Part shown: piece by piece, positions 1 through 56,341 of the stretch | How the letters are laid out: the number at the start of each line of letters is the position of its first letter | How positions within the stretch are numbered: the stretch's first letter is position 1 | Origin: Spirochaetota bacterium | GTDB taxonomy: Bacteria; Spirochaetota; UBA4802; UBA5550 | Length of the DNA: 56,341 bases | NCBI GenBank assembly: GCA_017999915.1 | Contig: JAGNKX010000025.1 | Span: 1 to 56,341, forward strand | Reading direction: 5' to 3' | The notes under the pieces: generated by a model | The model's database searches: none | Told to the model about the DNA's origin: nothing | Seen by the model: the letters and a program-made list of their open reading frames with translations, nothing else | Program-made: the position numbers and the translations under genes

Positions 1-97
1 AGTCGGTGAAGTATTGGATGTTTATCTCTGGGTGTTTGAGGTTGAATCGGTCTTTGGCGGTTAAGGGGGAAATGGACGAATTTGAGATTTTGTTAGG

Positions 98-793
98 TTG
101 GGGAATGATGGGGGTGAGTTCGCCGTGGGCGACGACTGGCAGTCCATCTATGGCTTTCGTGGCGCAGCCGTTGAATACATCCTGAACATGAGGCGTCATT
201 TCCCCGATGCCCGGATACACCGCCTCACGGTAAACTACCGATCACGGAAGGAGATCGTATCCCTCGCCAGCGGATTCATCAAACATAACAATCACCGCAC
301 CAGGAAGCGCCTTATATCGAGCCGCGGTAAGGGGGGGGTGGTCCGGTTTTACAGGGTCCTCGACTTTGACGGGGAAGCTGACGCCGTCAGGGAGATCATT
401 GCGGGCCATGCCCCGGACCGGACCCTGGCGGTCCTCTACCGCAACAACTGGCAGGGGAGGTTCTTGAAAGAGCGCCTCGGCGGGGAAGGGGCCGCCGGCG
501 TTTTTTTCATGACCATGCACGCGTCCAAGGGACTTGAGTTCGACAGGGTCGTCATCTCAGGGGTGTGCGATTCGGTGCTGCCGGACGGGGACAACGACAT
601 CGAGGAGGAGCGGAGGCTCCTCTTCGTCGCCTGCACCAGGGCCCGGGACGAGCTCCATGTCATCGTTCACGCCGACGACGAGGGAGGAGCGAGCCTCTTC
701 GGCAGGGAGCTGGGAATCGCCGTCGCTAATCCTCGTACTGCCCGTCCCAGAAGTTGTCCGAAAGCGAGAGCCTGTTCCCTTCCCATTGAATGA
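98..793 (+). CDS. UvrD/Rep-family DNA helicase, N-terminally truncated
   Basis: Only the C-terminal half of a superfamily 1A helicase is present. Residues 8-20 hold the GDDWQSIYGFRGA motif, followed by NYRSRKEI (motif IV), MHASKGLEFDRVVI (motif V) and LLFVACTRARDEL (motif VI). The Walker A loop and the DEFQD box that normally lie upstream are absent, so ATP hydrolysis is unlikely. A TGA at 83-85 closes the frame upstream; the given TTG start is only the first possible one. Bases 1-110 are poor in C and rich in G and T, unlike the coding part, so the 5' end may be a deletion junction, an assembly join or a frameshifted remainder. The last ~20 codons run antisense into the convergent crp-like gene and are probably not native. 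Most likely a pseudogene or fragment. Confidence 0.6.
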   Translation: MGNDGGEFAVGDDWQSIYGFRGAAVEYILNMRRHFPDARIHRLTVNYRSRKEIVSLASGFIKHNNHRTRKRLISSRGKGGVVRFYRVLDFDGEADAVREIIAGHAPDRTLAVLYRNNWQGRFLKERLGGEGAAGVFFMTMHASKGLEFDRVVISGVCDSVLPDGDNDIEEERRLLFVACTRARDELHVIVHADDEGGASLFGRELGIAVANPRTARPRSCPKARACSLPIE

Positions 794-1385
794 TGCGCCG
801 GCCGGCGAGTCGCTGGAGGAGCCGCGAGAAGGTCTCCGGTATGGTGCCGATGGCGGAGGCGAAGTCTTTTTTGGACAGGGTTATTTCATAGACCTGCTTC
901 TTGCCGTAATGGTCCGCCAGGAAGCGGAAGAAGCGCTCTTCGACGTCGTACGCGGCAAGGTATAGTATCCTGCCGGCGAGGTACCGCTGCTTCTTCATGA
1001 GCACGGATATGAAATCATCGCGGAACTCGGCGTTGCCGAGGAGAGTTTCAAAAGCTGACCGGTCCATCGAGAAGAGCACCGATTCGGAGAGGGCCGTGGC
1101 GCTGACGGGATAGCGGTCTTTCTCGAACAGTATCACCTCGGCGAAGATCTCTCCCGGCGACGGGAGTTTGACGGTGACCTCCCTGCCGTCCGGCGCGCTT
1201 TTGAAGAGACGCACGCTTCCCTCGACCATGATGAAAAAGGACGAACCCTTCTCGCCTTCCAGGAATATCATCGTGTTCTGCGGCACTTTCATGATCCTCC
1301 CCATGGAGGCGATCTTTTTCGCCGAGGCGTCGCTCATGCCGCTGAAGAGCTCAGATTCTTTTAGAAGCGATTCGATTTGTGCCAT
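726..1385 (-). CDS. Crp/Fnr-family transcriptional regulator
   Basis: A 219-residue cyclic-nucleotide-binding-fold regulator: an effector beta-barrel (about residues 20-120), a dimerisation helix, then a winged helix. The recognition helix reads IPETFSRLLQRL. The E-x-x-S-R pattern is the one FNR uses to read TTGA half-sites, not the RE..GR pattern of CRP. The protein contains no cysteine, so it cannot carry the FNR iron-sulfur cluster; a haem-based NO sensor of the DNR or HcpR kind is the natural alternative, but no haem ligand can be assigned by eye. ATG at 1385 is preferred because GGAGG lies 11 bases upstream; ATG at 1403 and TTG at 1421 are alternatives. It is the only Crp/Fnr protein in the window and a good candidate to bind the TTGAC-N4-GTCAA sites at 3491 and 13471. 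Confidence 0.88.
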   Translation of the reverse strand: MAQIESLLKESELFSGMSDASAKKIASMGRIMKVPQNTMIFLEGEKGSSFFIMVEGSVRLFKSAPDGREVTVKLPSPGEIFAEVILFEKDRYPVSATALSESVLFSMDRSAFETLLGNAEFRDDFISVLMKKQRYLAGRILYLAAYDVEERFFRFLADHYGKKQVYEITLSKKDFASAIGTIPETFSRLLQRLAGRRIIQWEGNRLSLSDNFWDGQYED

Positions 1386-1581
1386 TGTATATGGCGCCTC
1401 CATTAGATTGATAACTGACAAACGGAACCGGGAAAAAACGAGATGTCGGATTCGCCAATATCATACTATAGTAATAAAGCCCGACTCAAATATTAATTAT
1501 TGTTGAAAGAATATCGATTATATGTCAAGAGAATGTTTATCTTGAAGTCGCATGACGCATCAAATTGCTTAAGAGGCGGCC

Positions 1582-2151
1582 ATGGCTTATGAATTAATGA
1601 ATACCGCGGCGAAGCTTGATGTCAGCGGAGATGATATTGTTATCGAGGCGTCCGCCGGCAGCGATTTTTTCATTGATGGCGGTACCGGCGTCGCAAAGAC
1701 AAACGCCCCGTTCTATCACCGGGAGGTCCAGGGCGATTTCGTGCTGCGGTGCCGGGTGCAGCCGTTATTTCTTGAGACCTATGACGCGGGGTGTATCTGC
1801 GCCTATGAATCGCCTGACCGATGGATAAAGCTGGCCTTTGAGAGAACCGACCTGGGCTATGAATCCGTTGTGACCGTGGTAACGGATTCGACATCGGACG
1901 ATTGCAACGGCGAAAGGATCGAGGGAGAGAGCCTCTGGCTGCAGATAGTCCGAAAGGATAACATGTGGTGCCTTCACCACTCGTCGAACGGCCGTGACTG
2001 GAAGATGTCTCGGTATTTTTTCATGGAAATGGAAAAACAGATAAGGATAGGATTGGTCGCTCAATCACCGGTGGGCAAGGGATGCGTGGTGCATTTCTGG
2101 AACCCCGCCGTTGAGAAAGAGATATATGGCGATATTCGATCGGCCCGTTAA
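1582..2151 (+). CDS. DUF1349 family protein (concanavalin A-like fold)
   Basis: A 189-residue soluble protein without signal peptide. The order of segments is that of DUF1349 proteins, predicted beta-sandwiches of the concanavalin A-like class related to yeast Ree1: FHREVQGDF-type strand, DAGCICAYESPDRWIKLAFE, then SLWLQIVRKDNMWCLHHSSNGRDW and a final IGLVAQSPVGKGCVVHF. The biochemical role of the family is unknown; carbohydrate or ligand binding is only suggested by the fold. AAGAGGCGG precedes the ATG. It starts 196 bases from the divergent crp-like gene, so the two may share a promoter region, and ends 38 bases before the ridA-like gene. Confidence 0.75.
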   Translation: MAYELMNTAAKLDVSGDDIVIEASAGSDFFIDGGTGVAKTNAPFYHREVQGDFVLRCRVQPLFLETYDAGCICAYESPDRWIKLAFERTDLGYESVVTVVTDSTSDDCNGERIEGESLWLQIVRKDNMWCLHHSSNGRDWKMSRYFFMEMEKQIRIGLVAQSPVGKGCVVHFWNPAVEKEIYGDIRSAR

Positions 2152-2189
2152 TAGCTGAGATCTTGCCGATCATTCATGAGGAGATGACT

Positions 2190-2570
2190 ATGGATAGAAC
2201 TATTGTTAAGACCGATAAGGCGCCAGCGGCGGTCGCGGCGTATTCGCAGGCCGTCAAGGCCAACGGGTTTATCTTTGTTTCCGGGCAGCTTGGCCTGGAT
2301 CCCGGGTCCGGCACGCTGAGCGGCGGCGGCGCGGCGGCCCAGGCTGAGGCGGCGCTGCGAAACATCCGGGCTATCCTTGAGGCCGCGGGCAGCGACATGG
2401 CCAAGGTCGTGAAATGCACGGTACTCCTGGCCGATATCGCCGACTATCCCGAGGTTAACAGGGTCTATGCGACGTTTTTCACGAAGGATCCACCGGCAAG
2501 GGCCGCCTATGCCGTGGGAAATCTTCCCCTCGGCGCCCGTGTCGAGATCGAAGCGATAGCGCTTGCCTAG
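2190..2570 (+). CDS. ridA: RidA family reactive intermediate/imine deaminase
   Basis: A 126-residue YjgF/YER057c/UK114 protein, the usual length. RidA proteins hydrolyse 2-aminoacrylate and related enamines released by PLP enzymes. Visible family features are IFVSGQLGLDP near the start and the ligand-binding arginine in PARAAYAVGNLPLGARVEIEA near the end. ATG at 2190 is chosen because GAGGAG at 2178-2183 is correctly spaced; ATG at 2184 and TTG at 2163 are in frame but fit the ribosome binding site worse. It is followed after 13 bases by a PhzF-type gene, and the two probably form an operon. Confidence 0.92.
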   Translation: MDRTIVKTDKAPAAVAAYSQAVKANGFIFVSGQLGLDPGSGTLSGGGAAAQAEAALRNIRAILEAAGSDMAKVVKCTVLLADIADYPEVNRVYATFFTKDPPARAAYAVGNLPLGARVEIEAIALA

Positions 2571-2583
2571 GGGAGGCCGCGCC

Positions 2584-3474
2584 ATGAATGGGATACGGTT
2601 TTTCATGACCGATGTGTTCGGCGGCGAAAAATACTCCGGCAACCAGCTCGCGACCTTTCTTGACGGCGGGCGGCTGACGGAGCGGGAAATGCAGCGGATC
2701 GCGCGGGAGTTCAATTTTTCGGAAACCACCTTTGTCCTGTCGGATAAGAAAGAAAGCGGGGGATATGCCGTCAGGATATTCACTCCGGGAAAAGAGATCG
2801 ATTTCGCCGGTCATCCGACCCTCGGCACGGCCTACATTATCCGGCGACATCTGATCAGGGATCATGCGGATGCGGTTGTCCTCAATCTCAGGATCGGCCG
2901 GATACCGGTATCGTTTTCCGGAAGCGATGGTTCGGGACCCCTCTGGATGGATCAGGCGGAGCCCCGTTTCGGCAAGGTCTTCGATGCAGCGTCGACAGCA
3001 GAAATGCTGCGCCTTCCGGCGGATGCCATCGATGGACGCTTTCCGGTCCAGGAAGTTTCCACGGGCCTGCCCCACATGATAGTCCCCTTGCGTAATCTGG
3101 AAGCGTTGCAAGAGGCGTCGCCGGACAAAGAGCGATATTTCGCGATTATCAGGGACGTTCCGGCAAAATGCGTGTTGATATTCTGCCCCGAGGGACGTGA
3201 CGGGAGCCATGGCGTGAGCGTGCGCATGTTTGCCGATTACCTGGGAATTGCCGAGGATCCCGCCACGGGGAGCGGCAACGGCTGCCTGGCCGCGTACCTG
3301 TCCCATCATCGGTTTTTCGGATCGGACCGGGTTGATCTCAGGGCCGGGCAGGGCCATGAGATCGGCAGGCCGTCGCTTCTCATGCTGAAGGCCCATGAAA
3401 CCGATTCCGGCGGGACGGCGGTATCGGTCGGTGGCAATGTGATCCCCATATCTGAAGGCACCTGGTACCTATGA
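2584..3474 (+). CDS. PhzF-family isomerase/epimerase-like protein
   Basis: A 296-residue member of the PhzF family, whose relatives share the diaminopimelate epimerase fold. The N-terminal GNQLA, the FNFSETTF segment with the expected catalytic glutamate (E47), FTPGKEIDFAGHPTLG and the C-terminal EDPATGSGNGCLAAYL glycine-rich stretch are all present. The length matches the family. PhzF itself isomerises a phenazine precursor, but no phenazine genes are here, so the substrate is unknown. ATG at 2584 has GGGGAGG nine bases upstream; the TTG at 2563 lies inside ridA. Co-transcription with ridA is likely from the short gap. Confidence 0.88.
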   Translation: MNGIRFFMTDVFGGEKYSGNQLATFLDGGRLTEREMQRIAREFNFSETTFVLSDKKESGGYAVRIFTPGKEIDFAGHPTLGTAYIIRRHLIRDHADAVVLNLRIGRIPVSFSGSDGSGPLWMDQAEPRFGKVFDAASTAEMLRLPADAIDGRFPVQEVSTGLPHMIVPLRNLEALQEASPDKERYFAIIRDVPAKCVLIFCPEGRDGSHGVSVRMFADYLGIAEDPATGSGNGCLAAYLSHHRFFGSDRVDLRAGQGHEIGRPSLLMLKAHETDSGGTAVSVGGNVIPISEGTWYL

Positions 3475-3490
3475 GAAATCGTTTTCTCTC

Positions 3491-3532
3491 TTGACCTGGG
3501 TCAATGATGTCGGTATCATTATCGTGTATCAT
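3491..3532 (+). promoter_or_regulatory. FNR/HcpR-type operator with class II promoter spacing
   Basis: A perfect palindrome TTGAC-CTGG-GTCAA lies at 3491-3504. A -10-like TATCAT follows at 3527-3532, which puts the operator centre about 41.5 bases before the expected start site near 3539. That is the classical position for activation by a Crp/Fnr protein. The arrangement is repeated base for base in spacing at 13471-13512. It precedes the hemerythrin-PAS gene at 3595. Confidence 0.72.
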
Positions 3533-3594
3533 GTAAAACATAACGGGCTGCTACTCGCTCTGAGAGGGGTACGGCCCCAGGAGGGGAGTAAATC

Positions 3595-4830
3595 ATGAGT
3601 GAAATCATCAATAACGCTGAGCAAAAACGGAGGACCCTGAAGGAGCTCATCCTCAAGCTCCACCGGGGGGAAAATCCGGAGCAGGTGAAGGCGGAGTTGC
3701 GGCAGGCCCTTGGCAAGATCCCCTACGATGACGTCGTGCGGGTCGAGCAGGAGCTGATTGCCGAGGGGCTTCCCCAGGAGGATGTGGTGAAGCTCTGCGA
3801 TGTCCACACTGCGGTGCTGGACGGAAGCATCGACCAGTCCGGTGCGAAGACCGTGCTGCCGGGACACCCGGTCCATACCTTCAAGGAGGAGAACCGGGCC
3901 CTCGAAAGAGAAATCGCGGAACTGGAGAAATTCTATCACGGCGCCCCGGGCGGCGCCGATCATGAACCCACCCAGGACATTTACTACGCCATCATCCAGC
4001 ATTTCAACAGGCTCATGGACGTGGATAAGCATTACAAGCGCAAGGAGAACCTGGTGTTTCCCTTCCTGGAAAAGCACGGGATCACGGGGCCGCCGGCGGT
4101 CATGTGGGCCAAGCATGACGAGGCGCGGGGGCTGATGAAAAAGGCGTTGCAGGTGCTTCATGCCGGGCTCGGGAACAAAACCGAAATACGCTGGCTCATG
4201 CCGGAGCTGCAGGCCGCGACACAAGCCATCACGGACATGATCGTCAAGGAGGACAACATCCTCTTCCCCATGTGCCTGGATTCCCTCACCGAGGCGGAGT
4301 GGTACGACGTGTACCGCCAGGGTCCCGAGATCGGGTATTGCCTGTTCAACCCTGTGGACCAATGGAGGCCGGCAGGGGTTGCGGCCGATGATTCCGGTTC
4401 CCCGGCAGGGGAGAGCGCCGGCGGAAGGATAATCCTGCCCACGGGCAGCCTGTCGGTCAGGGAGCTCGCCGCGCTTCTCGACACGGTCCCGGTGGACATC
4501 ACCTTCGTCGACGCGGACGACACCGTCCGCTACTTTTCCCAGGGGAAGGACCGGATATTCACCAGGAGCAAGGCCATTATCGGCCGCAAGGTACAGCAGT
4601 GCCATCCGCCGGCGAGCGTCGCCACGGTGCAGAAGATCATCGACGATTTCCGCGCCGGCCGGCAGGAGAGCGCCTCCTTCTGGATAACCCACAAGGGGCG
4701 TTTCATCCTCATCGAATACTTCGCCATGCGCGACGAGCAGGGGACCTACCTGGGAACCATGGAGGTGTCCCAGGACCTGACGGACAAGAAGAAGCTCGAG
4801 GGGGAGCAGCGTTTGTTAAGTTATAAGTAG
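3595..4830 (+). CDS. DUF438 - hemerythrin (HHE) - PAS protein
   Basis: A 411-residue soluble protein with three domains: DUF438 (about residues 10-85), a hemerythrin-like HHE bundle (about 90-245) and a PAS domain (about 290-400). Candidate di-iron ligands are H91/H94 in GHPVH, H146 and E151 in DKHYKRKENLVFP, H174 in KHDE and E219 in KEDNILFP. Proteins of this layout are common in anaerobes and often lie in NO or oxygen-stress regulons; they are thought to sense or scavenge O2 or NO. The PAS domain contains a CHPP motif, a possible haem or ligand contact (inference). GGAGGGGAG precedes the ATG. The upstream FNR-type operator links it to the nitrite/NO genes further right. Confidence 0.88.
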   Translation: MSEIINNAEQKRRTLKELILKLHRGENPEQVKAELRQALGKIPYDDVVRVEQELIAEGLPQEDVVKLCDVHTAVLDGSIDQSGAKTVLPGHPVHTFKEENRALEREIAELEKFYHGAPGGADHEPTQDIYYAIIQHFNRLMDVDKHYKRKENLVFPFLEKHGITGPPAVMWAKHDEARGLMKKALQVLHAGLGNKTEIRWLMPELQAATQAITDMIVKEDNILFPMCLDSLTEAEWYDVYRQGPEIGYCLFNPVDQWRPAGVAADDSGSPAGESAGGRIILPTGSLSVRELAALLDTVPVDITFVDADDTVRYFSQGKDRIFTRSKAIIGRKVQQCHPPASVATVQKIIDDFRAGRQESASFWITHKGRFILIEYFAMRDEQGTYLGTMEVSQDLTDKKKLEGEQRLLSYK

Positions 4831-4831
4831 C

Positions 4832-4849
4832 GGCACGGCACGCCGTGTC
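4832..4849. repeat. REP-like GC palindrome
   Basis: GGCACGGC-AC-GCCGTGTC lies just after the stop of the hemerythrin-PAS gene. It has the same design (GC stem around a GGYAYGCC core) as palindromes at 12674, 28954 and 39719. It may act as a transcript 3' end, but there is no T-run. Confidence 0.5.
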
Positions 4850-4941
4850 GCGATAGGCACGCCGTACTGCTGCAGGCAATCGTGCCCTGGGAGCCGCGAA
4901 CAGCCCCGGTAATGATATTATATAATACAAGGAGTATATCC

Positions 4942-5277
4942 ATGAAAGATAATCCGGCAAGTGAATACACAAAAGAAGGCCTGGCCCTTGACGGTCTTGT
5001 AGCATACCAGGACGGTTCCGTGGTGAGCCGCACCGTGATAAACAATCCCTCCGGCACAGTCACCCTCTTCGCCTTTGACAGTGGCCAGAGCCTTTCGGAG
5101 CACACGGCCCCCTTCGACGCCCTCGTCCATATCCTTGACGGGAAGGCGGAAATAACCATATCCGGGAAGCCCCATCTGCTGACGAAGGGGGAGATGATCA
5201 TCATGCCCGCGAACCAGCCCCATGGCCTGAAGGCCCTTGATAAGTTCAAGATGATGCTGGTTATGATAAAGGGGTAG
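4942..5277 (+). CDS. Cupin-domain protein
   Basis: A 111-residue single cupin barrel. Cupin motif 1 is seen as SEHTAPFDALVHILDGKAEITISG and motif 2 as GEMIIMPANQPHGLKA, giving metal-ligand candidates H54 and E-less motif 1 plus H94. Small cupins of this kind bind a metal or a small ligand; the function is not predictable. ATG at 4942 has AAGGAG seven bases upstream; the longer frame from TTG 4882 lacks a binding site. A TATATAAT-like -10 box precedes it, so it probably has its own promoter. A strong terminator follows at 5328. Confidence 0.85.
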   Translation: MKDNPASEYTKEGLALDGLVAYQDGSVVSRTVINNPSGTVTLFAFDSGQSLSEHTAPFDALVHILDGKAEITISGKPHLLTKGEMIIMPANQPHGLKALDKFKMMLVMIKG

Positions 5278-5327
5278 GATTGAATTGGCGCCGGAATCCG
5301 CCGGTTTCAGGAACCACCCCCCCCACC

Positions 5328-5365
5328 GCGAAGGGAATGATGGAGATGTCATTCCCTTCGCTTTT
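5328..5365 (+). terminator. Rho-independent terminator after the cupin gene
   Basis: A 13-base stem GCGAAGGGAATGA / TCATTCCCTTCGC with an eight-base loop is followed by TTTT. Confidence 0.82.
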
Positions 5366-5683
5366 ACATTCCCCGTGGCCATGGCGCTTTTTTATCAAGA
5401 ATAATACTCAATCTTCCGAACATGGTTATGGGTGACATTTGATTGTACTTCTTGCGGTTATTTTTTCTGTTATTATTCATCAAAGGGAGGCTGGATTGCT
5501 TCTCTGATTTATCAATGTAACCCACGCCCTGCCGGCGAGATGTCAGGCTCTGCCGGTAGTCTATGATGGGGGTGTGCCTCTGGACCCCGAATCATTGACG
5601 GGGAAGCTTATTGCATCCTTCGAATAGCACATAAAGGGAAGAAATTCCTTGAAAGTGATATTATATAATGGGGAAGAGGCACT
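5366..5683. other. Intergenic stretch without a supported gene
   Basis: Between the cupin terminator and the histone-like gene I see no convincing frame. A TGATATTATATAAT sequence at 5656-5669 is identical to one at 4913-4926 upstream of the cupin gene and is a likely -10 region; GGGGAAGAGG before 5684 is the ribosome binding site. Confidence 0.4.
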
Positions 5684-5989
5684 ATGAAGAAAAAAGCGAA
5701 ATCAGTAAAAAAGGCAAAGGCTAAGAAGAAAGCAGCGAAAAAGCCGAAGGCAGCTTTGAAGAAGGTCAGAAAAACCGCTAAAAAAGCTGTTAAGAAAAAA
5801 GTAATTAAGAAAAAAGCTGTCAAGAAAGCTGTTAAAAAGGCCGGCGGGAAAGCCGTCGGGAAAACCGTAAAAAAGAAAACAGCGCGAAAAGCGGTCAAGG
5901 GAAAGCCCGCAGCCGCAGCAACAAAAGTTTCCAAATTACCGATGACTGATAAGATCCTTGCGTATATCAGGAAAATTGACGGCAGATAA
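5684..5989 (+). CDS. Histone H1-like lysine/alanine-rich protein
   Basis: A 101-residue, extremely basic protein. Residues 1-75 are almost wholly K, A, V and R arranged in KKA(V)KK-type repeats, like the tails of eukaryotic histone H1, chlamydial Hc1/Hc2 and pseudomonad AlgP. The last 20 residues (LPMTDKILAYIRKIDGR) form a short non-repetitive module. No signal peptide. Such proteins bind DNA electrostatically and compact the nucleoid, so nucleoid association is the most likely role, though it is inferred from composition. A good ribosome binding site and a -10-like TATAAT precede it. Low-complexity composition makes homology assignment uncertain. Confidence 0.8.
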   Translation: MKKKAKSVKKAKAKKKAAKKPKAALKKVRKTAKKAVKKKVIKKKAVKKAVKKAGGKAVGKTVKKKTARKAVKGKPAAAATKVSKLPMTDKILAYIRKIDGR

Positions 5990-6013
5990 AGAGCGGGATA
6001 CGCGTTTATTGAG

Positions 6014-6046
6014 GGGAGGGTGCTCCGCCGCGGGCGTCACCCTCCC
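6014..6046 (+). terminator. Hairpin downstream of the histone-like gene
   Basis: GGGAGGGTG pairs with CACCCTCCC across a 15-base loop that can fold further. There is no clear T-run, so termination activity is uncertain. Confidence 0.45.
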
Positions 6047-6125
6047 GTAGCAATACGTTCTGTTCTTGCCCCTGCATCGGCGGGATGGAATGTACGTACA
6101 GTAGCGGTTTTACGGGCCTTGACAT

Positions 6126-6680
6126 TCACCGCAGGTGATGCTGCCAGTAGGTCCTGTATCGTTCCATCCACTCCTCCCCTGACCGGGCATGGAAGTCGTC
6201 ACGGACCTTTTTCTCCAGTTTTTTCTGCGCCCTTATCACCGTGGCGCTGATCATCGGGCTTTCGATGTTTTCGTCCTCCCCAACCCCCATGGTCCGCATC
6301 AGTTTTTCTATTTTACCGCCAAAGAGCCGGAAGAAGGTGTCGTCGAGGGAATTCATGAAACAGATGCCGGCGGGCATGTTCTTTGATAAGACATGCGCCT
6401 CCCTTGAGTAAAGGGGATAGTGCTCCAGGAAAACCGCAATCTTGTTGTTGAGATCGTAGAGCCCCAGTGAATCGGCCATTCGTATCGGTATGTTAATGTG
6501 ATTCTCTTCAAAACAGCGGTTGAAGATCAATTGTGTCTCCTCAAACCATGCAACGCATAGGTCTGTTTTGTTTTTTGCCAGGTAGTCAGCGGCGCCTTTG
6601 AGTTTTGCCGCCCTGTTAAGCCAGACGAGATCGATTCGCGGGATGGCTGCATCCCTATTGAAAAGGTCCATTATGCCCAT
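6126..6680 (-). CDS. SecA helical-scaffold-like stand-alone protein
   Basis: A 184-residue soluble protein. Its C-terminal half (FMNSLDDTFFRLFGG, KLMRTMGVGEDENIESPMIS, RAQKKLEKKVRDDF) closely follows the helical scaffold segment of SecA, where the usual text is YLSLEDDLMRLFG ... LM.RLG...EPIEH.M...AI..AQKKVE. No ATPase motor, preprotein cross-linking domain or zinc tail is present. The N-terminal half (about 1-95) is not recognised. It might bind SecYEG, SecA or substrate as a decoy, or be a degenerate relic; both are speculation. GAGGG precedes the start. It is convergent with the histone-like gene. Confidence 0.72.
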   Translation of the reverse strand: MGIMDLFNRDAAIPRIDLVWLNRAAKLKGAADYLAKNKTDLCVAWFEETQLIFNRCFEENHINIPIRMADSLGLYDLNNKIAVFLEHYPLYSREAHVLSKNMPAGICFMNSLDDTFFRLFGGKIEKLMRTMGVGEDENIESPMISATVIRAQKKLEKKVRDDFHARSGEEWMERYRTYWQHHLR

Positions 6681-7033
6681 GGGTCATTACCCTCCCTGTC
6701 GGTTGATTTCATTTTAAGTTTTTCAAGTAAAGGGTATCATGCATTCCATGAGCTGTCAAACAGATCATGTCTATGTGACTTAGATAATGAAGATCGTTAT
6801 GGTAACCATGGGCCCCGGCCTGTTCTCGTTCAATCATCGATGGCATGGACCCGTTTCTAATCAGCCTCGGTGTGATTTGTCGGATGAGTACGGAATATAG
6901 GGATTTTTGATTATTGATATGATGCTGCTTCGACAGGATACAGAAACCGGCGCTCAGCCTGAGCCGGGCGCCGGTATGGTCTGCGCAATGATATTCGTTT
7001 TACCCGTGAAAAATGATGCTGATAAACCGTGCG
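6681..7033. other. Intergenic stretch: promoter of the SecA-like gene and terminator of the OmpA-like gene
   Basis: Apart from the hairpin at 6946-6975 I see no gene or repeat here. The part next to 6681 is AT-rich and should hold the promoter of the leftward SecA-like gene. Confidence 0.4.
6946..6975 (-). terminator. Terminator of the OmpA-like gene
   Basis: On the minus strand ACCGGCGCCCGGCTC pairs with GAGCGCCGGT, followed by TTCTGT. It lies 59 bases beyond the stop codon of the leftward gene. Confidence 0.65.
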
Positions 7034-7504
7034 TTACTTCGGAACGACCCTGAAGGAAACGCGGCGCTGGCAGTCGCCCATCTTGCCGCATTTACCGCTC
7101 ATCATCGTCCCGGCTACGCCTTTCTGTGTTAGCTTGGGGTCCCTGACGCCTTTCTCTTTGAGCCTGTCAAATACCATCTTGGCCCTGGCTGCGCTCAGGT
7201 TGTAATTCTGGGGCGCGGTTATCCCGCCCTCGGCATCGGAATGGCCGGTCACCTGGAGGACCCAGCCCCCGGGCACCTTGGGGAGAACTTCCTTCACGAC
7301 CGGGATGGCAATGGTGAGCTTGAAGTCCCAGGTCGCGTTTGATGAATCCTTACCTGAGGGGAATCCCGTAATGGTAACCGTTGAAAGCGATTTGTTAAGC
7401 TCGTCCACGGTCTTGTTGCCCGTCGGTTTGATGTTTTCCCCTCCGCAGGAAGCCAGGGCGATTGCTGCTGATACGGTAATACATAAAAGGAATGCTTTTT
7501 TCAT
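7034..7504 (-). CDS. OmpA-like peptidoglycan-binding lipoprotein
   Basis: A 156-residue exported lipoprotein. The first 20 residues form a lipoprotein signal ending in ALASC, with Cys20 as the lipidated residue. The C-terminal two thirds is an OmpA-like domain with the expected VTGHSDAEGG, NYNLSAARAKMVFDRL and final RRVSFRV segments, which bind diaminopimelate in peptidoglycan. It should tether the outer membrane to the wall, like Pal. The domain contains two cysteines (GKCGKMGDC) that may form a disulfide. The start at 7504 is chosen for the signal peptide and the AAAGGAGT site; the frame extends upstream to 7585 without support. No Tol genes are nearby, so I do not call it Pal. Confidence 0.88.
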   Translation of the reverse strand: MKKAFLLCITVSAAIALASCGGENIKPTGNKTVDELNKSLSTVTITGFPSGKDSSNATWDFKLTIAIPVVKEVLPKVPGGWVLQVTGHSDAEGGITAPQNYNLSAARAKMVFDRLKEKGVRDPKLTQKGVAGTMMSGKCGKMGDCQRRVSFRVVPK

Positions 7505-7755
7505 GGTAGTTACTCCTTTTAATAAAATATTATAGGGGCATTTTATCGTTCCCAATCTGATTGGATTGAAAAACGAGTATAACAAACATACCCTGTTTTA
7601 GCCGTAATGTCAATGAATTTACAGTGAAATATTTGCCTGTTAAGAATCACGCTGAAGTGCGGGCCGGATAGTTCTTGACTAATTCATTTGCTCGACTATT
7701 CTCCAAAATTGCGGAAGACAATCGTCGTTAAAATCCAATTAGGAGATACACGGGG

Positions 7756-8091
7756 ATGAACATCATTCGAAATGCGACAATTTTTCTGATGGCCGGTTTT
7801 ATCATTCTGATTGCTTTCGGCTGCAAGAAGTCTTTTGTCGATCAAATGGCAAAAGTCGAGAAAAAGGCGTGCGCCTGCGCGGATAAAGGCTGCGCCGATG
7901 GAGCTTTCAAGGACCTCATCGATGTTTACGATGGCTTCATCAGATCAAAGGCCAACACGACGCTGCCCACCGAAGAATTGACGAAGTTTTACGTGAGTTA
8001 CGGCAAAACGGTCGGCTGCCTAAAGGACAGGGGAGTCCCTTTTGAATCCATAACGGCTGAGATCAATAAAGTCATTGATAAGTACCGCTGA
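7756..8091 (+). CDS. Small lipoprotein of unknown function
   Basis: A 111-residue exported protein. The N-terminus is a lipoprotein signal with a lipobox IAFGC (Cys23). The mature part contains a cluster of cysteines (KKACACADKGCADGAF) and a later C in VGCLKD, then a helical tail ending IDKYR. The layout resembles many small spirochaetal and proteobacterial lipoproteins with paired cysteines, but I do not recognise a named family. AGGAG lies 8 bases before the ATG. It is transcribed away from the OmpA-like gene and followed by a strong hairpin terminator. Confidence 0.75.
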   Translation: MNIIRNATIFLMAGFIILIAFGCKKSFVDQMAKVEKKACACADKGCADGAFKDLIDVYDGFIRSKANTTLPTEELTKFYVSYGKTVGCLKDRGVPFESITAEINKVIDKYR

Positions 8092-8144
8092 CGGTACGGC
8101 CCGTGGGTGCGGCAGGTTCGTGCGATGGCTGCCATGGCGCGTTG

Positions 8145-8180
8145 CAGAAAAAAGCCCCTCGGTGGGCTTTTTCTGTTTTC
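8145..8180. terminator. Terminator between convergent genes
   Basis: CAGAAAAAAGCCC and GGGCTTTTTCTG pair around a short loop, with A- and T-runs on both sides, so it can work for the lipoprotein gene on the left and the small minus-strand gene on the right. Confidence 0.82.
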
Positions 8181-8226
8181 GGCGGAGCATGCATTCACGG
8201 TTTTTCTACAGGGCAATGGCAATGGT

Positions 8227-8448
8227 TTATGAGAACCTGGGGGGCGATTGCATTGAAAATGCTCCTTCGCGCTGTGAAAGGATATTCCGAACAAGATGTT
8301 GCACTTCCTTGTACGTGATATTTTCGTTCTGCAGCCGGCATTCTTTGTAAATCTGATGTTCGAATTCATCCCTGCTTATGGTCCCATGTTCCAGCCGCTG
8401 CAGCCAATACCGGATCCAGAGCATCTGGTAATTATTGAATTTTTTCAT
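8227..8448 (-). CDS. Small hypothetical protein
   Basis: A 73-residue soluble protein with no recognised family. It begins MKKFNNYQMLWIRYWLQRLEHG and is mostly predicted helical with mixed charge. ATG at 8448 is preceded by AGAGGGT at good spacing; the frame could extend to 8508 without support. It is convergent with the lipoprotein gene and shares its terminator. The coding call rests only on the start context and reasonable composition, so it is uncertain. Confidence 0.42.
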   Translation of the reverse strand: MKKFNNYQMLWIRYWLQRLEHGTISRDEFEHQIYKECRLQNENITYKEVQHLVRNILSQREGAFSMQSPPRFS

Positions 8449-8508
8449 GAAAGACCCTCTCGCTGTAAAAATGATCCTTTTGGGATACCGTAATAAGTCG
8501 TGAACCAT

Positions 8509-9141
8509 GGTAGATCGGTACGCATTTTTTTCTTGCTATTGTGCGTCAGCGACACTATGGTATCAAATGTTGAGGGAATTTGTGCAATTCGATGATATTA
8601 TTTCTCGATTGTGGTGCGGTTTGCCATATTGAATAGGATTCTTTCTCTCATATTTAACTCCCTTGAATGGCTTGTCCCTCTCGTGGGGATGACCCGCCTG
8701 GGCGCGGCTGCATGGTGGGCGGTGGGCCGGTTCTTTCACGGATGATGCTGATTGCGTATCCATGAGGGAACGTCCTGCTTCGATTTTACGTGGCTCTCCC
8801 AATATTCTTCCCTCGATTTTGTTATTTAAATATAAAGGATTACACCATTGCCTGTGACCTGAGGCGATGACAATTATTGTTGAAAATCGCTATTGTTTCT
8901 ACCCCACGTTCCACTTATATTATCAATGGTGATACCGATGATTCATGGAAAATGACCGGCAACTCCATGTTCAATGATTTTTATTTTTTAATGGTGTTCA
9001 CTTTCTATGCTGTTCGGCGAGACGGTAAAATGGAAAATATAACCGGAATTGACAATCAGTATATGAACCGCCCCGGATTACCAGCCCGCGCCTCAATCGA
9101 TAATTATAATATTTACATATGACATACGGGAGGAAAGGACA
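8509..9141. other. Long intergenic stretch without a supported gene
   Basis: Frames at 8563-8802 (minus) and 8877-9122 (plus) lack ribosome binding sites and family resemblance, and I do not support them. The AT-rich 8800-9120 part probably holds the promoter of the CoA-transferase gene; GGGAGGAAAGGA just before 9142 is its ribosome binding site. Confidence 0.4.
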
Positions 9142-10551
9142 ATGGCATACGATATGAGCTATGATTCAAAAAAGGATATCGCAGCACAGTATAAAAGCAA
9201 GCTCCGCACCGCGGAAGAGGCAGCACGATGCGTGAAATCGGGCAACTGGGTCACCTACGGCTTTTTCAACGGCAGGCCGATGGCCTGCGACAGGGCCCTT
9301 GCCGCGAGAAAGGATGAGCTGGACAATGTGCTTGTCGGCGGCGCGGTCACCATCCCGCCGATACCGGAGGTCGTATCCAGAGACCCCGAGGGAAAAACAT
9401 TCACCTATGTGGACTGGCATTTTTCCCTCCTCACCAGGCTCATGAAGATGCAAAACCCGTATTCGGTGAATTACTGCTCCATCGTGTTCGGGGAAACGGA
9501 CTGGGGCTGCGCCCACCATTACGGGCCCGCATATGACCCGACAAAGACCGGCCTGCGGCTCCAGGATGTCCACATTCTGAGGGCCTCACCCATGGATGAA
9601 AACGGGTATTTCAATTTCGCCATATCAAACGCCTGCATGCTAAGCTGGTGCATGGCCAAGAAGCTCATCGTCGAGACCAATGCCAACATTCCCCGCGGCC
9701 TGGGCGGCGCCCGCGAATCGGTTCACATCTCCCAGGTCGATTATGTTGTCGAGGGCGAGAACGAGCCGATCTTCGAGCTTCCGCCCATCGAGGCCACAGA
9801 TATCGAACGGCAGATTGCGGGCCATGTGTTCAGGCACCTCAAGGACGGCTGCTGCGTCCAGCTCGGCATCGGCGGCATGCCCAACGTCCTGGGCCACATG
9901 ATCGCCGAGAGCGACCTGAAGCACCTCGGGGGCCACACCGAAATGCTGGTGGACGCCTACTACGAGATGTACATGTCGGGCCGCATGGACAACTCCCTCA
10001 AGGATGTGGACCGCTTCAAGACCGTGTACACCTTCGCCCTGGGAAATCGCAAGCTGTACGACTGGATCCATAACAATCCGGCCCTTGCATCATATAATGT
10101 CGGATATGTGAATGATTACGATGTGATCAAGAGCATTGACAACTTTATTTCCATCAACCAGGCCATCGAGGTTGACCTGTACGGGCAGGTGAACGCTGAA
10201 TCGAACGGGTTCGACCAGATTTCCGGAAACGGTGGCATGCAGGATTTCGTTCTTGGCGCCTACCGCTCAAAGGGAGGCAAGAGCTTCATCTGCCTGCCGT
10301 CGACCTATACCATGCGCGACGGAACGGTCATATCGCGTATCCAGCCGTTCTTCAAGCCGGGGACGATCGTGACGATCCCGAGGCAGATGCCGCAGTTCAT
10401 CGTCACCGAATACGGCTGCGTCACCCTGAAGCTCGACGCGGTGTGGATGAGGGCGGAGAAGCTGATCAGCATCGCCCATCCCGATTTCCGCGACGACCTC
10501 ATCAAGGCAGCGGAAAAGCAGAAGATATGGCGGCGGTCCAATAAGATATAA
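9142..10551 (+). CDS. Acetyl-CoA hydrolase/transferase family CoA-transferase
   Basis: A 469-residue class I CoA-transferase of the acetyl-CoA hydrolase family, the group that includes succinyl-CoA:acetate, butyryl-CoA:acetate and 4-hydroxybutyrate CoA-transferases. The glycine-rich LGIGGMPN loop (about residue 240) and the GQVNAESNG segment (about 350-357), followed by GNGGMQDFVLGAYRSKGGK, are family signatures. Length fits. The enzyme swaps CoA between an acyl-CoA and acetate or hydrolyses acetyl-CoA; the exact substrate cannot be read. A very strong ribosome binding site precedes the ATG. It is monocistronic with a bidirectional terminator behind it, and points to fermentative acetate or butyrate metabolism. 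Confidence 0.9.
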   Translation: MAYDMSYDSKKDIAAQYKSKLRTAEEAARCVKSGNWVTYGFFNGRPMACDRALAARKDELDNVLVGGAVTIPPIPEVVSRDPEGKTFTYVDWHFSLLTRLMKMQNPYSVNYCSIVFGETDWGCAHHYGPAYDPTKTGLRLQDVHILRASPMDENGYFNFAISNACMLSWCMAKKLIVETNANIPRGLGGARESVHISQVDYVVEGENEPIFELPPIEATDIERQIAGHVFRHLKDGCCVQLGIGGMPNVLGHMIAESDLKHLGGHTEMLVDAYYEMYMSGRMDNSLKDVDRFKTVYTFALGNRKLYDWIHNNPALASYNVGYVNDYDVIKSIDNFISINQAIEVDLYGQVNAESNGFDQISGNGGMQDFVLGAYRSKGGKSFICLPSTYTMRDGTVISRIQPFFKPGTIVTIPRQMPQFIVTEYGCVTLKLDAVWMRAEKLISIAHPDFRDDLIKAAEKQKIWRRSNKI

Positions 10552-10660
10552 CATGGAAGCATCTTATGAGAGAAGCAGGTCTGTGGCAGTCCATTTGTCC
10601 CGGTCTGGGTAATATCTCTTTCTTGCAGGTCGCCTTTGGCGATTAATAAAAAATATTAAA

Positions 10661-10688
10661 AAAGCCGGGGAGGCGCTTCCCCGGCTTT
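10661..10688. terminator. Bidirectional terminator between CoA-transferase and nrfA
   Basis: AAAGCCGGGGA and TCCCCGGCTTT form an 11-base perfect stem. It is preceded by an A-run and can end both convergent transcripts. Confidence 0.88.
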
Positions 10689-10700
10689 CATGGTTCACTA

Positions 10701-12170
10701 TCAATACCCCTTGGCCCCTTCAGGCGTAAAATAACTTTCCATGTCGAAGGGGTCCTTGAACATCTGGTCGCGCTTGAACCCCAGCTTTTTCTCGCCGCGG
10801 TTGTTCAGGTAATTGGCCAGCTGGAGGTTGATCGGATCGGGCGCTTCCGCTCCCGCCTTTAAAAGGATCTGCCGAAGGACAGACTCGGCCTTGAACGAAA
10901 AGGCGATTGCGTCTCCCAGGACACGACCCGCCTCCGGAGGATTGTGGAATCCGCAGGAGTTCTCCGCGCCCACGAAGACGATCCGCAAAAAGGCCTGCAG
11001 GTAGAAATTTTTCGCCTTCTGGTAGAGACCCTGGTCGATGGCTTTCCCGGCGTCGCGCTGGGCGTGGACCAGCTCGAAGAGCTTTGTCACGGCCGCAGCG
11101 GCAAAACCGGCGCGGTTATGAAGGGAGATCGTGCGGTCCTGGATGGCGAATACCTGGTCCTTCAGCCATGACGCGGATTCGGTATGGCACTGCGAGCAGG
11201 CCCGCATGTCGGCCTTGAGCGGGCTCGTCACGTTGTGATCGGATATCTTGTAGGAGCCGCTGCGCTTGTAGGGCATGTGGCAGTCTGCGCAGGCCACGCC
11301 CGCCTTCCAGTGGACGCTGTCGCGGCTGTAAAACTCGAATTCGGGATGACGTATGTAGGGCAAGGCAAAGCCGGTGACTTTCTGTTTCCATTCGATGCGC
11401 TGATAATCGGTGAGCAGGTCCTTGATGATGGTCTCGATGGATATGTCGCCCCATTTCCCGCCGGTCCAGGGCGGCATGACGTCGCCGGATACTTTCATTT
11501 CCTGGTTCCGCGGCACGTAGTAGGTCATGTGGCACTGGGCGCAGGCCATGACACGCGCCTCCTGGCGGGTGAGGTCCTTCTTCCCGATCATCTCAAGGCC
11601 CCGGGTGATATGGGGCTTGTTTGTTATGAGTCCCATGTCGCTGTTCTTGTGGCAATCAATGCAGGAAGGGCCGGTTTCGCGCATTTTCTTCGGCAACATG
11701 TCGAGGGCGTCCTTGAATTTCGCCGTCAGGTATTTCATGCCGTGCTTCTCGGTGAAGGTTTTATGGTAGGGCGATTTGCAGGCCAGGCACACGCCGCCGG
11801 CCTTGGTCCGGGACTGGTCGATCTCGATCTGGTCGATCACCGCGTAGTAGTGGCCCCGCGGCTCGTTGTATTCAATGCCGAAGCCCCAGCCGTTGTAGAG
11901 GAGGGCGGTGTAGGGATACTCGCTCAGCTTGTCGTATACGATCTTGTCCGTATCCCAGCCGCGCTTGTACTTTGTCTTGCCCGTCGGCTTCGGTTCCCTT
12001 GTTTTGAGCCACGATTCATATTCGAGGGGATAGACCTTGCCCCACTCCTCGGGATCGAATTCGCCGTCTTTTACGAGCCCGGCCTTGATCGGCTGGGGTT
12101 CCGGGGCGCACCCGGCCATTAAAGATACACAGAGCCCGAAGGCGATACAGATCATCCAGTACTGTTTCAT
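10701..12170 (-). CDS. nrfA: Cytochrome c nitrite reductase, catalytic subunit (ammonia-forming)
   Basis: A 489-residue pentahaem cytochrome that reduces nitrite to ammonium with six electrons in the periplasm; the family also reduces NO. The diagnostic CLACK haem site (residues 128-132), whose lysine ligates the active-site haem, is followed by four CxxCH sites at 170, 210, 294 and 325. The N-terminus ends in LMAGC (Cys21), so the protein is probably a lipoprotein, an anchoring seen in some NrfA. It lies nine bases behind nrfH, the membrane quinol dehydrogenase subunit, forming the standard NrfHA pair. No nrfB-G genes follow, as in delta-proteobacterial and epsilon-type systems. No TTGAC-type operator is seen upstream of the pair. 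Confidence 0.97.
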   Translation of the reverse strand: MKQYWMICIAFGLCVSLMAGCAPEPQPIKAGLVKDGEFDPEEWGKVYPLEYESWLKTREPKPTGKTKYKRGWDTDKIVYDKLSEYPYTALLYNGWGFGIEYNEPRGHYYAVIDQIEIDQSRTKAGGVCLACKSPYHKTFTEKHGMKYLTAKFKDALDMLPKKMRETGPSCIDCHKNSDMGLITNKPHITRGLEMIGKKDLTRQEARVMACAQCHMTYYVPRNQEMKVSGDVMPPWTGGKWGDISIETIIKDLLTDYQRIEWKQKVTGFALPYIRHPEFEFYSRDSVHWKAGVACADCHMPYKRSGSYKISDHNVTSPLKADMRACSQCHTESASWLKDQVFAIQDRTISLHNRAGFAAAAVTKLFELVHAQRDAGKAIDQGLYQKAKNFYLQAFLRIVFVGAENSCGFHNPPEAGRVLGDAIAFSFKAESVLRQILLKAGAEAPDPINLQLANYLNNRGEKKLGFKRDQMFKDPFDMESYFTPEGAKGY

Positions 12171-12179
12171 GGTGTTCTC

Positions 12180-12638
12180 CTACCTGATATCGGAATAGCT
12201 GAATTCGTTGAGCTTATGATTTATTCTGCGGTGGCAGGACCAGCAGTTCTGTCCGTCGGTGCTGATGCGCGAAACCATTTCACCGTGGCACCGCACGCAG
12301 TTGGCCTTGATGACTCTCCGGGCGTGTCCCGTGGCGGTGATGTAGTCCGGATAAACGCCGCTGAAGAATGAGACGACGTCCTTGGTGCCGTCGATTCCCT
12401 TCCAGATGAGGTGATTGACTTCATTGTTGTTGGGAAGGTGGCAGTCGACGCACTTGATGTTCCGGTGGACCCCGGTGAGGAACCAGACCTCGTATTGCTC
12501 ATGCATGGGGTGACAGGCATTGCAGAAAGCCGGTTTCGATGTCTGGTCAAGGAGACCGTGGGGTGAAAAGGCGATGAGGGCGAGAATGACAAGGGCGCCG
12601 GCGCCGATGGCATACTTTTTCAAGGTCATCTGTATCAT
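12180..12638 (-). CDS. nrfH: Cytochrome c nitrite reductase, quinol-oxidising subunit NrfH
   Basis: A 152-residue NapC/NirT-type tetrahaem cytochrome. One N-terminal membrane helix (about residues 8-26) is followed by four CxxCH sites at 39, 63, 114 and 132. NrfH takes electrons from menaquinol and passes them to NrfA in a membrane complex. ATG at 12638 is preferred because AGGGG lies six bases upstream and it places the membrane helix at the N-terminus; the frame opens earlier at 12698. The upstream region contains a GC palindrome but no obvious Fnr site. Confidence 0.95.
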   Translation of the reverse strand: MIQMTLKKYAIGAGALVILALIAFSPHGLLDQTSKPAFCNACHPMHEQYEVWFLTGVHRNIKCVDCHLPNNNEVNHLIWKGIDGTKDVVSFFSGVYPDYITATGHARRVIKANCVRCHGEMVSRISTDGQNCWSCHRRINHKLNEFSYSDIR

Positions 12639-12673
12639 CTGACACCCCTGTGAATAAAATATACTTGAGATAG

Positions 12674-12693
12674 GGGTACGGTATGCCGTACCC
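12674..12693. repeat. REP-like GC palindrome upstream of nrfH
   Basis: GGGTACGG-TATG-CCGTACCC, an eight-base perfect stem. It lies between the lipoprotein stop and the nrfH start and belongs to the same design as the elements at 4832, 28954 and 39719. Confidence 0.5.
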
Positions 12694-12716
12694 TGCAAAT
12701 CAAGTGAGAATTGGAA

Positions 12717-13355
12717 CTACTCTGCTATTTCACAGATGCAGAGAATATGTCGTGTATTATTGCATGTGGGTACGGTGTATCTGATCCAACCTGCATCTGT
12801 TCGATTTGATATACCGCAGATGCCTCTATAAGCGATATCGTTAGATTGAAATACATTGCAGTCTTTGACGGTATCAGCGTCTCCTGTTTCTTTTGATGCG
12901 GACCACCATTCCGTTTCATCCGGAAGAACACCGGCAGCATATAATGTCATATTTATAAAACCGTCAAGTAAATCGTTCCAGTTGTTTGCGATAAGTGATT
13001 TACCATCAGGCCCATAGATTTTACCACACCGGTTATAATTATAATTATTTGGCATATTGGATATTGAATTGGGTTGTCCCAGTGAGATAAAGGCATGAAC
13101 TTTAGTTGCACCTACAGGCTTATTTGAAGATGCTTTGCACATGTTATCTTGTGTAACTAATGTAGGCACCATAAATCCATCAGATGTCGAGCCATCGTAG
13201 AGGATATACTTCGTAGTCGCAGGACAAAATAGAAGCAGGGGCAGTAATTGCGATGTACTGTCCTTTTTTTTATCGTTATCACAGGCGATAATCATGATTA
13301 CTGATGCGAATACGATGCATGCGGATACCATCTTTAAAATAAGGGAATCGTTCAT
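12717..13355 (-). CDS. DUF1554-type (C-type-lectin-like) lipoprotein
   Basis: A lipoprotein of about 212 residues with a signal ending in IMIIAC. The mature part fits DUF1554, a lectin-like fold best known from Leptospira surface proteins: FMVPTLVTQDNMCKASS, KIYGPDGKSLIANNW, WWSASKETGDA and a terminal TCNNTRHILCICE with conserved cysteines. Ligand unknown; surface binding is inferred from fold. The gene is clearly more AT-rich than its neighbours, which suggests recent acquisition or relaxed codon use. ATG at 13355 with GGAAAGG upstream is chosen; an ATG pair at 13376 is possible. It is 79 bases upstream of nrfH on the same strand, so read-through is possible. Confidence 0.72.
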   Translation of the reverse strand: MNDSLILKMVSACIVFASVIMIIACDNDKKKDSTSQLLPLLLFCPATTKYILYDGSTSDGFMVPTLVTQDNMCKASSNKPVGATKVHAFISLGQPNSISNMPNNYNYNRCGKIYGPDGKSLIANNWNDLLDGFINMTLYAAGVLPDETEWWSASKETGDADTVKDCNVFQSNDIAYRGICGISNRTDAGWIRYTVPTCNNTRHILCICEIAE

Positions 13356-13470
13356 ATTATTGAGCCTTTCCATCAAAATTAGAAATCCTGATGTATGTTA
13401 TCCGTCTTTGTTGGAAAGTCAACAATTAATGTGCGTTCTTGGCCGGGAAAATATCGAAAAAACATGTTTC

Positions 13471-13512
13471 TTGACCTGCGTCAATGCGATAAATGCGAGG
13501 TTGTCGTATATT
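13471..13512 (+). promoter_or_regulatory. Second FNR/HcpR-type operator with class II promoter spacing
   Basis: TTGAC-CTGC-GTCAA lies at 13471-13484 and a -10-like TATATT at 13507-13512, exactly the same distance as in the hemerythrin promoter at 3491-3532. Flanking bases (C before, TG after) also match. It precedes the ferredoxin gene at 13571. Confidence 0.72.
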
Positions 13513-13570
13513 ATTTGCATTGATTGATACAAATCGATATGACATTAAACCATTCAACCGGGAGGATATC

Positions 13571-14434
13571 ATGAAACGAAGCATCATAACAATAGACGAG
13601 GAAAAATGCAACGGCTGCGGCCTCTGCGTGCCTGACTGCCCGGAGGGGGCCCTCCAGGTGATCGACGGTAAGGTCCGACTGGTGAGCGATCTCTTCTGCG
13701 ACGGCCTCGGAGCCTGCCTTAAGACCTGTCCCGAGGGTGCGCTGACCGTTGAGGAGCGCGAGGCCGAGCCCTACAGCGAGCGCAGGGTCATGGAGAACGT
13801 GGTGAAGCACGGAGCCAATGTGATAAAAGCGCATCTCCATCATCTTAAGGAACATGGCGAGATAAAATATCTCCGTGAAGCGGTGGAATATCTTCAGGAA
13901 AAGGGGATCCCGATTCCGCACCATGAGGAAGCGTCACAGGCCGGGCAGCCCTGCGGATGCCCCGGATCGGCGGCCATGGACATGAGGGAGAGGAATCCGC
14001 AGAAGGACGCCGGAGGCCTCCAGGCGCCAGTGGAGTCGGAGCTCCGCCAGTGGCCGGTGCAGCTGAAGCTCCTCAACCCGGCCGCCCCCTATTTCGACGG
14101 CGCCCATCTGCTCCTGGCGGCGGATTGCGTTCCCTTTGCGTACGGCAATTTTCACAGGGATTTCCTTTTTAACAGGATCGTAATAATGTTCTGCCCCAAG
14201 CTGGATCCGTATATCGAAGAATACGTTGACAAACTCGCGGCGATTTTTTCAATGCATGAGATAAAATCAATAACCGTTGCCCGTATGGAAGTTCCCTGCT
14301 GCGGCGGCGTGAATGTGGTCCTTGAGCGGGCGATGGCGAAGGCGGGAAAACAAGTGCCGGTTCGGGAGACGGTTATCGGAATAAGGGGGAACATACTTCA
14401 TGAGGATCCATTGCCTGCAGCACGTGCCCTTTGA
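13571..14434 (+). CDS. Two-cluster ferredoxin-domain iron-sulfur protein
   Basis: A 287-residue soluble protein. The N-terminal 60 residues are a bacterial 2[4Fe-4S] ferredoxin domain, CNGCGLCVPDCPEG and CDGLGACLKTCPEG. The remaining part carries a QPCGCPGS motif, LAADCVPFAYGNFH, FCPKLDP and VPCCGG, giving extra cysteines that could hold another cluster. Proteins of this type occur next to hcp (hybrid cluster protein) and in HcpR-type nitrosative-stress regulons of anaerobes (family knowledge); no hcp is visible here. ATG at 13571 has GGGAGGA upstream; the longer frame from 13493 is inside the promoter. Its end overlaps the amidotransferase gene by 35 bases. Confidence 0.85.
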   Translation: MKRSIITIDEEKCNGCGLCVPDCPEGALQVIDGKVRLVSDLFCDGLGACLKTCPEGALTVEEREAEPYSERRVMENVVKHGANVIKAHLHHLKEHGEIKYLREAVEYLQEKGIPIPHHEEASQAGQPCGCPGSAAMDMRERNPQKDAGGLQAPVESELRQWPVQLKLLNPAAPYFDGAHLLLAADCVPFAYGNFHRDFLFNRIVIMFCPKLDPYIEEYVDKLAAIFSMHEIKSITVARMEVPCCGGVNVVLERAMAKAGKQVPVRETVIGIRGNILHEDPLPAARAL

Positions 14435-15089
14435 GGGGCCGGCATATCTTGAATCGGTTGCCCGTTCCCGGGGGGCTGAGATTTCCGTGACAAGGCTCTT
14501 CGACGGGGAGCCTCTGCCGGGGCCCACCGAGTATGACCTCCTGGCGATCATGGGCGGTCCCATGGGAGTTCATGACGAAGGAAAATACCCCTGGATGAAG
14601 CAGGAGAAAAAATTCATCGGGGAAGCGATCAAAGGCGGGAAGAAGATTGTCGGCATCTGCCTGGGTGCCCAGCTCATTGCCGATGTCATGGGAGCGGCCG
14701 TGTATAAGAATAGGTACCGTGAAATCGGCTGGTTTCCGGTCACGAGAACCGGCGGAGCCGTGGCATCCGTCATTGGCGCGGTTCTCCCGGAGCGGTTCAC
14801 AGCCTTTCACTGGCACGGCGATACCTTCGATATACCCGCAGGGGCGGTCCATATCGCCGAAAGCAATGCCTGCAGGAACCAGGGATTCGTGTATGATGAT
14901 AGGGTGGTGGCACTGCAGTTTCACCTGGAAGCGACCCCGGAAAGCGTCAAGGCCCTCCTGGATAATTGCCTGGATGAGCTTGACGGGACCATGTTTGTCC
15001 AGGGTGAGAAGGATATTGCCGCTGATCTATTTTTTGGAGAGTGCAATCAGCTGTTCGGGAGGATTTTTGATACACTGATGGCGGTTTGA
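14400..15089 (+). CDS. Class I glutamine amidotransferase domain protein
   Basis: A 229-residue stand-alone GATase1 protein. The nucleophile C87 in GICLGAQL and the H175/E177 pair in QFHLEATPE complete the catalytic triad, with MGGPMG upstream as the oxyanion region. Such enzymes release ammonia from glutamine, or act as gamma-glutamyl hydrolases; the acceptor is unknown. The gene starts 35 bases before the end of the ferredoxin gene, so the two are translationally coupled and very probably belong to the same NO/nitrite-responsive transcript. Just behind its stop is the first GATAGTTATCGGT repeat. Confidence 0.88.
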   Translation: MRIHCLQHVPFEGPAYLESVARSRGAEISVTRLFDGEPLPGPTEYDLLAIMGGPMGVHDEGKYPWMKQEKKFIGEAIKGGKKIVGICLGAQLIADVMGAAVYKNRYREIGWFPVTRTGGAVASVIGAVLPERFTAFHWHGDTFDIPAGAVHIAESNACRNQGFVYDDRVVALQFHLEATPESVKALLDNCLDELDGTMFVQGEKDIAADLFFGECNQLFGRIFDTLMAV

Positions 15090-15092
15090 ATC

Positions 15093-15273
15093 GATAGTTA
15101 TCGGTATCTGATGAGCCGCTGGTTTTTCGAGCCGATAGTTATCGGTGAACACTTGTTAAGATTTCTATACCGGCTTATATCGAGGTGTCAGAGTAAATCA
15201 TAAATTTTTAAAGAATTTATGACTTCAGATAGTTATCGGTTGAACAGTATTTTTTCAGGTGCCAGAGTGAATC
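15093..15273. repeat. Cluster of paired short intergenic repeats
   Basis: GATAGTTATCGGT occurs at 15093-15105, 15134-15146 and 15228-15240. A second motif GGTGYCAGAGTRAATC occurs at 15184-15199 and 15258-15273. They alternate (A, A, B, A, B) with about 40-50 bases between members. The A motif is an imperfect palindrome CCGATA-GT-TATCGG where its flanks allow. The last B copy ends three bases before the ATG of the YgbA-type gene. Further copies are at 17857-18117. Confidence 0.8.
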
Positions 15274-15275
15274 TG

Positions 15276-15644
15276 ATGGAACAAAAAGACGACAAAATAA
15301 AAAAAATGATCAGCGATTCTGAAGTGCTGGCAGAATTTATCAATATTTATTGCAGCGACAACCACAGGGACCGTGATAAGGCCCCGGTTGTTACCGCCGG
15401 CGCAGTGAGTCGCTGCCTCGAATCGATCGATTACTCCTATTGCGAAGAATGCCGCAGGCTCCTTCTCTACGCTGTGTCAAAGCGCGTCCTCTGTCCCTTC
15501 GACCCGAAACCTGCCTGCAAGAAATGCCCGTCCCACTGCTATGGCCCCGGGTACCGCGACAGGATCAGGGAAGTGATGCGCTATTCCGGGATGCGTCTCA
15601 TCAAGCGTGGCAGGTTCGGCCTTATCAGGAAATATTTCTCTTAA
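15276..15644 (+). CDS. ygbA: YgbA family (nitrous oxide-stimulated promoter) protein
   Basis: A 122-residue soluble protein matching the YgbA_NO family: an N-terminal EFINIYCSDNH, YCEECRRLLLYAVSKRVLCPFDPKPACKKCPSHCYGPGYRDRIREVMRYSG with seven regularly placed cysteines. In E. coli ygbA is induced by NO through NsrR; the molecular role is unclear, though the cysteines suggest metal or iron-sulfur binding. ATG at 15276 has only a weak binding site and is preceded directly by a repeat copy. Its position behind the ferredoxin-amidotransferase pair strengthens the nitrosative-stress theme of the region. Confidence 0.85.
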   Translation: MEQKDDKIKKMISDSEVLAEFINIYCSDNHRDRDKAPVVTAGAVSRCLESIDYSYCEECRRLLLYAVSKRVLCPFDPKPACKKCPSHCYGPGYRDRIREVMRYSGMRLIKRGRFGLIRKYFS

Positions 15645-15742
15645 TCATTGACGGAAAAATGATTGCCCATAGGGCGATGCGATTGTGGGATAGTCATGAT
15701 GGCCGTCCATGACACGGCTTCGTCATTTAACAGGAGCATCAC

Positions 15743-16012
15743 ATGATAGAGATCCGGTGCAGGGCCGGATGCGGCGCCTGCTGCATAGCCCCGTCCATAT
15801 CATCGCCGATACCCGGCATGACCGGTGGAAAGCCCGCCGGCGTCCGGTGCGTCCATCTCACATCCAATAACCTGTGCGGGATCTTCGGGCGGGATGATCG
15901 TCCCGCCGTGTGTAACGCCCTCAAGGCGTCAAAAGAGATGTGCGGCGATACCTTCGAGGAGGCACTTTCGTATCTGGCGTCCCTGGAAGCCGCCACCAGG
16001 CCTTCTCGATAA
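15743..16012 (+). CDS. YkgJ-type cysteine-cluster protein
   Basis: An 89-residue protein of the YkgJ/UPF0153 family. The cysteine layout CRAGCGACC ... RCVHLTSNNLCGIF ... RPAVCNALKASKEMC is close to E. coli YkgJ, including the APSISSPIPGM segment. The family is thought to bind zinc or iron; its function is unknown. CAGGAG lies seven bases before the ATG. It ends two bases before the convergent DUF1992 gene. Confidence 0.9.
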   Translation: MIEIRCRAGCGACCIAPSISSPIPGMTGGKPAGVRCVHLTSNNLCGIFGRDDRPAVCNALKASKEMCGDTFEEALSYLASLEAATRPSR

Positions 16013-16013
16013 A

Positions 16014-16385
16014 TCAGGATTTTCCGAGCTTTTCCATTATCTTTTCGTGGTATTCGGGGAGGAAGACCTTGCCGGTCCGCTTTTCCATCAGCATGTTGTA
16101 GCGGAGCTGCTTCTCGTTCAGCTTTACCCTGAGCCTGACCTTGTCCTCGTCGGCCGCGCAGATCCTGAGGAGCTCGTTGATGGATGATATTTCCTTTCGA
16201 AGCTCGATCTCCTCAGGCACGATCCCGGCGATTTTCATGATCTTCATGGCCATGCGGAGCTCCGGCGACACGTTATCCAGGCCGTCCGGCGGAAGGGGCT
16301 TCCCCGCCAGGGGATTGTTGTCGAATTCGCCCCGCTCCATTGCTTCGACGATCTTGCGCTCCGCTACTATTTCAAAGGCGTACAT
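16014..16385 (-). CDS. DUF1992 (DnaJ-C28 conserved domain) protein
   Basis: A 123-residue soluble protein. FEIVAERKIVEAMERGEFDNNPLAGKPL is the hallmark start of DUF1992, a domain found at the C-terminus of animal DNAJC28 and as a free protein in bacteria; no J domain is present here. Function unknown. ATG at 16385 is chosen because the family domain begins directly after it; the frame upstream to 16589 reads through non-conserved sequence. The ribosome binding site is weak (GGGA, 12 bases upstream). Confidence 0.85.
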   Translation of the reverse strand: MYAFEIVAERKIVEAMERGEFDNNPLAGKPLPPDGLDNVSPELRMAMKIMKIAGIVPEEIELRKEISSINELLRICAADEDKVRLRVKLNEKQLRYNMLMEKRTGKVFLPEYHEKIMEKLGKS

Positions 16386-16605
16386 ATGTTTGCGTCCCTT
16401 GAGACAAAAATAATAATACCACCGGTATCGGTCAAATAAATTTCCGGTTATGGGCGGCTGCGCCCTTCGACAGGCGGTGGGTGAGACTTTCGACGTCGCC
16501 CAGGACAAGCCTGCCGAACCGTCGAGGCGCAGGATTGCTGATCGGTTTCCAGGATTGAATTCCCCTGCGGCAATGCCGGGTTTCATCACCGCAGGGATTG
16601 CGGTC

Positions 16606-17808
16606 TTATTCAGGAAGGGTGATGCAGCTCAGCTTGTTCCCGTAGCTGGAATACATTTCGTAGAGCATCCCTTTTTCGGTGACAAGGAGCTCGTTCGCCT
16701 TGAACTGGGGAGTTTTGCCGAAATGAACGGATGATGGATTGGCGAGCTTGCCGCTTCCCAGCCTTGTTTTAGCGCCATCATTCTGGTTTATCATGATGAT
16801 GGAGCTCAGTAAATAATCGGCAACGGCGATGTATGTCCGATTCTTATACACGCCGATGTCCAGATCATCAAAAAAGCTGAGGGCCGAATGCACGACCTCG
16901 ATCGTGCCGGGTTTGCCGTTTATTATTTCGACTTTCTTCACCTTGGCCGGTTTTAAAGAGGTGAGGGCAAAATCAGTGAAGTAAAGAGTGCTTCCGCTGA
17001 TGGCGACTCCGTTGGGCGACAGGCACCCGTCCTTGTGGTATATCCATCGTTCCTGCGATACTACGGGCGTCTCGTCTCCGGTAATGGTGAACTTGATGAT
17101 GCCTCCCTGGGGCAGGAATGTCTGGTCAGCCACATACAGGTTTCCCTCAACGTCGGCAGCCATGCCGTTGGGCAATAGTGCGCCCTCAATGACGCACAGG
17201 GATTCAAAAACGGGGGGACCCGCCACGCTGATGTCCGCCCTCAGTATCTCTTTATTCATCATGGCATCGGTAAGAGCCTTCAGGATGGTCACGATATCTC
17301 CGGAAGCTAATAATGAATTGAAGTCCAATGATGGAAGGGTATTCTTGATGGAGGCATGGACAACGTAGAGCCATTTGCCTGACTGGGCGATCCCGCCAAA
17401 AAGACCCTGGGTGTCGGTAAAGAGCTTGGTGACAGTGCCGCGGTCCGTTATTTCACAGATGCATGTTCCGTCCGTGACAAACAACCGCCCCGTGTCCGTG
17501 AAGAAGGCATTTTCAGCGTCAGGGACCAGCTTGATAAGGGTCTCGATCTTAACGACGGAAGGAGATGCATTTGCTGATGATGTTGTTGATGCAGCACGGC
17601 TTTCCTCGTCCACAATCAGGCCATCAATGACCGTCTCGGTGGGTATCTTTTGCATTGTGCAATCCTGTGTTTCCGCTGTACCTTTATTATCAGAGGACGT
17701 TGTGCCAAGAAGGAAGGGAATCATTGATCCTCCCTTGTCTTCCTGACAGTATAGGCTTGAAATAAGGATACAGATTACAAATACAGGGCCAACTTTTCTT
17801 GATAACAT
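16606..17808 (-). CDS. NHL/SMP-30-like beta-propeller lipoprotein
   Basis: A 400-residue exported protein. The start MLSRKVGPVFVICILISSLYC is a lipoprotein signal. The mature protein has a low-complexity threonine/serine linker and then propeller-like blades: LPNGMAADVEGNLYVADQTF, SPNGVAISGSTLYFTDFA, DDLDIGVYKNRTYIAVADY and ANPSSVHFGK. This is the pattern of SMP-30/gluconolactonase and NHL propellers, but catalytic metal ligands cannot be assigned, so a binding or structural role is as likely. ATG at 17808 is preferred for the signal peptide and GGAGG 11 bases upstream; 17835 is in frame. Repeat copies lie directly upstream. Confidence 0.72.
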   Translation of the reverse strand: MLSRKVGPVFVICILISSLYCQEDKGGSMIPFLLGTTSSDNKGTAETQDCTMQKIPTETVIDGLIVDEESRAASTTSSANASPSVVKIETLIKLVPDAENAFFTDTGRLFVTDGTCICEITDRGTVTKLFTDTQGLFGGIAQSGKWLYVVHASIKNTLPSLDFNSLLASGDIVTILKALTDAMMNKEILRADISVAGPPVFESLCVIEGALLPNGMAADVEGNLYVADQTFLPQGGIIKFTITGDETPVVSQERWIYHKDGCLSPNGVAISGSTLYFTDFALTSLKPAKVKKVEIINGKPGTIEVVHSALSFFDDLDIGVYKNRTYIAVADYLLSSIIMINQNDGAKTRLGSGKLANPSSVHFGKTPQFKANELLVTEKGMLYEMYSSYGNKLSCITLPE

Positions 17809-17835
17809 TAATGATTTATCCTCCACTTTGATCAT

Positions 17836-18239
17836 TTTTTATGTCTGGATGATGCCGATAGTTATCGGTAATAATGGGGCTCAGAGGGACTTCCCAAATG
17901 ATAGTTATCGGTAAACAAAAAAATCAACAAACCGTCCATGCGGTATGTAATATTTTTTCTATATTAATTCCTATGTATGTTTAACCTTCCTATCAATTTC
18001 CTTGAGATCCTTCATTATATCAGGATAGTTTTAAATTTCTTCCATATTTATGAATTACTATATTTTATTTATATTCGGAATTATGAGTTATAATGAATCA
18101 CGGTGCCAGAGTTAATTCATTACTAACCAAGAGTCAAAATATTCCTGCCGGCAAAAATTTACTATTGACATAAATTCCCCATGATTTTAGTTTACATCCA
18201 TCAGGGTTGTATCCATTTTGTATGTGAAGGAGCCTTTCG
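17836..18239. other. AT-rich intergenic stretch with repeats
   Basis: No convincing gene. It is far more AT-rich than its surroundings and carries the second repeat group, listed separately. A GAAGGAG at about 18227 is the ribosome binding site of the small gene at 18240. Confidence 0.45.
17857..18117. repeat. Second group of GATAGTTATCGGT / GGTGCCAGAGT repeats
   Basis: GATAGTTATCGGT at 17857-17869 and 17900-17912, and GGTGCCAGAGTTAATT at 18102-18117. These are the same two motifs as at 15093-15273, in the same order and orientation, with a longer AT-rich gap between them. Confidence 0.78.
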
Positions 18240-18422
18240 ATGGATCAGATAGTATTGAATTTTGTCAGGAATTATCCCACAGCCATACATCACACTGTCT
18301 GGATCTGCGTCATTGCCGGAAGTTTTGTGGCCATATGCGGCTGCATCCGCTTTGGCATAGCAGTGTGGAGACGCCATATGGGGATTTATCCTCCCGCAAC
18401 CAGCATGATGGAAAAGCATTAA
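18240..18422 (+). CDS. Small membrane protein, hypothetical
   Basis: A 60-residue protein with one clear hydrophobic helix (about residues 19-42, VWICVIAGSFVAICGCIRFGIAV), then RRHMGIYPP and a short polar tail. No family recognised. The coding call rests on GAAGGAG seven to nine bases before the ATG and on a good terminator hairpin behind it at 18493. A minus-strand frame over the same bases has no such support. Confidence 0.45.
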   Translation: MDQIVLNFVRNYPTAIHHTVWICVIAGSFVAICGCIRFGIAVWRRHMGIYPPATSMMEKH

Positions 18423-18492
18423 TAGAAATCTAATCATTCCTGTTTCTCTTTACCGGTAATGGGATTGACGCATGTTTCATCCATTGTTATCG

Positions 18493-18528
18493 ATTCCCGT
18501 CCATTGATGGCGGGAATTTCTGTTTTTT
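18493..18528 (+). terminator. Rho-independent terminator
   Basis: ATTCCCG-T-CCAT-TG-ATGG-CGGGAAT, an 11-base stem with one bulge, followed by TTCTGTTTTTT. It ends the transcript of the small membrane gene. Confidence 0.75.
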
Positions 18529-18585
18529 GGATTGACAGGGAAAATCTCCCCGCAAAGGTATCCCATACATTTTTATAGACCATCC

Positions 18586-19365
18586 ATGAGAAAGAACGAG
18601 CTGACAACATCGTCCCGCTGGGGAACCCTGTCGTACCGCAAGCAGGGAGATTTCCCCGGCCCGGCCATCATACTTATCCACGGCGCCGTGGGGGACTCCC
18701 GCCTGTACCGTTTTCAGATCAGGCATTTCGGCCACCGGTTCAAGACCATAGCCCTGGACCTGCCGGGGCACGGCAATTCATATAACGGCGTGAAGCCCTC
18801 CCTTGACGATTTCATCTATGCCATCGAGGATATCATCAAGGAGGAAGGCATTTCCTCCTACGTTCTCATGGGCCATTCCATGGGAGGAGGCGTGTGCCTC
18901 GAGGCGTGCCGCCGCCGTCTCTCCGGCATGATCGGGATGGTGCTGGTGTCGACCTCCGCGGTGCTCCCCATATCCGATGTGCTGGTGGATATAATGGAGC
19001 GCGACGACATGAACGCCCTGGCCGACATGATCGTCGGCGCCGTGTTCAGCCGGAAGATGGAAGTGCTTATCGGATTTGCCCGGAAAGGCCTCCATGAAAT
19101 GGACCGGAACGTGATCCTTACCGACATGGAGATTTGCAGGGGCATGGACTACACCGGGATCCTGGGAAATATCGATATCCCGGTTCTGGTCATAGCCAAC
19201 AGGGGTGACAAGGTCATCAATTGCGATTCCACGACGGCCCTTGCCTCGGGTATCCCCAATGCCCGGGTGGTCGTCTTTGACCATAGCGGTCACGTTCCGT
19301 TTTTCGAAAATCCCCATGGCTTCAACGATGCGGTGGACGCCTTTCTCGCCGATTGCCTTAAATGA
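18586..19365 (+). CDS. Alpha/beta hydrolase
   Basis: A 259-residue alpha/beta-hydrolase-fold enzyme. The oxyanion segment ILIHGAVGDS, DLPGHGNS, the nucleophile elbow GHSMGG (S98), the acid in ANRGDKVI and the histidine in DHSGHVPFFENP are all visible, so the enzyme should be active. The substrate (ester, lactone, C-C bond) cannot be inferred. ATG at 18586 begins the conserved domain; the frame opens at TTG 18532 within the terminator region. It is monocistronic between a terminator and the gap promoter. Confidence 0.9.
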   Translation: MRKNELTTSSRWGTLSYRKQGDFPGPAIILIHGAVGDSRLYRFQIRHFGHRFKTIALDLPGHGNSYNGVKPSLDDFIYAIEDIIKEEGISSYVLMGHSMGGGVCLEACRRRLSGMIGMVLVSTSAVLPISDVLVDIMERDDMNALADMIVGAVFSRKMEVLIGFARKGLHEMDRNVILTDMEICRGMDYTGILGNIDIPVLVIANRGDKVINCDSTTALASGIPNARVVVFDHSGHVPFFENPHGFNDAVDAFLADCLK

Positions 19366-19486
19366 CCGGCCGGAGCCATTTAAATGAATGAAATACTTGA
19401 CAAATCCGATATTATTTAACAATTTATCATAAGCGTTTAATCCGTATTCCAAAATCCCACTCTCAGCATGGGTACCATTCTAATAA

Positions 19487-20515
<1,029 letters not shown>

Positions 20516-20529
20516 AACCCTCACCCCAA

Positions 20530-20552
20530 CCCCTCTCCCGCGGGGAGAGGGG
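20530..20552 (+). repeat. C/G-rich hairpin between gap and tpiA
   Basis: CCCCTCTCCC pairs with GGGAGAGGGG in the 54-base gap/tpiA interval. There is no T-run, so it may stabilise mRNA ends or attenuate rather than terminate. Similar sequences are scattered in many bacterial genomes. Confidence 0.6.
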
Positions 20553-20569
20553 CATATAAAGGAGCGCAC

Positions 20570-21325
20570 ATGACACGACGTGAAATATTTGCCGGAAACT
20601 GGAAAATGTATAAAAAAAGCGGCGAGGCGATTGACCTGGTGAAGGGCCTCCTCGCCGGTATTGACGGGATCGGCGGCCGGGAAGTCGTCGTTTTCCCCCC
20701 GTCTCCCTGGGCGAAGGAGGTGGCGCAGCTCTGCCGCGGATCGAAGATTTCCGTGGGGATGCAGAACATGTATTTCGATCAGGAAGGGGCCTTTACGGGG
20801 GAGGTTTCGCCGGTCATGGTGAAGGATGCCGGGTGCCGGTATATCCTTATCGGCCATTCCGAGCGGCGCCACGTTTTCGGAGAGACGGACGAGGAAGTGA
20901 ATAAAAAGGTCAGGGCCGCCTTTAAGAACGATATCGAGCCGATGATCTGCGTCGGTGAACTCCTGGAGGAGCGCGAAAAAGAGTTGACCAATGAGGTGTT
21001 AAAGCGGCAGGTGGAAAAGGCCCTGGCGGGCGTTTCCGCGGCGGAGATGAAAAAAGTCGTCATTGCCTACGAGCCGGTCTGGGCCATAGGAACGGGCAAG
21101 GTCGCCACGCCTGAGATCGCCGACGATGCGCACCGCTTTATCCGCCAGATCGTGAAGGACCTGTATGGCCAGGAAACCGCGGACGCCCTCCCTATTCTGT
21201 ACGGCGGATCTGTCAAGCCGGACAACATCGCCGGTCTTCACATCAAGGAGAACATAGATGGCGTCCTGGTGGGTGGCGCGAGCCTCAAGGCGGATTCGTT
21301 CCTGGACATCATACGTGTTAAATAA
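20570..21325 (+). CDS. tpiA: Triosephosphate isomerase
   Basis: A 251-residue TIM barrel interconverting dihydroxyacetone phosphate and glyceraldehyde 3-phosphate. GNWKMYK holds the active lysine, GHSERR the histidine, and VIAYEPVWAIGTG the catalytic glutamate; LYGGSVKPDN is the phosphate loop. AAAGGAG precedes the ATG. It is followed by secG after 15 bases, a common arrangement. Confidence 0.98.
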   Translation: MTRREIFAGNWKMYKKSGEAIDLVKGLLAGIDGIGGREVVVFPPSPWAKEVAQLCRGSKISVGMQNMYFDQEGAFTGEVSPVMVKDAGCRYILIGHSERRHVFGETDEEVNKKVRAAFKNDIEPMICVGELLEEREKELTNEVLKRQVEKALAGVSAAEMKKVVIAYEPVWAIGTGKVATPEIADDAHRFIRQIVKDLYGQETADALPILYGGSVKPDNIAGLHIKENIDGVLVGGASLKADSFLDIIRVK

Positions 21326-21340
21326 TTGTAGCGAGGCTCT

Positions 21341-21694
21341 ATGGGAATTATCATAACTGTCATATCGGTCTTATTCTTGATACTCTGCGTCCTGCTGGTG
21401 GTGCTCATTCTGCTCCAGTCGGATAAAAGCGCCGGCATGGGCATCCTGGGCGGTTCAAGCCAGTCCGCCTTCGGATCTTCGACCGCCGATGTCATCACCA
21501 AGGCCACCGGGATAATGATCGGCCTCTTCATGATCGGTTCTCTCGGACTGGCCGGGCTGGAATCGGCGAGGATGGATTCGCTTAAAAAAGATCTTCTTAA
21601 AACAGAGTCAAAGAACAAGGGCCTGATAAAAGGCGAAGAGAAGAAACCCGATCTGAACAGCAATGCCGATAAAGGCACGCCCGTAAAGAAATAA
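21341..21694 (+). CDS. secG: Preprotein translocase subunit SecG
   Basis: A 117-residue SecG: one membrane helix (about residues 2-24), the SDKSAGMGILGGSSQSAFGSSTADVITKAT loop typical of SecG, a second helix (about 63-80) and a charged cytoplasmic tail rich in K and E. SecG assists SecYE during protein export. The tail of about 35 residues is longer than in E. coli. It is close behind tpiA and in the same transcript. Confidence 0.95.
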   Translation: MGIIITVISVLFLILCVLLVVLILLQSDKSAGMGILGGSSQSAFGSSTADVITKATGIMIGLFMIGSLGLAGLESARMDSLKKDLLKTESKNKGLIKGEEKKPDLNSNADKGTPVKK

Positions 21695-21729
21695 CGAATA
21701 TACATCTCGCATCCACTGGAGATTATCGA

Positions 21730-21872
21730 GGGCACCTCTGAACATGGGAATTATCATAGTGCGAGCTTTGATAATTCCGGCTGTATCATGAACGTGCCCA
21801 TGGGGGAACATCCGGATTTTATTTTTAAAAGTTTCCTCAATAAAAACAGACCTCGTCCGAGGTTGAGGTCTG
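21730..21872 (+). promoter_or_regulatory. Structured 5' leader of metK, possible regulatory RNA
   Basis: Two elements stand before metK. First, GGGCAC (21730) pairs with GTGCCC (21794), enclosing CATG/CATG and a ten-base perfect stem GGAATTATCA / TGATAATTCC (21747-21756 / 21769-21778). Second, CAGACCTC (21847) pairs with GAGGTCTG (21865), while the inner CCTCG can instead pair with CGAGG at 21858, so two exclusive hairpins are possible. No known SAM-riboswitch core sequence is seen. The ribosome binding site AAAGGAG lies 14 bases beyond. Confidence 0.5.
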
Positions 21873-21899
21873 CCCATATTTATTAAAGGAGTTTGTAGA

Positions 21900-23057
21900 A
21901 TGGTTAGCAAAGACTATATCTTTACGTCTGAATCGGTATCCGAGGGGCATCCTGACAAGGTCGCGGACCAGATCTCCGATGCCATGCTTGACGAGCATAT
22001 CAAGGGCGACAAGAAATCAAGGGTGGCCATGGAAACGCTGGTTACCACCGACAGGATCGTGCTGTCCGGCGAAATAACATCGTCGCAGGCGGTTGATTAC
22101 GACAAGGCGGCGCGGCAGGTGGTCGCCGATATCGGCTACACCGACGCGGACATCGGCTTCGACGCCAAGACCTGCAAATGCGAGATCTACGTGCATACCC
22201 AGTCCCCGGACATCTCCCAGGGCGTCACCGAGGGCCAGGGCCTCTACTCCGAGCAGGGCGCCGGGGACCAGGGCATGATGTTCGGATACGCCGTGGCGGA
22301 GACCACGGAGCTGATGCCTATGCCGATATCCCTTGCCCACAAGCTGGTGAAGAGGCTGGCCGACGTGCGGCGCAGCGGCGAGCTGAAGTTCATCCGTCCC
22401 GACTCCAAGTCGCAGGTCACCATCGAGTACGTCGACGCCAAGCCGAAGCGCGTCGAGGCGGTCGTCATCTCGACGCAGCATACACCGGAGGCAAGCCACA
22501 AGGAGATCACCGAGGGCGTAATCGAGACGACCATCAAGAAGATCATCCCGGCCGATTTCATAGACAAGAACACGAAAATATATGTCAATCCCACGGGGCG
22601 CTTCGTTGTGGGCGGTCCCCACGGTGACACCGGCCTCACCGGCCGCAAGATTATCGTCGACACCTACGGCGGCATGGGCCGCCACGGCGGCGGCGCCTTT
22701 TCCGGCAAGGACCCCTCCAAGGTCGACCGCTCCGCAGCCTACATGGCGCGGTACATCGCCAAGAACATCGTGGCTGCCGGGCTGGCCTACCGCTGCGAGG
22801 TGCAGCTGGCCTACGCCATCGGCGTCGCCGATCCCGTTTCAGTCCTTGTCGACACCTTCGGGACCGGCACGATCTCCGAGGAAAAGATCAGCGAGCGGGT
22901 GCGGAAGGTCTTCAACCTTAAGCCGGCCGGCATCATTCAGATGCTCGACCTCTACAGGCCCATTTTCAGGTCCACTTCCAACTACGGGCATTTCGGAAGG
23001 GAAGACGCGGGATTTGTCTGGGAAAAAACGGACAAGGCTGCTGCGCTGAAGGGCTGA
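21900..23057 (+). CDS. metK: S-adenosylmethionine synthetase
   Basis: A 385-residue MetK of usual length, making SAM from methionine and [18 protein letters not shown] (H17 binds ATP), [33 protein letters not shown] and the phosphate-binding [19 protein letters not shown] are all intact. It has its own 205-base structured leader and a strong terminator behind it, so it can be expressed separately from the gap-tpiA-secG genes. Confidence 0.98.
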
Positions 23058-23083
23058 TCCTTTCAGGGTTTTTTATTGAAATG

Positions 23084-23110
23084 AATGGGGCTGTGTCAAA
23101 CAGCCCCATT
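23084..23110 (+). terminator. Terminator of metK
   Basis: AATGGGGCTGT and ACAGCCCCATT form an 11-base perfect stem with a five-base loop, followed by TTC. Confidence 0.85.
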
Positions 23111-23187
23111 TTCATATGAAGTGATAAGGTATCCCCGCTTTTTTCCGATAATATTAATGATATGTTAATTGTCACGAGGATGCCTTT

Positions 23188-23328
23188 ATGAAAGAGATCA
23201 AACTGAGAAGCTATGCCTACCGGTGTTCATGCGGGTATGAGGTGAGAGTTTTTCTCGATTCCGGGACGCCCCAGGAAACGTACTCTTGCAGAATATGCAG
23301 CTCCGTCATAAAACGCAAGGAGCTCTGA
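23188..23328 (+). CDS. 46-residue zinc-ribbon protein
   Basis: A very short gene: MKEIKLRSYAYRCSCGYEVR ... YSCRICSSVIKRKEL. Two cysteine pairs, CSC (13, 15) and CRIC (34, 37), about 20 residues apart form a compact zinc-ribbon knuckle pair, as in rubredoxin-like FmdB-type proteins. GAGGA lies eight bases before the ATG. It stands alone after the metK terminator and its last bases overlap the untranslated lead of the barrel-protein gene. Such mini zinc ribbons often bind RNA, DNA or ribosomes, but nothing here identifies the partner. Confidence 0.62.
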   Translation: MKEIKLRSYAYRCSCGYEVRVFLDSGTPQETYSCRICSSVIKRKEL

Positions 23329-23387
23329 AGCGCCCCGCGTCGCCATTCTTCTCAGGGAACCCATTGTTAACTACTGCGTGCCAGGTA

Positions 23388-24917
23388 ATGAAAAGAACGG
23401 TAATCCTACTGTGCGCCATCGCCATCGCCGCGCCGGCCTTTCTCCATTCGCAGGAAGCCGCCGAAAAAGAGAGGGCGCGGATTGAAACCGGTGATACGAA
23501 GCAGGATAAAAAAGCCTCTTCCGACAGGGCCGAAAAGAAGAACGACCGGAAGCCTGCCAATTTCAATGTCGATGCCATGGTTCTCTATGGACAGTATAAC
23601 CGCATGCTCTGGCTGGGCAGCCTCACCCAGAGCTTTGAAAATTTCACCTACCAGTTGAACTCGAATTTCAACCGGTCCAACGATTTCGGGTACCGGAATT
23701 CGGGCTATTACGACAACGAGATCGGCTTTACAGGGGAGGCTGACATCACCGAAAAATGGAAGATGACCCCGGAAGTCGAGGTGAAAAACGAATCCCACGG
23801 CATGTTCAATAATCCCTTCTACAGCAGGGAGGAAAAGGACAGGGTCGAGCTGAAGATCAAGAACGATTTCAAGCCGATGCCGACGCGATGGAACCTGAAT
23901 CTCGGCGGCGCCTATTTCACCCATCGCCTCGACTCGACGCAGGTTCCCGATGTCTTTACACTGAAACCGTATCATTCCGCGGATTTTTACAAGATCAACG
24001 CCGAATTCGGATGGCAGTATATCTGGTCCGCTGCGAACCGGCTCGCTTTCAACTCGAAGTTTTCCCATTATTTTTTCAAAGCGCCCTATGATTACGATTC
24101 ATGGGTCGCCAACGAGTTCACATGGAACTTCAACCTGTCGGAATACTTCAAGTTCGGCCTCGGGCCGCAGTACACCTACAACCGCGACCGCGGGCATTTC
24201 GTTTCCGGGAGGATCGATGCGTCGACCGTGAAGGTCAGGTATTTCTCGGCGGGCGCCTCCTACGTGTACGAGCTCGTTCCGTTCACCCCGGAAAACTTCT
24301 ATTTTAACCGGCGCTATGTCAAGCCGGCGTACAACCTCATGCCGGGCAAGGGCCACCACGCCGAGCTTAACCTCGGCATCGACGTGTCGACCAGCAGTGA
24401 AAAGCCGTTTTACGTGAAGACGTTCAGGATCAAGGCTGCCGGAACCTTTGTCACCAACGACCGGTATTACGCGTACTTTTCCCTTCCCGAGCTTGTGCTG
24501 TCCACCCACCGGATGAAGATCGAACAGGCTGGAGCGCGGTGCGAGACCTCCATCGGTTTCGCCATATACTCAAGCTCCCTTGAGCTGGGCGGAAAATATG
24601 AATATACCTATTCGTACGCCAGCGATTACGTGACGTACCAGCCGGTTCATCAGGGGAACGGTTACATCCGCCTGAACGTGTACCGGTTTGAAACCGAGTT
24701 CAGCACCGGATACCGCGGGAGGATGCACACCAGCCCCTTTTACCGCGTGGAATTGAGCCCCGCGCTGACGGGCTCCCTCTATCTCCAGGTGCGGGTGCTC
24801 GACTCGTTTTTCCTGTTCGGCCGGATCGACAACATATACAACACGCGGTACAGCACCGTCTATATCTATCCCGAGCAGGGCCGCAGCGTCATCGGCGGAC
24901 TGAGGATTATTATATAA
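23388..24917 (+). CDS. Outer-membrane beta-barrel protein
   Basis: A 509-residue exported protein with a signal peptide (MKRTVILLCAIAIAAPAFLHSQ) and a charged linker rich in E, K and D (about 23-58). The rest is a long run of alternating aromatic beta-strands (for example NFTYQLNSNFNRSNDFGYRNSG, FLFGRIDNIYNTRYSTVYIYPEQGRSVIGGLRI). The last segment resembles the final strands of TonB-dependent receptors, but no plug domain or TonB box is visible, so a receptor barrel without plug or a related porin-like protein is most likely. The ATG at 23388 is selected for the signal peptide. A promoter for the downstream bamA gene lies after it. Confidence 0.75.
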   Translation: MKRTVILLCAIAIAAPAFLHSQEAAEKERARIETGDTKQDKKASSDRAEKKNDRKPANFNVDAMVLYGQYNRMLWLGSLTQSFENFTYQLNSNFNRSNDFGYRNSGYYDNEIGFTGEADITEKWKMTPEVEVKNESHGMFNNPFYSREEKDRVELKIKNDFKPMPTRWNLNLGGAYFTHRLDSTQVPDVFTLKPYHSADFYKINAEFGWQYIWSAANRLAFNSKFSHYFFKAPYDYDSWVANEFTWNFNLSEYFKFGLGPQYTYNRDRGHFVSGRIDASTVKVRYFSAGASYVYELVPFTPENFYFNRRYVKPAYNLMPGKGHHAELNLGIDVSTSSEKPFYVKTFRIKAAGTFVTNDRYYAYFSLPELVLSTHRMKIEQAGARCETSIGFAIYSSSLELGGKYEYTYSYASDYVTYQPVHQGNGYIRLNVYRFETEFSTGYRGRMHTSPFYRVELSPALTGSLYLQVRVLDSFFLFGRIDNIYNTRYSTVYIYPEQGRSVIGGLRIII

Positions 24918-25065
24918 GAGGGCAGCCCAGGGCTTGGGTCTCACTCTTAAGAGGTTCGCGTCGATATTCCCCGGTATGGCTGCATCTTTCTGTAACCAAT
25001 AAATCGGGGTTGACACATAGAAACATGATGGTGTGCCTATATTTGGCAGCCGGTCTTATATATTC

Positions 25066-25094
25066 TTGACATTAAACGATTGACATACTATCTG
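25066..25094 (+). promoter_or_regulatory. Candidate sigma-70-type promoter of the bamA operon
   Basis: TTGACA at 25066-25071, a 17-base spacer and TATCTG at 25089-25094, 70 bases before the bamA start. A second TTGACA begins at 25080. Confidence 0.5.
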
Positions 25095-25164
25095 TGCACA
25101 ACAGTCGAATGAACCTGCGCACAGGAAAACAGCCGGGCCCTGCTGCCGGAATAATAGGTTTTGA

Positions 25165-27744
25165 ATGAGAAAAATATCCCCGATCATACTATCATTGTTC
25201 GTTTTGCTTGCAACGTTCCAGGCCCTCTATTCCCAGCCTTCAAAATATGAAGGGAAGATGGTCAAGAAAATCCTGTTCCAGGGGTTGAAGAACGCCAACG
25301 AAGACGACCTGCTCTATATCATGAAGACCACGGTCGGGTACCCGCTGAAGGCCCTGGAAATCCGCGAGGACATCAAGAAGATATTCAAGAAAGGCAATTT
25401 TGAAAGCATTGTCGTAGAGGTCGAGGAATACATGGACGGCGTCCGCCTCAGGTTCGTCTGCAAGGAGCGCCCGGTCGTCAAGGAGATACGGTTCAAGGGG
25501 ATCGACAAGGTGTCCGAGTCCGACCTGACAACGGCCATCCCTATCAAGGAGGGATCGACCATACGGAAGGATTACCTCGAGAAGAGCGTCGCGGCCATCA
25601 AGAAGAAATACGAGGACGAGGGGCTCTTCAATTCCGTCGTACGCTACGAGGTCAAGCCGGCGCGCGGCGGCGACGACAGCAGCGTCGTGGTCAAGTTCAT
25701 CATCGACGAGGGGGAAGAGATTAAGGTCAGGAAGCTGACTGTCCTCGGTCCCAAGGCCCTGAACATGAAAGAGCTTCTCGCGGTCATGGAAACATCGGAA
25801 AAGAGCCTCTTCAAGGACGGCGATTTCAAGCGGGACGTGTGGGAGCAGGACAAGGCCAAACTCCTGGCCTATTACCGCCAGTACGGCTATCTCGACGCCC
25901 AGATACTCGAGGAGAGCGTCGAGTACGAGTGGGTGAACCCCGAGAAGAAGGACACGCGGGGCATCTTTATCACCCTCAAGATCGGCGAGGGCGACATCTA
26001 TTATTTTGACAGGTACACGGTGCAGATCCAGGGCAAGCCGGGAGAGACGGTCTTTACGTCCAAGGAGCTCATGAAGGATTTCGAGCAGACCAGGAGCGGC
26101 GCCGTGTTCAACGACACCACGTTCCAGATGGACCGGCAGACCATCAGCTTCAAGTATGCGTCCCGGGGATACATCTTCGCCCGGGTGGTCCCGAACCGGA
26201 CCGTGACGGAGCGCGAAGTGGTCGTGAAGGGCAAAAAGGTCAAGCGCAAGTTCGTGGCCGTCGACTTCTCCATCGAGGAGGGGAGCCAGGCCTACGTTGA
26301 CATGATCATCATCAAGGGGAATAAGAAGACCAAGGACAAGGTCATCCGGCGCGAGCTGATCATCAGGGAGGGCGACCTCTTCGATTCGCGGAAGCTGCAG
26401 CTGTCGCGCGAAAAGGTCTATAACCTGGGGTTCTTCAAGCAGGTCAATATCGACGTGCGGCCGGGGAGCCGCGAGGGATACATGAACCTGATAGTCGATG
26501 TGGAGGAGCAGCCCACCGGGACCATTTCCCTGGGAGGCGGGTACGGCACGACATCGGGGTTCTCCATCTTCGCGGACGTGGCTGAAAACAACCTCCTGGG
26601 CAACGGCCAGCGGGTGGGTGTGAGGTTCGAGTACGGGCCCGAGCGCACCTCCATAACCCTCTCCTTCGCGGAACGGTGGCTCTTCAACCAGCCCATCGGC
26701 CTGAACACATCCATTTTCTACAACCTCTATAACGTGAAGTCGACCCAGACGGTGTTCACCAGCATCGACAACGAGGCGAGCTACAAGCGCGAAGCCGTCG
26801 GCTACGCCCTGGGCTTGAGCTACCGGTTCCTGAATCATTACACGATCGGCACCAGCTGGGCCCACGCGTTAACCAGGGTCAAGGACCCGACCGGCAACAG
26901 CTCGGAAGAGGTCTTCTATTCGCAGAGGCTGGGATTCCAGGAGAAGAGGAGCATCACCGTCTTCCTGGCCCATGACTCGCGGGATAATTATTTGAATCCG
27001 ACGAAGGGGTTCAACATCGACCTCTCGGCGAACTTCACCGGCGGCAACGTCCTCGGCGGCTCTGACCACTACATAAAGATTAACCCCGAGATATATTTCT
27101 ATTTTTCGCCGTTCCATATCCCCTTCCTGAAGAGCCATCCCTGCGTCTTCGAGCTCAGGGCAAGCGGCTCCTTTATCGTGAGACCCATGGGCTGGGGCCA
27201 GGTCGACAGAAGACAGCCGAGGCACTCGAATTTCTATTATATGAGCAATGGAACGGTCGATCTCCGCGACACGTGGCTTGAAACCGAGGACCGCCTTAGC
27301 ATCGGCGGGCCCGAAACGCTGCGCGGCTGGGACTACTATGACAAGAGATTTCCGGAATCGTGGCAGAATGTGGGCCTCTTCCACCGCATCCTCTACGGCG
27401 CCGAGTTCCGCGTTCCCATTCACCCGCAGATGCTCTGGTTCGCCGTCTTTTTCGACGCCGGGTCCCTCTGGTCCGATCCCTTCTGGGAGCAGCAGCTGTC
27501 GGTGGATAACCAGAAGATCGTGTACCAGGACCTCTATACGAAAGAACTGCACCATATCCAGAATTTCGGGAAAATCAATCTCCTGAGCTATTTCAGGTAT
27601 TCCTACGGCTTCGGGTTCAGGGTCCAGATACCGATGATGCCGCTGCGTTTCTGGTTCGGCAGGAAGCTTATTTACAGCGGCGGGAGCTTCAAGAGCGTCG
27701 GCGGCCTTACCTTCCAGTTCGCCATAGGCGACATGAGGTTCTGA
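25165..27744 (+). CDS. bamA: Outer membrane assembly factor BamA (Omp85)
   Basis: An 859-residue Omp85 protein that folds barrel proteins into the outer membrane. Signal peptide at 1-24, then five POTRA domains (about 28-430, with VKKILFQGLKNANEDDL, VKEIRFKGIDKVSESDL, IIIKGNKKTKDKVIRREL), then the 16-strand barrel (about 450-859) with GGGYGTTSGFS, RLGFQEKRSITVFLAHDSRDNYLNPTKGF and a C-terminal F. Slightly longer than E. coli BamA. It overlaps the Skp-like gene by one base (TGATG), so the pair is translationally coupled. No lpxD or other lipid A genes follow. Confidence 0.95.
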   Translation: MRKISPIILSLFVLLATFQALYSQPSKYEGKMVKKILFQGLKNANEDDLLYIMKTTVGYPLKALEIREDIKKIFKKGNFESIVVEVEEYMDGVRLRFVCKERPVVKEIRFKGIDKVSESDLTTAIPIKEGSTIRKDYLEKSVAAIKKKYEDEGLFNSVVRYEVKPARGGDDSSVVVKFIIDEGEEIKVRKLTVLGPKALNMKELLAVMETSEKSLFKDGDFKRDVWEQDKAKLLAYYRQYGYLDAQILEESVEYEWVNPEKKDTRGIFITLKIGEGDIYYFDRYTVQIQGKPGETVFTSKELMKDFEQTRSGAVFNDTTFQMDRQTISFKYASRGYIFARVVPNRTVTEREVVVKGKKVKRKFVAVDFSIEEGSQAYVDMIIIKGNKKTKDKVIRRELIIREGDLFDSRKLQLSREKVYNLGFFKQVNIDVRPGSREGYMNLIVDVEEQPTGTISLGGGYGTTSGFSIFADVAENNLLGNGQRVGVRFEYGPERTSITLSFAERWLFNQPIGLNTSIFYNLYNVKSTQTVFTSIDNEASYKREAVGYALGLSYRFLNHYTIGTSWAHALTRVKDPTGNSSEEVFYSQRLGFQEKRSITVFLAHDSRDNYLNPTKGFNIDLSANFTGGNVLGGSDHYIKINPEIYFYFSPFHIPFLKSHPCVFELRASGSFIVRPMGWGQVDRRQPRHSNFYYMSNGTVDLRDTWLETEDRLSIGGPETLRGWDYYDKRFPESWQNVGLFHRILYGAEFRVPIHPQMLWFAVFFDAGSLWSDPFWEQQLSVDNQKIVYQDLYTKELHHIQNFGKINLLSYFRYSYGFGFRVQIPMMPLRFWFGRKLIYSGGSFKSVGGLTFQFAIGDMRF

Positions 27745-28238
27745 TGCGTTACGCCGCGGTCATGGTCGCCGCCGCGGTAGCGGTCTTTTCTTCCTGCTCA
27801 TACTTCAAGAAGAAGGGCGACATCGGTCCGCCCCCGGTCGTGCGCTACATGAGCCTGAAGGCGGTCTATTCCTACGCCCTCGGCAAAAACCGTGACGCCC
27901 TGTACGTGAAGAAAAAACTGGACCAGAAGCTGGCCCGGATGAAGGAGATCGAGCGCGACCTGAATGAGCCCTCCGGCGACCATGTCGCCATCCTGGATGA
28001 ATACCGGGCCCTCGCGGCTGACCTTGCAGCGCTCAGGGGGAAAAGCAGGTATTACAAGGGGATACTCCTGACCCAGATCGACCGGGCCGTGAAGAACGTC
28101 GCGAAAAAAAAAGAGATAGATTTTATCATCAATATAGGCGATGAGCTGATCTATGCCAGAAAAGAATACGATGTCACGGAGGATGTCATCCTTGAAATCA
28201 CGAGACTCGATGAGCGCAGGGCTCCGGAAGCGCGGTAA
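27744..28238 (+). CDS. OmpH/Skp-like periplasmic chaperone, lipoprotein-like
   Basis: A 164-residue exported helical protein following bamA as skp does in many genomes. The signal ends in FSSC (Cys18), suggesting lipidation, which is unusual for soluble Skp. The body is coiled-coil-like (KKKLDQKLARMKEIERDLNEPSGDHVAILDEYRALAADLAALRGKSRYYKGILL), followed by the conserved IDFIINIGDELIYARKEYDVTEDVILEI, matching the end of OmpH proteins. It should carry unfolded outer-membrane proteins to BamA. It overlaps the next gene. Confidence 0.8.
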   Translation: MRYAAVMVAAAVAVFSSCSYFKKKGDIGPPPVVRYMSLKAVYSYALGKNRDALYVKKKLDQKLARMKEIERDLNEPSGDHVAILDEYRALAADLAALRGKSRYYKGILLTQIDRAVKNVAKKKEIDFIINIGDELIYARKEYDVTEDVILEITRLDERRAPEAR

Positions 28239-28935
28239 TGCGGGCGGTCCGGGCCTTCGATTGATGGGCGGTATGCTGCTGCCGGTCTTCGCGATGCTGT
28301 CAATCGTGGCGGCGCCCGCCTGCGCCGGCAAGGAAGATCTTGTCAGAAAGGCCTTTTCCACCTTTAAGGGCGGTTACGTCATATTCGTGAGCAAAAAGAA
28401 CTTCAGGCTGGAAGTGTACGACAGGCGCATGGCGGTCGTCGCCGCCTATACCGTCGGTTACGGCTCCAATCCCGACATGAAGCGGAAAGTCTATGAGGGC
28501 GACAACAGGACTCCGGAGGGAGTCTACGCGGTAAACGAGATTTTGAGCATGGACGCGGACCCGAAATCGCCGTCCTACCGCGTGCTGCGGGACATGAATA
28601 AAAAGTACTTCCGCGCAAAGGAAGGGCACCCCAGGTTCGGGGAGCCGGATGTCGACCTGGGAGACAACGCCTATGGTCCCCGCTATTACGGCATAGATTA
28701 TCCCAACAGGGAGGACCGCAAGCGGTACCGCGCGGCCCTGCACAAAGGCGCCGTACCGGCCGTCAAGGGTAAAAGGGCGGGGATCGGGTACGGCATCGCC
28801 ATACACGGCAATAACGATGAGAACGCCATCGGGCACCTGTCGTCGAACGGCTGCGTCAGGATGTTCAACCGGGACGCGGTGGAGCTGGAGCAGTATATCC
28901 AATTGGGAACGCCGGTCATTATTCTGGCGGAATAA
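28210..28935 (+). CDS. L,D-transpeptidase (YkuD) family protein
   Basis: About 241 residues with an N-terminal membrane/signal segment (GGMLLPVFAMLSIVAAPACA). The YkuD catalytic region is clear: IAIHGNNDENAIGHLSSNGCVRM, which contains the HG, the SNGC cysteine nucleophile and the following R. Such enzymes form 3-3 peptidoglycan crosslinks or attach lipoproteins to the wall. The start is uncertain: ATG at 28210 and 28264 are both possible, and the frame opens at 28153; all overlap the Skp-like gene to some degree. The protein also has a proximal VIFVSKKNFRLEVYDR strand, typical of the fold. Confidence 0.85.
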   Translation: MSAGLRKRGNAGGPGLRLMGGMLLPVFAMLSIVAAPACAGKEDLVRKAFSTFKGGYVIFVSKKNFRLEVYDRRMAVVAAYTVGYGSNPDMKRKVYEGDNRTPEGVYAVNEILSMDADPKSPSYRVLRDMNKKYFRAKEGHPRFGEPDVDLGDNAYGPRYYGIDYPNREDRKRYRAALHKGAVPAVKGKRAGIGYGIAIHGNNDENAIGHLSSNGCVRMFNRDAVELEQYIQLGTPVIILAE

Positions 28936-28953
28936 CGGGATACCCTCGCAGGA

Positions 28954-28969
28954 GCGCGGCATGCCGCGC
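28954..28969. repeat. REP-like GC palindrome
   Basis: GCGCGGCATGCCGCGC, a 16-base perfect palindrome 18 bases after the transpeptidase stop. Same core as at 12674 and 39719. Confidence 0.55.
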
Positions 28970-29048
28970 CCATACATCAATTTTTTCTGTTGACATTATT
29001 CCGGCTGCTGATGAATACTGTCGCTGAATTTTTTTAGGGAGGACCATA

Positions 29049-29384
29049 GTGTTACAATTAACAGGCATAGCATACGCCGCATCCGAAGGCGCGGCCCAGG
29101 GAGGACAGGGGATGCAATCGGCGTTGGGCAATTACAGCTTCATCATTCTCATGGTGGCGACCATCGCCATCTTTTATTTTCTCCTGATCCGTCCGCAGAA
29201 AAAAAAGGAAAAGGAGCGGATGGAAATGATTACCGCCCTCAAGAAAGGGGACAGGGTTATCACGGCCGGAGGGATGTATGGAATCATTGACAGCTTCAAG
29301 GAAGGAGATATCGTGGTGCTTAAGATATCCGGCAATACCAAGGTCGAATTCCTGAAGAGCGCCATACAGAACAAAATTCCATAA
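29049..29384 (+). CDS. yajC: Preprotein translocase subunit YajC
   Basis: A 111-residue YajC with one membrane helix (about 29-48, YSFIILMVATIAIFYFLLI), the conserved RPQKKKEKERMEMI and the GDRVITAGGMYGIIDSF beta region. It accompanies SecDF. The start codon is GTG at 29049, chosen because GGGAGGACC precedes it at correct spacing and no ATG fits. The N-terminal extension of about 28 residues is Gly/Ala/Gln-rich. Confidence 0.93.
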   Translation: MLQLTGIAYAASEGAAQGGQGMQSALGNYSFIILMVATIAIFYFLLIRPQKKKEKERMEMITALKKGDRVITAGGMYGIIDSFKEGDIVVLKISGNTKVEFLKSAIQNKIP

Positions 29385-29407
29385 AATATTAAAGAAGACT
29401 AACTGCC

Positions 29408-30064
29408 ATGAAAAAAAACCTGCCGTATCTTCTGCTGATTATATCGATACCGGTCTGCCTGTTCGTCGGCGCCATGGCGCAGGAGAGCGCAGGCGACCCG
29501 TCCGGCAAGGAATCAACTTCCATTGAAAAGCGCGATGGCGCCAGGACCGATTCGGCATCGGAAAAGGATGCGAAAATCCAGGGAAAAGAGGGGACTGCCG
29601 CTGCCGATAAAAAAGCAGCCGCCGATAATCTGAAAAAAGGGGCAGCCAAAAAAGCGGCCGCGAAAAAAAAGGAAGCAAAAAAACAGCCCGACAAGAAGCC
29701 GGAAGAAAAGAAAAAAGAGGCGGTCAGGAAAGAAGAGCCAAAGGAAGATATCCCGGAGGGAAACATTGACCGGGAGAGCGGCGACAGCCTCCTCATGATC
29801 GATCATGAAGGGATTAAGTACAACCGGATCCCGGACATCACCATCAAGGCGGAAGAGCCCGGCCAGGACCTGGTGAGGATCCCCGATGATAAGATAACGG
29901 CGAAGGAAAAGGAAAAGCCGAAGGGGGGCGGTATTTTCGGGGCCAAGACCGATACGATCGCCCGCTGGGGCCTGTTGATTTTCCTTTTTGTGATTTTCAT
30001 AATTTACAAGGCAAGAGCAAAGAAATCCCGAAGAAAGGGCTCTCGGATAATAACTAAACGATAA
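29408..30064 (+). CDS. Membrane protein with charged linker between yajC and secD
   Basis: A 218-residue protein of unknown family. An N-terminal signal or membrane segment (LLIISIPVCLFVGAMAQ) is followed by a Lys/Ala/Glu-rich low-complexity stretch (about residues 25-118), a conserved-looking patch (SLLMIDHEGIKYNRIPDITIKAEEPGQDLVRIPDDKI), and a single membrane helix (GLLIFLFVIFIIYKARAK) with a basic tail. Its place inside the yajC-secD-secF run (23 bases after yajC, 19 before secD) suggests a lineage-specific accessory to the translocon; this is inference from position. Confidence 0.75.
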   Translation: MKKNLPYLLLIISIPVCLFVGAMAQESAGDPSGKESTSIEKRDGARTDSASEKDAKIQGKEGTAAADKKAAADNLKKGAAKKAAAKKKEAKKQPDKKPEEKKKEAVRKEEPKEDIPEGNIDRESGDSLLMIDHEGIKYNRIPDITIKAEEPGQDLVRIPDDKITAKEKEKPKGGGIFGAKTDTIARWGLLIFLFVIFIIYKARAKKSRRKGSRIITKR

Positions 30065-30083
30065 ACAGATTCAGGGGACTTGC

Positions 30084-31745
30084 ATGACCAGGGGAATGGT
30101 ATATAAACTGATATTTATCCTGCTGATAATCGCTTTTTCGATCGTGCTGATTTTGCCGACGGTGGGCGAGAACACGATGCGGATATTGATGAGCGGCGAC
30201 GCCACGGCTGAACAGATCGGGGCGGTCAAAAAGAAGTTTCCGCCGGAATCCTATGTTCTCACCCAAAAAGAGAATACCATTACGGTAACGGGCAGGAACC
30301 TCAACGACGCGGTCATGAACGACGTGAGGACCTTCCCGGGCGTCAGGAACGCCGTGATCCGGAAACACTGGGCCGAAGACGCGGTCCTGGCGAAAAAGGT
30401 GAATCTTGGTCTTGACCTCCAGGGCGGGATGCACCTGGTGCTCCAGGCCGATTTCGCGAAGATCGAAAGCAAGTCCGTCGACAAAAAGAAGCTTACCGAA
30501 AAAGAAAAAACCGAAATGACCCAGCAGGCCCTCGAGCTGATCCGGAACCGGATCGACAAGTTCGGCGTTGCCGAGCCATCGATTCGGCCGCGCGGCAATG
30601 AAGCGATCGAAATACAGCTTCCGGGTGTCAAGGACCCCCGTGCCGTCAAGAAGGCGATCGGAACCACGGGCCAGGTGGAGTACCGCCTGGTGGATGACGC
30701 CTATACGGCGAAGGCCGGGGAATGGCTCCGGCAGAATTACAAGGAGAAGGCGCTGCCTGAAGATGTCGAGCAGCAGGACAAGCTCCTGGCCGATATAACG
30801 GCGGGGATACAGCTTCCCAGGGATCTCGAGGTGCTGTACAACTGGGAACGCGTGAAGGACTCCAAAAAAATAATCCCCCAATACCCGGTTGTTTTGAAGA
30901 AAGAAGTGGCAATTGCCGGTACGGACATCAACAAGGCCTGGATCGGCAATGATGAATACGGCGGCCTCGCGGTCCATTTCACGACCACCGCCGAGGGCGC
31001 CACCAAGTTCGCCGACGTCACTTCGAAGAAGAACTGGGGCAAGAAGCTCGCCATCGTCATTGACGACAAGGTGCGGAGCGCGCCGCGGTTGAACGTGCAG
31101 ATCACCAGCGGATCGGCCATGATCAACGGGAATTTCACCTACGAGGAAGTCAACACGCTGACCCGCATCATAAAAGAAGGGGCGCTGCCCGTCGACCTGA
31201 ACATCATCGAGGAGCGCACCGTCGGTCCTTCCCTGGGGCAGGACTCCATCGAGGCCGGCGTCAAGGCGGCGATCCTCGGTTTTACCGGCATCCTGATCTT
31301 CATGATGCTGTATTATCGGTTGGCCGGTATAATCGCGGGCGCCGGCCTTGTGCTGAACGCCATATTCCAGATGGCTCTGCTCTCATGGCTCGGGTTCACC
31401 CTGACGCTGCCCGGCATTGCCGGTATCATCCTCACCGCCGGTATGGCGGTTGACGCGAACGTCCTCATCTATGAGCGCATGAAGGAGGAGCTGGCGAACG
31501 GGAAATCGGTGCGCATGGCCGTGAGCCTCGGTTTCGACCGGGCCTTCTGGGCCATCTTCGACGGTAACCTGACAACGCTCATTTCGGCCTTCGTGCTGGC
31601 GCAGTTCGGCACCGGCCCCATCAAGGGCTTCGCGGTTACCCTGACCATCGGTCTGATCGTCAGCATGTTCGTATCCCTGTATATCACGCGATTCGTTTAC
31701 GAGCTGATATCATTGAACAAAAAAATCAAGCGGCTCAGCATTTAA
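30084..31745 (+). CDS. secD: Protein translocase subunit SecD
   Basis: A 553-residue SecD. TM1 (about 8-28), the LGLDLQGGMHLVLQ motif (about 108-122), the periplasmic P1 domain with IRNRIDKFGVAEPSIRPRGNEAIEIQLPG, the second periplasmic lobe and five C-terminal helices (about 380-545) with the GMAVDANVLIYERMKEEL motif are all present. SecDF uses the proton gradient to pull translocating chains. AGGGGAC precedes the ATG; secF follows after 8 bases. Confidence 0.97.
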   Translation: MTRGMVYKLIFILLIIAFSIVLILPTVGENTMRILMSGDATAEQIGAVKKKFPPESYVLTQKENTITVTGRNLNDAVMNDVRTFPGVRNAVIRKHWAEDAVLAKKVNLGLDLQGGMHLVLQADFAKIESKSVDKKKLTEKEKTEMTQQALELIRNRIDKFGVAEPSIRPRGNEAIEIQLPGVKDPRAVKKAIGTTGQVEYRLVDDAYTAKAGEWLRQNYKEKALPEDVEQQDKLLADITAGIQLPRDLEVLYNWERVKDSKKIIPQYPVVLKKEVAIAGTDINKAWIGNDEYGGLAVHFTTTAEGATKFADVTSKKNWGKKLAIVIDDKVRSAPRLNVQITSGSAMINGNFTYEEVNTLTRIIKEGALPVDLNIIEERTVGPSLGQDSIEAGVKAAILGFTGILIFMMLYYRLAGIIAGAGLVLNAIFQMALLSWLGFTLTLPGIAGIILTAGMAVDANVLIYERMKEELANGKSVRMAVSLGFDRAFWAIFDGNLTTLISAFVLAQFGTGPIKGFAVTLTIGLIVSMFVSLYITRFVYELISLNKKIKRLSI

Positions 31746-31753
31746 GGGGGCTC

Positions 31754-33067
31754 ATGTTGAAACAACGGACAATACCATTTCTTAAATATAGATATTTCGC
31801 CTACGGCCTGTCGATAACCCTGTTCGTGGTGTTCCTGGTGTGGGGCCTCATATCCAAGGGGCTGAACCTGGGCGTGGATTTCGTCGGCGGGCAGAAGATC
31901 ATCGCCAGGTTCGAGAAGGGAGTCGACGAGGGGAAGATCAGGAAGGTCCTCGGCGCTTACAACCCGATGGTCCAGCAGATCGGCGAACTCGACAACCATG
32001 AATTCATCATCACGACCAAGCTCCAGGAAGATTCCGCCTTCATGTACGCCGAGAAGATGAGAAAAACGCTGGAGGAGAAATACCCGAAGGCCCGGCTGCA
32101 GAAGAGCGCCGCCGTATTCGTCGCCCTGAAGGGGGTGGACGAGGCCAAGCTCAACGCGGCCATCGCGGGGCTTGACGCGGAAGCGCGCAGGATCGGGGAC
32201 CCCGGCAGGAATGAATATATCATTTTCAAAAAGGAGACAAAAGAGGCGGCTGAAAAAAAGAAATCCGTGTACACCGACGACAAGGTGGAAAACCTGGTGC
32301 GCGGAACCTTCGATGGCGCGGAGATCATTAACGGCATATCCATTCCCATCGTCTTCGACAAGCCGATGGATGACGAGATGAGCGGCCTGGCGAAAAAGTA
32401 CGACGCCTCGGCCCTGAAGGTCGATACCGCGGCGAAGCCGACCTATGTAATATACAAGATCGTCGTCGACGAATCCGACCGGATCAAGGCCCATCTCGAG
32501 AAAAATTTCAAGAAGGTGTCAGTTCTCAGCACCGAGAACGTCGGTCCCGCGGTCGGCAGCTATCTCAGGCAGTCGGCTTTAAAGCTCATCATCGTGTCCA
32601 TCATCCTCATGACCATCTATCTCGCGTACCGCTTCGAGTTCAGGTACTCGGTGGGCGCCATGGCCGCGGTTCTCCATGACGTCATTCTGTCGGTCGCCTA
32701 TTGCGGCTTTGCCGGCATCGAAATCAACATCTCGGTCGTCGCCGCCCTGCTCACCATTTTCGGTTACTCGGTCAACGACACCATCGTCATATTCGACCGG
32801 ATCAGGGAGAACACGCAGATAGAAACGAAAATATCCATGGTGGATATCGTGAACGGCTCGATAACAGTGACGATGTCCCGGACGATCCTTACCTCGTTCC
32901 TGACCCTTTTAAGCGTATTCGCCCTCTTCCTCCTTGGCGGCGAGGGAATCAGCGAATTTGCCCAGGTCCTTCTCTTCGGCATGATAGTCGGGTGCTACTC
33001 GACGATCTACATCGCTTCGCCGGTCGTGCTGTCCTGGGAAAAACTGATGCAAAGGGTGCGGTCATAA
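31754..33067 (+). CDS. secF: Protein translocase subunit SecF, with enlarged periplasmic domain
   Basis: A 437-residue SecF, about 120 longer than usual. TM1 and LGVDFVGGQKI are followed by a periplasmic part that runs to about residue 255 instead of the usual 125, containing a charged insertion (about residues 60-200, including KKETKEAAEKKKSVYTDD). The C-terminal five helices with VNDTIVIFDRIREN and SRTILTSFLTLLS are normal. The pair with secD is complete. The insertion has no recognised domain. Confidence 0.94.
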   Translation: MLKQRTIPFLKYRYFAYGLSITLFVVFLVWGLISKGLNLGVDFVGGQKIIARFEKGVDEGKIRKVLGAYNPMVQQIGELDNHEFIITTKLQEDSAFMYAEKMRKTLEEKYPKARLQKSAAVFVALKGVDEAKLNAAIAGLDAEARRIGDPGRNEYIIFKKETKEAAEKKKSVYTDDKVENLVRGTFDGAEIINGISIPIVFDKPMDDEMSGLAKKYDASALKVDTAAKPTYVIYKIVVDESDRIKAHLEKNFKKVSVLSTENVGPAVGSYLRQSALKLIIVSIILMTIYLAYRFEFRYSVGAMAAVLHDVILSVAYCGFAGIEINISVVAALLTIFGYSVNDTIVIFDRIRENTQIETKISMVDIVNGSITVTMSRTILTSFLTLLSVFALFLLGGEGISEFAQVLLFGMIVGCYSTIYIASPVVLSWEKLMQRVRS

Positions 33068-33155
33068 CGCGTCTCGAGGCGCTTTATTCCGGTATGCGTG
33101 CCTGAATGCGGAGCGGATCGGCACCGGTCCGCCCGCCGACGAGGAGGCGTTCAGA

Positions 33156-34034
33156 TTGAAAAAGTGCGTCCCGCTGCTGATATTCCTCATGCTTGTGTCC
33201 TGTATCGGATCCATATCGGCACAGGAATACGGCGGCCGTAAGATCGCCGACTTTACCCGCTACCTTGTCGGTCATAAGGAATACTACCGGGCCCTTGTGG
33301 AGCTGAAGCGGCTCCAGTCGACGGCGCCGGGTCATATCTCCCCCCTCGCATTCAGCGTTACCGAGAACTTCCTCCTCTTCCAGGGAAAACAGTACAAGGA
33401 CATATTAAACGGCCCGTCGCGTCCAAACTCGCCCCTGGAGGCGGCCGCGGTCTCGCTGTTCCGGTACGACGCGGCCGTGGCGCTCCATGACTATGGAAAG
33501 GCTGAAGCCGTTCTTGCCGCATGGAGCCCTGCTTCCGAGCCGTTTCTTGACCGGTGCTTGAAGAAGCGGAGGCTTTTTTCCTATCTAGCGGCGCGGCGCT
33601 ACAACGAGGCGTCGCTCTTATGCGAAGCCCTGCCGGGGGCCGATTTCAGCGCCTGCCGGGAGCTCATCGGAATGGCCCGGGAAAGCTTTTCCCGCGACAA
33701 AAAGCCGTGGCTTGCCGCGGTCCTGGGGATCATACCCGGCGCCGGCTACATGTATGCAGGCCAGTATGCCACCGGCGTCTTCGCCTTTCTCCTTATATCC
33801 ATCGATGTCATCATGACCTATTTCGCCTTCCGCACCGGCAATGACGTGATCGGTTATTTCACCGGGGTCATCGGCGGGTTTTTTTACGCGGGGAGCATCG
33901 CCGGGGGATATTTCGCGGCCCAGCGATTCAACCTGGGCCAGGGCGGATCAGTCGGTTCATCCATGGCGGAAAAGCTCAGGTTCGACCGCGACCGTGACGA
34001 GATATTTAACAGGCATGGGATAGGACACAATTGA
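33156..34034 (+). CDS. Exported/membrane protein with C-terminal multi-helix domain
   Basis: A 292-residue protein starting at TTG, chosen because a perfect GAGGAGG stands eight bases upstream. The N-terminal segment (about 1-24) is a signal with a possible lipobox LVSC. The middle (25-180) is helical and resembles tetratricopeptide-like hairpins. The C-terminal part (about 185-262) holds three or four membrane helices opened by WLAAVLGIIPGAGYMYAGQYATGVFAFLL, a TM2-like motif seen in many small-solute or unknown membrane proteins. No specific family. Its TGA overlaps the TTG of ribD. Confidence 0.72.
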   Translation: MKKCVPLLIFLMLVSCIGSISAQEYGGRKIADFTRYLVGHKEYYRALVELKRLQSTAPGHISPLAFSVTENFLLFQGKQYKDILNGPSRPNSPLEAAAVSLFRYDAAVALHDYGKAEAVLAAWSPASEPFLDRCLKKRRLFSYLAARRYNEASLLCEALPGADFSACRELIGMARESFSRDKKPWLAAVLGIIPGAGYMYAGQYATGVFAFLLISIDVIMTYFAFRTGNDVIGYFTGVIGGFFYAGSIAGGYFAAQRFNLGQGGSVGSSMAEKLRFDRDRDEIFNRHGIGHN

Positions 34035-35245
34035 AAGACAGGCGCTACATGGAGCTTGCGCTGAAGATAGCCTTCGAGCGCATGGGGAAAACGTCGCCCA
34101 ATCCCCCGGTCGGGGCCGTGATCGTCAGGGATGACCGGGTCATAGCCGCCGGCGGCACGGGCCCCTACGGGTCAAGCCACGCAGAAGCCGCGGCCCTCGC
34201 GGCGGCCGGGAGCGACTGCCGCGGCGCCGACATGTACGTGACCCTGGAGCCGTGCAACCATTTCAGGAAGACCCCGCCCTGCACGGCAGCCATGATCAGG
34301 GCTGGAATAGCGAGGGTCTTTGTGCCGGTCCTTGATCCTAATCCTCTAGTTTCAGGCAAGGGGATCGCCGAGCTTTCGAAGGCCGGCGTCGAGACAGTCT
34401 TCATGGAGGAGATGGCCGGCCATGCCGTGGACATCATCCGCCCCTTCAGGAAGTTCATCATGCGGCGCCGCCCCTTTGTCATGAGCAAGAGCGCCGTCAC
34501 CCTGGACGGCCGTATCGCGTCACGGACGGGCAATTCGCAGTGGATATCATCGGAGCACTCCCGCCTGCTGACCCACAGGCTCCGCTCCAAGGTGGACGCG
34601 ATAGTTATCGGCAAGAACACGCTCCTGTGCGACAACCCGTCCCTGAACGTGCGCCTCGGCTCTTTCGACGCCGATGTGGCGGCCTACTTCGCCGGGACGC
34701 CGCCGGCCATGGCGGGTCGGGAGAATTTTATCTTGAAATCCCTCGCGGCCGTGGACGAACCGGAGCCGCGCAATCCCCTGCGGGTGGTCATCGGGCTTCC
34801 AGAAAAGGTCGACCCGTCGTGGAACATCATGGCCGACGATAACTATCTCTTTTTCGAGCGCAGGGAAAAAGGCGAGGCCATCGCGCGGTCCGACGGGGCC
34901 GCCGCCGAACTGCTTGCCGCCGGCAGGCTTCACCTGGTGGACACCGCGACGCCGAAGGACGAGATCAGGGCCGTCCTTGAGGAGCTGGCGCGGCGCGGCG
35001 TCATGTTCGTCCTTCTCGAGGGCGGGGGAAGGCTTGCCGGCTCCTTCTTCGACGCCGGCGAGATTGACCAGTTCTTCTATATTATTACGCCCAGGATCAT
35101 CGGGGCGGGACTGCCGCCCCTGGCCGGGACCGGCGTTGAGAGAATCGCCGACGCCCTGGTGTTGCGCGACGTTTCGATGATGCCGGTGAAGGATGACATC
35201 ATCTACACCGGGTACCGGGAACCGTATCACTTTGAAATGATGTGA
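34031..35245 (+). CDS. ribD: Bifunctional riboflavin biosynthesis deaminase/reductase RibD
   Basis: A 404-residue RibD: an N-terminal deaminase (about 1-145) with HAEAAAL and TLEPCNHFRKTPPCTAAM zinc ligands, and a C-terminal reductase (about 148-400) with SAVTLDGRIA and GGGRLAGSFF. It makes 5-amino-6-ribitylamino-uracil phosphate in riboflavin synthesis. The length exceeds the usual ~365 because of an insertion around 215-260 of the reductase domain. The TTG start overlaps the preceding stop (TTGA); ATG at 34049 is an alternative. ribE follows 11 bases later, but ribBA and ribH are not in the window. Confidence 0.95.
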   Translation: MKDRRYMELALKIAFERMGKTSPNPPVGAVIVRDDRVIAAGGTGPYGSSHAEAAALAAAGSDCRGADMYVTLEPCNHFRKTPPCTAAMIRAGIARVFVPVLDPNPLVSGKGIAELSKAGVETVFMEEMAGHAVDIIRPFRKFIMRRRPFVMSKSAVTLDGRIASRTGNSQWISSEHSRLLTHRLRSKVDAIVIGKNTLLCDNPSLNVRLGSFDADVAAYFAGTPPAMAGRENFILKSLAAVDEPEPRNPLRVVIGLPEKVDPSWNIMADDNYLFFERREKGEAIARSDGAAAELLAAGRLHLVDTATPKDEIRAVLEELARRGVMFVLLEGGGRLAGSFFDAGEIDQFFYIITPRIIGAGLPPLAGTGVERIADALVLRDVSMMPVKDDIIYTGYREPYHFEMM

Positions 35246-35256
35246 GGAGGCCCTGA

Positions 35257-35910
35257 ATGTTTACGGGATTGATCGAAGAAATCGGAACGATCGCGGCAGT
35301 GTCCCGGGCCGGCGACGGCCTCCGCCTGACCGTGCGGGCCGAACGGGTGCTGGAGGGCACCCGCGTCGGTGATTCCATCTGCATCAACGGGGCGTGCCAG
35401 ACCGTAACGGCCCTTGACGGCTCGTCCTTCACCGTGTTCGTTTCATCCGTGACCGCGTCGGTCACGACCCTCGGCTCCTTCAAGGCGAACAGGAAGGTGA
35501 ACCTGGAGAGGGCCATGACCCCGTCCTCCCGCTTCGGCGGCCATTTCGTCCAGGGTCATGTAGACGGCCGCGGCGCCGTCAGGGCCGTGGAGAAGGATTC
35601 CATGGGCAGGGGCGTGATCATCGACGCCGGGACGGACCTGACGAGGTACATCGTGGCCAAGGGGTCGGTTGCGGTAGACGGCGTGTCCCTTACCGTTGTC
35701 GCGGCTGACGAAAAGGGCTTCTCGCTCTATTTCATTCCGGAGACGCTGGAGAACACCGTCCTGTCGGAATGGAAGACCGGCGCCGAGGTGAATATCGAGG
35801 TGGACATCCTGGCGAAATACGTGGAGCGGATGCTCAGGAGCGGAAAGGCCGATGACCGCTCCAATGACGGGGCGCTGATGAAAAAACTCATGGAAGAGGG
35901 ATTCGTTTAG
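35257..35910 (+). CDS. ribE: Riboflavin synthase, alpha chain
   Basis: A 217-residue duplicated lumazine-binding protein that makes riboflavin by dismutation of two lumazines. MFTGLIEEIGTI at the start and the repeat GHFVQGHVDGRG plus IAKGSVAVDGVSLTV, NIEVDILAKYVERML are standard. GGAGG precedes the ATG. A short low-similarity tail (about 200-217) ends the protein. Confidence 0.96.
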   Translation: MFTGLIEEIGTIAAVSRAGDGLRLTVRAERVLEGTRVGDSICINGACQTVTALDGSSFTVFVSSVTASVTTLGSFKANRKVNLERAMTPSSRFGGHFVQGHVDGRGAVRAVEKDSMGRGVIIDAGTDLTRYIVAKGSVAVDGVSLTVVAADEKGFSLYFIPETLENTVLSEWKTGAEVNIEVDILAKYVERMLRSGKADDRSNDGALMKKLMEEGFV

Positions 35911-35941
35911 GCGAATTCAATCGGGGCCGCGCCGGCGCCCG

Positions 35942-36289
35942 TCACAGGTGTATCCCCGGAAACTCCTTTTTCAGCTCCGGGGCCGTGGTTATATTGAAGA
36001 ACTTGTCAAGGTATGATATCCTGAAAACATTCTTGATCTCATCCTGGAGATCGTAGATGACGATGGTGATCCCCCTGTTCTTGGCCATGTTCATCAGGAG
36101 GATGAGCGAACCGATGCCGGATGAATCGATGTACTCCAGGTCCGTAAAGCCTATCAGTACCGTCGTGGCGGGCCCTTTCTCGATGGATGAGGTCTTTTCC
36201 TTGAACTGATTGATATCCTCGATGGTGAATTTTCCCTTCAGCCTGATGAGGGTGACGGTATCCGTCGGGTGTTGTATGGTCATTTCCAT
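35942..36289 (-). CDS. STAS domain anti-anti-sigma factor-like protein
   Basis: A 115-residue single STAS domain of the SpoIIAA type. LEYIDSSGIGSLI carries the usual phosphorylated serine (S56 or S57). Such proteins bind and release anti-sigma kinases or act in other partner-switching pathways. No anti-sigma kinase gene is next to it. It starts three bases after the upstream unknown gene ends, so the two are co-transcribed. Confidence 0.92.
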   Translation of the reverse strand: MEMTIQHPTDTVTLIRLKGKFTIEDINQFKEKTSSIEKGPATTVLIGFTDLEYIDSSGIGSLILLMNMAKNRGITIVIYDLQDEIKNVFRISYLDKFFNITTAPELKKEFPGIHL

Positions 36290-36292
36290 AGG

Positions 36293-37198
36293 CTACTGTA
36301 TCCGGTCCCACAGGTTTCGTTCTTCGATGATCTTCAGGAATTTTTTCTCGAATGAATCGACTTCCCGGTAGTTCGGCGTTTCGGGATTTCCGCGGAACAA
36401 CACCGCGTATTTCCCTATGTTCTTTACCGCCGTGACCATGTTATTCCCGGTTATGGCCTTCAGTATCTCGTGGTATATGATCACCGCCGCCGTGTCCATC
36501 ACATCGTTCATGAAGGTCTTGTTCTTCAGCTCCAGGGGGGCGATGACGTTCCGTATCGCCAGGTGGCGGTTGGGCATCGAAGGATCCGCGTATTTGAGGA
36601 GGAACACGATGACCTGGCGCTTGATGTCGGGAAGCTCGGCGCTCCTGAGCATGTCCCGTATCCGGGATAATGCCTGCTTGGCCTGTTCATCCACCACCCT
36701 GTTGGCCGCCTCTTCCCCTTCATGGGCCTTGATGAGCTTCTCAACTTCCACCACGTCGACGCTCTCGATTTCCTGTTCGAACTTCTTGTTCACCCTGATG
36801 AATTCGCTGTCCGAGTATTCCTTGAAGGGTTCTTTCAAAATATTGACGAACTCGATGGCCTCGTCGGATCCGGCCACGCGCTGCTCCTCCTTCATCGACT
36901 TGAGGAAATTCATGGAGAGGTTGCCCGGCAGGGACAGGTCGAACTGGTCCGGCGCCACGGACTTGACGATGGACATCTTGTAAAGGAGGGGGACCTTTTT
37001 GCTCCTGGCCACCCGCGCTTTCGCCAGAAGTTCCGTGAGCCTGTCCAGCGATTCGGCGGGCATTGAGCTTGACCATCCGGAGAGCGGGTCGATCAGGAAC
37101 CGGTGATAGGTATTTCTTCCGCGCTTGGCGAGGCTCTGGATTATTCGGATGAAATTATCAATGAGGGGCGATCGTATGGTGGTGATCATTTCTCTCAT
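36293..37198 (-). CDS. Hypothetical protein linked to STAS protein
   Basis: A soluble, mainly helical protein of about 301 residues (313 if TTG at 37234 is used, which overlaps the preceding stop). No family recognised. It contains IRDMLRSAELPDIKRQVIVFLLKYADPSMPNRHLAIRNVIAPLELKN, a possible helical repeat, and ends IIEERNLWDRIQ. The start is uncertain because no good ribosome binding site is seen; ATG at 37198 and 37189 are possible. Tight linkage with the STAS gene suggests a role in the same signalling pathway. Confidence 0.68.
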   Translation of the reverse strand: MREMITTIRSPLIDNFIRIIQSLAKRGRNTYHRFLIDPLSGWSSSMPAESLDRLTELLAKARVARSKKVPLLYKMSIVKSVAPDQFDLSLPGNLSMNFLKSMKEEQRVAGSDEAIEFVNILKEPFKEYSDSEFIRVNKKFEQEIESVDVVEVEKLIKAHEGEEAANRVVDEQAKQALSRIRDMLRSAELPDIKRQVIVFLLKYADPSMPNRHLAIRNVIAPLELKNKTFMNDVMDTAAVIIYHEILKAITGNNMVTAVKNIGKYAVLFRGNPETPNYREVDSFEKKFLKIIEERNLWDRIQ

Positions 37199-37230
37199 GG
37201 GCGGAAGGTTGATACAGCGCAGATCGTCTG

Positions 37231-38331
37231 TCAAAGGCTTTTTTGCGCAAGACCGAATATTTTTTCGAGGTCGATCGACCGGGGAGCGACGGGGAGGGAT
37301 ACGGTTTTCCGGCCCTTGTGTGATGAAAGGTAGACGGCATGAATCGCCTCCAGGGCCCGGTACCCGTCCTCGGCCGTGGATGTGGCGGCCTCATGCCCCC
37401 CGAGGGCCCGTTTCGCCTCGCGGTAGAGCTCGCGGAAGCAGTTCCCGGCGCGGTACCTGGGGAAGGGCGCCGGGGCAAGGTCGCGGAACCCGGTATAGAA
37501 TTGCGATTCCCTGCCGAGGAAAAGGGACTCGTACCCGTTGCCGATAACTATCTTGCCCAGGGTGCCGGATATGGAAAGCTCGAAAACGAAATACTTCCTC
37601 CCGCCGCCCGCCTCCAGGAACACGTCGATCCCCCCCGCGGTCTTGAGCCAGGCGCAGGCGCGGTCCTCGAAGCCCCGGGATCGCCCGGTTCGCTGGAATT
37701 CTCCCTCCACCGCCGCGATGTCGCCGAGGAGGAAGCGGATCATGTCCACCAGGTGGGTCCCGTCATGAAGGAGCGGCCCGCCGCCCTCGCCGGGGTCCGA
37801 GGGACCCCCGTAGGCGCCGGTGAGGATCGATCCGTGCACGGTCTTCACCGCGCCGATCGTTCCGCGGGAGATCATCTCCTTCACTTTCCGGTAGCGGCCG
37901 TCAAAGCGCCGCTCGTGGTTGATGATGACGGCGGTGCCGTTGTGCCGGCACTCGGTCATGATGCGGCGGCAGCCGGGTAGGGAGGAGGCCATCGGCTTTT
38001 CCAGGACGATCACTGCCGCGCCGCCCCGGGACGCCTCAACGGCTATCCGCTCGTGGCTTTCGGTCCAGGTGGCGATGACGCAGAGGCGCGGCCGCGCCGC
38101 CCTGATCAGGGCCCGGTAATCCTCGAAGAGGTTTTCCCGGGGGATGCCCGCAGCTTTCCCGAAGCGCGACAGGCGCTCCCCGCTGATGTCGCAGGCGTGG
38201 GTGATGGATAGGCCGGCGGCCGACGCGCCGCCGAAATGCGTGCAGGGCTTGTTGCGGAGCGGATCGTTCTCAAGGAGGAACCCTATCCTCCCGCAACCGA
38301 TCAGTGCGATGTTGACGTCTTGCTTTTTCAC
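37231..38331 (-). CDS. Gfo/Idh/MocA family oxidoreductase
   Basis: A 366-residue dehydrogenase with an N-terminal Rossmann domain (ALIGCGRIGFLLE) and the family EKPMASS motif, followed by the alpha/beta substrate domain including RRFDGRYRKVKEMISRGTIGAVKTVHG. The family uses NAD(P) on sugars, polyols or related compounds; the substrate here is unknown. It lies one base behind the glutamine synthetase gene on the same strand, an unusual neighbour. Confidence 0.85.
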   Translation of the reverse strand: MKKQDVNIALIGCGRIGFLLENDPLRNKPCTHFGGASAAGLSITHACDISGERLSRFGKAAGIPRENLFEDYRALIRAARPRLCVIATWTESHERIAVEASRGGAAVIVLEKPMASSLPGCRRIMTECRHNGTAVIINHERRFDGRYRKVKEMISRGTIGAVKTVHGSILTGAYGGPSDPGEGGGPLLHDGTHLVDMIRFLLGDIAAVEGEFQRTGRSRGFEDRACAWLKTAGGIDVFLEAGGGRKYFVFELSISGTLGKIVIGNGYESLFLGRESQFYTGFRDLAPAPFPRYRAGNCFRELYREAKRALGGHEAATSTAEDGYRALEAIHAVYLSSHKGRKTVSLPVAPRSIDLEKIFGLAQKSL

Positions 38332-38332
38332 A

Positions 38333-39655
38333 TTACAGAATCGGCAGATATTCCTGGATCTCGTAGTCGGTGATATAGCGGTTGTACCGTGATAGCTCCA
38401 GCCTTTTATTGGCGATCAACTTGTTGAAGAGCACTTCGCCGACGATTTCCTTCATGAAGGGGCTCGACTCGAAGTGCGCCAGCGCGTCATGGAGCTGTTC
38501 CGGAAGATGCTGCCCGGCGCGGGTATCGTACTGCTCCGGATGGTCCGTGTCCTCCATGGGGTGGTCCAGCTTGTATTTCTCATCGATCCCTTTCAGGCCC
38601 GCCGCGAGGATGGCGGAGAGCGCCAGGTAGGGATTGCAGGCCGAATCGGGGCTCTGCAGCTCGATCCTCATGGCGTTCGGCTTGTCCGGCCTGCAGTGGG
38701 GCACCCTGACCATGGCGTTATGGCTGGTGGTGCTCCAGGTGGCGCGCGTGGGAGACTCGAAGTCCCTGTGGAGGCGCTTATACGAATTGATCCACTGGTT
38801 GGTGAGGACAAAGAATTCGTTGCTGTGTTTCAGGAGCCCCGCTATGTAGTGCTCGGCGGTCCTGGAAAGGTAGTGCGGGTTGTTCTTGTCGAAAAAGATG
38901 TTCTTTTCGTCCTTGAAGAGAGACTGGTGAATGTGCAGGCCGGAGCCGTTCTGTCCGGCCAGGGGCTTCGGCATGAAGGAAGCGTAGATGTTGTTGAGGA
39001 GCGCTATCTCCTTGGTGATGAGGCGGAACGTCATGATGTTGTCCGCCGTGGTGAGCGCGTCTTCATGGCGTAGGTCGATCTCGTGCTGGCTGTGGGACGC
39101 CTCGTGGTGCGATGATATGACGTCGATGCCCATCTTCTCCAGGGTCAGCACGATGTCGCGCCGGTAATCGGTGGCCGCGTCCAGCGGGGTGAGGTCGAAG
39201 TAGCCGCCGCGGTCCAGTATTTCCGGCTGGTTGAAGTTCCTGAAAAAGAAGAATTCGATCTCGGGACCGGTGTAGAAGGTGAATCCGCGGGCCGCCGCCT
39301 TCTTTAGGTTCTGCTTCAGGATATACCGGGAATCACCCTCATAGGGGGTCATGTCCATCTGGTGGATATCGCAGATCATGCGCGCCACCGAGTCCTGCTG
39401 CGGGCGCCAGGGCAGGATTTTGAAGGTGGACACGTCGGGAAGCGCGATCATTTCACGCTCGTCCGTCCGGATGAAGCCCTGGAGCGTAGACCCGTCGAAC
39501 CGGACCCCCTCGGTTATGGCGTCCTCAAGCTCCTCGATGGTGATGGCGAAGCTCTTCAGGAAGCCCAGGATATCGGTGAACCAGAGACGGATGAATTTCA
39601 CGTTGCTGTCATGGGCGAGCTTCAAGACATATGCTTTATTCTGATCGGTGTCCAT
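38333..39655 (-). CDS. glnA: Glutamine synthetase, type I
   Basis: A 440-residue GS of type I, condensing glutamate and ammonium with ATP. GVRFDGSTLQGF, HQSLFKD, GSGLHIHQ, NSYKRL and RATWSTTSHNAMVRVP-type active-site segments are visible. The length and the lack of the adenylylation motif (NLYDLP) near the C-terminus fit the GSI-alpha subtype, regulated by other means than adenylylation. It heads a four-gene minus-strand run ending in the STAS gene. Confidence 0.95.
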   Translation of the reverse strand: MDTDQNKAYVLKLAHDSNVKFIRLWFTDILGFLKSFAITIEELEDAITEGVRFDGSTLQGFIRTDEREMIALPDVSTFKILPWRPQQDSVARMICDIHQMDMTPYEGDSRYILKQNLKKAAARGFTFYTGPEIEFFFFRNFNQPEILDRGGYFDLTPLDAATDYRRDIVLTLEKMGIDVISSHHEASHSQHEIDLRHEDALTTADNIMTFRLITKEIALLNNIYASFMPKPLAGQNGSGLHIHQSLFKDEKNIFFDKNNPHYLSRTAEHYIAGLLKHSNEFFVLTNQWINSYKRLHRDFESPTRATWSTTSHNAMVRVPHCRPDKPNAMRIELQSPDSACNPYLALSAILAAGLKGIDEKYKLDHPMEDTDHPEQYDTRAGQHLPEQLHDALAHFESSPFMKEIVGEVLFNKLIANKRLELSRYNRYITDYEIQEYLPIL

Positions 39656-39718
39656 AATTCTCTACTCCTGTGTGGATGGCGACGGCGGCACCTCGCCGGT
39701 CCGCTCCGCCGGCGGCGG

Positions 39719-39732
39719 CGCGGCATGCCGCG
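39719..39732. repeat. REP-like GC palindrome
   Basis: CGCGGCATGCCGCG, a 14-base perfect palindrome immediately left of the stop of the leftward gene at 39746, 63 bases upstream of glnA. Confidence 0.5.
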
Positions 39733-39745
39733 TTGACCGTCCCGG

Positions 39746-40813
39746 TTACCAGCTTAAAAATATCAGCACGACAAAGAGGGCCAGGATCAACAGGAACAGC
39801 ACCAGCATGGCGATGGTGCCCTTCGTCATTCCCGTGGAGCCGACGGTCTTTTTCACGGCGGCAGGCCCGATCTTTTTCTTGGGGAGGGGGCCGTCCGTTT
39901 CGGGGTTGTACAGCTTCAGCTTCACCTGCTTTTCGATCTCGGTGAATTTCCCGTATATGCCCGGCGCCAGCAGCGTCAGTATGTCGGTGGGATTGTTCTT
40001 CCCCGAGCCGGCCTTGATGTCGATTACCTCGCCCATCGTCGGAAGGATCTCGTTCTCACCGCGCAGGTTCAGCATGTCGATGTAGTAGTTCGCGCGGTCA
40101 GATTGGGGCTGAAGGTACACCATCAGCTTGTCGCCGACCCTCAGCTCGTATATCGGTTTTCCCTTGACCGGCGCGACGATAGGCTTCACCGGCAGGATGA
40201 CCGCGTTGTCCTCGACGGAATAGCGATCATCGGTGCCGGCGATGTCGCCGGGCGGCGGCTCATTCTCTTCAGCCCCGGTGATGCTGTTGCGGTATTCCTG
40301 CGGGGTGATCTCCTGGATCGCCGTTTCAAGGATCAGGTTCTTGTCATGGATGATGCGGTTGATTACATCGTAGAGGGACATGTCCATGGCGTTGTAGTCG
40401 TAGTCGCAGACGCTGTCATAGAAAAGGCTGATGGAGTTCATCTCCTCGGAGAACCGCTTGAAGTGGTCCATGATCGAGGATGTCATGGTGGCATTAAAGT
40501 TCCCCTTCCACTTTACATTGGCGATATACTCGCGGTATTTCATCCAGTCCTCGTGGGGTTCGAGGTTGTAGAGGTCTGAATAGGTGGACACCACGGAACT
40601 GTATGATTCAAAATTAGTATTGTCCCTGAGTATCAGAAGGAACTGGCCATACAGATTCTGGGAAGCCGCCTTGAACCGGCCTTTAACGATCATTATATTG
40701 TCACTGATATCTTTAAAATCCTTTGGATCCTGACTCATGGGATTGTCCGTAATTATTAATGATATTGGGATTATGATTAAAGTTAATAGTAGATAAAAAC
40801 CCCTATGTGTCAA
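39746..40813 (-). CDS. Membrane-anchored hypothetical protein
   Basis: A 355-residue protein. The TTG at 40813 is supported by GGAGGT 11 bases upstream and gives an N-terminal signal/anchor (MTHRGFYLLLTLIIIPISLII); without it, ATG at 40738 starts a cytoplasmic version. The body is helical at first and then beta-rich (LPVKPIVAPVKGKPIYELRVGDKLMVYLQP), and the C-terminus is a single membrane helix (IAMLVLFLLILALFVVLIFLSW) preceded by a KK-rich segment. No family recognised. A 200-base MITE-like element sits directly upstream and could supply or disturb its promoter. Confidence 0.68.
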   Translation of the reverse strand: MTHRGFYLLLTLIIIPISLIITDNPMSQDPKDFKDISDNIMIVKGRFKAASQNLYGQFLLILRDNTNFESYSSVVSTYSDLYNLEPHEDWMKYREYIANVKWKGNFNATMTSSIMDHFKRFSEEMNSISLFYDSVCDYDYNAMDMSLYDVINRIIHDKNLILETAIQEITPQEYRNSITGAEENEPPPGDIAGTDDRYSVEDNAVILPVKPIVAPVKGKPIYELRVGDKLMVYLQPQSDRANYYIDMLNLRGENEILPTMGEVIDIKAGSGKNNPTDILTLLAPGIYGKFTEIEKQVKLKLYNPETDGPLPKKKIGPAAVKKTVGSTGMTKGTIAMLVLFLLILALFVVLIFLSW

Positions 40814-40845
40814 TATAAAATTTTACCTCCATGGCGATTAGGAGC

Positions 40846-41045
40846 GGTAGTAGTCGTAAATTAGGGGGGCATGGGCCATCCCGCTCGTCCGCCTCGTATA
40901 AGCAGAGCCAAATGCGACATCCTGTCGCGGCTCTGCACTCGGCCCTCCTGGCCAGCGCACCATGTTGACTCGGCGGAATCGGCGACATCCGTGTCGCCTG
41001 CTTGCCGGAATGGCTCCATGCCCCCCCTAAAATTATACTGCTATC
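40846..41045. mobile_element. MITE-like element with terminal inverted repeats and 9-base target duplication
   Basis: A 200-base non-coding element. Left end GGTAGTAGT...TTAGGGGGGCATGGGCCAT; right end, read in reverse complement, GATAGCAGT...TTAGGGGGGGCATGGAGCCAT. Direct copies of ATTAGGAGC flank it exactly at 40837-40845 and 41046-41054. Inside are hairpins GCAGAGCC/GGCTCTGC (40902/40929) with CGACA/TGTCG nested, and GGCGACA/TGTCGCC (40981/40992). A 9-base duplication is typical of several DDE transposase families; no transposase is encoded, so it would move in trans. Confidence 0.72.
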
Positions 41046-41230
41046 ATTAGGAGCCTTGGCTCTGCCCGGCAAACGAGGGGTTATGGACACCTCAAGGTCT
41101 CATGAAACATTTTTAACATGGCAAAAGCTGAATATTTCCGGACTTTTGTATTCTTAAAAAAATAAAAGTATTTGATTTGCAATGATTGCGTACGATATAT
41201 ATAGTAGACTTGAAGCATAATTATCATTAT

Positions 41231-41257
41231 GTTCCCCCCGCCTTCGGCGGGGGGAAC
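41231..41257. terminator. GC hairpin, possible terminator
   Basis: GTTCCCCCCGCC and GGCGGGGGGAAC form a 12-base perfect stem with a TTC loop. No T-run; the role is unclear. Confidence 0.45.
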
Positions 41258-41423
41258 AAGTGTATTCAATTATTAAGTTTCGCAACAAGTCTGCTATAAG
41301 CCTATGCGCGGGAAGCGCTTCATCCGGTTTCGGGGGATAGGGCGAGACTGTTTCGTGTTAAATATTGAATAGTGCATTTATACCTTAATAGTATGAATAT
41401 ATGCCAGCAGGGGAACCGTTATT

Positions 41424-42767
41424 ATGAAAAAAGGAAGTAAAATCAGGACGGCGCTTATCGCCGCCGCGATCATCCTTGCCTCTTCAACCGTTTTTCCTTT
41501 TTCAGATCAGACCACCACGGAGAGGATATTGAAGGAGAACAAGCGCTTCGTTGAGTTCATCAATGTCTGCGTTACCAATTTCGCCGAGGATAAAAAAGAA
41601 GACTTCCGGAAGGTCTATGAAAAGCATTTCAACGCGGATGTGGCCTATCTACAGTCGGATTACCGGCGCTCCTACAAGCGCGTGTACGCGTCCCAGGGCG
41701 AGATGGAGAAGATATACCGTGAAATGGTGAAGAACAGGTACCTTGAGGATTCGAAGATGATCCTCGACCGGTTCGCTCCCGGCATCATCCGTTCGAAGAA
41801 CGCCAGGGCCCGCCTCTATCTGACGCTGGGGTACCGCGACAGGACCGTAAGCTGGACACATTACACCGTGGGAGACGCCTCGAATCCCAAGCTCTACTCG
41901 TATAAGCTGTACAAATACGTCGATGCCATCAAGATGGCGCGCCGCGCCAAGCGCTTCGCGTTCCTTGCCCTGTTCGAGAGCCAGACCAGGGAAACGAAGA
42001 GGAAGATATACAACCAGATCTGCAAGTCCGAGCGCGACGCGAAGAACAAGTACATGAACAGGTTCGTGGACCTGAACGACAAGGATTATATCAACGAGCT
42101 TGAAAAGGCCTATGGCGATTCAAAGCAGGCTGAAGAAGCGTCAAAGGAGGGCCGGGCGCCGGAGGGGCAGCCGGCGAAAGAAGGCCAGCCGGCCAAAGAG
42201 GGTGAGCCGGCGACGGACGGCGGCAAGGCGGCCTTTGAAGCAGCCGTCCAGGGCTACGAGGCGAAAGTGGTGAAGCGGGTCCGGTTCCGCAACGAGACCA
42301 AGACCGCGCGGTATCTCCTGGACGGGGAATTCGACCGGGCCGAGGATGTTATGCGCGAATATATAGACGACTTCAACTTCAAGCTCATCGTGGCGACCTT
42401 TGAGGTGCTGTCCGGGTCCGCCACGGCGGAAAAAGAAGGTACGGCCGGCAAGGAGGCGCCGGCTGACAACAAGGCCCCGGTCGAAAAAACCGATTACAAC
42501 CAGTATAAAGTGCACCTGATGGATAACTACGGCCGGTTCTCAAAGCAGTCGATGATAGACGGTTACCTCGATAGCCTGAAAGTCGAGGATAATGTGGAGG
42601 AAAACAAGGCGGAGGAGAAGGGCGCCGAGGGGCCCGGCGTTGATGAGACCCATAAGGATGATAAGACGGTCGCGCCGGAGAAAAAAGAGGATAAAACCGT
42701 AAGCGGCGACAAAGAGAAAAAGGACGAGAAGAAAGAAGAGAAGAAAGAGGAAAAAAAGATTCAATAA
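41424..42767 (+). CDS. Exported helical protein with acidic/basic low-complexity tail
   Basis: A 447-residue exported protein: signal peptide at 1-27, then a mostly helical region of about 200 residues with YRRSYKRVYASQGEMEKIYREMVKNRYLEDSKMI and ARLYLTLGYRDRTVSWTHYTVGDASNPKLYSYKLYKYVDA, then EGQPAKEGQPAKEGEPA repeats and a Lys/Glu tail. No family recognised. Its own terminator follows at 42811. Confidence 0.72.
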   Translation: MKKGSKIRTALIAAAIILASSTVFPFSDQTTTERILKENKRFVEFINVCVTNFAEDKKEDFRKVYEKHFNADVAYLQSDYRRSYKRVYASQGEMEKIYREMVKNRYLEDSKMILDRFAPGIIRSKNARARLYLTLGYRDRTVSWTHYTVGDASNPKLYSYKLYKYVDAIKMARRAKRFAFLALFESQTRETKRKIYNQICKSERDAKNKYMNRFVDLNDKDYINELEKAYGDSKQAEEASKEGRAPEGQPAKEGQPAKEGEPATDGGKAAFEAAVQGYEAKVVKRVRFRNETKTARYLLDGEFDRAEDVMREYIDDFNFKLIVATFEVLSGSATAEKEGTAGKEAPADNKAPVEKTDYNQYKVHLMDNYGRFSKQSMIDGYLDSLKVEDNVEENKAEEKGAEGPGVDETHKDDKTVAPEKKEDKTVSGDKEKKDEKKEEKKEEKKIQ

Positions 42768-42810
42768 CACGCATATTCACACCAAGCGCAATAATCACCA
42801 CGCGATCCCG

Positions 42811-42840
42811 ACATTCCCGCCCAGGCGGGAATGTTTTTTT
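42811..42840 (+). terminator. Rho-independent terminator
   Basis: CATTCCCGCC-CAG-GCGGGAATG followed by seven T residues; it ends the exported-protein gene and separates it from the cyclase operon. Confidence 0.92.
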
Positions 42841-42963
42841 GTGGCCTGATTTGTCTTTGAATCGCGGGATGTTCCAAAAAATTGTTGCATTTATACGGGA
42901 GATGAATGATTTTGATGGAGCATGGATATTACCCAAGCCTGTGCGCTGGAAGGTACCGGAATT

Positions 42964-43326
42964 ATGAAAAAAATGTTATTGTCGGTGGTCATGCTCTTCA
43001 TGGGCGTCGCCGTTGTCATCGGCCTCCCCTCCTGCAGGAAAAACGACCAGAAAGGACTGCTGGGCATAGTGGTCCCCGTGGGCCAGGAAAAGGTGCGGAA
43101 AAACGCGCCCTATGTCATTACCGGCGTCTACGAGGATAGTCCGGCCTTCCGGGCAGGACTGCGCCCGGATGACCGCATCGTGCAGATCAACGGGGCGGAA
43201 TTGGAAGGCCTGGAATACGATCATATTTACAATAGCATGCTCCGCGGCCCCTCGGGCACAAAGGTCACCATCGTCGTTGAGAGGAAGGGAGAGACGATGG
43301 TCTTTGACGTGGTGCGGGGGGAGTGA
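42964..43326 (+). CDS. PDZ-domain lipoprotein
   Basis: A 120-residue exported protein with a lipoprotein signal ending LPSC (about Cys24) and a single PDZ domain: KGLLGIVVPVGQEK, VYEDSPAFRAGLRPDDRIVQINGAELEGLEYDHI, RGPSGTKVTIVVERKGETMVFDVV. PDZ domains bind exposed C-termini; alone and membrane-tethered it could recruit partners to the periplasmic face of the cyclase downstream. ATG at 42964 has GGAAGG upstream. Confidence 0.85.
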   Translation: MKKMLLSVVMLFMGVAVVIGLPSCRKNDQKGLLGIVVPVGQEKVRKNAPYVITGVYEDSPAFRAGLRPDDRIVQINGAELEGLEYDHIYNSMLRGPSGTKVTIVVERKGETMVFDVVRGE

Positions 43327-43329
43327 CCG

Positions 43330-43425
43330 GTGGCCAGGAAGATATTCTTCGTCGTCGTCCTTTCCTTCTCCGCGATCTTTTCACTGTTTATTTTGCTGGA
43401 TATCCTGTACTGGCTCTTCAACTGA
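43330..43425 (+). CDS. 31-residue single-helix membrane peptide
   Basis: GTG-started frame MARKIFFVVVLSFSAIFSLFILLDILYWLFN, almost entirely one hydrophobic helix. GGGGGAG lies six bases upstream, the best binding site in this operon, and the start follows the PDZ gene by three bases. No homologue is recognised. Position and shape suggest a small regulatory subunit of the adjacent membrane cyclase, as many bacterial microproteins tune membrane enzymes (inference). Confidence 0.6.
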   Translation: MARKIFFVVVLSFSAIFSLFILLDILYWLFN

Positions 43426-43494
43426 TTTCAACGTGTTCACTGCCTGTGCCCCTGCGCCACGGAGTTTGCAATCGACAAGGATAGAAACCGCCTT

Positions 43495-45378
43495 ATGGAC
43501 AACGATGCCGATACCTTCGCCGGGTTTAAAGAGTTATTCTCTGATTTAAAGATCCGCACCAAGCTGATATCGATAATTTCGCTGATACTTATCGTCTCCC
43601 TTGCCGGGATGATACTTCTTGCCACCTACTTTTTCAAATCAGACAACGAGATACGGGCCAACGAGCTCAATCACAAGATCGCCGATATTACGTCGCAGAA
43701 AATGCAGAATGACTGCGCCGCCCTGGTTGAAAAACTCAACCTCATGGGAAACACCATGATCCAGCAGATACCGCAGAAGGCCCTTTTCACCGACCTTTTT
43801 TTCGCCAATGACCGTAACATGATCTACGTCGGCATCGGCACGCGTGCGGGTGGCGGCATCCGCTTCGAAAGGTCCGTCAACAGCAGGGCTTTTTTCGATG
43901 AGAACCGCCTGACCCTCCAGGCCGTGGACGCCATCAGCGAAACCTATGCCCCGGCGTTTCTCGGCGCCTTCGGCGGCGAGGCCGTCATACAGAACGTTTC
44001 CAAGAGCTTCAATACCCCGGCACTGGCCATGGCCCTGCCGTTCCAGAAGAACGCCGACGGCTCCGTGGCGTCCATCCTGGTCTGCTACCTGAAGCTTGAC
44101 CGGTTCCTCCAGGCCTTCAGGACCAGGGACATCTTCGAGACCTTCATGGTGAGCGCCAGGGGAGACGTCATCGCCCATCCCGACAGCAGGATCGTCCTCT
44201 CACACGGAAATTTCATCAGGCTGCCCATCGTCGAGGAGATGCTGAAGAGCAGGCTCGACAACGGCCAGAAGCGCTACCGCGACGACGACGGGGAGTACCG
44301 CCTGGGCTCCTTCAAGAAGATCGGTTTCGGCGGACTCGGCGTCATCGCCACCGTGAGCGAGGAGAAGGCCTTCAGGGCGGTCTATCAGATCCAGCGCCGC
44401 AATATACTGATCATGATCATCGTCCTCAACCTCGGCATCCTCATCGTCTACTTTTTCAGCAAGACCCTGACCACGCCCATTACCCGACTCGTCGGGGCCA
44501 CCAAGGAGATCGAGAAGGGAAATTTCAGGGTTGACATCGTGCCGACGTCGGGCGACGAGATAGGGGAGCTGACACGGTCCTTTGTGTCCATGGGGCGCGG
44601 CCTCGAGGAGCGCGAAACGCTGAAGGAGACCTTCGGAAAGTTCGTCAGCAAGGACATCGCTGAGCTGGTGCTGAGCGGCAAGGTCAAGCTCGGCGGGGAG
44701 CGCAAGACCGCGACCGTATTCTTCTCGGACATCCGCGAATTCACCTCCATCTCCGAGAAGCTCGAGCCGGAAGAGGTGGTCGAGTTCCTGAACCAGTACA
44801 TGACCAGGATGGTCAATTGCGTCGAGGTCACCAACGGCGTGGTGGACAAGTTTATCGGCGACGCCATCATGGCCGTGTGGGGGGCCCCGGTTTCCTACGG
44901 GAACGACGTGGAGAACGCCATCAACGGCGCCCTCATGATGCGCAACGAGCTGATGGGCTTCAACAAGGGGCGCGGCGGCCCCAAGAAGCCGGTCATACGG
45001 ATCGGCTGCGGCATCAACACCGGGCCGGTCCTCGCGGGCCAGATCGGCTCGGAGGAGCGGATGGAGTACACGGTCATCGGGGACACGGTCAACCTGGCCT
45101 CCCGCATCGAGCAGCTGAACAAGCCCTTCGGCACGGACATCCTCATATCGCAGGAGACCTGCGCCCAGATACGGCACAAGTTCCTCGTCGAGCCGATGCA
45201 GAAAATACGCGTCAAGGGAAAGGCCGAGCCCCAGCAGATCTACGCGGTCCTCGGCAGGAGGGACGATCCCGAAGCGCCGAAAAACATCGACGGGCTGCGG
45301 CGCCTCCTCGGCATCGACATGAAGGGGAAGCCGGAGTCTCCCCCGGCCGATGAAGTGAAGTATGAAATACTCAAGTAA
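43495..45378 (+). CDS. Membrane class III adenylate/guanylate cyclase with HAMP
   Basis: A 627-residue membrane receptor enzyme. TM1 (about 24-47), a periplasmic sensor region of ~250 residues resembling Cache-type domains, TM2 (about 302-323), HAMP (about 323-378) and a class III cyclase domain (about 395-575). FSDIREFTS and GDAIMAVWGAP carry the two metal-binding aspartates, and RIGCGINTGPVLAGQIGS and VIGDTVNLASRIEQLNK complete the active site, so cAMP or cGMP synthesis is expected. The C-terminus (about 576-627) is a short unknown tail. The 1218-residue FecR-type gene overlaps its end by 17 bases. Confidence 0.93.
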   Translation: MDNDADTFAGFKELFSDLKIRTKLISIISLILIVSLAGMILLATYFFKSDNEIRANELNHKIADITSQKMQNDCAALVEKLNLMGNTMIQQIPQKALFTDLFFANDRNMIYVGIGTRAGGGIRFERSVNSRAFFDENRLTLQAVDAISETYAPAFLGAFGGEAVIQNVSKSFNTPALAMALPFQKNADGSVASILVCYLKLDRFLQAFRTRDIFETFMVSARGDVIAHPDSRIVLSHGNFIRLPIVEEMLKSRLDNGQKRYRDDDGEYRLGSFKKIGFGGLGVIATVSEEKAFRAVYQIQRRNILIMIIVLNLGILIVYFFSKTLTTPITRLVGATKEIEKGNFRVDIVPTSGDEIGELTRSFVSMGRGLEERETLKETFGKFVSKDIAELVLSGKVKLGGERKTATVFFSDIREFTSISEKLEPEEVVEFLNQYMTRMVNCVEVTNGVVDKFIGDAIMAVWGAPVSYGNDVENAINGALMMRNELMGFNKGRGGPKKPVIRIGCGINTGPVLAGQIGSEERMEYTVIGDTVNLASRIEQLNKPFGTDILISQETCAQIRHKFLVEPMQKIRVKGKAEPQQIYAVLGRRDDPEAPKNIDGLRRLLGIDMKGKPESPPADEVKYEILK

Positions 45379-48300
45379 CATCAGGGCCGATCTGATCGCG
45401 GTCGGCGCCAGCGTCCTGATCATCGCCGGGTGCTCGGCGCTGCTCTACGCGGATTACGCGCGGAAGGTGGACGCGGGCGGCGCGAAGCGGATCGGCACCC
45501 TAACCTACAAGCAAGAGGTCGTCCAGCGCAAGTACGGCTCCCAGGTCATATGGGAGGATCTCGCCCGGAACGTTGCCGTCTACGACAACGACTCGATACG
45601 GACGGCGGAGCTCTCGGAGGCCGTCGTCAGGCTCAATGACGGTACCACGATCGCCATCGACGAGAACAGCCTGATACTCCTGGCGATGAGCGGGGAGGGC
45701 GTGAATATCGACTTTTCCCACGGATCGATAGCGGCCAATCGAGAGGCGGCCGGCGATGAGGCCGCCTCAAAAATAAGCATCACGTCAAAGGACGCCGTTG
45801 TTTCCATGAACAGCGGCGGCGTCAGGCTGTCCGGGTCCGGGGAAAAGGGATTGGATGTGACGGTCACCGAGGGGAGCGCCGCGGTCAGATCCGGCAGCGA
45901 AGAAAAAACAATCAAAAAGGATGAGCGGGCCACTGTTACCAAGGATGCCGGGACGAAGGTAGTCAAGCTGAATCTCAAGATCCTGTCGCCGGCCCATAAC
46001 GGCATCATCGTGACCGCCGCCCCGATAGCGCCGGTCACGTTCACCTGGGCTGACGCGCGGGGCTATGACGGGGGGATCGTCCTGGAGATCGCGCGGGACA
46101 GCGGTTTTTCCAGGGGCGCCGTTGCCAGGGCCGCAGCCGGGAACAGCCTGACGGAAAGACTCGGCGAGGGGAGCTTTTACTGGCGGATCCGGGGGCGAAA
46201 CGCCGCAATCGGCGCCGAGGAATACAGCGAAGTAAGGAAGATCGGCATCCTTCGCGACATGCCAACGGGGCTTCTGTATCCCGCGCATAACGAAGTCATA
46301 TCATACAGCGTAAAGCCTCCCATCATCAACTTCCGGTGGCGGGAAAACAGGGTGGCGACCGATTACACGGTGGAGATATCCCGGAGCCCGGCCTTTTCCG
46401 CCATCGAGCGGTCCCTCCCGACGACGCTCCTGGATATCTCGGTGGACGGCCTCGGGGCCGGGACCTATTACTGGCGTGTCAGGTCGAATAACAGCGGCAT
46501 CGTGTCTTATAAAGGGGTGAGCGCGGTCTCATCATTCAAAATCGAACGCATGGCGGCGTTGACCGCCCCTGTCCTCATAGCGCCTCCCGATGGCAGGCGA
46601 TTGAGCTCATCCATGACCGGCAAGGCCGGGAAAGTCCTTTTCAGCTGGAGTGCCGACAGCCAGGTCGGCCTGTATGATTTCATGGTGGGTACCGACAGGG
46701 AATTCCGGAACATCGTAATACGGGAAAAAGTGAAGGGGAACGTGTTCGCCCTTCGCGGACGCCTGGAGCCGAAGCGGTATTACTGGCGGGTCGCAACCGA
46801 TGCCGAAACCGGCGGGCTTTTTTCCGCCACCAATGCTCTCCTGGTGGTGCCCGGGGGCACGGTGATCCCCGGCCTACCCAGGGTCATCCGCGCCGGCGGC
46901 TCCGGAGGTGAAGAGAAACGCGCGGATATACGGTTCCCCTGCGCGGCAAAGGATTTCACGGGGGTCAGGACAATCGAGCTGGCCCGGGACAGGGGATTCC
47001 TTGACGGCGCCGGATCGGTGGCCACCTCGGAAAATTTTGCGGTCATGGAGGGCGTTGCGGCAGGCGCGTACTTCTGGCGGGTGCGCCTCTTTGACGAAGA
47101 ACGCAGTCAGATCGGGGAAGGGGAGACGCGCAGTATCTTCGTGAATGTAAACGGCCAAATCGTCGGATCCGCCGAAGAGATCGCGCCGGCGCCGGGTGTG
47201 CCCGCCGTCACCGGAGAGGAAGCGGCGCCGGTTGAAGGGACGGCGGAGGCGCCGGGGCGGAAACAGGCCGGGATGCGGGAAGATCTTCCTGAGAAAAAAC
47301 CCATGGAGGAAGCTGTAAATATAAAACAGGCTGACCAGGGGCGGACGCGCGGTGAAGAGCTGGCCAGGAAGAGACAGGCGGCGCTGGAAAAGAGAAGAAA
47401 GGAAGCCCTTGCCGGGAAGCGGGGGGATGATCAGGCACGGAAAAAGCGCGAGGAGATGGCCGCGAAAAGAGGGGAAGATATAGCCCGGAAACGGCGGGAG
47501 TACCTGGCGAAGAACAATCAGGATAAACCGGCGGTGAAAAAGCGCGAGGATGCGGCTCAGCATCAGCGCGAAGACCTGGCGAAGAAGAAGCGGGAAGAAC
47601 TGGCGCAGAAGAAACGCGATGACGCGGCCCGCCGCCGGCGTGAGGAGCTCCCGAAGAAGAAACAGGATGAGGTCGCCCGTACGAAGCAGGAGACGCCGGG
47701 GAAGAAAAAGCGGGATGAGCCGGCAGTAATAAAGCGCGAGGACATGGCCCGGCGACGGCAGGAGGAGCCGGCGAAGAAAAAACAGGAAGGGCCGTCAAAA
47801 AAAGAGACCCCCGGGCAAGAGAAGCCCTCGCTGGCCATTACCTCGGGGACGCTGGGAAGCGCCATCTATGTCAATTCAAAGCTGGTCGGCTACGGCACGG
47901 CTCGGTTGAATCCCGTTCCCGGCAAGAAGCTCGTCATCACCATCGTGGCGGACGGATATGGCGAATACAAGCAGTCACTGACCATGGGGAGCGGAGAAAA
48001 GAAAAATATCAACGCCCGCCTTGTCCCGGGCGCGGCGGATTTCAAGGAGAAGCGCCCGGGGAGGAAGCTGCGCTGGAGGACCAATCTCGCGTCAACGGTC
48101 ATGTCGCGGCCGGTGCACCGGGGCAACATGATCGTCGCGACCACCAGGAACGGCTATCTGCTGGGGATGAACCTGAACGGCGGGCAGCTCTGGCGCACTG
48201 CCCTGGGGAGCGTTGCCCGGTCGACCCCGGCGGCGGATGATTCGGCGGTATACGTCGTCACCGTGAACGGGTTCCTCTTTTCCATCGCCCTGAAGAGCGG

Positions 48301-49018
48301 CGCCGTCAATTGGAAGAAGAAGATCGAAGGGCCCCTCCTGTACGGCTCCGAGCCGGTGGTTGACGGGGGGAGGGTCTTTATCGCCACGAGCTATGGCGTG
48401 GTCCAGGCCTTTTCCCGGGGCGGCGGCGAGCTGTGGCGCCGGAACCTGGAGGAAGGCGTTTTCAGCTCCATGACCTGCGACGGCGGCGTCCTGTACGTGG
48501 GAACGGCGCGATCGAACATATACGCCATCAACGCAGGCGACGGCAGCGTCAGGTGGACCTTCGCCACGGACGGCAGGATATTCTCCGCGTCTCCCAGGGC
48601 GCACCGTGGCGTCCTCTATGCCGGGTGCGACAGCGGCGCCTTCTACGCCATCAACCGCGACGGCTCCCTCAGGTGGGAATTCAGGGCGAAAAAGGGGATC
48701 CTGTCGGCCCCGGCCCTGGCCGGCGATACGGTCTGCTTCGGCTCCGAAGACGGCACGATCTATGCCCTTGGGGCGGATGATGGCGGAAAGCTGTGGGAAT
48801 TCAGCACCAGGGGCCCCATCATCTCCGGGCCCGATGTTTCCCGCGACAGCATTCTCGTGCCCTGCGGCAACGCCGTATTTTCAATCGACGTGAAAACCGG
48901 GGAGCTGAACTGGCGGGAAGGATTCCCCTCCGGCGTTAATACGCCCGTCACCGTGGTGGGAGATACCGCCTTCGTGGGACTCAACAACGGGGACTTCATC
49001 TCGATCGCTTCGTTTTAA
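45362..49018 (+). CDS. FecR - FN3-like - PEGA - PQQ-propeller envelope protein
   Basis: A 1218-residue exported protein. The N-terminus carries a membrane or lipoprotein segment (VLIIAGCSALL). Then come a FecR-type domain (about 35-205), four FN3-like repeats each closing with an aromatic YWRV/YWRI (about 205-600), a low-complexity stalk of K/R/E repeats (about 660-820), a PEGA domain (about 822-895) and a PQQ-type eight-blade propeller (about 900-1218) with repeated LYVG and GSVRW motifs. Such proteins are surface scaffolds; the overlap with the cyclase gene suggests a shared signalling function. Start overlaps the cyclase stop and has GAAGTGAAG upstream. Confidence 0.88.
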   Translation: MKYSSNIRADLIAVGASVLIIAGCSALLYADYARKVDAGGAKRIGTLTYKQEVVQRKYGSQVIWEDLARNVAVYDNDSIRTAELSEAVVRLNDGTTIAIDENSLILLAMSGEGVNIDFSHGSIAANREAAGDEAASKISITSKDAVVSMNSGGVRLSGSGEKGLDVTVTEGSAAVRSGSEEKTIKKDERATVTKDAGTKVVKLNLKILSPAHNGIIVTAAPIAPVTFTWADARGYDGGIVLEIARDSGFSRGAVARAAAGNSLTERLGEGSFYWRIRGRNAAIGAEEYSEVRKIGILRDMPTGLLYPAHNEVISYSVKPPIINFRWRENRVATDYTVEISRSPAFSAIERSLPTTLLDISVDGLGAGTYYWRVRSNNSGIVSYKGVSAVSSFKIERMAALTAPVLIAPPDGRRLSSSMTGKAGKVLFSWSADSQVGLYDFMVGTDREFRNIVIREKVKGNVFALRGRLEPKRYYWRVATDAETGGLFSATNALLVVPGGTVIPGLPRVIRAGGSGGEEKRADIRFPCAAKDFTGVRTIELARDRGFLDGAGSVATSENFAVMEGVAAGAYFWRVRLFDEERSQIGEGETRSIFVNVNGQIVGSAEEIAPAPGVPAVTGEEAAPVEGTAEAPGRKQAGMREDLPEKKPMEEAVNIKQADQGRTRGEELARKRQAALEKRRKEALAGKRGDDQARKKREEMAAKRGEDIARKRREYLAKNNQDKPAVKKREDAAQHQREDLAKKKREELAQKKRDDAARRRREELPKKKQDEVARTKQETPGKKKRDEPAVIKREDMARRRQEEPAKKKQEGPSKKETPGQEKPSLAITSGTLGSAIYVNSKLVGYGTARLNPVPGKKLVITIVADGYGEYKQSLTMGSGEKKNINARLVPGAADFKEKRPGRKLRWRTNLASTVMSRPVHRGNMIVATTRNGYLLGMNLNGGQLWRTALGSVARSTPAADDSAVYVVTVNGFLFSIALKSGAVNWKKKIEGPLLYGSEPVVDGGRVFIATSYGVVQAFSRGGGELWRRNLEEGVFSSMTCDGGVLYVGTARSNIYAINAGDGSVRWTFATDGRIFSASPRAHRGVLYAGCDSGAFYAINRDGSLRWEFRAKKGILSAPALAGDTVCFGSEDGTIYALGADDGGKLWEFSTRGPIISGPDVSRDSILVPCGNAVFSIDVKTGELNWREGFPSGVNTPVTVVGDTAFVGLNNGDFISIASF

Positions 49019-49046
49019 ATACAGTCCGGCCGCGATACGATCCCAC

Positions 49047-49628
49047 CTAATAGAATTTTTCCTTGACGTTGTACTCCCACAGCTCGACGAGCTTGTCGAA
49101 TTCCTTGTCGTGGGGCTGGTCCCTGTAGGTCATGTTCCGGCGTTTTATCAGGTAGGCGACGGTGGAGTCTTCCAGCAGGAAGGGCTCCTTGAGCTGGTTC
49201 AGCTTGATGATGAGGTAATTCAGGTTATACGTCTGAAAATCCCCGATAAGCTTCGAGGCCACGGTGGGCTCGTACTTCATCAGGAGCTCCGTGAAATAGA
49301 GGGCCATCCGCCAGGAGTCGGTGCTGCCGGCCACCCCGGACTTGAAGTGCATGGACAGCTTTTCGAAAAGGTCCATGTTCTGGTAATAGGAGTCGTATAT
49401 CGCCTTGATCAGCTCGGGGAACTCGTTCTGAACCTCCATCAGGTCGATGGGCTCGTCCTTGGTTGTGAAGTGCTCGAAGATTTCCCTGCTTTTATCCGTT
49501 GTGGGGATCACGGGGATCAGCTCCACAAAAAGGTCCTTGATGACAGTGCGGACTTTGCCCGCCTTTTTCAGGTATACCTCGATCTCGACGGGCTCCACAT
49601 AGTAGTGCTTGTTTTTGTCGACTATCAT
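49047..49628 (-). CDS. Hypothetical protein overlapping the LysM gene
   Basis: A 193-residue soluble protein with no recognised family. It starts VDKNKHYYVEPVEIEVYLKKAGKVRTVIKDLFVELIP and contains a helical middle (VGFPELIKAIYDSYYQNMDLFEKL-type segment). Its ATG overlaps the end of the upstream LysM gene by four bases (ATGA), so it is translated from the same transcript and probably acts with it. Confidence 0.72.
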   Translation of the reverse strand: MIVDKNKHYYVEPVEIEVYLKKAGKVRTVIKDLFVELIPVIPTTDKSREIFEHFTTKDEPIDLMEVQNEFPELIKAIYDSYYQNMDLFEKLSMHFKSGVAGSTDSWRMALYFTELLMKYEPTVASKLIGDFQTYNLNYLIIKLNQLKEPFLLEDSTVAYLIKRRNMTYRDQPHDKEFDKLVELWEYNVKEKFY

Positions 49629-52168
49629 CGCGCCGGCACCTGGCGCGCGGCCGATGACAGCGATTCTTCGGCCTTTTTCAGGGCCTCACGCTGTTCCTTT
49701 GAATATGCGAACTGCTTCATCTGCCCGATAAGACGGGCCTTGTTCTTCGCGTCGGCGGCATTATACTGCTGCGAAAGCTCGTTGAACCTGATCGTGGATT
49801 CAATGAGCTTGTTCTTGGAAAGGTTCCAGAGGGTGTCCCCCCTGCTCACTACCACGGGCTGGCTGTCCAGCATGATGAACACGTTTTCCGGGTATATCCA
49901 GTCAGGGTTTCGCTCCCTCAGGGTCGTTTCGGCGATTTTATGATAGCCGTTTCTCACGGCAACCTCGTTGGCGTAATGGTATATATCGTTGTCCCTGATC
50001 TTTATGTTCAGCTGGAGCCCGAGCTGACGGTACCGCGTATCGATATCTCGGCTCTCGATCACGGGCCCCTTGGCCTTGATGGTGACGACTCGTTTTTTTG
50101 CGCGGGCGGATCCGTCAGTTCCCTCCGTCGCCGGATGGCGCAGTAAAAGGACCGCGGCCGCAATGAGAAGGATAAGGCCGAGGGGCAGCGCGATTTTCAC
50201 GGCAGCCGGAAGGTTTTTTATTTTTTTGATTATGGAAGACGCCATGGCGGGGGCTGATGTTCCCGCGCCTTCCATCCCCTTGTCGGCCGCGGCGTCGGCG
50301 TCAAGCCGGGATCCGGCCGCTCCGCTCCGCGGTCCCTTTACGGCGGCGGCGGCGCCGGTCCCGGTATCATCTTCGTCCGATGACAATACGGCCGATGAGG
50401 CGATGGATCGCGACCAGGCGTTATCAAGGCTCAGCGATTCGTCGCGGTACTGGCTCTTGCGCTCGCCGATGGCGTCTTTGAGCTTGCCGATCTCCGGCAT
50501 GTTCTTTTCATGGTAGCGCTCCGATCGCGTATATATGTCGATCAGGCACCGGAGACGCTCGCGGTCCGCGATGATCCGGTCATAATACTCCCCCATGCCG
50601 GGGTTGCCGGGCCGTACGGAAGAGTCGCCGTCCGGGCCGATGGTGTCGAAGAGCCGAAGGCCGGCATCGGCCTTAGAATCAATAACGAAGGGAAAGACGG
50701 CGCCGTTGAACAGGGCCAGGACCACGCTGTGCCGTGACGGATCCTGGACAGCGGAGGACCGGCCCACGGCAAGGGAGAGGGTCCCGGCAATGCCCCTGAG
50801 CTGTGATGAAAGCTTGCGGTCGCCGGTATTGTACAGGTGTACCCGCACGAGTGAAAGCAGGTTGAAGAGCTCCCGCCTCCGTTCCGGGGTCATGGCTTCG
50901 GCTGAGGGGGAGCCCGTTTCCGACGCCAGCTCTTCCGGCGAACCGGTGATCCGGGCAATGATGTCGTCGCCGAGACCCGACAAGCGGGTGAGATCCTCGA
51001 TGCCGGTGAAGGCCCTGAACTCGTACTGGATTCCCCGGGAGAGGACGATCTTGTCTTCGCCGCCGAGTCTGGAGATATGCTTGTTGCCGTCGTCGATAAT
51101 AACTACGGGAATGTCCGTCGACCTGAGGAGCATCACAATGTCCTCATAGGCCGTGTAGGAGATGATGAAGAGATCGGGCTTTTCTTTGATGATGTCGCGA
51201 ACTCCGGCCGAACCCTTGATGTAGGCGGCGGTGAGGTCTTTTCCGCCGGACCCGCCGCCGGAGAAGGTTATTTTCATGTTAAAGGTGCCGGGATAATTCC
51301 GGAACTCGATCCCCGTGTCGCCCCGGTACGCGAGGCCGCTGAAATCGTCCTTCCTGATGACGGCGTGGGAAAAGAGACGCTTCACCAGATCGATATCGGT
51401 GCTGTTGGCGAAGATGGTTATCTTTCTCCCCGTGTTGTTCAGCCACTTGAAAAGCTTCGAAATGTTGGTCAGGTTGAGTGACGGATGGAGGATCGCCTGC
51501 ACCTTGCCCGGATCGATGCCGAGAAGCGAAAAAGGCCCCAGGTAGTCGGCCGGGAAAAGGTAGGAATAGAAATGGCCGCTGTTGTAAAAGAAGGGATTAT
51601 GGCCTATCACGGCGAGACCCGAGCCGTTGTAGCGCGCGGTGCCCCGGTTGCTTTCCGAAAGGAGGTCATGGAATTTCTGCCAGCTTATGGGCTTTTCTAT
51701 GATCTTGTTCAGGTCGAAGATGATGTTCTTGTTCAGGAGCACCTTGAAGTTGCCGTCCCGGTAGAAGACGCCGATGAACTGGTCCTTGTGGGAAATATTT
51801 TTCTCCTTTGAGAGCTCCGGCAGGTCCTTCTCGATATCGACCACGGAGGCGTTGGTAAGATCAAGGCCGAAAATCTTCTGGTAGTCGAGGTATTTCCGCA
51901 CCACGGCCTTGCTGCCGATATAGCGGTTTTCCGGGAGGTGGCGCACGTCGATGTTGAACTGCTCATGGGCCGGGTTGCCGATAAGGCTGTCGGTGATAAT
52001 GATATTCTCGATCAGTGGGATCAGCTCAACGGGCATATCGTTCCAGTTGCCGATGCGGATGAACGGCTTAATGTCATCCGTTGTTTCCCCGGTAAAAATT
52101 ATATAGCATTCAGGATCGACGATAAAGAGCCTGTCGCTGTCAGATTTGATTATGTCTTTGATCTCCAT
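49625..52168 (-). CDS. Membrane protein with LysM domain
   Basis: An 847-residue protein. The long N-terminal part (about 1-380) is cytoplasmic and not recognised, though some segments resemble metallo-beta-lactamase strands without the metal ligands. A proline/alanine-rich linker and a single membrane helix (about 656-675, ALPLGLILLIAAAVLLL) follow, and the C-terminus is a LysM-like region (VVVSRGDTLWNLSKNKLIESTIRFNELSQQY) that should bind peptidoglycan outside. ATG at 52168 is preferred over 52183. The small gene behind it is co-transcribed. Confidence 0.75.
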   Translation of the reverse strand: MEIKDIIKSDSDRLFIVDPECYIIFTGETTDDIKPFIRIGNWNDMPVELIPLIENIIITDSLIGNPAHEQFNIDVRHLPENRYIGSKAVVRKYLDYQKIFGLDLTNASVVDIEKDLPELSKEKNISHKDQFIGVFYRDGNFKVLLNKNIIFDLNKIIEKPISWQKFHDLLSESNRGTARYNGSGLAVIGHNPFFYNSGHFYSYLFPADYLGPFSLLGIDPGKVQAILHPSLNLTNISKLFKWLNNTGRKITIFANSTDIDLVKRLFSHAVIRKDDFSGLAYRGDTGIEFRNYPGTFNMKITFSGGGSGGKDLTAAYIKGSAGVRDIIKEKPDLFIISYTAYEDIVMLLRSTDIPVVIIDDGNKHISRLGGEDKIVLSRGIQYEFRAFTGIEDLTRLSGLGDDIIARITGSPEELASETGSPSAEAMTPERRRELFNLLSLVRVHLYNTGDRKLSSQLRGIAGTLSLAVGRSSAVQDPSRHSVVLALFNGAVFPFVIDSKADAGLRLFDTIGPDGDSSVRPGNPGMGEYYDRIIADRERLRCLIDIYTRSERYHEKNMPEIGKLKDAIGERKSQYRDESLSLDNAWSRSIASSAVLSSDEDDTGTGAAAAVKGPRSGAAGSRLDADAAADKGMEGAGTSAPAMASSIIKKIKNLPAAVKIALPLGLILLIAAAVLLLRHPATEGTDGSARAKKRVVTIKAKGPVIESRDIDTRYRQLGLQLNIKIRDNDIYHYANEVAVRNGYHKIAETTLRERNPDWIYPENVFIMLDSQPVVVSRGDTLWNLSKNKLIESTIRFNELSQQYNAADAKNKARLIGQMKQFAYSKEQREALKKAEESLSSAARQVPAR

Positions 52169-52529
52169 ATCCACCCAAACCATATAGAGGGTTTGATAAC
52201 CGCCCTGTTGTTACGCTTTTTTGATTATTTTTAACAAAAAACACATTTATAATGATTAGGAAAGGTTGGCAATTACATTTTGCTCTGACTCGTTGGGGGC
52301 TCTGACCCTGTGTGTATCCGCCGCCTGCCCCATATTTTTTTATACAAATAAATATAATTGCATAATATTTTTTAGTAAAATGGCGATCATAAAAGGGGGA
52401 TACCTTGACAGGGGTCCCGGCTGTATAGTACTTTACAATTATTCGGAGAATGTGCCGCATCTCCTTGCCCTTTAAAGCGGAAGATGTACGAATGCACCGA
52501 AAACTATCAAGCATAGTAATTATTTTAAA
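52169..52529. other. Intergenic stretch between divergent genes
   Basis: No gene seen. It should hold the promoters of the LysM gene (leftward) and the BNR-repeat gene (rightward); the latter start lacks a clear ribosome binding site. Confidence 0.4.
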
Positions 52530-54971
52530 ATGAGAAACCTGGGATCCTACATATTGAATCTTTATTTTCGCATTGCCTTTGTCAGGCAATGCCTCTGGGC
52601 GATTTTTCTCTTCGCTGTTTTCTCCATCGCCGCCGCCCTTGTTTTCCAGAGCAGCAAAGTTTTGACGAACCCGGCAGGATGGGAGAAAAGCTTCCAGGTA
52701 TCTTCATTTAACATCGTGGCCCGGGATATCACCGTCGCTTCCAGGGGGAATATCATCGCCGCCGTGTACGAGGGAAGGGCCGGCGGGGCCCAGGGCATCT
52801 ACGCGACCCTTTCATTCGACGGGGGCGTGACCTTCCTGCCTTCCCTGAGGGTCGCCGGCGTAACGTCAAAAACATCGATGAACCCCCACGCTGCCATATC
52901 CCCGGCGGGTCACCTTACGGTCATGTGGCACGGCTATATCGACACCGAGTCGACGAACAGGATCTTTTTCTCGACGTCGAAGGATTACGGCGCCACCTGG
53001 AGCGAGCCGAAAAAGCTTTCCCTGGGAAAGGAAACCGAAATGCTGCCCCGCGTCTATTATGACGACCGGAACCGCCTCCACCTTTTCTACCATGGCAGCG
53101 TGGCTGACAACATAAACCTGTTCCACGCGATTAGCGACGACGGGGAACAGTTCAAGACCACGGGATCGCTGATCCGCCTGACGAGCAGCATGCGGGGCGC
53201 CTTTTTCCCGTCGATCCAGATTTCGGGAAAATACTTTTTCATGGTGTGGCAGGGGAAGGAGGAGGATTTTTCCGATGAGCTCTTTTTCATGAAGTCCGCC
53301 GATTACGGGCGGACCTGGAGCATCAAGAAGCAGATCACCGAGAGCATAGGCAACAACGACGCGCCGTCCCTGATTCTCCATGAGAACGATCTCTACGTGG
53401 CGTACCAGAACAACGATGAAAAAAACTGGGCCATCAAGATGAAGAAGGGCGTCGACGGCGGACGGTCGTGGAAAGATGCGCCGCTGGCGGCATCCTCCAC
53501 CATGGCAAACTGTTATTCCCCGGCCATCGGGCTTTCCGGCAACGACATCATGGTGCTCTGGTATGACACCCGCGAGGGGAAGGCGCGGATCTATTCCCGC
53601 AAGTATTCGGTCAGGGAAAGGAATTTCCTCCCCGAAGCCGAGGTGTCCGAGGCCCGGTACGAGTCGCGGAACCCGGTCGTGGTGTCCCTCGGGAAGCGCC
53701 TCGTGGTCTTCTGGGAAGAGCGGAACGTCATCATGGCCAAGCAGACCGACGTGTATGCCGAAGCCCCGGTCGTTTTTTCCGAAACGAATCCCGAGGGGAT
53801 ATGGTCACGGCTGCCCTATATCGTGATGCAGTGGAGACCTCCCCGGGACGAATCCGGCATAGCGGGATACGCGGCCCTTCGCAACAACCTCCCGGACTTC
53901 AATCCCACGGTCGTGAACATGAAGCCGAATGTCACCCAGGAGAAAATCACGGATAATATCACCGACGGCATATCCTATTATCATATCCGCGCAGTCGACG
54001 GGGCGGGCAATTTCAGCCGCACCATCCATTACAAGCTGCAGCTGGCGGTCAACCCGCTCCCGGGGCCCGTCATCGTTTCCCCGACGCATCCCCAGGGCAA
54101 GCCGTCCCCGTCTATGGCGCCGGCCTTTTCCTGGGCCATCGATGAGCCGGAGCGCATCAAGGGATTCGTGTACAGCCTGTCACGGGACGCGATCAAGATG
54201 CCGGACCAGTTCACCACGGAGCTGAAGACGGCGTTCAGCGACATCGAGGATGGGAATTACTTTTTCACCGTGGCGGCCGTGGACAAGACCAACCAGATCA
54301 GCAGGGTGTCAACGTACGATTTCATCATCGGTCCCCTCGACCGGGCCGTCGATCCCGATTATTTCAACCGGATCGCCGAGGAAGAGAAGAAATTCCAGAA
54401 ATACTACCAGGAGCATTTCAAGTTCTATCGGGAATACGGGACTCCGGTTCCAGTCATCGCGAGGACGCCGGGCGTGATGATCCAGTTCCCCTTCGACGTC
54501 AGGAGGGTTTTTGACGGCAATTCGTTCAAGGCGATCATAGTGCCCGCCAATATCCGCCCTGAATCGATCGTCGGGTATTCGGTATATATCAATGATGACA
54601 ACATCCAGCCGGCGGACCGCGTCAACCACAAGGGTTCGATTATCGAGGTGAAGGGCCTGAAAAGCGGCGACTACTATATCGGCGTGAAGTGCAAGTATGC
54701 CGTGGGGGCCAGGGGCTCGGGAGCATACGCCTGGACAAAGCCCTACGTCGCGAAGGTTTCCATACAGCTGCCGGCGGAGCGCTCGCCGGTCGTATATTAC
54801 GCGAAGAATGTGATGGATAAGTTCCCGCGGCGCTTCAGCATTATTACCGTCACCTTCGTGGGGCTGGGGCTCGTAATAACGACGATGGGGTACGGCACGA
54901 GGATATCGTTTTACCTGCAGCTCTTTCTCTTCAGGCTGAAAGAGCGATACCGGAGGATGGCGAAAAAGTGA
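52530..54971 (+). CDS. BNR-repeat (sialidase-like) membrane protein
   Basis: An 813-residue protein with an N-terminal membrane anchor (about 17-42) and a C-terminal membrane helix (about 770-800). Between them are at least four BNR/Asp-box repeats (SFDGGVTF, SKDYGATWSEP, SADYGRTWSIK, VDGGRSWKDA) of the sialidase fold, then FN3-like segments (about 430-640). The active-site arginine triad of true sialidases cannot be confirmed, so carbohydrate binding or recognition may be all it does. No ribosome binding site is obvious before the ATG, which lies in an AT-rich leader. Confidence 0.78.
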   Translation: MRNLGSYILNLYFRIAFVRQCLWAIFLFAVFSIAAALVFQSSKVLTNPAGWEKSFQVSSFNIVARDITVASRGNIIAAVYEGRAGGAQGIYATLSFDGGVTFLPSLRVAGVTSKTSMNPHAAISPAGHLTVMWHGYIDTESTNRIFFSTSKDYGATWSEPKKLSLGKETEMLPRVYYDDRNRLHLFYHGSVADNINLFHAISDDGEQFKTTGSLIRLTSSMRGAFFPSIQISGKYFFMVWQGKEEDFSDELFFMKSADYGRTWSIKKQITESIGNNDAPSLILHENDLYVAYQNNDEKNWAIKMKKGVDGGRSWKDAPLAASSTMANCYSPAIGLSGNDIMVLWYDTREGKARIYSRKYSVRERNFLPEAEVSEARYESRNPVVVSLGKRLVVFWEERNVIMAKQTDVYAEAPVVFSETNPEGIWSRLPYIVMQWRPPRDESGIAGYAALRNNLPDFNPTVVNMKPNVTQEKITDNITDGISYYHIRAVDGAGNFSRTIHYKLQLAVNPLPGPVIVSPTHPQGKPSPSMAPAFSWAIDEPERIKGFVYSLSRDAIKMPDQFTTELKTAFSDIEDGNYFFTVAAVDKTNQISRVSTYDFIIGPLDRAVDPDYFNRIAEEEKKFQKYYQEHFKFYREYGTPVPVIARTPGVMIQFPFDVRRVFDGNSFKAIIVPANIRPESIVGYSVYINDDNIQPADRVNHKGSIIEVKGLKSGDYYIGVKCKYAVGARGSGAYAWTKPYVAKVSIQLPAERSPVVYYAKNVMDKFPRRFSIITVTFVGLGLVITTMGYGTRISFYLQLFLFRLKERYRRMAKK

Positions 54972-54973
54972 TG

Positions 54974-55015
54974 AGCGGGTGATGGGGCTCGAACCCACGA
55001 CGTCCAGCTTGGGAA
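54974..55015 (-). repeat. 3' half of a tRNA-Gly gene: integration (attL-like) site
   Basis: On the minus strand this reads as the anticodon loop TTCCCAA (anticodon CCC), the 3' anticodon stem GCTGG, the variable loop, the T-arm GTGGG-TTCGAGC-CCCAT and the acceptor CACCCGC plus discriminator. The 5' half (GCGGGTG...) is missing: sequence to the right does not continue the gene. Such a 42-base 3' tRNA fragment is the standard duplicate left at one end of an island integrated at a tRNA gene. The intact tRNA should lie beyond the right edge of the window. Confidence 0.8.
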
Positions 55016-55481
55016 GAAGCGGAACCCTTTTTCGCGTGTGCTTCTGTATGTATAGAGAGGTATTTTTGTGCTTGTTCGTCAACACTTTTTAGTATATTGC
55101 TCAGGTTTTAGTAATAAAATGCAATGATATGTTTTACTGTGCTTTTTAGTTGGTCACACTTTTGGTCACACCTTCTCTCGGAGAAAATAAGAAAAACGGC
55201 TTACCCGGATTGTACTATTTCATCGTTGTTTGTCCGTTGTTCATTTTCGTGCTTCCTCCGTGCTATGGGAAGGTAGCCACTTAGTCAAATAGAGCTGTTT
55301 TGAGTTCTCTGCAGAAATATCAGGTTTTCTAAGGTTTTCACCCTCTCTCCAGGTGTCCTCGGCAAGATTCACAAGAGTTCCCCGTTGTGAAGTTCGCGCA
55401 AAAGTAGCTGCTTTCTATTCCCTACCTTAAAGAAGTTTTATCCTCGACGGCTACTATTAAAGCGAGGGGGCTGATTTTTTG
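55016..55481. other. Left end of an AT-rich island, with repeated TCACACC motifs
   Basis: No gene seen. TTGGTCACACT at 55150-55160 and TTGGTCACACC at 55162-55172 stand in tandem, and GTCACACC recurs at 55481-55488 by the end of the ankyrin gene. Such short repeats next to an attachment site resemble arm-type sites bound by tyrosine integrases. Confidence 0.45.
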
Positions 55482-56341
55482 TCACACCAGTTTATTAATT
55501 ATTTTTTGTAATACCTCGATATCTTTCAACCAATCGTCTGGTTTGTTCAAAGGACTTTCTCTTTTCTTCTTGAGGCCTTCAATTGCATAAAGATAATAGT
55601 TTTTTGCTAATTCATTTCTTCCAAGTTTTGCATAAGCGTCGCCAAGGTCTTTTTGGAAAATTGGCACCATAATTTTAATTGATTTAGCTTTTAAATCTAA
55701 TTCAATTATTTGTTCACAATAATTGATAATCTCTTTCAAATCCTTGTTTTTCTTAGCCTGACGATATTTATCATGTAATTTTAACCATGTATTAAAAAGT
55801 TCATCGTCCCTATTATCCTTTCCTTTTGCTCCATTAGCTATTAAATAATCGATCACAGCTTGCTTTCCATTAGATTTTGCTATGTCTAACGCTGTTTCTC
55901 CATCGCGGTTTTTTAAATTAACATCAGCACCGGTTTCAATAAGAAGTTTGATAATTTCAAAGTTTGGACATTCTGAATCATTGAATAGGTCACATGAATT
56001 TTCTGCAACTTCCATTGAAATGGTTTCTCCATCTATGGCCAACATTAAAGCTGTATTCCCGTTTTCATCTTGATAGTTTACAGATGCATTATTTTTTAAA
56101 AGAAATTTAATTATCTCCTCTCTTCCATTTCGGAATGTTTTCCCTGAATATGCATCGTTTACTGCTGACATAAGCGGTGACCATCTACCGTCTTCTGTTC
56201 CGTTGACATTTAAACCTTTACTTAATAATAGTTTTATTATTTCAATATTCCCACCCAGGATGGAATAATCCAAAACCGTATCTCCATTGTCATCTTTTAG
56301 AAAGATATTTTCTTTCTTTTGGAATAGAAGCAGAAATTTAA
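55482..56341 (-). CDS. Ankyrin-repeat protein, 5' end beyond the window
   Basis: The frame is open to the right edge, so the N-terminus is missing. At least four ankyrin repeats are seen (DDNGDTVLDYSILGGNIEIIKLLLSKGLNVN, DENGNTALMLAI, NFEIIKLLIETGADVNLKNRDGETALDIAKSNGKQ), then a helical tail of about 110 residues with TPR-like DAYAKLGRNELAKNYYLYAIEG. Ankyrin repeats mediate protein binding. The gene is strongly AT-rich relative to the rest of the window and lies inside the island behind the tRNA-Gly fragment, which marks it as horizontally acquired cargo. Confidence 0.85.
   Translation of the reverse strand, partial: KFLLLFQKKENIFLKDDNGDTVLDYSILGGNIEIIKLLLSKGLNVNGTEDGRWSPLMSAVNDAYSGKTFRNGREEIIKFLLKNNASVNYQDENGNTALMLAIDGETISMEVAENSCDLFNDSECPNFEIIKLLIETGADVNLKNRDGETALDIAKSNGKQAVIDYLIANGAKGKDNRDDELFNTWLKLHDKYRQAKKNKDLKEIINYCEQIIELDLKAKSIKIMVPIFQKDLGDAYAKLGRNELAKNYYLYAIEGLKKKRESPLNKPDDWLKDIEVLQKIINKLV

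Follow-up and report, generated by a model that had tools for sequence, protein, structure and literature searches.

The DNA analyzed here, hereafter termed the window, is a stretch of 56,341 nucleotides from a Spirochaetota bacterium. Its forward strand carries four genes at 42964–49018, encoding a PDZ lipoprotein, a single-pass membrane microprotein, a receptor adenylyl cyclase and a large FecR-domain protein (Table 1). An earlier note, made from the sequence alone, had described these genes, and Pfam assigned the corresponding domains (PF17820, PF00211, HAMP, and the FecR, PEGA and propeller families). The strong terminator that it had placed ahead of them was recovered as a terminator-like hairpin at 42810–42835. 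Its description of three tight junctions holds for two, since the microprotein starts 3 nt past the PDZ stop codon and the cyclase and FecR genes overlap by 17 nt, whereas the cyclase starts 69 nt past the microprotein stop.

Table 1. Genes, domains and sequence elements at the locus (window coordinates).
Feature	Position	Strand	Evidence or remarks
OmpL37-like gene	41424..42767	+	NF047447, 151.4 bits (cut-off 150); usual neighbour of the PDZ and microprotein genes
Terminator-like hairpin between the OmpL37-like and PDZ genes	42810..42835	+	11-bp stem followed by a T run
Promoter-like element AAAAAATTGTTGCAWTTAT upstream of PDZ	42876..42894	+	1 match in the window, 0.01 expected
PDZ lipoprotein	42964..43326	+	PF17820, 49 bits; lipobox LPSC identified by eye
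Single-TM microprotein, 31 aa	43330..43425	+	GTG start; motif LDILYW
Receptor adenylyl cyclase, 627 aa	43495..45378	+	TM, periplasmic Cache-like sensor, TM, HAMP, class III catalytic domain
Cyclase/FecR gene overlap, 17 nt	45362..45378	+	Read from the sequence
FecR-FN3-PEGA-propeller protein, 1218 aa	45362..49018	+	N-terminal membrane anchor, periplasmic body; PF04773, PF08308 and PF13360 above cut-off
FecR domain	45590..45880	+	PF04773
PEGA domain after Lys/Arg-rich linker	47828..48028	+	PF08308
BamB-like beta-propeller	48044..49015	+	PF13360, 168 bits

The catalytic domain of the cyclase was identified with PF00211 (95.9 bits, cut-off 21.9, Pfam scan), together with a HAMP domain above its cut-off (PF00672, 45 bits). 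Residues D412, D456, K452, T526, N533 and R537, characteristic of class III enzymes, are invariant in the alignments. We take Asp 412 and Asp 456 to be the metal-binding aspartates, Lys452 and Thr526 to be the positions selecting ATP (adenine) in bacterial cyclases, and Asn533 and Arg537 to be the transition-state residues. All known class III catalytic residues are present, and the predicted product is cAMP. The sensor is weak by sequence, scoring 26.5 bits against the dCache_1 profile (cut-off 45). Its structural model is confident (pLDDT about 85–90) and displays a long helix followed by two successive strand-rich units. Foldseek matches comprised chemoreceptors and cyclases, including one to the ligand-binding domain of Mlp24, and matches in the PDB were weak and to chemoreceptor sensors. 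Based on this fold and the sub-threshold profile, the sensor was tentatively assigned as Cache-like. The Pfam scan found no CHASE2 domain (PF05226) in the window cyclase and located one in three other cyclases of the same genome.

A model covering residues 1–608 of the FecR protein comprises a TM helix (residues 9–38), a beta FecR domain and four FN3/Ig-like domains, beyond which follow a Lys/Arg-rich linker, a PEGA domain and a BamB-like propeller. Fold searches with this model returned only generic FN3/Ig chains, and the propeller scored 143 bits against the BamB NCBIfam equivalog, not reaching its cut-off of 285. Many FecR-FN3 homologues stop past the FN3-like part, at about 700 aa, and the propeller is limited to some lineages. 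The linker (window 47280–47800, about residues 640–815), which makes the window protein longer than its orthologues, is weakly TolA-like (NCBIfam, 19 bits, below cut-off).

Where the cyclase and FecR genes overlap, the FecR ATG sits within the cyclase codons TAT-GAA, inside those for the C-terminal KYEI and behind a GAAGTGAAG stretch. Accordingly, GAAGTGAARTATGARAT encodes the residues EVKYEI while also supplying a ribosome-binding-like stretch and the FecR start. Nearly every cyclase homologue in the order ends in KYEI, and across Spirochaetota, 45 of 63 cyclase genes have TATGAR at their 3' end. We attribute the conservation of KYEI to this dual coding, in which the same DNA specifies the end of the cyclase and the start of FecR, and the arrangement supports a predicted translational coupling of the two genes. 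Binding of the PDZ domain to the conserved cyclase tail was also considered and was ruled out, because the PDZ lipoprotein lies outside and the tail inside, and also because dual coding explains KYEI.

To count the pairing, each locus was scored once under a fixed rule; the component sets, taken from relatives and from named genome contigs, overlap one another (28/28, 47/47 and 14/14). A cyclase with the same sensor family lies directly upstream on the same strand in 64/64 FecR-FN3 proteins, and the commonest overlap at these loci is 17 or 20 nt. In the reverse count, a FecR gene was found at most 2.5 kb downstream in 63 of 65 sensor matches from 45 genomes; both exceptions are at contig ends, and in each case a different contig of that genome has a FecR gene at its end. 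Of the 13 PF00211 proteins encoded in the genome of the window, three carry this sensor; the gene of each overlaps a FecR-FN3 gene downstream, and two of these pairs are without PDZ. Members of one family in the order (G025, G029, G034, G037 and G041) have neither the sensor nor a real FecR-FN3 match. FecR-FN3 profile matches occur in 150 of 296 Spirochaetota genomes, the weakest of which may be other FecR proteins. Distances among cyclases and among FecR proteins are correlated (r 0.76, at most 0.29 in permutations), a value that reflects plain shared ancestry too. Judged from sequence and gene order, the cyclase–FecR pair is old, strict and conserved throughout Spirochaetota. The partnership that had been proposed from the overlap in the window is therefore strongly supported, with the overlap itself recurring across the phylum.

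The first two genes follow a different pattern. Across the order, 30 genomes encode a PDZ orthologue no longer than about 200 aa. In 25 of them, OmpL37 is no more than about 600 nt away; one orthologue stands at the start of a contig, and four, from one family, sit elsewhere. Only three of the 30 adjoin a cyclase. Homologues of the microprotein, which matched no family in the Pfam scan, are encoded directly past PDZ in 13 other genomes; they share the motif LDI[LIV][YF]W and retain D24, I25 and W28 (D-I-x-x-W invariant). In most genomes, no cyclase accompanies PDZ and microprotein. Several genera keep the AAAAAATTGTTGCAWTTAT element upstream of PDZ whether or not the cyclase is present; it precedes PDZ in G001 and G005 and, with mismatches, in G004, G023 and G027.

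The slot past the microprotein is variously filled. In the window, G001 and G005 it is taken by the cyclase pair, and in G008, G011 and G016 by a FecR-PEGA-propeller lipoprotein; it is empty in G018, in G009 and in two genomes of the same genus, G003 and G004. In G002, G007 and G015, the cyclase pair occupies the same locus with no PDZ orthologue. The locus is flanked by d49047 and d49625, which are without a Pfam family, and d52530, which has BNR repeats (window 49047–52183 and 52530–54971). Because these genes keep the same order in many relatives, the frame of the locus is conserved while the content of the slot varies. The lipoproteins found in the slot possess a FecR domain of their own; an origin of the window protein's propeller by fusion with such a lipoprotein was set aside, the tree giving no resolution.

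Given the association of PDZ with OmpL37 and the empty slot in two same-genus relatives, the four-gene order is, among the genomes compared, local to three species. The PDZ lipoprotein, the microprotein and OmpL37 form a separate, older unit that stands beside the cyclase pair in a few species; the OmpL37-like gene of the window, just above the cut-off of its family (NF047447), is a member of this neighbouring unit and not of the cyclase pair. The earlier note, which had read the four genes as one possible unit, was correct about the cyclase and FecR genes but not about the PDZ and microprotein genes. The scattering in relatives that it had named as counter-evidence is seen for PDZ and the peptide, whereas the cyclase–FecR pair stays together. 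A strikingly composed gene cluster can thus be two independent adjoining units. The comparison also exposes a conserved 31-aa membrane microprotein of a kind easily missed by annotation.

The pair extends to Treponema pallidum. Genome G096 (1.14 Mb, one contig) encodes a ferritin-like protein identical at 140/140 residues to structure 2fjc, the antigen TpF1 of T. pallidum. Its single PF00211 protein is a cyclase whose gene lies immediately upstream of a FecR gene and overlaps it. The cyclase–FecR pairs therefore include the only class III cyclase of T. pallidum. Positions published for TP0484 and TP0486 (PMC2408589), which are offset by about 1.6–1.7 kb, suggest that the two genes are TP0484 and TP0485. 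A likely partner can thereby be assigned to this sole class III cyclase; in the open-access literature, we found no paper linking it to a FecR partner.

FecR proteins beside membrane receptors are a recurring theme, since such neighbourhoods have been published for other phyla (PMC9239204, PMC5192318), and the earlier statement that no system of this composition is described was too strong. In Campylobacterota, a CHASE2 adenylate cyclase clusters with a FecR-domain envelope protein (PMC9239204). As in the spirochaetal pair, a class III cyclase with an extracellular sensor has a FecR-domain envelope protein nearby; however, the sensor is CHASE2 rather than Cache-like, the clusters also carry a phosphodiesterase and a TPR protein, and the passage that describes them reports no fixed overlap. 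The BiofilmReg operon of Burkholderia combines a LysM-FecR protein with a CHASE2 histidine kinase (PMC5192318). It shares the placement of a FecR-domain periplasmic protein beside a membrane receptor with an extracellular sensor, but differs in its histidine kinase output and LysM domain, in place of which the spirochaetal pair has a cyclase and FN3, PEGA and propeller modules. Outside CHASE2 clusters, we found no FecR protein with a class III cyclase in the open-access literature. As far as that literature shows, the novelty lies in the Cache-cyclase version of the spirochaetes, in how strict its pairing is and in its extension to T. pallidum. In the genome of the window, a small FecR protein, an alginate-export-like barrel protein and a CHASE2 cyclase also occur together (L047, 1777–7432), a group reminiscent of the published CHASE2–FecR clusters.

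Because the cyclase gene is almost always followed by an overlapping FecR gene, the two products probably act as one receptor. The core would be a two-gene module in which an adenylyl cyclase sits in the inner membrane and exposes a Cache-like sensor to the periplasm, and a FecR-FN3 protein, co-translated and membrane-anchored, extends into the periplasm. Strict pairing, gene overlap, conserved catalytic residues and domain layout are the observations behind this module, from which we infer a physical interaction, a direction of control and a cAMP product. The FecR protein would bind the cyclase sensor or TM region and report the state of the envelope, in this lineage also through the distal PEGA domain and beta-propeller, and would gate the HAMP and catalytic dimer and thereby control cAMP. 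We consider it probable that FecR-FN3 serves in this way as a periplasmic cyclase partner conveying envelope state to cAMP, although the pairing may stem from a shared function and not from contact. The pair offers a concrete, phylum-wide candidate for how spirochaetes couple envelope state to cAMP. A stronger claim would make FecR-FN3 proteins obligate subunits of heteromeric receptor adenylyl cyclases in the whole phylum, the only class III cyclase of T. pallidum among them; in our judgement it is evenly balanced. If true, a FecR module would control a second-messenger enzyme and not a sigma factor.

Other readings give the FecR protein a different role. It could stand on the output side of the pathway, as a scaffold or cell-wall protein that is co-translated with the cyclase solely for co-localization and regulates nothing; domains such as FN3, PEGA and the propeller typically serve structural or binding roles, and co-translation is compatible with simple co-assembly. 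One-to-one pairing with a sensory enzyme across the phylum is more readily explained by regulation, and we regard the output role as unlikely. It is very improbable that the protein acts as an anti-sigma regulator of the FecI/FecR type, with the cyclase a mere neighbour. It does contain a FecR domain on a single-pass membrane protein, as do E. coli FecR of the FecI-FecR-FecA system and Leptospira LIC_12756, and FecR-like anti-sigma proteins have been reported in Leptospira (PMC12155086). However, only a few residues precede its membrane helix, which starts at residue 9, the Pfam scan matched no anti-sigma domain, and the upstream partner at every counted locus is a cyclase, not an ECF sigma factor; a role as anti-sigma factor was rejected on these grounds.

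The idea that all four products form one envelope-to-cAMP pathway draws on three species of the genus that keep the order. A single transcript may still cover the four genes in these species, and neither the window nor G001 shows a clear terminator separating peptide from cyclase. In G005, however, a weak terminator-like hairpin follows the peptide, and the relatives with OmpL37-PDZ-peptide and an empty slot (G003, G004), or with the pair and no PDZ orthologue, separate the two halves; a single pathway therefore seems quite improbable. Within the two-gene module favoured here, the cyclases themselves vary. Those paired with FecR proteins of about 710 aa, as at L043 (6587–9259) and similar loci, mostly have an N-terminal extension of some 200–350 aa with no assigned function, which is absent where the partner is a propeller-bearing FecR protein.
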